Below, in pieces: positions 1 through 22,079 of a stretch of 22,079 nt of DNA (positions are counted from its first letter, which is position 1; each line of letters begins with the position of its first letter). This stretch comes from a virus. Location: the IMG/VR virus record IMGVR_UViG_3300021375_000185, positions 1 through 22,079 of that record. The stretch is one strand, 5' to 3'. The position numbers were made by a program, and so were the translations under genes. The notes below the pieces were generated by a model. It ran no database searches. It was given only the letters and a program-made list of their open reading frames with translations, and was not told the origin of the DNA.

Positions 1-243
1 TCTTGGCTCCTTAGTGTCCCAAAGATCCTCGTGTGGTCTAGCGGCCCTTCTTTTCTGGGAGGAATCTACACCGTACTGAAGTCGGTGTCCGATCTCATAT
101 TGGGCCTTAGTGGGCTCCGGTAGCCCTAAGTGGGACCACACGAGGAACAGGAAGTTGCGGAAGTCCTCAAAGGCAGGATGCACCTCTTCGGGCATGGTGG
201 ATAGCCAATGAGGACCACCGTCAACAAACTCTGGTTTAAGCAT
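1..243 (-). CDS. Terminase large subunit (T7 gp19-like DNA maturase B), N-terminal fragment
   Basis: This is the first 81 codons of the packaging motor ATPase/nuclease, open at the window's left edge with no stop codon. It starts at ATG 243-241 and reads MLKPEFVDGGPHWLSTMPEE, then FEDFRNFLFLVWSHLGLPEP and TKAQYEIGHRLQ. The FxxFLFxxWxxLxLPxPTxxQ pattern is the pre-ATPase N-terminus of the T7 gp19 family, which in T7 is 586 residues. The Walker A motif would lie just beyond the window. The gene overlaps the TerS stop by 8 bases and has only a weak Shine-Dalgarno (GAG), so translational coupling to TerS is likely. TerS followed directly by TerL, downstream of lysis genes, is the T7 gene 18-19 arrangement. 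The family assignment rests on the N-terminal pattern and gene position only. Confidence 0.85.
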   Translation of the reverse strand, partial: MLKPEFVDGGPHWLSTMPEEVHPAFEDFRNFLFLVWSHLGLPEPTKAQYEIGHRLQYGVDSSQKRRAARPHEDLWDTKEPR

Positions 244-460
244 CTGAACTCGTAGCAAAAGGCATCATGGTCTTGTACTTCTCAAGACTAGCAGAAATCT
301 GCCGAGCCATTGGTAAATCTTTTGCGTCATCAGGAGGCGGAAAGGCCTTCAAGAAGTTAACGCAAGCGCTGACCATTGCGGGTTGTAGTTCTTCGTCCGT
401 AGCCACAATAGCCAACAAACGATTACCTAGAGCATCACGCAGTTTTGCGCTAGTAGACAT
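236..460 (-). CDS. Terminase small subunit (T7 gp18-like DNA maturase A)
   Basis: A 74-residue protein, slightly shorter than T7 gp18 (89). It starts MSTSAKLRDALGNRLLAIVA, a helical stretch typical of small maturases in T7-like phages of marine hosts, followed by a second helix around VSACVNFLKAFPPP. It would bind concatemer DNA and present it to TerL. It is preceded by an unusually long Shine-Dalgarno (see the separate entry) that overlaps the stop codon of the upstream oxygenase gene, and its own TAA is overlapped by the TerL start. Adjacency to TerL is the strongest argument. The sequence has no motif that would prove the function alone. Confidence 0.8.
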   Translation of the reverse strand: MSTSAKLRDALGNRLLAIVATDEELQPAMVSACVNFLKAFPPPDDAKDLPMARQISASLEKYKTMMPFATSSDA

Positions 461-472
461 TGATCACCTCCC
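461..472 (-). promoter_or_regulatory. Extended Shine-Dalgarno for TerS
   Basis: On the minus strand the bases are GGGAGGTGATCA followed directly by the TerS ATG. The core GGAGGTGATC is a 10-base perfect complement of the conserved 3' end of bacterial 16S rRNA. This is much longer than the 4-6 base sites ahead of the other genes here. It overlaps the TGA stop of the oxygenase gene (464-466), which ties TerS initiation to termination of that gene. Confidence 0.75.
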
Positions 473-880
473 TTCCTTAAAAAACATAAGCAATACACGA
501 CGGTCTCCTGTATGTGGATTCACTTTGTGCTTAACGTCACTGCTGTATATTAAAAGGTCTCCTGCTTTCTTGATTGGTTGGTCGTCATAAAAGAAGAACT
601 CTCCCCCTTCAAAGTCTGATGGATCTGACAGCAACATGGTGGCTGTATGTGTACACCACGTCATGTGCTGGTTGTTCCCTGTGTCTGTGTGCCAGTCGTG
701 ACCATTGGGGTTCTGCTCGACCACACAGTACGCTGGGTACATTGAGGACACGTCTGCATACTCTTTGACGAGATCTACAAGCTTAGAGATCTCAGGTTCC
801 GCATAGTCCCGTGGTCCTACGCCCTTGGGGAACTTACGAAGCTCTTGTTCACTGAGAGCATCGTGCAGGATAATGATCAT
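464..880 (-). CDS. 2-oxoglutarate/Fe(II)-dependent oxygenase, prolyl 4-hydroxylase-like
   Basis: A 138-residue single-domain enzyme. The 2-His-1-carboxylate iron triad is visible as H64-x-D66 (HDWHTD) and H118 (DVKHKV), with R127/R128 (TGDRR) as the likely 2-oxoglutarate anchor. FEGGEFFFYDD before the second half is typical of the prolyl-4-hydroxylase-like branch. It covers the double-stranded beta-helix core with a short N-terminal lead. Such enzymes use O2 and 2-oxoglutarate to hydroxylate a protein, nucleic acid or small substrate; the substrate here is unknown. It lies between the lysis genes and the terminase. Its ATG has a poor Shine-Dalgarno and sits 2 bases after the preceding stop, so coupling is likely. 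Oxygenases of this class recur in marine phages. The collagen-like fibres about 3 kb upstream in the same orientation are a possible substrate (see findings). Confidence 0.85.
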   Translation of the reverse strand: MIIILHDALSEQELRKFPKGVGPRDYAEPEISKLVDLVKEYADVSSMYPAYCVVEQNPNGHDWHTDTGNNQHMTWCTHTATMLLSDPSDFEGGEFFFYDDQPIKKAGDLLIYSSDVKHKVNPHTGDRRVLLMFFKEGR

Positions 881-882
881 AC

Positions 883-1098
883 TTAGGTGGGAGTTTTCTT
901 AATTTCAAAGAAGGGGAACTCGGAGCAATCGGCATACCAAGCGGTTATCTCTTTTGTCTTAAGCCTGTGGTTCATCATCTGGTGTACTATTTGGTATGGT
1001 GGACACTCAGAAACTTCTGTTGCGTTTGCGTCATAAGAACCATCTGGCAATGTGATTACCAAAAGAAACAACATCTTCGTTAGTACACCCAGCTCCAT
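883..1098 (-). CDS. Small exported or membrane-anchored protein of unknown function
   Basis: A 71-residue protein with a hydrophobic N-terminal stretch (LTKMLFLLVITLP, about residues 6-18) followed by a polar domain with two cysteines (SECPPY and ADCSEF). The N-terminus could be a signal peptide or anchor. I see no lipobox, so it is not an obvious outer-membrane spanin. A good Shine-Dalgarno (AAGGAG, 8 bases upstream) supports the start. It follows a membrane-anchored coiled-coil gene and a holin candidate, so a role in lysis is plausible but unproven. I do not recognise a named family. Confidence 0.65.
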   Translation of the reverse strand: MELGVLTKMLFLLVITLPDGSYDANATEVSECPPYQIVHQMMNHRLKTKEITAWYADCSEFPFFEIKKTPT

Positions 1099-1110
1099 CG
1101 CTAAAGCTCC

Positions 1111-1413
1111 TTATGAACATAGTTTTTTACGCATGTACTCAATGTCTTTAAGTATGGACGCCGTCTCTCTTGCGCGGCTTTCCATAACCTTTGGATCTAA
1201 AAGTGAAGACAATACCCCAAGACGTTGTGACATAACTTCGTTTGTACTGTGCATTTTGTCTGTACATGAGTCAAGAGCCCTAAGTCTTTGTTCTATGTCC
1301 TGAAGCTGTTCTATAACGCCCTTTAGTTTGGTCTGTACAATTACAGCTGCTGATACCACAGACACCAACATACCGCCCACAGTGAGCATAGTTCTAAGGT
1401 CTAGGCCCTCCAT
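1111..1413 (-). CDS. Membrane-anchored coiled-coil protein, possible lysis accessory (inner-spanin-like topology)
   Basis: A 100-residue protein: one transmembrane segment (MLTVGGMLVSVVSAAVIV, about residues 9-26) followed by an extended heptad-like helix (KLKGVIEQLQDIEQRLRALD and onward to about residue 95) with a charged C-terminus. This is the topology of an Rz-type i-spanin or of XhlA-like lysis proteins; sequence alone does not separate them. T7 encodes Rz (gp18.5) in the same general place, close to the terminase genes. The start overlaps the end of the holin candidate by 20 bases, and AAGGAG lies about 11 bases upstream. Confidence 0.65.
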   Translation of the reverse strand: MEGLDLRTMLTVGGMLVSVVSAAVIVQTKLKGVIEQLQDIEQRLRALDSCTDKMHSTNEVMSQRLGVLSSLLDPKVMESRARETASILKDIEYMRKKLCS

Positions 1414-1555
1414 TGGATTTTATCTCCTTGATTGTTTGGTATATCCTTAAAGCAAGCCAGATGACAGATAGAAAACTAGCGACCGCCGGTAAGATCTCAA
1501 TGAACGTCCCAGCGGCCACTGCTATAGCAGACCAATCAATTATAGAGCGGTTCAC
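1394..1555 (-). CDS. Small membrane protein with GTG start, putative holin
   Basis: A 53-residue reading frame read by hand: GTG at 1555-1553, stop TAG at 1396-1394. The protein has a hydrophobic stretch from about residue 10 to 37 (WSAIAVAAG and then ILPAVASFLSVIWLALRIY) and a short basic C-terminus (TIKEIKSNGGPRP). Size and layout fit a small class II/III holin, comparable to T7 gp17.5 (67 residues, between fibre and terminase genes). AAGGAA lies 7 bases before the GTG, the GTG comes 2 bases after the stop of the 90-residue gene, and the 3' end overlaps the coiled-coil gene; all this fits the local packing. Alternative: a small membrane protein with no lysis role. Confidence 0.6.
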   Translation of the reverse strand: MNRSIIDWSAIAVAAGTFIEILPAVASFLSVIWLALRIYQTIKEIKSNGGPRP

Positions 1556-1557
1556 TT

Positions 1558-1830
1558 CTAGGTTCCTTGGTACTCACCAATACGGATAACAGCAGTGCCT
1601 GTGCCTGCGTACCCAACCTTGTAGTAAGTGTTCTCTGGATCTGTACCTACCTCCTCCGTTGGAGCTGTGAAGGTGTCTACATCAAAGAAGGTTACGTTGT
1701 CTGGACTACGCTTAACGGTAACAGTACCCGTGAAGGTTCCTGAGATCGATAAGTTAAAAGAGCCAGCTGTCAGAAGAACAGCTGTTGTCTCTTGTCCGTC
1801 TGTTAGAGACGCTTGAACTCGTGTGGACAT
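1558..1830 (-). CDS. Small beta-rich protein, probable virion or fibre-associated component
   Basis: A 90-residue protein without cysteine, Thr/Val/Gly-rich and predicted mostly beta strand (SFNLSISGTFTGTVTVKRSP, DNVTFFDVDTF, then ENTYYKVGYAGTGTAVIRI). It resembles small one-domain beta-sandwich proteins often found beside tail-fibre genes in marine phages, but I cannot name a family. AAAGGAG sits upstream of the ATG. Position between the fibre genes and the lysis genes suggests a fibre tip, decoration or assembly role; this is inference from context. Confidence 0.65.
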   Translation of the reverse strand: MSTRVQASLTDGQETTAVLLTAGSFNLSISGTFTGTVTVKRSPDNVTFFDVDTFTAPTEEVGTDPENTYYKVGYAGTGTAVIRIGEYQGT

Positions 1831-1842
1831 TCTTAGGCTCCT

Positions 1843-2079
1843 TTAATAACTTAGGCCAGCAGTGATTGCTGCGCTTATGGGTTCCATGTCTTCAGTAGTC
1901 CAATAGCTTTTACCCACCATCAACTGCAAGTGACCGACACAGGTATCAATGGACTCCTGCTTTTCCTCTGCCGTGCAGTCAGCCATCTTAGTTCCAGCCA
2001 CGATTTTATTGATGCGGTTGGCGACGGTGACCATAGCGGCGTAGTTGACGGCAATTTCTTCAGATGTGATTTCACTCAT
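1843..2079 (-). CDS. Small hypothetical acidic helical protein downstream of fibre genes
   Basis: A 78-residue acidic protein, mostly helical (EEIAVNYAAMVTVANRINKI, then EEKQESIDTCVGHLQLMVG and KSYWTTEDMEPI). The HLQLMVGKSYWTTEDM ending recalls small proteins encoded after fibre genes in other marine phages, which are also uncharacterised. It sits five bases downstream of the S74 adhesin stop and just ahead of the 90-residue beta protein. No transmembrane segment is seen. A fibre chaperone or adaptor is possible; nothing in the sequence proves it. Confidence 0.6.
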   Translation of the reverse strand: MSEITSEEIAVNYAAMVTVANRINKIVAGTKMADCTAEEKQESIDTCVGHLQLMVGKSYWTTEDMEPISAAITAGLSY

Positions 2080-2084
2080 GTTAC

Positions 2085-3254
2085 TTAACCTTTCAACGCT
2101 GCTACTTCAGCTTTAAGCTCATCGATCTGTGCTGACAATTCTTGGATAGCTTTGACAGCGATAGGAAGAAGCTGGGCAGGTGCTACCTCTAAGCGCTCTG
2201 GGTTGGTACGCAGAACACTGCTAACCCACTCAGCATCGTTAGCATCCTCGACAGCCATCATCTCTTGAGCAATAAACCCAAAGTCTTTCTTGTCTGTGAC
2301 AGCACCATCACGCATCTGCCAGACGAACTCAACTGGGCGGACCTGCTGAATATAGTCTAGGCCAAGGCTTAGGTCTTGGATTTCGTCCTTATCCCTAGCA
2401 TCTGACAGTGCAGAGATGCTCGTTTGCTGGCAGCGTAAAGTAGTGACAGAAGAACTGCCAAGTGTAATCTCGTTATCTACATCAACCGCTGAAGGTGTTG
2501 CATCCCGGCCAAGCAGGGTATTATTTGACCCTGTGGTCAGCGTATTGCCCGCGTTAAATCCGACGCAAGTATTCACCTGACCACTACTTATATCATTGCC
2601 TGAGACATAGCCGATGCAGACGTTGGAATCAGCGTCAACTATATCCTGGCCCGCGTTTCGTCCTATCAATACGTTGTTCGAGCCGCCTTCTAAATCCTGG
2701 CCCGCGAAATAGCCGATTCCGACGTTGTAACTTCCGTCGTCCAAATTTGTCAAAGTCGCATAACCGCCAACCGCCACATTGGCGACCCCAGACACACACG
2801 CTGTTAGAATATTCCGACCGCCGACCGCGACGTTATAATTGCCTGAGACATTGGCTCCGAGGGCTGCATAGCCATAGGCACAGTTGTAGATTCCAGTTGT
2901 GTTCGCGTCTAAAGCAAACGCGCCAAAGCCTTGATTTTGCCCGGCATTATTGACCTCAAGGGCGTTATACCCGACCGCCGTCGAGTTGGCCGCGTTCGTA
3001 TTACTTTGCATTGCTTGGTTGCCGACCGCAGTATTGCGAGGGCCTGTGGTGTTTTCTTTGAGAGCAGACACCCCGATTGCCGTTGTGGAGACAGCAGTCG
3101 AATCCTCAAGCGCGCTGGTGCCAATGCCCAGGCTGCTGGCTGCAGAACTGTGACGAATGTCTAGGTCACTGGTGCCTTCTAGGTTTTTATCCGTTAGTGT
3201 TTGTTCGATCATTTCGGAAGTGACTTGAGTTCCGAAGACTCCTGAGAATGTCAT
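2085..3254 (-). CDS. Adhesin-like tail fibre with C-terminal S74 intramolecular chaperone
   Basis: A 389-residue protein. Residues about 41-262 are a run of degenerate repeats of roughly 20-25 residues built on NTAVGxxAL / NVAVGG / NVLIGRNAG, the pattern of trimeric beta-solenoid heads in adhesins and phage fibres. Residues 284-389 are a Peptidase_S74-type chaperone: the Ser-Lys dyad fits S284 and K289 in SDARDK, followed by GLDYIQQVRPVEFVW, DFGFIAQEM and a C-terminal coiled coil (AIQELSAQIDELKAEVAALK). In this family the chaperone trimerises, folds the fibre, then cuts itself off before the serine. There is no T7-type anchor at the N-terminus, so it probably attaches through another fibre or tail protein. 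It lies after the two anchored fibres; the start has AAAGGA upstream. Confidence 0.85.
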   Translation of the reverse strand: MTFSGVFGTQVTSEMIEQTLTDKNLEGTSDLDIRHSSAASSLGIGTSALEDSTAVSTTAIGVSALKENTTGPRNTAVGNQAMQSNTNAANSTAVGYNALEVNNAGQNQGFGAFALDANTTGIYNCAYGYAALGANVSGNYNVAVGGRNILTACVSGVANVAVGGYATLTNLDDGSYNVGIGYFAGQDLEGGSNNVLIGRNAGQDIVDADSNVCIGYVSGNDISSGQVNTCVGFNAGNTLTTGSNNTLLGRDATPSAVDVDNEITLGSSSVTTLRCQQTSISALSDARDKDEIQDLSLGLDYIQQVRPVEFVWQMRDGAVTDKKDFGFIAQEMMAVEDANDAEWVSSVLRTNPERLEVAPAQLLPIAVKAIQELSAQIDELKAEVAALKG

Positions 3255-3319
3255 GGTTTTATGTCCTTTAGACTTAGGGGTTTACAATAGTGACTGTTGC
3301 TGTGGTTTTGTTAAATACC
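3255..3319 (-). promoter_or_regulatory. 65-base gap before the S74 adhesin; possible phage promoter
   Basis: One of only three gaps of more than about 20 bases in the window. It contains AAAGGA as the ribosome site for the downstream gene. It also contains AACAGTCACTATTG (3298-3285 on the minus strand), whose TCACTAT core and following G align with the T7 RNA polymerase promoter consensus. No hairpin is visible. A promoter for the receptor-binding gene is possible, but one partial match is weak evidence. Confidence 0.25.
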
Positions 3320-4573
3320 TTATGGACCATCACCACCGGGATCATCGACTGACATTGTTTTAGTCAACGTCAAAGTTAGTGTTGAACCTGTTATAGAACC
3401 CGACAAAGAAACACTAAGAACTGGCGCAACGGTTCCGCTGGTGGTGGTGTTATTGATTGTCACAGCGGTGACACCGTTTGGTACTGCCCAAGTGAATGAA
3501 CCATCACCATCAGATCGTAGAAATTGTGATGTTGTGCCGTTGCCTGTGACGTTTAGCTGAGTAGCACCTACTGAGTTGTCGACGATGATACTGGTGCCAT
3601 CAGCACCATCAGCGCCATCAGCACCATCAGCGCCATCAGCACCATCAGCACCATCAGCACCAGCAGGGCCTGTTGGGCCTGTTGGGCCTGTTGGGCCTGT
3701 AGGACCAGTAGCGCCTGTAGCACCAGTAGGACCAGTAGAACCCGCAGGGCCTGTTGGACCAGCAGGGCCAGCAACACCAGTAGCACCTGTAGGTCCAAAA
3801 GCACCTGTAGAGGCTATTGATATTGTATGAACAACAGCTTCAACATTATCAGTACCAGGCGGTGGGTCGCTATCAAACGTCAGCGTAGTTCCTGAAACCT
3901 CATAGGTGTCTTTGTTCTGATAGACGCCATTAACGAAGATATTAGTTAAGCTTTTAGACGTAGGTGTTGATGTCAGTGTGAATACTGTCGTGTTGCCATC
4001 AGCTGAAAACGTATCAATAGACGACGTTCCTGGAGCGTTGTAGTACGACATGACCTGTATGTTATCAGTACCAGGCGGCGGGTATTCATCGAACGTGATG
4101 GTCTGTCCGTTGATTGCGTATTTGCTTTTCTGTTGGTACACACCGCTCACAAAGACGTTCGTGTTCTCTGCGCTAAGAGGTGTCGTGCTTAGACCAAAAG
4201 ATATGGTGCTGCCATCAGCTGAGAACGTATCAACCGTAGCTGAAGACACCCGATCAACAACATTGTCCAAAGACTCTTGGGCCAGATAGAACGCTTGTAA
4301 GCTGTCTGTATCAAGCGTCTCTTCGCTTAAGATACCGCCAGTCTGATAGTCAATAAGACGCTGTCCGGGCGACGTGTGTCGCTCGATAGAAACAAAAGCT
4401 CCAGCAGTTGGCACAGATGAAAGCTGGATGCGGCTGTCGTTTATCCAGACAACTGATTCATCAAGAAAATCGTCAACATAAACTTTGACGTGGCTTTGAG
4501 ACAAGTAGGAAAACGAAACGTCAAAGAGGTCCGTAGATCCTGTTGCTGTGTAAGTATCTTTAGCATATGCCAA
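3320..4573 (-). CDS. Tail fibre 2: T7-type anchor, duplicated beta module, collagen-like shaft (TTG start)
   Basis: 417 residues. Residues 1-105 match the T7 gp17-type N-terminal anchor ([20 protein letters not shown], ending [14 protein letters not shown] and [12 protein letters not shown]) that joins the fibre to the tail. Residues 115-174 and 187-246 are two copies of a 60-residue module (DTFSADG, then NxFVxGVYQ, ending PPPGTDN). Residues 260-325 are 22 unbroken Gly-X-Y triplets: 15 mixed triplets, ten of them Gly-Pro-Thr or Gly-Pro-Ala, then seven Gly-Ala-Asp. The last 90 residues contain [20 protein letters not shown], typical of phage fibre distal parts. The start codon is TTG (4573-4571), 8 bases after AGGAG; no ATG fits this frame nearby. 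It is a paralogue of the adjacent fibre 1 in the anchor and shaft. No lyase motif is visible. Confidence 0.85.
3599..3796 (-). repeat. Collagen-like Gly-X-Y repeat tract of fibre 2
   Basis: Twenty-two in-frame triplets with 9-base periodicity. The distal part is seven copies of Gly-Ala-Asp, seen on the plus strand as repeating caccatcag / cgccatcag. The near-identical DNA units could slip or recombine, and a related Gly-Ala-Asp tract occurs in fibre 1 at 4949-4984. Confidence 0.9.
3836..4231 (-). repeat. Tandem 60-residue beta modules in fibre 2
   Basis: Two copies, at 4231-4052 and 4015-3836, separated by 12 codons. Both begin DTFSADG and end PPPGTDN plus a few residues. Some DNA is identical between copies, for example ttatcagtaccaggcgg on the plus strand in each, so this looks like an internal duplication that has since diverged. 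Confidence 0.8.
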
Positions 4574-4576
4574 TGC

Positions 4577-5488
4577 TTAAACTCCTATTGCAAACCAAAG
4601 CAGGCCGTCAGCTGCCGAGTCCCACGTTATATCGAAGTGGTCTAAGCTGGTCGCGTAGTCCGTATTAACCGTAATGTTCTGATAGTTAGCGCCGTTTCGC
4701 ACCATAGAGAACTGGATTGAATACACAGCGCTGGTAAATGATGTTGGATAATTTATTTGCATTGCCGCCCCAGTGTCTGCTTTGTATCCCCATTGCATTA
4801 AGATACCACCGCCTAACTCTATGTAACCGTTTGCGGCTGCGCTTACAGCAGGGAAAGCTGCTTGTTTAACTCGTAGGGGCGTCATGCCTTTAGTGTTGTT
4901 TGTTCCTGCCTCTGCTTCAGATTGTGAGGCAATAACCGTAAAGACACCATCAGCACCATCAGCACCATCAGCGCCATCAGCACCATTAGTACCATTAGTA
5001 CCTGCTGGTCCAGTGGCACCTGTGAGGCCGGTAGGCCCTGTAGGCCCACGAGGTATCGTGAAGTTCAGGATAGCGTTTGCAGCAGTACCAGCGTTAACAA
5101 CAGAAGCGTTACCACCAGCTGCGCTTGTTGTCGTGGTTCCAACAGCAATAGATCCTTCCTCTGCGATGTCCCACACTTCCTGTGTCAGATAGAACGCTTG
5201 CAGGCTGTCGTTGTCTAAGATCTCTTCACTGAGAACCGCACCGCTCTGATAGTCCACAAGACGTGCTGTTTGAGACGTAGACCTAACTAGAAGAACAATG
5301 GCACTACTAGCTGGGGCTGTAGAGAACCTGATCTTCTGAGGGTCTGTGGTGAACGTGTAGTCGTCTGGGTTTGTCTTAGTGATACCATCGACCTTAACGA
5401 CCACATGAGACGCTTCGATGTAAGGGAACGTGATGACAAAGTCCGTCGTAGAACCGTCGCCTGTGTAGCTATCTTTTGCGTATGGCAT
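4577..5488 (-). CDS. Tail fibre 1: T7-type anchor, collagen-like shaft, gp53-like knob
   Basis: 303 residues. Residues 1-105 are the T7 gp17-type anchor (MPYAKDSYTGDGSTTDFVIT, then RLVDYQSGAVLSEE and [12 protein letters not shown]). Residues 148-180 are eleven Gly-X-Y triplets ending in four Gly-Ala-Asp. A hinge (EAEAGTNNTKGMTPLRVKQA) of the kind common in fibres comes next. Residues 219-303 (GYIELGGGILMQWGYK to the end) match the gp53-like/pyocin-knob C-terminal domain that often contacts the receptor. The gene starts 5 bases after the gp16-like gene, with GAGGAG upstream, in the position of T7 gene 17, but it is about half the length of T7 gp17 (553). Together with fibre 2 it gives the phage two fibres able to dock on the tail. 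Confidence 0.85.
   Translation of the reverse strand: MPYAKDSYTGDGSTTDFVITFPYIEASHVVVKVDGITKTNPDDYTFTTDPQKIRFSTAPASSAIVLLVRSTSQTARLVDYQSGAVLSEEILDNDSLQAFYLTQEVWDIAEEGSIAVGTTTTSAAGGNASVVNAGTAANAILNFTIPRGPTGPTGLTGATGPAGTNGTNGADGADGADGADGVFTVIASQSEAEAGTNNTKGMTPLRVKQAAFPAVSAAANGYIELGGGILMQWGYKADTGAAMQINYPTSFTSAVYSIQFSMVRNGANYQNITVNTDYATSLDHFDITWDSAADGLLWFAIGV
4949..5047 (-). repeat. Collagen-like Gly-X-Y repeat tract of fibre 1
   Basis: Eleven in-frame Gly-X-Y triplets, from Gly-Pro-Thr through Gly-Pro-Ala to four Gly-Ala-Asp, with 9-base DNA periodicity. It shares sequence units with the tract in fibre 2 about 1.3 kb away. Confidence 0.85.
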
Positions 5489-5493
5489 TAGTT

Positions 5494-8400
5494 CTACTCC
5501 TCTCCTATTTGTTTCATAACGTCAAACATTTGTTTATAAGGAAGCGCTTTCTGAAGGTTTTTAACAGCCTTGTTTGTGTCCCCTTCGAGAGCTCCTCGTA
5601 CTCCTGTGGCCAGCCTGTCTGCTACACCTAACCCTGGGCCACCTAATAGGCCCGATATAGGAGCGTTTCCATAACGCCCAGGTGTGCTTGGGTATCCAGC
5701 CATACTGGTTACAGTTGCCCACACAGCTGCTGTTGGTTGGCTTAAGTAGTTTGTAAAACCTGAACGGTCAAAGATGTCATAGGCCCATTCGGTTTCAGTA
5801 CGTTCTTTGACCTCACCGTCTCTAATGAGATCTTTGGCAACAAGAACCATGCTTCCAAGGGCAGACACATAGCCCATGTACAGAAGAATCTCTGCGTCTT
5901 TGTAGTTCATTCCGCGCTGTATGGCAGGCAATATGGTCTTAGGGACCGAAACGAACCCAAAGGTCTGGAACTGGAAGATGGTCTTGAACACAGGGTTACT
6001 CATGAACAAAGGCTTCTCGCCAAGGCCCGGAGTCGTAATCGCCTGGTTAGCATTGCGCATCATAGCGGCTTTAAGGTTCTTTACGGCCTCATCGCCTTCT
6101 GGTCCCGATTGGTGCCAACGATGCCAGTCTAGTTCGAACACACCCTTGTTGTTTACGGGTGGGTACTTGTCTATCATCTTCTTGATGAGAGCCATGTTCT
6201 CACGGTCTAAGTTAAAACTTGCGTACTTGGCAACCAGCTTTTGTGCCTTCGTGTCTCCGGCAGTAGCCTTTGCCAATACAGCCTCGTAGTCACCTATGTC
6301 TTTGACCAGATGGTGTTGCATGGCGTTTAGCGCTGTGATCTTGCCGCGTGTGTTCCACCACTGCATACCAGACCAGATGGACACACTGTTAGTAAGACTG
6401 TTAGCCGCTCGTGACACTAGATTAGTAGCGGCGTAGGTGCGGCTTCCTTGTTGTCCTAAAGCACCCGGCAGACGCTCTTGTTCAATGTTAGCCAAAGCAA
6501 GCGCTCTGTTGTTCTGCATAGTGTTTTCTAAGTGGGCCACAATGGTTTTTAGCTCAGACTTAGGCAAGCCTCTGAACGTGTCCGCAACATTACGCATCAA
6601 TAAAGCGCTGTCAGCGTGGAACCCGTTGACCAAAGCTTTCTGGGCAAGGTCAGTTAAAGACCCAACCATAAACCCAGGACCATAGACAGAGTATGCCCAC
6701 TTCCTAAGTTTATCAGCAGACCAAGCCAACGTGTTTACCAAGTTGTTGTCTGTGGGCTTTGGACCCGCACGGCCCATGTGCTCGTCCAACATACCAGTCA
6801 TAGATTCTCTAACGTCATCAGCGTGTGTCTTCAATTGACGCCTGTATCGATCACTGATGTTAGGGTCTCTCATCTTTTCGTTCACAGCCTCAACAGCGTC
6901 GTCTACGATCTTAATGGTATCTGTGGTTCCAAAAGTCTGCTTAAGGCCTATCAGTGACGACAGCTCTCTGTTGGCCACATCCATTGTTCCAAACAAGTCG
7001 TCGCTCATAAAGCCTCTATCGAACAACTCGTCCAACTCGTCGTTGGTCCATGTGATCTGACGTTTCTTCAAGCGGTTGCTCATGGAGGACTCTACGGCGT
7101 CGATAGACCCTGGGAGACGATTGCCTGACGCAATGTCGGACACAAGGCGCTTAACGTACTCGTGGACAGGGGCGTCTTTACCTTTGGCCCGTAAGATCTT
7201 TTTGGCTTTCTTCGCAGCGGTCTTGTCTTTACCAGCTTGGCGCGTTGTCTCTGCACGACGGGCGGTCAAGGCTTTGCGTTTGGCCTTAAGGTTTTCTAAG
7301 TTAGCTTGGTGTATGTCTATACGATCCGTAAGCTCTTCGACCCTGTCCGTTAACCTGCTTAGTTCGACATCGATCTCTTTAGCTTTTTGATCAAGAGATG
7401 CCTTTCGTTGTCTAAGTTTCGCAAGCACTTCGCTTCTAGGTTTCTTTAACGCTTGTTCAGCCTGCGCCATCTTAAGAGGCTGTGTTTCAAGTTCGTCTGC
7501 GGCCTGTCTTGTAAGTTTCTGGGCATTAAACATTTCGTCAAATGCTTCAGAAACGTCGTCAAAGTAGCCTTCCCACTTTTTAATCTTTTCTTCGTAAGCT
7601 TGTGCTTTCTTTAGTTTATCTCTAAAGGCTTTAGCTTGTGTGTTAGTGTCGAGAAACTGATTAAATATTACATCTTGTTCGGCTTCTAAGATGTCTATTT
7701 CAGTATCTAGCTCTTGTTCTTTTCGCTTGGCTTCCGCCCTTTCTAGTTTTTTGCCCTCTATGTCTTTAAGGCGTAGCTCTTTTATATCAACAGCTTCCTT
7801 GATAGACCCGTTTTTAATCTCGGTGTCTGTTTTCCTGGCGTCACGAGCAGCTAGAACAGCTTCCCTTTTTGAGTCATTAGCGACCTGAAGGGCAATATCT
7901 AGTTCTATCTCAGCTTCCAGAAGAGCGCGCTCGTACACGTCTCCAGACCAAGACTCACGAATATCAAGCTTTGCTGCTAGTCCTGTCTTGGTGGTGTACT
8001 CAATGCCGTTAATGGTGATGTCTTGTTTGCCTAGAGCTGCAAACTCGTCAGGCGTGATAGCTCCACCAAAGCCGTCAATATCGTTTAGGAACTCTTCCGT
8101 CGGCTCATCCAGAAACTTACGAAGCAATATCTCCTCAAAGCCCGCACGATCAGCAGCCACAGCGTCCCTAAGATAGATGTGAGCCATGACATAGTCTTTG
8201 CCTAATAGCTGTTCTTCAGGAACCTCAAGCGTATCGCGTAGGAACTGCTCCATCTTTTTGTTCTGGGCGTGTACATCATCAGCTATGTCCTTTGCCGCAG
8301 CCAAGATGGTCTTAGTGTTATCGACACCAAACCGTGCCTTAAGCTTATCTACATTCAGCTTTGAGATAGGGTTAGCATCGTCGTATCGCATTGCTGTCAT

Positions 8401-9843
8401 GCGAACTAACGCAGAGATCTCTTCTTCTTCTAAGTGCCCCTCGTCTTTGATGTATATCTTCTGGCGCTGTTCGCCTGTGACGACTTTTCGCGCGTCTTCC
8501 GCAAACCTTAGAGCGTCGGTCTTTGCTTCCTGAAGCGTACGTCCAGCTTGGGTCGAAGGACCGCCTATCTTGGCAATCAGGTCACCAGCTTTTTGCTTAA
8601 CGCCTATTGCAAACTCTGTGTGACTAAGCTCAAGGGCTGCTTTTATGTCAGTCGCTGTTCTTCCTGGGGAACCACCAGTACCCATAGACTCAAGGATAAC
8701 GCCCCCTGTGTCTGATAGTTTTTGCATTGTGGCTCGTACTCCGCTAACGGGAGACATAAGCATACGAAGCTTTGGAATAGCTTTAGCTAACGCTCGACCA
8801 GCACGTCCTATGTTTAGAACTTTAGGTGCCTCTCCAGCTTTAACCTGAGCAGCACCAGCTGTGCTTGGGCCTGCGTTTGGATCAACAGCTTCATCAGGAC
8901 CAACGCGACCAGTAGATCTTTGAGTTCCTGTAGGAAGACCATTTTCAAACTGGCTAATAGGAGCGTTACGGTCAATGGCAATAGTGTTGCCGTTGTCATC
9001 TACAAAGGAAAACGCTGTGTTCTGAGGATCGTCTCCCAGCTTGTAGTACTCTGTCTTAAAAGTACCATCAGGCTGTCTGACCTGCCTTATCGATACAGCG
9101 TCTCCATCAGCATCTCCAGGACGCGCTACGACAACATCAGGAGGTGCGCTATCGCTGAACGGATTATTAGGGTTCTCTGGGTGTAGAACGTGTTGTTTAC
9201 TGAGGACACCAGACATAGCGCCCAAAGCGCCACCAAAGAGACCACCAGCTGCTATGCCGTATACGGACTCCATCATGGTCCGTTGGTCCTGAAGGCTCTG
9301 TAGTACCGCCTCGTGACCAGCAGTTACACCAGCACCAGCAGCCCCTACTCGTACAGCCCTACCAGCTGCAGTAACTTTAGACCCAAGGCCAAAGACGGGA
9401 ACTAAGGTCGTAAGATCTAATAAGGACAGGCCCATGCCAACAACAGTACCAAGCGTGTTGCCTTGTTCTATTGTCTTTCTAAGTTCAGCTTCCCTGCGGT
9501 ATCGCGCAGCTCGGTCTTTGAACTGTTGTTCAGACCACACGTCATTGAAGTCGCTGCTACGGATAAACGGAAGAATATCGAAATACTCTTCTTCACGCTG
9601 TGTCGCATAGACCAAAGGGTTAAAACTTTTGTCTATTACATAGTTGCCTGAGTGTCTGTCTTTTTTAAGACCATACTCAAACAGACTGCCGACGATGGTT
9701 TCTTGTGTGAAGAAGGCACCAGCTGTGTCTACAGTGCCGGGGGTCTGCTCTAGAGTAGCGTTGAATGTATCAAACTGTTCACTTAGGAATCGAGAAGTCT
9801 GCTGTTGCTCTGGAGTCAGTGTTGGTACAAACTTCTCAACCAT
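5494..9843 (-). CDS. Internal virion protein D (T7 gp16-like ejection protein) without its transglycosylase domain
   Basis: A 1449-residue protein, the largest here, directly upstream of the fibres as gene 16 is in T7 (1318 residues). Two Gly-rich hydrophobic stretches lie near the N-terminus (about 129-155, LGTVVGMGLSLLDLTTLVPV, and 193-214, VYGIAAGGLFGGALGAM), suitable for membrane insertion during DNA ejection. Residues about 636-885 are a long, highly charged coiled coil (for example ELDTEIDILEAEQDVIF). The C-terminal third is mixed and ends YKQMFDVMKQIGEE. I see no transglycosylase motif at the N-terminus, unlike T7 gp16; that activity is in the 749-residue gene upstream. Role by position and size: part of the trans-envelope channel ejected before the genome. 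Confidence 0.75.
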   Translation of the reverse strand: MVEKFVPTLTPEQQQTSRFLSEQFDTFNATLEQTPGTVDTAGAFFTQETIVGSLFEYGLKKDRHSGNYVIDKSFNPLVYATQREEEYFDILPFIRSSDFNDVWSEQQFKDRAARYRREAELRKTIEQGNTLGTVVGMGLSLLDLTTLVPVFGLGSKVTAAGRAVRVGAAGAGVTAGHEAVLQSLQDQRTMMESVYGIAAGGLFGGALGAMSGVLSKQHVLHPENPNNPFSDSAPPDVVVARPGDADGDAVSIRQVRQPDGTFKTEYYKLGDDPQNTAFSFVDDNGNTIAIDRNAPISQFENGLPTGTQRSTGRVGPDEAVDPNAGPSTAGAAQVKAGEAPKVLNIGRAGRALAKAIPKLRMLMSPVSGVRATMQKLSDTGGVILESMGTGGSPGRTATDIKAALELSHTEFAIGVKQKAGDLIAKIGGPSTQAGRTLQEAKTDALRFAEDARKVVTGEQRQKIYIKDEGHLEEEEISALVRMTAMRYDDANPISKLNVDKLKARFGVDNTKTILAAAKDIADDVHAQNKKMEQFLRDTLEVPEEQLLGKDYVMAHIYLRDAVAADRAGFEEILLRKFLDEPTEEFLNDIDGFGGAITPDEFAALGKQDITINGIEYTTKTGLAAKLDIRESWSGDVYERALLEAEIELDIALQVANDSKREAVLAARDARKTDTEIKNGSIKEAVDIKELRLKDIEGKKLERAEAKRKEQELDTEIDILEAEQDVIFNQFLDTNTQAKAFRDKLKKAQAYEEKIKKWEGYFDDVSEAFDEMFNAQKLTRQAADELETQPLKMAQAEQALKKPRSEVLAKLRQRKASLDQKAKEIDVELSRLTDRVEELTDRIDIHQANLENLKAKRKALTARRAETTRQAGKDKTAAKKAKKILRAKGKDAPVHEYVKRLVSDIASGNRLPGSIDAVESSMSNRLKKRQITWTNDELDELFDRGFMSDDLFGTMDVANRELSSLIGLKQTFGTTDTIKIVDDAVEAVNEKMRDPNISDRYRRQLKTHADDVRESMTGMLDEHMGRAGPKPTDNNLVNTLAWSADKLRKWAYSVYGPGFMVGSLTDLAQKALVNGFHADSALLMRNVADTFRGLPKSELKTIVAHLENTMQNNRALALANIEQERLPGALGQQGSRTYAATNLVSRAANSLTNSVSIWSGMQWWNTRGKITALNAMQHHLVKDIGDYEAVLAKATAGDTKAQKLVAKYASFNLDRENMALIKKMIDKYPPVNNKGVFELDWHRWHQSGPEGDEAVKNLKAAMMRNANQAITTPGLGEKPLFMSNPVFKTIFQFQTFGFVSVPKTILPAIQRGMNYKDAEILLYMGYVSALGSMVLVAKDLIRDGEVKERTETEWAYDIFDRSGFTNYLSQPTAAVWATVTSMAGYPSTPGRYGNAPISGLLGGPGLGVADRLATGVRGALEGDTNKAVKNLQKALPYKQMFDVMKQIGEE

Positions 9844-9845
9844 TT

Positions 9846-10001
9846 CTACTTGTACTTCCTTTTAGCTGTTTTGGCAGACTTCTTAAAGTCCTTGGCTGTA
9901 GGAGCGCCTTTAGCTCCCGCCTTACGCATAGTCTCTTTAGATCCAGCGGCAATGCGCTTACGCTTTGCGTGGATGTTAGCATACAGTCCAGGTTTTTTCA
10001 T
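9846..10001 (-). CDS. 51-residue, highly basic protein of unknown function
   Basis: A short gene read by hand: ATG at 10001-9999, stop TAG at 9848-9846, two bases before the gp16-like ATG. The protein begins MKKPGLYANIHAKRKRIAAG and ends KTAKRKYK. It has 18 Lys/Arg and only 2 acidic residues in 51, and no hydrophobic segment. The KKPGLYANIHAKRKRI start is one I recall as recurrent in small proteins of aquatic phages, without assigned function. It is placed between the membrane/lytic genes and the gp16-like ejection gene and next to another basic small protein. Its charge suggests binding to DNA, RNA or the acidic scaffold, or co-packaging; this is inference. Confidence 0.7.
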   Translation of the reverse strand: MKKPGLYANIHAKRKRIAAGSKETMRKAGAKGAPTAKDFKKSAKTAKRKYK

Positions 10002-10005
10002 GAGA

Positions 10006-10254
10006 TTACCATTTCACTTTGTTGGCCCAGTAGGCGGCGGACATCTTGCCTTTTTTGATGTTCTTAGCGTGGCGGGCTTTGAACGACTTGTTCCTTTTGG
10101 AACCAGCGGGAGATCCTTTGACACCCTGCTGACCAAAACGAATGACTTTCTCTTTGCCACCGGAACATGCTTTGACAACATGAGACTTAGTTTTATGAGA
10201 TGGGGTACGCTTAGGCTTGTTGCAAGCCATTTTAGCTTTAGAGACTCTAGGCAT
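10006..10254 (-). CDS. 82-residue basic protein with conserved AAYWANKVKW tail, unknown function
   Basis: I place the start at ATG 10254, giving MPRVSKAKMACNKPKRTP and onward: GAGG sits a few bases upstream and the ATG follows the previous stop by one base. A longer frame from 10308 would overlap the membrane gene by 53 bases with no ribosome site. The body is KTKSHVVKACSGGKEKVIRF, then FGQQGVKGS, a Lys/Arg-rich stretch, SFKARHAKNIKKGKMSAAYW and VKW at the end. Two cysteines (CNK, ACSGG) are present but no clear zinc motif. The C-terminal pattern recurs in small phage proteins of unknown role. Together with the 51-residue gene it forms a basic pair inside the ejection operon. Confidence 0.7.
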   Translation of the reverse strand: MPRVSKAKMACNKPKRTPSHKTKSHVVKACSGGKEKVIRFGQQGVKGSPAGSKRNKSFKARHAKNIKKGKMSAAYWANKVKW

Positions 10255-10255
10255 A

Positions 10256-10696
10256 CTACCTCGCGTTCTTAACCATTGAGGCTCCAAAGTACATACCAAT
10301 GATGGCACTAAGGAGGTGGGTGTCTAGTGGCGTTAGGATCAATCCGCTCATTGCGCGCCATACTGTTTCCTCTTGCCCTGAGAAGAACAAAAAGCCAGGG
10401 TGCCACTCTGTGTACCCTACGGTCACAGGGATCTCAGGCCAAAAGACCGGAACGACCTTGGGCCATACGATCACAGCGCCTACAGCTGACAGGGCGATGA
10501 TACGACGTGTGACTTGGAACCCTTTGTTCTCATAGCGGCGCGCTACGTCTGTAGCTTTCGTTTGTGCCGCAAGTCCATCGATGGAGCGCTGGAAGGCCTC
10601 TTGTTTAGCTTTAGCACTTTGGCCCCATAGGGTCATGACGCCAGACATCAGGCTTGAGCCCAGCATGGTTATTAGTTCTAAAGGTAAACCACCCAT
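10256..10696 (-). CDS. Phage membrane protein with about three hydrophobic segments, holin-like or virion membrane component
   Basis: 146 residues. Hydrophobic stretches lie near residues 4-24 (LPLELITMLGSSLMSGVMTL), 65-86 (RIIALSAVGAVIVWPKVVPV) and 115-140 (MSGLILTPLDTHLLSAIIGM). A polar helical region (QSAKAKQEAFQRSIDGLAAQ) joins the first two. I recall similar proteins from many marine phages, with no proven function. It starts 3 bases after the hydrolase stop, with GGAG 8 bases upstream. Sitting next to a cell-wall hydrolase it could be a holin, but inside the ejection gene block a virion or channel role is equally possible. Confidence 0.65.
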   Translation of the reverse strand: MGGLPLELITMLGSSLMSGVMTLWGQSAKAKQEAFQRSIDGLAAQTKATDVARRYENKGFQVTRRIIALSAVGAVIVWPKVVPVFWPEIPVTVGYTEWHPGFLFFSGQEETVWRAMSGLILTPLDTHLLSAIIGMYFGASMVKNAR

Positions 10697-10699
10697 GCT

Positions 10700-12949
10700 C
10701 TACTCCATAGACTCAGGCCTACGGGGCGGCAGGATTTTGTCATAACCTTCAGGGAACGTAACATTACGCTCTGCACCCGCAGCTTTTGTAAGTCTGTTTA
10801 GAAGGTTGATTTCTTCCCTAGTCATGTCTGGAATGTTTTTGAGTTTCCGCAAATCTCTTACGTCAGCGGCAGGGAACCAGCTTAGTTTTATTTGATCTCC
10901 TTGGTTTCCTCCTGCAACTAGAATGTGAGGAACTTCCTTATTATTCCCAAAGATTTTTTTACTTCTATCACTGCTTTTCAGCTGCTGTCTGCCAGTGTAG
11001 AGTGCTGTGTGCCCTCGTCCTTCTTTACCTTCTTCATTCATCCCCCAAGAAAACACAACAAGAGCCCCAACAGGTGTGTTATCTGGGATTTTCTCAGGTA
11101 TTTTTTCATTGCTGAAATAACTGTCTGACAAAGAGGGGGTTTCTTTGGTAAGAGGAAGCGCTGTCCCTACCGTAGAATAGGCTAACGCCTTGTTTCTGTC
11201 AGACTGAATCCTAATGCCAGCACGTCTAATGTTTCGTTTACGCCTACTAGGCTCGTCACTGCTGTCCAAATTAGGTTGATTATCCGTTAAATTATTGGTG
11301 TCATACAGAATTGCAGACAGTGCTGCGGTACACCAAGCAAAGTCAGTTAAGTCTACGTTTTTCCAATCTGTAGAAGGAATAGCACTTTTAAACACTGCTT
11401 TAAGAGTATCCCGTCCTACCTTATTATTTTCACTGACACCAAACCACTTAGTTATAATCGCACCCAAGGGGTTTTTCCTATTTGCTATAGCCCTAGAAGT
11501 TATTGCAACAGTTTCCTTCATAACCCCATTAGCTGCTGTATCGTTAGCTATTTCTTCTATATTAAGTTTTTTATAACTTTCTTCTGTACTTATCTTTTTA
11601 GCCTGTGCTTCTGGAAGACCTCCAAGAAACTCAGGCCTACGCGGTGGTAAGGGCATAGAGGGTTTACCAGAGACAAGGTCTGAGACTTCCTCTTTTATAA
11701 GAACTCCCGCTTCCGATAGTTGATCAAGCACACGCTTACCTGTTTCTCCATCAACACCAATAGCTTGTAAGGCTTGCTTACCGGCCTCAAACACAGAACC
11801 TAGCATACTGCCTTGAGTAACCTCAGCGCCTACCTCAGGACGTAGGAACGGACGGCCTTCTGAGTCGAGGTCTGGACCAGAGGATTCACCTTCAACGCTT
11901 AGTCCTGAAAACTTTTTCATGTACTTTGAAAGGTCTGTCTTTAACTCGTCCTTAGGATTGTATGTCTCATCAGTTAAATACTTTTGCAGTCCTGTGAAAC
12001 CACCTAGATGAGCAACCGCCAACATGCCTGATAGTGTTATTTCAGCACCAGACTTAGGATCAATTTGTCCTATGAACCTATCTAGCCCAGTTCTTTTGAT
12101 ATTATCAGCGTGGTTATTATAGTGCCAAGAAGCTACTTCGTCTTGCTTTGTAGCGTCTGCTTTAAGCTCATTCTGTGTGTAGTTATTCCCTGTTGCTTTG
12201 TTAAAGTCTTTTAGTCTAAGAGAACCAACTTGATCTAACCCAACAAACCTATCACCTTTTTTATCTTTATATTCTGCACTGGTTCTACCACTAGATTCAC
12301 CGCTTCTTAACGCCGATATAAAGTCACTGTTTAAAGCAACTGAACCAGTTGATTCTGCCTGAACAGTATTTTTATCAAAGCCCGCATAGAACGCATTAAC
12401 CTCGTCTAGACCCTCTAGTGCCTTAAGATCTTTAGACACAAGCTTCTTAGCAAGCGCTTCTCTGTCACCATGAACCACACTAAGCAGATGGCTTGTGTAC
12501 GCAGCGCGTTGATCGACACTGATTGTCGGAAGGGCAAAGTCGTCAGCTTGTAGAAGACCATCAAACATCCGGTTTATCTCCAGCATTTCGATCATCTGGT
12601 TACGCCTGTATTCATCAGGATCATTAGGATCTTTGACAGGCACAGGACCAAGATCAGGGTTATAGTTGACCCTGTCGTTAACGTACTGCTCTACAGCATC
12701 CATAGTCGGTTGGTCTTGAGAGCCGTTTCTCAGAAGGATGTCTTCAGCAGGGCGTGTGTTCTCAGGTGTCGTTACGCCTGACGTTGGCGAAATGAGCCCA
12801 AGTTGCTTAAGTACATAGTTCTGTTTCTCTCTGTAGTCTTGTGCATAATCTTGTGGAGAGAGTGATGCGTCTTGCTGGGCAAGTGGAGCATATAGATCCA
12901 TAAACTTATCGAACAGGCCTTTAGGTTGTTCTTTAGTTTCCTCGGTCAT
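10700..12949 (-). CDS. Virion-associated cell-wall hydrolase: lytic transglycosylase plus CHAP/TIGR02594-like domain
   Basis: 749 residues with two predicted catalytic parts. The first, about 203-330, has a transglycosylase look: candidate catalytic E218 in ALRSGESSG, then DRFVGLDQVG and the late motif LAVAHLGGFTGLQKYL. The second, about 480-705, matches the TIGR02594/CHAP-type peptidase or amidase: C540 in FAWCTAALSAIL, GALVVFSWG, H647 in GRGHTALYTG and GGNQGDQIKLSWFP near 681. The motif PPRRPE occurs at 435-440 and 741-746, framing the second domain. The ATG overlaps the upstream gp15-like stop (ATGA) with little Shine-Dalgarno, so translation is coupled. In T7 the transglycosylase is fused to gp16; here it is separate. 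Likely task: opening peptidoglycan for DNA ejection. A role as the lysis endolysin cannot be excluded, since no other endolysin is in the window. Confidence 0.75.
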   Translation of the reverse strand: MTEETKEQPKGLFDKFMDLYAPLAQQDASLSPQDYAQDYREKQNYVLKQLGLISPTSGVTTPENTRPAEDILLRNGSQDQPTMDAVEQYVNDRVNYNPDLGPVPVKDPNDPDEYRRNQMIEMLEINRMFDGLLQADDFALPTISVDQRAAYTSHLLSVVHGDREALAKKLVSKDLKALEGLDEVNAFYAGFDKNTVQAESTGSVALNSDFISALRSGESSGRTSAEYKDKKGDRFVGLDQVGSLRLKDFNKATGNNYTQNELKADATKQDEVASWHYNNHADNIKRTGLDRFIGQIDPKSGAEITLSGMLAVAHLGGFTGLQKYLTDETYNPKDELKTDLSKYMKKFSGLSVEGESSGPDLDSEGRPFLRPEVGAEVTQGSMLGSVFEAGKQALQAIGVDGETGKRVLDQLSEAGVLIKEEVSDLVSGKPSMPLPPRRPEFLGGLPEAQAKKISTEESYKKLNIEEIANDTAANGVMKETVAITSRAIANRKNPLGAIITKWFGVSENNKVGRDTLKAVFKSAIPSTDWKNVDLTDFAWCTAALSAILYDTNNLTDNQPNLDSSDEPSRRKRNIRRAGIRIQSDRNKALAYSTVGTALPLTKETPSLSDSYFSNEKIPEKIPDNTPVGALVVFSWGMNEEGKEGRGHTALYTGRQQLKSSDRSKKIFGNNKEVPHILVAGGNQGDQIKLSWFPAADVRDLRKLKNIPDMTREEINLLNRLTKAAGAERNVTFPEGYDKILPPRRPESME
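10712..10729 (-). repeat. PPRRPE-coding repeat, copy 2 (C-terminal end of the hydrolase)
   Basis: Encodes residues 741-746, nearly the last of the hydrolase. With flanking bases it shares actcaggcctacg (plus strand) with copy 1 at 11630-11647. The two copies bracket the CHAP-like domain. Confidence 0.7.
11630..11647 (-). repeat. PPRRPE-coding repeat, copy 1 (inter-domain linker of the hydrolase)
   Basis: Encodes residues 435-440 in SMPLPPRRPEFLGG, between the transglycosylase-like half and the CHAP-like half. The plus-strand DNA actcaggcctacg is identical to that at copy 2. Confidence 0.7.
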
Positions 12950-15528
12950 GGTGTTATCCCTTCCCCAGCTTGTTCTCCTCTAGGAGGCACTAATGGAATT
13001 TGGGCTCCAGAAATAGACTTTAGAGTTGCTCTACGAAGATCTTGGCCACCAAGTGGCGCTTCGCCCCTGTCTTCCATAGGTTCAATGTCCTTAAAGAACG
13101 GCAGGATAACCAACTGATATGACCCACGACCTGTAGGCAACAGTTGGTACTCAGAACCAAAGGCTTCTTTAACGAGTCTTTGGTCTTTTGAATAATCACC
13201 AGTAAATGTGTAATCAGGAGAAACCGCTGTGTTTCCTGCATACTGAGGAAAGAAATATGAAACCAAGGCGTTGGCTATTCTTTTGTCTCCAAAAGGTTTT
13301 TCGAGCACCTGACCTGCGTTAAACATAATAGGCGCACCAAAGTTCTTACTGGACCTAATGACACCAAAGCCCGTTCGTGCTCCTGTTCCTATAGTTACGC
13401 TTAATGCGTCTCCATCGACACCAGGAATCGGCATGTTCTTAACGCTTTCGATCATGTTCCCATATGTGTCTTGGGGATCACTGCCGTCAGATGGTTGAGC
13501 ATACGTCCCAATGTGAGCGTTCTGAAACTTAGGATCAAAGCCCCTGTTGTACTCAAGAGGCATCTGGCGGCTTCCAGTCGGCCCCATCCCTGCATAAACC
13601 CTTTGAGAGTCTGGTAGCCCAAGCATCACGGTCTCTTCGCCAACCAGCACTCTTGGCTGAAAGTATTCAACAACTGCCTCTTTAACAGCGTCTAATGATA
13701 CAGATTCGCCGCCTGCTTCTAGTCGTGCCTTAAGTATAGGCGCAACTTTACTTATTTCGTCCTTAAGGTTTTGTGAAAGAGGCTTGCCTGAAAATAAAAA
13801 GGTAGTTTGGTTGTCTAAATCGTTTCCTACACTTGTGTACCATTCTGCAAGTTTTTCACCTGCTTTTTGTGGTTTTTCATCTGGGTATAAGACTTTCCCT
13901 AAGTCACCTTTAGCCTCAGCACTTGCTTTTAAAGACGCCATGTATTCTTCATCGCCTTGGAAACTAAGCGCTGCTTCTATACCAACTACCCTTGCTTGCT
14001 CGTATAAGATCCTGTTTTCTGAGTCTTTACCAAGAGCTGCTTCACCAATCGACCCGTCTCTATCTAGGGTCTTCGCAAACGCAACGACGCCTGCCATTGC
14101 GTTTCTGTCTCCAGAACTAAACTGCTCTCTGATTATATCTAGGAAAGCCTGTGGGGGTTTTTGCTCTAAGCCATTAAAATTACGAAGGGCGTTTGTGAAT
14201 TTGCTAAAGTACCTACTGTCTGACAGATCACCTTTGCCTAAGAAGACACGAAGAGCTTTATCTTTTTCTTTAGGCTCCATGCCCCTGTAGTCTTCAAGAG
14301 CATCGCCCCGGCCTCCAACAGAACCAATAGCTACTTGCTCAACAGTCTGATACCCTGAAATCAAAGTTGCGTATTCTGCTTTAGCTTTATTCAACGAGGC
14401 CTTAGCTTTATTTACGTTTGTTAGAGTCACACCTGTTGTGCCCTCAAGCGTACCTACCATACTACTAGCAGCGAAAAACTTTGCGCTGATATCGTTAATA
14501 TCGTTAATATCTTTAATGTCGTTGATGTTTGTCGTTAAGGAATTAACATAAGTACTAACAGATGCCAACTTTTGCTGACCTGTAATTGTCTTCATGCTTT
14601 CGATGGCTTTGAACGCTTTTGAACGCAGCTCTGCGGCTTGACGGGGGAATCGTTTTGCAAAAGACGTTCTGGGAGTTATTTGCGTTGTGCCGTCAGGTAA
14701 CACAGCGCTTGGTGTTCCTTGTTTAGCCATCATGCTTGTATCTGGAATAAGGTTTTGATCTAGCATAGCAACATACTTAAGAGCGCCTGTTACGCTTTGT
14801 GTTGCTTGAAACCCGTAAATACCAAAGACGTGTGAGATAGCTTCACCTTCTGTGTACCCACGATAGACAGACCTAACTTTGTCTACTTGGTTCATAAGTT
14901 CAAAGAAATTAGGAGCGCCAGTGTTTTTTGCATCGTTTGTTATGCTTGTTTCCACAGCTTTCCGTGCTGTGTCTTTGATCTTCTGAGCAGCAGCTACAGT
15001 ACTTTCGTGCCGTAGTTTTTCTGTATTGGCAGTCCATGATTTTTGGAACGCGGCGTCAAAATTAAGGTTCCCTGTTCCGTTCCCAAAGTTGTCTTTATTA
15101 TATGTATTACGAGCCTCGGGTATTTCATGAGGCTGTAGGTCACTTGCTACAACAAAAGAAGCAAACTGTTTCTCGGCGTCACTAGCTCTTAAGGAACCAA
15201 GCGCTGACGAATAGGCGTCTGCGTAAGTGCCTTTGTACTCTTTTGTAATCTCAGAAGAAACAGAAGTTACTCCTGATTCATAAGCCTGTCGGGCATCCAT
15301 AACCGCTTGCTTTTTAGCTTTATCCTGGGACTTAGCTAGTTCGACTTGTGTTTGTTCCGCAAAGTAATTAGTGAAACCGTCAGCTAAAGAAGCAAGACCA
15401 GCGGCAAAAGACCCAGCGCCTGGATCAGCGCGAACTTCAGAAACCACGTTTTGACGCGGAGCTGGTATTCCTACGCCTGTGCCAGCTTTAAGATCTGGAA
15501 AATAGCCTGGGGTTCTGCCTTGTCTCAT
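12946..15528 (-). CDS. Internal virion protein C (T7 gp15-like)
   Basis: 860 residues (T7 gp15 is 747), located between the gp14-like gene and the hydrolase as expected. The N-terminus is MRQGRTPGYFPDLKAGTGVG, followed by an Ala-rich helical region (SFAAGLASLADGFTNYFAEQ and TQVELAKSQDKAKKQAVMDA). Helices dominate to about residue 560, then more beta-rich sequence follows and the end reads GAQIPLVPPRGEQAGEGITP. No enzyme motif is visible. In T7, gp15 forms the periplasmic tube with gp16. AAGGAA lies upstream of the ATG; the stop overlaps the next gene's start. A short DIKDINDINDI repeat lies near 14490-14530. The assignment relies on size, order and composition rather than a signature. Confidence 0.7.
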   Translation of the reverse strand: MRQGRTPGYFPDLKAGTGVGIPAPRQNVVSEVRADPGAGSFAAGLASLADGFTNYFAEQTQVELAKSQDKAKKQAVMDARQAYESGVTSVSSEITKEYKGTYADAYSSALGSLRASDAEKQFASFVVASDLQPHEIPEARNTYNKDNFGNGTGNLNFDAAFQKSWTANTEKLRHESTVAAAQKIKDTARKAVETSITNDAKNTGAPNFFELMNQVDKVRSVYRGYTEGEAISHVFGIYGFQATQSVTGALKYVAMLDQNLIPDTSMMAKQGTPSAVLPDGTTQITPRTSFAKRFPRQAAELRSKAFKAIESMKTITGQQKLASVSTYVNSLTTNINDIKDINDINDISAKFFAASSMVGTLEGTTGVTLTNVNKAKASLNKAKAEYATLISGYQTVEQVAIGSVGGRGDALEDYRGMEPKEKDKALRVFLGKGDLSDSRYFSKFTNALRNFNGLEQKPPQAFLDIIREQFSSGDRNAMAGVVAFAKTLDRDGSIGEAALGKDSENRILYEQARVVGIEAALSFQGDEEYMASLKASAEAKGDLGKVLYPDEKPQKAGEKLAEWYTSVGNDLDNQTTFLFSGKPLSQNLKDEISKVAPILKARLEAGGESVSLDAVKEAVVEYFQPRVLVGEETVMLGLPDSQRVYAGMGPTGSRQMPLEYNRGFDPKFQNAHIGTYAQPSDGSDPQDTYGNMIESVKNMPIPGVDGDALSVTIGTGARTGFGVIRSSKNFGAPIMFNAGQVLEKPFGDKRIANALVSYFFPQYAGNTAVSPDYTFTGDYSKDQRLVKEAFGSEYQLLPTGRGSYQLVILPFFKDIEPMEDRGEAPLGGQDLRRATLKSISGAQIPLVPPRGEQAGEGITP

Positions 15529-15540
15529 ATGCTTTTTTCC

Positions 15541-16086
15541 TTATGATCCACCAGCTGATCCAATACCTGTTCCACGATCTGGTGTGTTAGGGGCATTATA
15601 AATACTGGCTCCAGCACCAACAGCTGTTTTAAGAGTTGATCCAACAGCTGATGAGATTTGCTGGCCTGCTCTTCCTGCGGCCTGGACGCCTCTTGTCCCT
15701 TGCCTTGAAATGGCATCTGCTTGCTGTGATGCCCTAAAGGCAGCGTCTCTTGCCGTCTGTTCTTCAATACGACCAAGGCCTACGTTTAGACCGTATTCAG
15801 CAGCGTACAAAAGGTTTCCTAAAGACGATTCAGTAAGCATACTCTCTGAGGCCTGCGCGGCCCCAAGTTCCTCCTGAGACCTACGCATAATGTCAGACTG
15901 TTGCTCAAGGCCTTCCTGTTGCTCTTGTGCTATACCACGAAGGGCTTCTTGTTCTTCAGCTTTACGTTGTGCCTCTGCTGCTTCGAACTCTGCATCAGCC
16001 TGCGCGTTTGCTGCCGATGCTGTCATGACGGTGGACGCTACAGAAGAAGCCACAGTCATAAGTGCCATTGAAATGGGATCACACAT
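15541..16086 (-). CDS. Internal virion protein B (T7 gp14-like)
   Basis: 181 residues, close to T7 gp14 (196). The N-terminus (MCDPISMALMTVASSVASTV) starts with the MCDP seen in many gp14-like proteins and contains a small hydrophobic, Ala/Ser-rich segment. A long Gln/Glu/Ala helix follows (QADAEFEAAEAQRKAEEQEA and on to about residue 80). The C-terminal third is Gly/Ser-rich (QAAGRAGQQISSAVGSTLKT). In T7, gp14 lies at the portal and then forms the outer-membrane part of the ejection channel. AGGAG lies 9 bases upstream. I see no gene for a gp13 equivalent between tail tubular B and this gene. Confidence 0.75.
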   Translation of the reverse strand: MCDPISMALMTVASSVASTVMTASAANAQADAEFEAAEAQRKAEEQEALRGIAQEQQEGLEQQSDIMRRSQEELGAAQASESMLTESSLGNLLYAAEYGLNVGLGRIEEQTARDAAFRASQQADAISRQGTRGVQAAGRAGQQISSAVGSTLKTAVGAGASIYNAPNTPDRGTGIGSAGGS

Positions 16087-16091
16087 AGCTT

Positions 16092-18746
16092 CTACTCCTG
16101 CCTCGTCAGTTCATTGAAGAACCCGGTGTAATCAATAGACGTAATGATCATGGGTTTCTCTGAATCATTTACGATTTTAACTTTTACCGTGTTGGCGTTA
16201 GTCCTAACGGGAACCTTGAAAGACCCAAGGGACTCAATGCCTATACCGCCTACCAGTGCTGTACCAATCAGCGTACCGTTAAAGGTAAACGTCTGCTGTG
16301 AACGTGACTCAGGTGTCACTTCGATCTTAAAGAACCCTGTGTCCTGATAGTTAAACTGAAGGCGCTTGAGTTGGAACCGTCCTGTCTGAACAGTCATCTT
16401 ACCAGCAGCGTCTGCTCGAACAAACAGCTTTGATAGTTGGACTTCTTGGGTGAAGGGAACGCCCAGGATAGCGTCGGCTGCTGAATAATCACCTACAGCA
16501 GTTATGGTAGTTGTTGTTGGGTACAACACAGCAAGCCGCTCACCCACCTGTCCTGTTGGGAAGTCGCTGGATAAGACAACAGCTGCTTTGTTGTTGTGCA
16601 GATAGGGCGTCGTCCAGGTCGTTAGTCCCGTTGAGACACTGTAAGATCCTTGGGAATTGAACGTCTGGTCTAGACAGATCTGGTACGGGTGTTTGTCGTC
16701 TGACAGCTCGTACCTTAGTTCTATCTTTTCAAAGAACGTCTCAGTGCCCCTGGTGACGTACATGTACATGTCACCTAGAAGAACACCAACCCAATGGATA
16801 TACGTTCCTGTACCAAAGTCCCATTTGGACCAGGCGCTTTGTGCTTTGGCCTCTTGTTCCGTATAGGTCTTGTAGATGTACAGAGAGTTTCGCTCTGAGT
16901 CAGATATGCAGAACATCATCTCATTGGCACTATCAGCTGCGATGTGAACGATAGGTGCCGGTATGTACCCAAGAGCGTGGATCGTAATGTCTTCAGCTGT
17001 GGTCGATAGGGACGCATCGTTGTACTGATACTCGAATACCAAGGCGTCTCGACCACTCTTGGCCGCAAAGTACATACGGTTCCCAAGGGCCACAGGATCA
17101 CACTTGGGCTCTGTGATGTACGCCGTAGCTGTATCGATCACTGCGTTCTTTGACGTAAACGCCTGTTGGTCTGAAGACACCTCAAACTGTGATCTGTCGG
17201 AACTTAAGAACAATGATCGCCTGAAGGGGAACGCATGGATCAATTCGTTTATATCGTCACTAGAGGCCTGTAGACCAAACGGATCGCTGTCTAGAACTTG
17301 GGTGCTGAACTCTGGCCAAAAGTTAAAGAACAACCGTGAGCGAGAGAAGAACACCGTTTCGCCTGAGATGATCGCAAGACGGTTGCGGTGCGTTGTGATC
17401 TGTTTGATCTTACGGCCCACAAAGTCTGGGTTAGGAACGGTCTGTGTATCACCGGCACCACGAGCATCATACGTCCCATGACCAAACGTAAACGTTCCGT
17501 CAGCCTTCCGCGTCAGGAAGTGAGGCATCGTCGTCAGGTCAAAGGCGTTGTTCTGATACGGATTGGCCGCCTCGATCCAAGCGTCTTGTGACTGGCTGAA
17601 CTTAACCCAATAGCCGTCTGTTGTCTCTGTGGCCGTTAGGAACACATAGTAACCTTCAGGAGCCCAGTTAGGCAGCAGAGAGCGTGATGTTCTTACGTTT
17701 GCGTAGACTTGCGTTGTGATTGTCTCGCCACCGCTTGAGTACGCTGAGAACCCTGTGCCATCGACAGAGGTCGATAGGTCATAGTCGCTATACAAAGCGA
17801 ACGTTGTTGCTGTAAGTTTACTGACGAAATACTGATTACCGTTTAGTTCAGTCATGCCCGCAACATTGTCGATGCTGACTTTTTGATATGACGTGAAAGA
17901 GTGGCTGTCTACTGTCGTTATGACAACAGGGTTCGCTTGTGTTGCTGCGGTGATGTTGTGCGTGTGGGAATCACTCGGAATATCTACAAGCTGCCTTAAG
18001 GCCTTTACGCCGTATGTGGCATCAGACCCGTTGTCCGAAATCGTGAACTGATGACCGTCTGTGTTTTCTACAAGAACCGTAAGATCCCGGTCGTTTGGTT
18101 TTTGTGTAACTGTGAAGTTTCGGTAGCCTGCTGTAAAGCCTGTGAAAGACGCGTGTGTGATGATGTCGTCTGCAATCGAAGACCCATCAAGTGCGCCGTT
18201 CTTAGACCACACTTCAACACCATCAGTCGCTGTGTCGTTCAGGTTGTCGATGACAAGCGCGTTAGTTCCTGTGGTCGTTGTGCGTGACGTAACAAGAGCT
18301 GTAGGATTGTCACCGCTTGTGTATGTCGTTTCAGCCATACTGACTGTAAAGTCTTTGTTAGCAACAATCGTGATGTCGCCAATCGTAGTTGCAGAAAAAC
18401 CTTCTGCTGGGTTGGTATTAGCTAGATATGCTTTGCCGTTGGGAAACTCAACAGTCTGCTCTGCACCTGCTAGGTTATAGACCTTTAGGTCACCATTTTT
18501 AACGACAATAATATATTGTTCTACTGCGTCTCTAACATAAGCGTAGCACCAAGGTTTATCAGCTGTATAAGCGAATGTGTTTTTAACGATATGTCGTGAG
18601 GACGCACGGCTCTCTAGGCCCCCGCTGATCACAGACGTGAGAACATTGGTTGCTTCTTGTACTTGCCCAGTGAGCCTCAGAGAGTCAGGCTGACGGCTTA
18701 CGCCTTGGTATAACGTCTTAAGCGATTGCTCTATAAGAGTTCCCAT
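16092..18746 (-). CDS. Tail tubular protein B (T7 gp12-like nozzle), with an FCCH-like insert
   Basis: 884 residues from ATG 18746, which gives MGTLIEQSLKTLYQGVSRQP, matching the gp12-family start (T7 begins with a similar SQSIKNLKGGISQQPD). The frame stays open to 18800, but that would overlap tail tubular A by 53 bases and add 18 residues absent from the family. The chosen ATG follows the A stop by one base. The protein is beta-rich throughout, with family segments such as KQITTHRNRLAIISGETVFF and FNFWPEF, and DPFGLQASSDDINELIHAFP. It is longer than T7 gp12 (794), partly through an extra beta domain at residues 264-342 (TAATQANPVVITT, GMTELNGNQYFV, DGTGFSAYSSGG). It forms the distal nozzle of the short tail, below tail tubular A. 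Confidence 0.9.
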   Translation of the reverse strand: MGTLIEQSLKTLYQGVSRQPDSLRLTGQVQEATNVLTSVISGGLESRASSRHIVKNTFAYTADKPWCYAYVRDAVEQYIIVVKNGDLKVYNLAGAEQTVEFPNGKAYLANTNPAEGFSATTIGDITIVANKDFTVSMAETTYTSGDNPTALVTSRTTTTGTNALVIDNLNDTATDGVEVWSKNGALDGSSIADDIITHASFTGFTAGYRNFTVTQKPNDRDLTVLVENTDGHQFTISDNGSDATYGVKALRQLVDIPSDSHTHNITAATQANPVVITTVDSHSFTSYQKVSIDNVAGMTELNGNQYFVSKLTATTFALYSDYDLSTSVDGTGFSAYSSGGETITTQVYANVRTSRSLLPNWAPEGYYVFLTATETTDGYWVKFSQSQDAWIEAANPYQNNAFDLTTMPHFLTRKADGTFTFGHGTYDARGAGDTQTVPNPDFVGRKIKQITTHRNRLAIISGETVFFSRSRLFFNFWPEFSTQVLDSDPFGLQASSDDINELIHAFPFRRSLFLSSDRSQFEVSSDQQAFTSKNAVIDTATAYITEPKCDPVALGNRMYFAAKSGRDALVFEYQYNDASLSTTAEDITIHALGYIPAPIVHIAADSANEMMFCISDSERNSLYIYKTYTEQEAKAQSAWSKWDFGTGTYIHWVGVLLGDMYMYVTRGTETFFEKIELRYELSDDKHPYQICLDQTFNSQGSYSVSTGLTTWTTPYLHNNKAAVVLSSDFPTGQVGERLAVLYPTTTTITAVGDYSAADAILGVPFTQEVQLSKLFVRADAAGKMTVQTGRFQLKRLQFNYQDTGFFKIEVTPESRSQQTFTFNGTLIGTALVGGIGIESLGSFKVPVRTNANTVKVKIVNDSEKPMIITSIDYTGFFNELTRQE

Positions 18747-18747
18747 T

Positions 18748-19347
18748 CTACCGCCCGTATAGACCGTGATGTCGGTAGGTTGCGTATGAAACGTAAGCAC
18801 TGTCCGTCAGGATGTTGGCGTCGTCTGTCTCAGACTCAGCGTCCAACAAGGCTGCATAGGCCTCAAGTTCACCACGGCGTGTGAAGTTATCTAGGGCCAC
18901 AGATTGCATTTGGGACTCTTGGAACTTACGAGCTGCAAGGTACGCAATGTATGTGCTTAGTTCTAAGCTTAGATCTTCAAACTCTAGAAGGTACACAACA
19001 TCTACATTCAGGTTCTGTGTAAACTCGTAGGACTGCTTTTTGATATCGTAAAGTGCCAAACGATTGTTGTAGTTACGAACAGTGACGTTAATAGATTGGT
19101 GTTCTTGTGTCGTATCAACGCGCAAATAGTTCGACGGAATATAAATAAGATTATTGCTGTTAGGCGTTAGTTTCAAATTGTAGTCAATGTTCTGGTGCCA
19201 TCCACGCGCTTGGACGGACTTGTTAACTTCGTTGAGTTTGCTTTCAGCTGCTTCAGCATCAGGAAGGCCAGAGGTAAGAGACGAAACGGGTGATTCACCG
19301 ATAGACTCTAGGACAATGTTAACAGCTTCGATCTTGCTTAGACCCAT
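18748..19347 (-). CDS. Tail tubular protein A (T7 gp11-like adaptor)
   Basis: 199 residues, almost the length of T7 gp11 (196). It starts MGLSKIEAVNIVLESIGESP, matching the family pattern of a helix ending in IGE.P, then ADAAESK-like helix (GLPDAEAAESKLNEVNKSVQ), ARGWHQNIDYN, and SNNLIYIPSNYLRVD. LEFEDLSLELSTYIAYLAAR and KFQES also fit the family. It forms the ring under the portal to which the nozzle and fibres attach. AGGAGG lies 4 bases from the ATG and just past the terminator, so the gene can be translated from readthrough transcripts. Confident by sequence and position. Confidence 0.9.
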   Translation of the reverse strand: MGLSKIEAVNIVLESIGESPVSSLTSGLPDAEAAESKLNEVNKSVQARGWHQNIDYNLKLTPNSNNLIYIPSNYLRVDTTQEHQSINVTVRNYNNRLALYDIKKQSYEFTQNLNVDVVYLLEFEDLSLELSTYIAYLAARKFQESQMQSVALDNFTRRGELEAYAALLDAESETDDANILTDSAYVSYATYRHHGLYGR

Positions 19348-19358
19348 AGTACCTCCTG

Positions 19359-19398
19359 AAAAACTAAGGGGCCACCTGTATTGCTACAAGCAGCCCCT
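19359..19398 (-). terminator. Intrinsic terminator downstream of the major capsid gene
   Basis: On the minus-strand RNA a 14-base arm (19398-19385) pairs with another (19380-19367) around a GCAA loop (a GNRA tetraloop at 19384-19381). After the stem come UAG and five U (19363-19359). Three of the pairs are G.U on this strand and would be C/A mismatches on the other, so the structure is specific to minus-strand transcripts. It lies 8 bases after the capsid stop, the position of T-phi in T7, where it lowers expression of the tail genes relative to capsid. Confidence 0.85.
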
Positions 19399-19406
19399 CA
19401 ATCAGA

Positions 19407-20396
19407 TTAAGCGGACTTGAACTCTACGGCCATTTCTGGACGCAGAACACCATGACCAACGAAGAGCTTGGAGACCAAGAAGTCTTCAAGACGACGAACG
19501 TCACGTTCCGTCTCAAGGCTGATGTCCATAAGCTTGCAAGTAGCAATAGCCTGTGGGCACCACATGACACCAACCGTCGTGGAGTAATTAGCACGGTATT
19601 TGCTGAACACACCACCAGCAGCAGATTCATCAGTCGTTGGCATGTTGCGGCTTTTGACCACCATCACACCATCGATGTTGATCATCTCAGCACGGTCAGA
19701 GATACCGCCTGCGTTGTCGGCCTGGAAGTCACGATTCAGAACCAAGTACTGACCATTGGAGTCGGTCGCATACTTGATGGCATCGAAGATTTCCACAGGA
19801 ACAGCACAGTACCGCTGCATATCCTCTGGAACATCCTGGTTGAACAACGCAATGTTCGCTTCGCGGATAGCGTCGATCCAAGCGATACCAGACGGCGTTG
19901 CGTCGTTAGCCAAGTTGGCGTCCGTAATAGCAGTACCACCGGGGAATGGCGAAGCTGCTGCGGTACGGGATGCCAAGATCAGCTGACGGAACACGTTCTG
20001 ATCGAACACTTTAGCAAGCGCTCGGCCCATCTCGTTAGAGACGATGGAACGCATGTCGAAGTGAGACAGGATACGGTCGATATCAGAGATCGCGTAGTGC
20101 GATACAAGGATGTCGTCAACCGTGATGACCTGTTCGCTGGTCGAAAGGTCGGTCCCCAGTAGCTCAGAACCCGGCGTGTGATATTCAGCAGCCGCCTTCC
20201 AAGTTTTCGGGAAACGATAGGATTTAGCACCACCAGAAAGATTCTTAATGAAGTGCTTGTCGAGAGTAACAGTTGCGCTGTCGAAGGCCGTAAGCACTTC
20301 GCCACCAAAGACACTGAGGAACAATTCCCGATTGTCAACTGGAGACGAAGCACCCTTACCAAAGCGAACTGGAGAGGAAGCATCACCTAATGCCAT
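19407..20396 (-). CDS. Major capsid protein (T7 gp10-like, HK97 fold)
   Basis: 329 residues (T7 gp10A is 345). The N-terminus is MALGDASSPVRFGKGASSPV. The family signature is clear in the segment ITVDDILVSHYAISDIDRIL followed by SHFDMRSIVSNEMGRALAKV and FDQNVFRQLILASR, which parallels the gp10 stretch around its D.VLSEYDVR and AYDQ motifs. The C-terminus (FLVSKLFVGHGVLRPEMAVE) is also typical. TTAGGAG lies 8 bases upstream of the ATG behind a 115-base leader, and an intrinsic terminator follows. I see no frameshift-type extension after the stop, where T7 makes the minor form 10B. This should be one of the most abundant proteins of the phage. Confidence 0.92.
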   Translation of the reverse strand: MALGDASSPVRFGKGASSPVDNRELFLSVFGGEVLTAFDSATVTLDKHFIKNLSGGAKSYRFPKTWKAAAEYHTPGSELLGTDLSTSEQVITVDDILVSHYAISDIDRILSHFDMRSIVSNEMGRALAKVFDQNVFRQLILASRTAAASPFPGGTAITDANLANDATPSGIAWIDAIREANIALFNQDVPEDMQRYCAVPVEIFDAIKYATDSNGQYLVLNRDFQADNAGGISDRAEMINIDGVMVVKSRNMPTTDESAAGGVFSKYRANYSTTVGVMWCPQAIATCKLMDISLETERDVRRLEDFLVSKLFVGHGVLRPEMAVEFKSA

Positions 20397-20511
20397 TTAT
20401 TTTCTCCTAATGAGATTGAAGGTAAAAGTGGGTTGGGTTGCTCTGTTAACTTCGTGGGATTGTCCGACGTATCGGGGTCTCAGCTAGTCGTTAGGGCAGA
20501 AGAATGATAGT
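20397..20511 (-). promoter_or_regulatory. Leader ahead of the major capsid gene; probable late promoter or processing region
   Basis: At 115 bases this is the longest intergenic gap in the window, just where T7 has its strongest late promoter. On the minus strand it contains CCCTAACGACTAGCTGAG (about 20496-20479), whose TAxCGACTxxCT part partly fits the T7 promoter, then a small CCGA-TACG-TCGG hairpin (20464-20475), then TTAGGAGAAAATAA before the ATG. I see no convincing sigma-70 promoter. Function is inferred from position; the promoter match is weak. Confidence 0.4.
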
Positions 20512-21339
20512 TTAGTTATCTAAGTCCCAGGTAGCAGTTTGTATCTTTTTGATAACCTGCTCTCGGAACTTTGGAGACGTGGTGTATTCTTTAGACGACA
20601 TGTCTGCTTTCATCTCAGCCTTGCTGCGATAACCAGCTGACGACGGGGCCGCAGAGTTCTCACCACGAATAAGCGTAGGCTCGCGGGTTGCGGGGCGTGT
20701 TCCCGTAGCTTCTGACATTCTGGCCCTTAGACCATCCGCTGCCAAACGCCACGAAGACGTAGAAAGCAGGTTGTTAAAGTCGGCCACTTCTGTTTCAGAC
20801 AGGTTTTCTTGAGCCCATTGCATAGTCTGAGCCCATTGCTCTTCGCCACCAAGGTACTCCAAAGCAGCTTTACGTTCCGTCTCGAACTGGTAGCGATACG
20901 ATTGAACATAGGACTTAATCAGATCCTCTGGAATGCCGACTTTCTTTAGGGCCTCATAGTCCTCAGAAGATAGGTCTCCTTGCTCAATAATCTTTTGACC
21001 AATCTCTTCAGTATCTAGCCCAGCTTTGACAAGAATGTTTGATACTTCTTGTTCTTCGGCCTCTGGACTTGGTTCTTCTGCGGCTTTTTCGGCAGTCTGG
21101 GTTTTTTCTTCTTGGTCCTTTGGGCGTCCGTTTGCGTTGAAGAGCAACTCTCGCGCATGTGCTTCCCAGTTGTAAGCGCCTGTATCGTTGTCGTAATACT
21201 TATCAACACCTTCAGTAGGCATATCAGGCACGGGGACAACGTCTTGTTCTATGTCTTCTTCTGTCCCAGGATTGCGGAACTTATCCGCCATAAGCTGATT
21301 GTATTCTTCAGAGCCTGGGACAACTTCAGTTTGTTCCAT
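20512..21339 (-). CDS. Capsid assembly scaffolding protein (T7 gp9-like)
   Basis: 275 residues (T7 gp9 is 307). It is strongly acidic in the N-terminal 110 residues (for example EEDIEQDVVPVPDMPTEGVD and KAAEEPSPEAEEQEVSNILV), with a helical middle (ALEYLGGEEQWAQTMQWAQE) and a basic C-terminal region (SKEYTTSPKFREQVIKKIQT), the charge layout expected for a scaffold whose C-terminal end binds the capsid. It sits between portal and capsid genes. The ATG follows the portal stop by two bases; AAGGTG is the likely ribosome site. Confident mainly from order and composition. Confidence 0.85.
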   Translation of the reverse strand: MEQTEVVPGSEEYNQLMADKFRNPGTEEDIEQDVVPVPDMPTEGVDKYYDNDTGAYNWEAHARELLFNANGRPKDQEEKTQTAEKAAEEPSPEAEEQEVSNILVKAGLDTEEIGQKIIEQGDLSSEDYEALKKVGIPEDLIKSYVQSYRYQFETERKAALEYLGGEEQWAQTMQWAQENLSETEVADFNNLLSTSSWRLAADGLRARMSEATGTRPATREPTLIRGENSAAPSSAGYRSKAEMKADMSSKEYTTSPKFREQVIKKIQTATWDLDN

Positions 21340-21341
21340 AT

Positions 21342-22079
21342 TTAGACACCTTGTTGTTGTTGAGCTTCACTCATCATAGCCTGCGCTGCTCCTGTTGCAA
21401 GCTCTTGTCCACCAGCTGCCATAGCTTGGTTCTGAGCCTGCATCATTTGCTGCTGTTGTTGTTCTTCCTGAACTTCTTGCTGTGTCTTCACAGAGTCAGG
21501 CAGGCTTAGGCCATAGAACACCTTGTAAAGCAACTCGTCCCATTTGACATACGCCAGAACTTCAGGCGGCAGGCCTTGTAGGAACTGAAGCGCCGTTTGT
21601 ACACGGGTCACATCGCTCTCACGACCAAGGGCCTCAAGGCCCGTAAGGATCGTAGGTTCAATTAGACCTTTAGGCCACACAGGCAACTGTTCGTTCTGTT
21701 GCATCTGTACGATCAACCGTTCCAAACGACGCTGTTGCATCGCCCGGTTAAGCTGGCTGTACACACCGCCCAGGGTAGCCTCTAGTTCCTGTTGGTTCCT
21801 TTGGATCTCATAGGCCGTAGTCCGTTCGCTGTCACGAGTAGCAGCAGACCCAAGCATAAAGGCCCCGCCGATCTCTCGTGTCAGACGATCTAGTTCCTGA
21901 GCGCTGATCTGAAGACCATTGGTGTTCTGGAACTGAAGCATCACAACGTCTTCAGGATTACCGACGATGATCTCACCGTTGTTCGCCGTAGCAATACGAC
22001 GGCGTAGGTTCAGACCACCCGCAGCATTAGGACGAACCATCGTGACGTTACGAGAGGCCATCGCACTGCCATCGAGCAG
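21342..22079 (-). CDS. Portal protein (T7 gp8-like head-tail connector), C-terminal part
   Basis: About 246 codons, open at the right edge; an internal ATG at 22061 is not the start, since the frame continues upstream without a stop (the preceding codons read LLDGSA). T7 gp8 has 536 residues, so roughly half is present. Recognisable parts are GGAFMLGSAATRDSERTTAY (the gp8-family region before the crown), EIQRNQQELEATLGGVYSQL, and RVQTALQFLQGLPPE. The C-terminus is Gln/Ala-rich (QEEQQQQQMMQAQNQAMAAG), as is common for portal tails. It forms the dodecameric portal vertex through which DNA is packaged and ejected. Confidence 0.88.
   Translation of the reverse strand: MLDGSAMASRNVTMVRPNAAGGLNLRRRIATANNGEIIVGNPEDVVMLQFQNTNGLQISAQELDRLTREIGGAFMLGSAATRDSERTTAYEIQRNQQELEATLGGVYSQLNRAMQQRRLERLIVQMQQNEQLPVWPKGLIEPTILTGLEALGRESDVTRVQTALQFLQGLPPEVLAYVKWDELLYKVFYGLSLPDSVKTQQEVQEEQQQQQMMQAQNQAMAAGGQELATGAAQAMMSEAQQQQGV

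Follow-up and report, generated by a model that had tools for sequence, protein, structure and literature searches.

The two-domain virion hydrolase gp13 of phi29, a phage of a Gram-positive host, combines a glycan cutter with a peptide cutter. In T7, the peptidoglycan hydrolase encoded with the gp14, gp15 and gp16 ejection proteins is the N-terminal transglycosylase of gp16. Relocation of hydrolase domains from one ejection protein to another is established, as in K1E/K1-5 (gp35) and Kafavirus SWcel-C56 (cds43), where the hydrolase lies off gp16 (PMC8954989). The endolysins of cobaviruses are diverse and are encoded beside internal virion protein genes, and the stand-alone transglycosylases of the CRP-5 type have been read as endolysins (PMC6775973). 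Here we describe a locus of a marine T7-like phage in which a separate gene of the ejection cluster, P0001, joins a transglycosylase-type and a peptidase-type domain behind a conserved N-terminal tether, and in which the catalytic part is exchanged as a cassette among otherwise very similar phages.

Gene order and domain layout

The window, that is, the whole stretch analysed, is a 22,079-base virus record with its genes on the minus strand (the strand of every gene coordinate of the window given below), running from the portal gene (at 22079) to the start of TerL in the order portal, scaffold, capsid, tube, nozzle (Pfam Phage_nozzle, 1.6e-171), gp14-like, gp15-like, P0001, P0003, gp16-like, tail fibres, small genes and the TerL start. 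P0001 (10700–12949, 749 residues), whose reading frame, length and named residues all agree with the initial annotation, lies inside the gp14-gp15-gp16 cluster, between a gp15-like gene (12946–15528) and a gp16-like internal virion protein gene (5494–9843), with a gp14-like internal virion protein gene further upstream (15541–16086, Pfam T7_gp14 E 2e-4, below the cutoff). Its first 4 nt overlap the end of the gp15-like gene, and the 146-residue membrane protein P0003 (10256–10696) starts 3 nt past its stop. No near nucleotide match to window positions 5000–16500 was present among 50,697 phage records.

The open reading frame, profiles, models and homologues together describe P0001 as a two-domain peptidoglycan hydrolase, consisting of a non-catalytic N-terminal tether (residues 1–205, 12335–12949), a lytic-transglycosylase-type domain (residues 208–349, 11903–12328), a 69-bp joint (DSEGRPFLRPEVGAEVTQGSMLG, 11798–11866) and a TIGR02594/NlpC-P60-type domain (residues ~471–724, 10778–11539), with no transmembrane segment by hydropathy. 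Pfam, NCBIfam and PDB sequence scans with P0001 alone returned nothing significant, so both domain assignments are based on homologue profiles and models. The two domains were modelled separately rather than as one full-length protein, since a single alignment mixed transglycosylase and NlpC/P60 fragments. The joining of two such domains in one gene at this position, as proposed initially, is supported by the analyses below.

Among the neighbouring small genes, two small basic reading frames (9844–10258) lie between P0003 and the gp16-like gene. One of these, of about 83 residues (beginning MPRVSKAKMACNKPKRTP), is present in the window, L087 and L096, is missing from the other sisters and has homologues of about 70% nucleotide identity in cobavirus-like loci. 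A 2OG-Fe(II) oxygenase gene on the TerL side of the tail genes (464–880) is conserved in the sisters.

The transglycosylase-type domain

Residues 210–346 of P0001 are 38.8% identical to SWcel-C56 cds43, and residues 240–349 are 31.9% identical to KLEP18-1 gp20 (tblastn); both of these proteins match PHROG 26675 ('endolysin'). A search with an alignment of the three sequences found the region in at least 141 viral contigs. Across 39 homologues, E218 (12296–12298) and S219, which form an ES motif, are each at least 90% conserved and are followed by G, Q and AHLGG motifs. The AlphaFold2 model of this domain (pLDDT 88.6, pTM 0.83) was matched by Foldseek to E. coli MltE (probability 1.00, TMq 0.52–0.53) and P. 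aeruginosa Slt (probability 0.99–1.00, TMq 0.59–0.60), both of which stand among T4-lysozyme matches and have E-values of only 0.02–0.2.

Structure prediction thus bears out the transglycosylase-like domain of the initial annotation, and the model indicates a lysozyme-superfamily transglycosylase fold for residues 208–349. The Pfam SLT profile (PF01464) does not match P0001. The domain is a divergent family close to PHROG 26675, and lysozyme-type hydrolase instead of transglycosylase chemistry is possible.

The TIGR02594/NlpC-P60-type domain

Five residues of the C-terminal domain do not vary among 31 homologues: W539, C540 (11330–11332), H647 (11009–11011), N682 and Q683, the last two within a GGNQGD motif. 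C540 and H647 occur in the order expected for a TIGR02594/NlpC-P60 (C40-like) peptidase, together with the GGNQ motif. The TIGR02594 profile does not match P0001 alone, but matches the 478-residue protein of sister phage L091 at 9.8e-14, below the curated cutoff. Collinear relatives include a cobavirus-like protein (L111, over P0001 residues 356–743, E 2e-19) and L368 (over residues 432–724, 36%, E 2e-60). When the domain profile was compared with the PDB, the matches were largely of NlpC/P60 type (CwlO, Spr/MepS, dipeptidyl-peptidase VI and Tse1), with a best E-value of 0.0017 and a range of 0.0017–0.7 for CwlO, Spr/MepS and Tse1. The model of residues ~471–724 is mediocre (pLDDT 70.9), and Foldseek searches with it gave weak PDB matches, and C51/CHAP proteins with probability 1.00 in a viral library. 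Of the domain initially described as CHAP/TIGR02594-like, the invariant residues and motif stand, while the CHAP label is better read as TIGR02594/NlpC-P60-type, a related papain-like fold.

Origin of the gene and its N-terminal tether

P0001 had been described as a transglycosylase split from gp16. The gp16-like protein shows no transglycosylase, as had been noted: there is no Pfam or NCBIfam match of that kind, alignment of its family with the transglycosylase family (hhalign) is negative, and PHROG 342 ('internal virion protein with endolysin domain') matches it only at residues 701–1440. The same hhalign comparison is negative for the gp15-like family. A transglycosylase concealed in either protein was rejected on these hhalign results, which are moderate evidence, since both profiles are shallow (few, similar sequences). 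Comparison of the tether with gp16 as a possible fragment of that protein was also negative.

The tether is 36–43% identical to the window in the sister phages and 84% in L092, and its residues ~29–68 match slot proteins of wider relatives (hhalign E 3.9e-6, probability 87%, 41 columns); no tether was confirmed in bacterial genomes. The slot between the gp15-like and gp16-like genes is kept in these wider relatives, which were found through TerL and include five with a separate M15 endolysin, so that in those five the slot enzyme is not the sole lysin. The slot proteins of the relatives with M15 (567–834 residues) have a short tether, a GH24-like segment (by eye) and a C-terminal DxYDFN-type domain. 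The slot protein of G032 combines an NlpC/P60-type domain (C40 profile E 6e-34) with a tether and a GH24-like segment, so that a glycosidase plus a peptidase in the ejection slot is not unique to the window. Since the slot and the tether motif are common to the wider relatives, P0001 is regarded as a conserved fourth ejection-cluster protein of the lineage, a better account of it than derivation by a split from gp16; nor would such a split be new in itself, given the known movement of hydrolase domains between ejection proteins (PMC8954989). What has been exchanged, in part with cobavirus-like phages, is the hydrolase modules.

Cassette exchange among sister phages

The same slot is present in sister phages L085, L086, L087, L089 and L091, and also in L092 and L101. 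Identities to the window, for which some of the sister contigs are partial, are 98–99% for the portal, 93–98% for the capsid, 85–98% for the nozzle, 95–100% for P0003 (94.6–98.4% at the nucleotide level) and 54–93% for the gp16-like protein. They are 60–64% for the gp14-like protein (62% in L092) and 29–31% in most sisters for the gp15-like protein (66% in L092). The gp14-like, gp15-like and tether sequences therefore diverge together, bounded by the capsid and nozzle (85–98%) on one side and P0003 on the other. At the nucleotide level, the block 10698–15721 of the window has no extended similarity to L091 or L086, with flanks of 94–98% and 92.8–96.6%, respectively; a more sensitive search recovered short matches of 71–75% to L091 in the gp15 region.

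Within the gene, the boundary is sharp. L087 and L091 share 99.8% identity across 3,654 nt that end at gene nt 654 (residue 218), past which no similarity is found up to the stop codon, and L085 and L089 likewise break at gene nt 654–670. The catalytic parts beyond this point differ: L091 has the NlpC/P60-type domain alone, L086/L087 and L089 match PHROG 90 ('endolysin'), L085 and L092 have unassigned parts that are GH24-like by eye, and L101 carries the L087 module (96%), the joint and a further module. Three of the five replacement cassettes in the sisters match hydrolase families. The 69-bp joint (gene nt 1084–1152) is 85–96% identical, over alignments of 67–87 bp, to loci otherwise unlike the window gene. 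These comparisons indicate that the catalytic part, from about residue 218 to the stop, is a cassette exchanged by recombination at a fixed site, with residues 362–384 as a second joint. A conserved N-terminal tether with swappable catalytic cassettes in a fourth ejection-cluster gene is new here.

An alternative C-terminal domain, in place of the NlpC/P60-type one, is found in the slot proteins of L101 (9962–11911), L108, L360 and L369; it ends in a D-x-Y-(D/N)-F-N segment.

P0003, g1111 and the cobavirus-like lysin cassettes

P0003 has one clear transmembrane segment by hydropathy and relatives in at least 565 viral contigs, often directly beside lysins; the Pfam families near these relatives include Phage_lysozyme2, Phage_lysozyme, Glyco_hydro_108, SLT, Hydrolase_2 and Pesticin. 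A relationship to the 3TM holin-like protein of SWcel-C56 was rejected by hhalign, so we infer that P0003 is a candidate holin from its context. The P0003 homologue HTVC024P gp35 (L357, 8001–8432) is annotated 'putative peptidase M15', which is unsupported, P0003 having no Pfam match and a transmembrane segment. The 100-residue, one-TM coiled-coil gene g1111 (1111–1413), close to TerL, is spanin/holin-like, and its homologues lie beside P0003 in other phages, directly upstream of it in several cobavirus-like loci.

In cobavirus-like cassettes, homologues of P0003 and g1111 accompany a lysin. CRP-5 (Cobavirinae) encodes, in this order, gp39, gp38, the lytic transglycosylase gp37 and the P0003 homologue gp36. 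Cobavirus-like phages carry a P0001-type linker and NlpC/P60 unit as part of a large fusion protein, located after a CRP-5 gp39 homologue. Two such phages are G006 and G007, the latter 67% identical to CRP-5 in the capsid and 47% in the nozzle-position protein; their fused hydrolase sits at the gp38-gp37 position, and no similarity to gp38 was detected in its N-terminus.

Search for a separate endolysin

The window, L273, which matches it at 97.1% over 6.3 kb, and L289, which does so at 92.6% over 1 kb, together span the genome, being different strains that were compared piece by piece. L273 encodes integrase, RNA polymerase, ThyX, SSB, RusA, primase, DNA polymerase, exonuclease, RNR and portal to nozzle, and L289 encodes TerL, GP88, dUTPase, integrase and RNA polymerase. 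The initial annotation had called for a search for another endolysin, and no second hydrolase was seen in these pooled contents. For 45 proteins scanned with Pfam and PHROG, the 25 families listed of 49 and 131 included no lysin, and none of ten proteins, mostly small unassigned reading frames, that were then scanned singly is a lysin. The integrase lies just upstream of RNA polymerase in the sisters (L273 1–549, L289 6771–7688), so a temperate lifestyle is possible for this group; in bacterial genomes, no prophage with the tether was confirmed.

In wider relatives, an M15 gene (PF13539, E 1e-10 to 1e-15) lies directly 3′ of TerL in 9 of the 22 records searched, but it is absent from all six close-group contigs that extend 700 nt or more beyond TerL (L286–L289, L294 and L353). 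Among 70 TerL contigs, g1111 and M15 never co-occur. In the intermediate group G032/G033, g1111 is present and both M15 and P0003 are missing, which weakens a simple replacement of M15 by the P0003 cassette. No Amidase_2 endolysin was found in 14 related contigs. The missing M15 and the lack of a second hydrolase in the pooled contigs lend support to the earlier suggestion that P0001 may also perform lysis, which is unproven.

Probable role of the tethered hydrolase

Taken together, the predicted domains, the slot and the sister comparisons make it probable that P0001 is a virion-associated hydrolase of the ejection cluster, built from a tether and two catalytic modules that form an exchangeable cassette. 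We infer that it is packaged in the virion and enzymatically active, with the tether holding it to the gp15-like protein in the particle, so that it would travel with the ejection proteins. On ejection, the transglycosylase-type domain would cut glycan strands and the NlpC/P60-type domain stem peptides, and the opened wall would let the periplasmic tunnel form, with P0001 standing in for the T7 gp16 transglycosylase. Recombination in the conserved flanks (tether, joint and P0003) would swap the catalytic cassettes.

The 4-nt overlap and the co-divergence with the gp15-like gene support this entry role, although the co-divergence of gp14, gp15-like and tether sequences can be mere linkage in one recombined block, and the stand-alone transglycosylase of CRP-5, which occupies the place before a P0003 homologue, counts against it. 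That place, the adjacency to P0003 and the position of cobavirus endolysins next to internal virion protein genes (PMC6775973; CRP-5) would also suit a plain endolysin lying among the ejection genes by chance, with the tether as a mere N-terminal extension and the protein outside the particle. We consider this unlikely, since the slot is kept in relatives that have an M15 endolysin as well, P0001 overlaps and co-diverges with the gp15-like gene, and the particle would be left with no recognized hydrolase. Still far less credible is the idea that the two domains are degenerate structural remnants lacking catalysis: Pfam directly recognizes neither, and their basis is sequence and models, yet the conservation of E218 (at least 90%), the invariance of W539/C540/H647/N682/Q683 and the hydrolase families matched by three of five sister replacements all speak against it.

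A larger role is a serious contender, although we would not bet on it: P0001 may serve the particle as entry hydrolase and also act as the lysis enzyme, with P0003 as the holin that releases it. As this includes the entry role, the confidences given to these readings are not exclusive. It would agree with the absence of a second hydrolase from the pooled window, L273 and L289, with the distribution of M15 after TerL (9 of 22 wider-relative records, none of six close-group contigs) and its lack of co-occurrence with g1111 among 70 contigs, with the company that P0003 and g1111 keep with a lysin in cobavirus-like cassettes, and with the precedent of dsRNA phages, in which one lysin serves both ends (PMC6088179). 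However, the pooled genes come from different strains, and an unrecognized lysin or another lysis mechanism could be present; the tether should retain the enzyme among the ejection proteins; and P0003 is a candidate holin by its context, the hhalign comparison with the 3TM protein having failed. The further proposal that a tailed dsDNA lineage has lost its dedicated endolysin, with one tethered two-domain ejection protein with interchangeable cassettes serving entry and lysis, is accordingly offered as a tentative one, about which we are rather doubtful.

Comparison with known systems

In a limited literature search, we found no description of a two-domain enzyme in the ejectosome slot, nor of cassette exchange in near-identical phages or an apparent loss of the separate endolysin. 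Mosaicism is established for ejection proteins. In this lineage, phages that are nearly identical differ by a clean cassette swap on a constant tether, in effect a natural experiment on the limits to entry and lysis in marine bacteria, and the exact swap sites reveal natural joining points for such enzymes.

The window resembles the T7 ejectosome in that a T7-like phage encodes a peptidoglycan hydrolase alongside gp14-, gp15- and gp16-like ejection proteins; unlike the N-terminal transglycosylase of gp16, P0001 is a separate gene with a second, peptide-cutting domain and swappable cassettes. It shares with K1E/K1-5 gp35 and SWcel-C56 cds43 a hydrolase placed off gp16 (PMC8954989), and the cds43 transglycosylase is homologous to its own (39%), but each of those has a single hydrolase domain on a gp15-like or gp15-position protein. 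SWcel-C56 also encodes a separate GH19-like protein, by eye its endolysin, whose gene lies beside the 3TM holin-like gene near the end of the genome record. HydH5 (CHAP plus LYZ2) is a virion protein that, much as predicted for P0001, combines a glycan cutter with a CHAP-type cutter (PMC3150257). HydH5 and phi29 gp13 come from phages of Gram-positive hosts and lie outside any ejectosome.

The cobavirus cassettes (CRP-5 gp38-gp37-gp36; G006/G007) resemble P0001 in that the hydrolase gene immediately precedes a P0003 homologue and follows genes of internal virion proteins, and G007 has the joint, linker and NlpC/P60 unit in common with it. They differ in that CRP-5 has a stand-alone transglycosylase of 224 residues, that G006/G007 have a fusion to another large protein, and that the phage family is different. 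If P0001 is indeed the sole hydrolase, the window would represent a tailed dsDNA phage with merged entry and exit enzymes, comparable to phi6/phi13 and phiYY, whose single lysin serves for both but, unlike P0001, resides in the virion envelope of enveloped dsRNA phages (PMC6088179).
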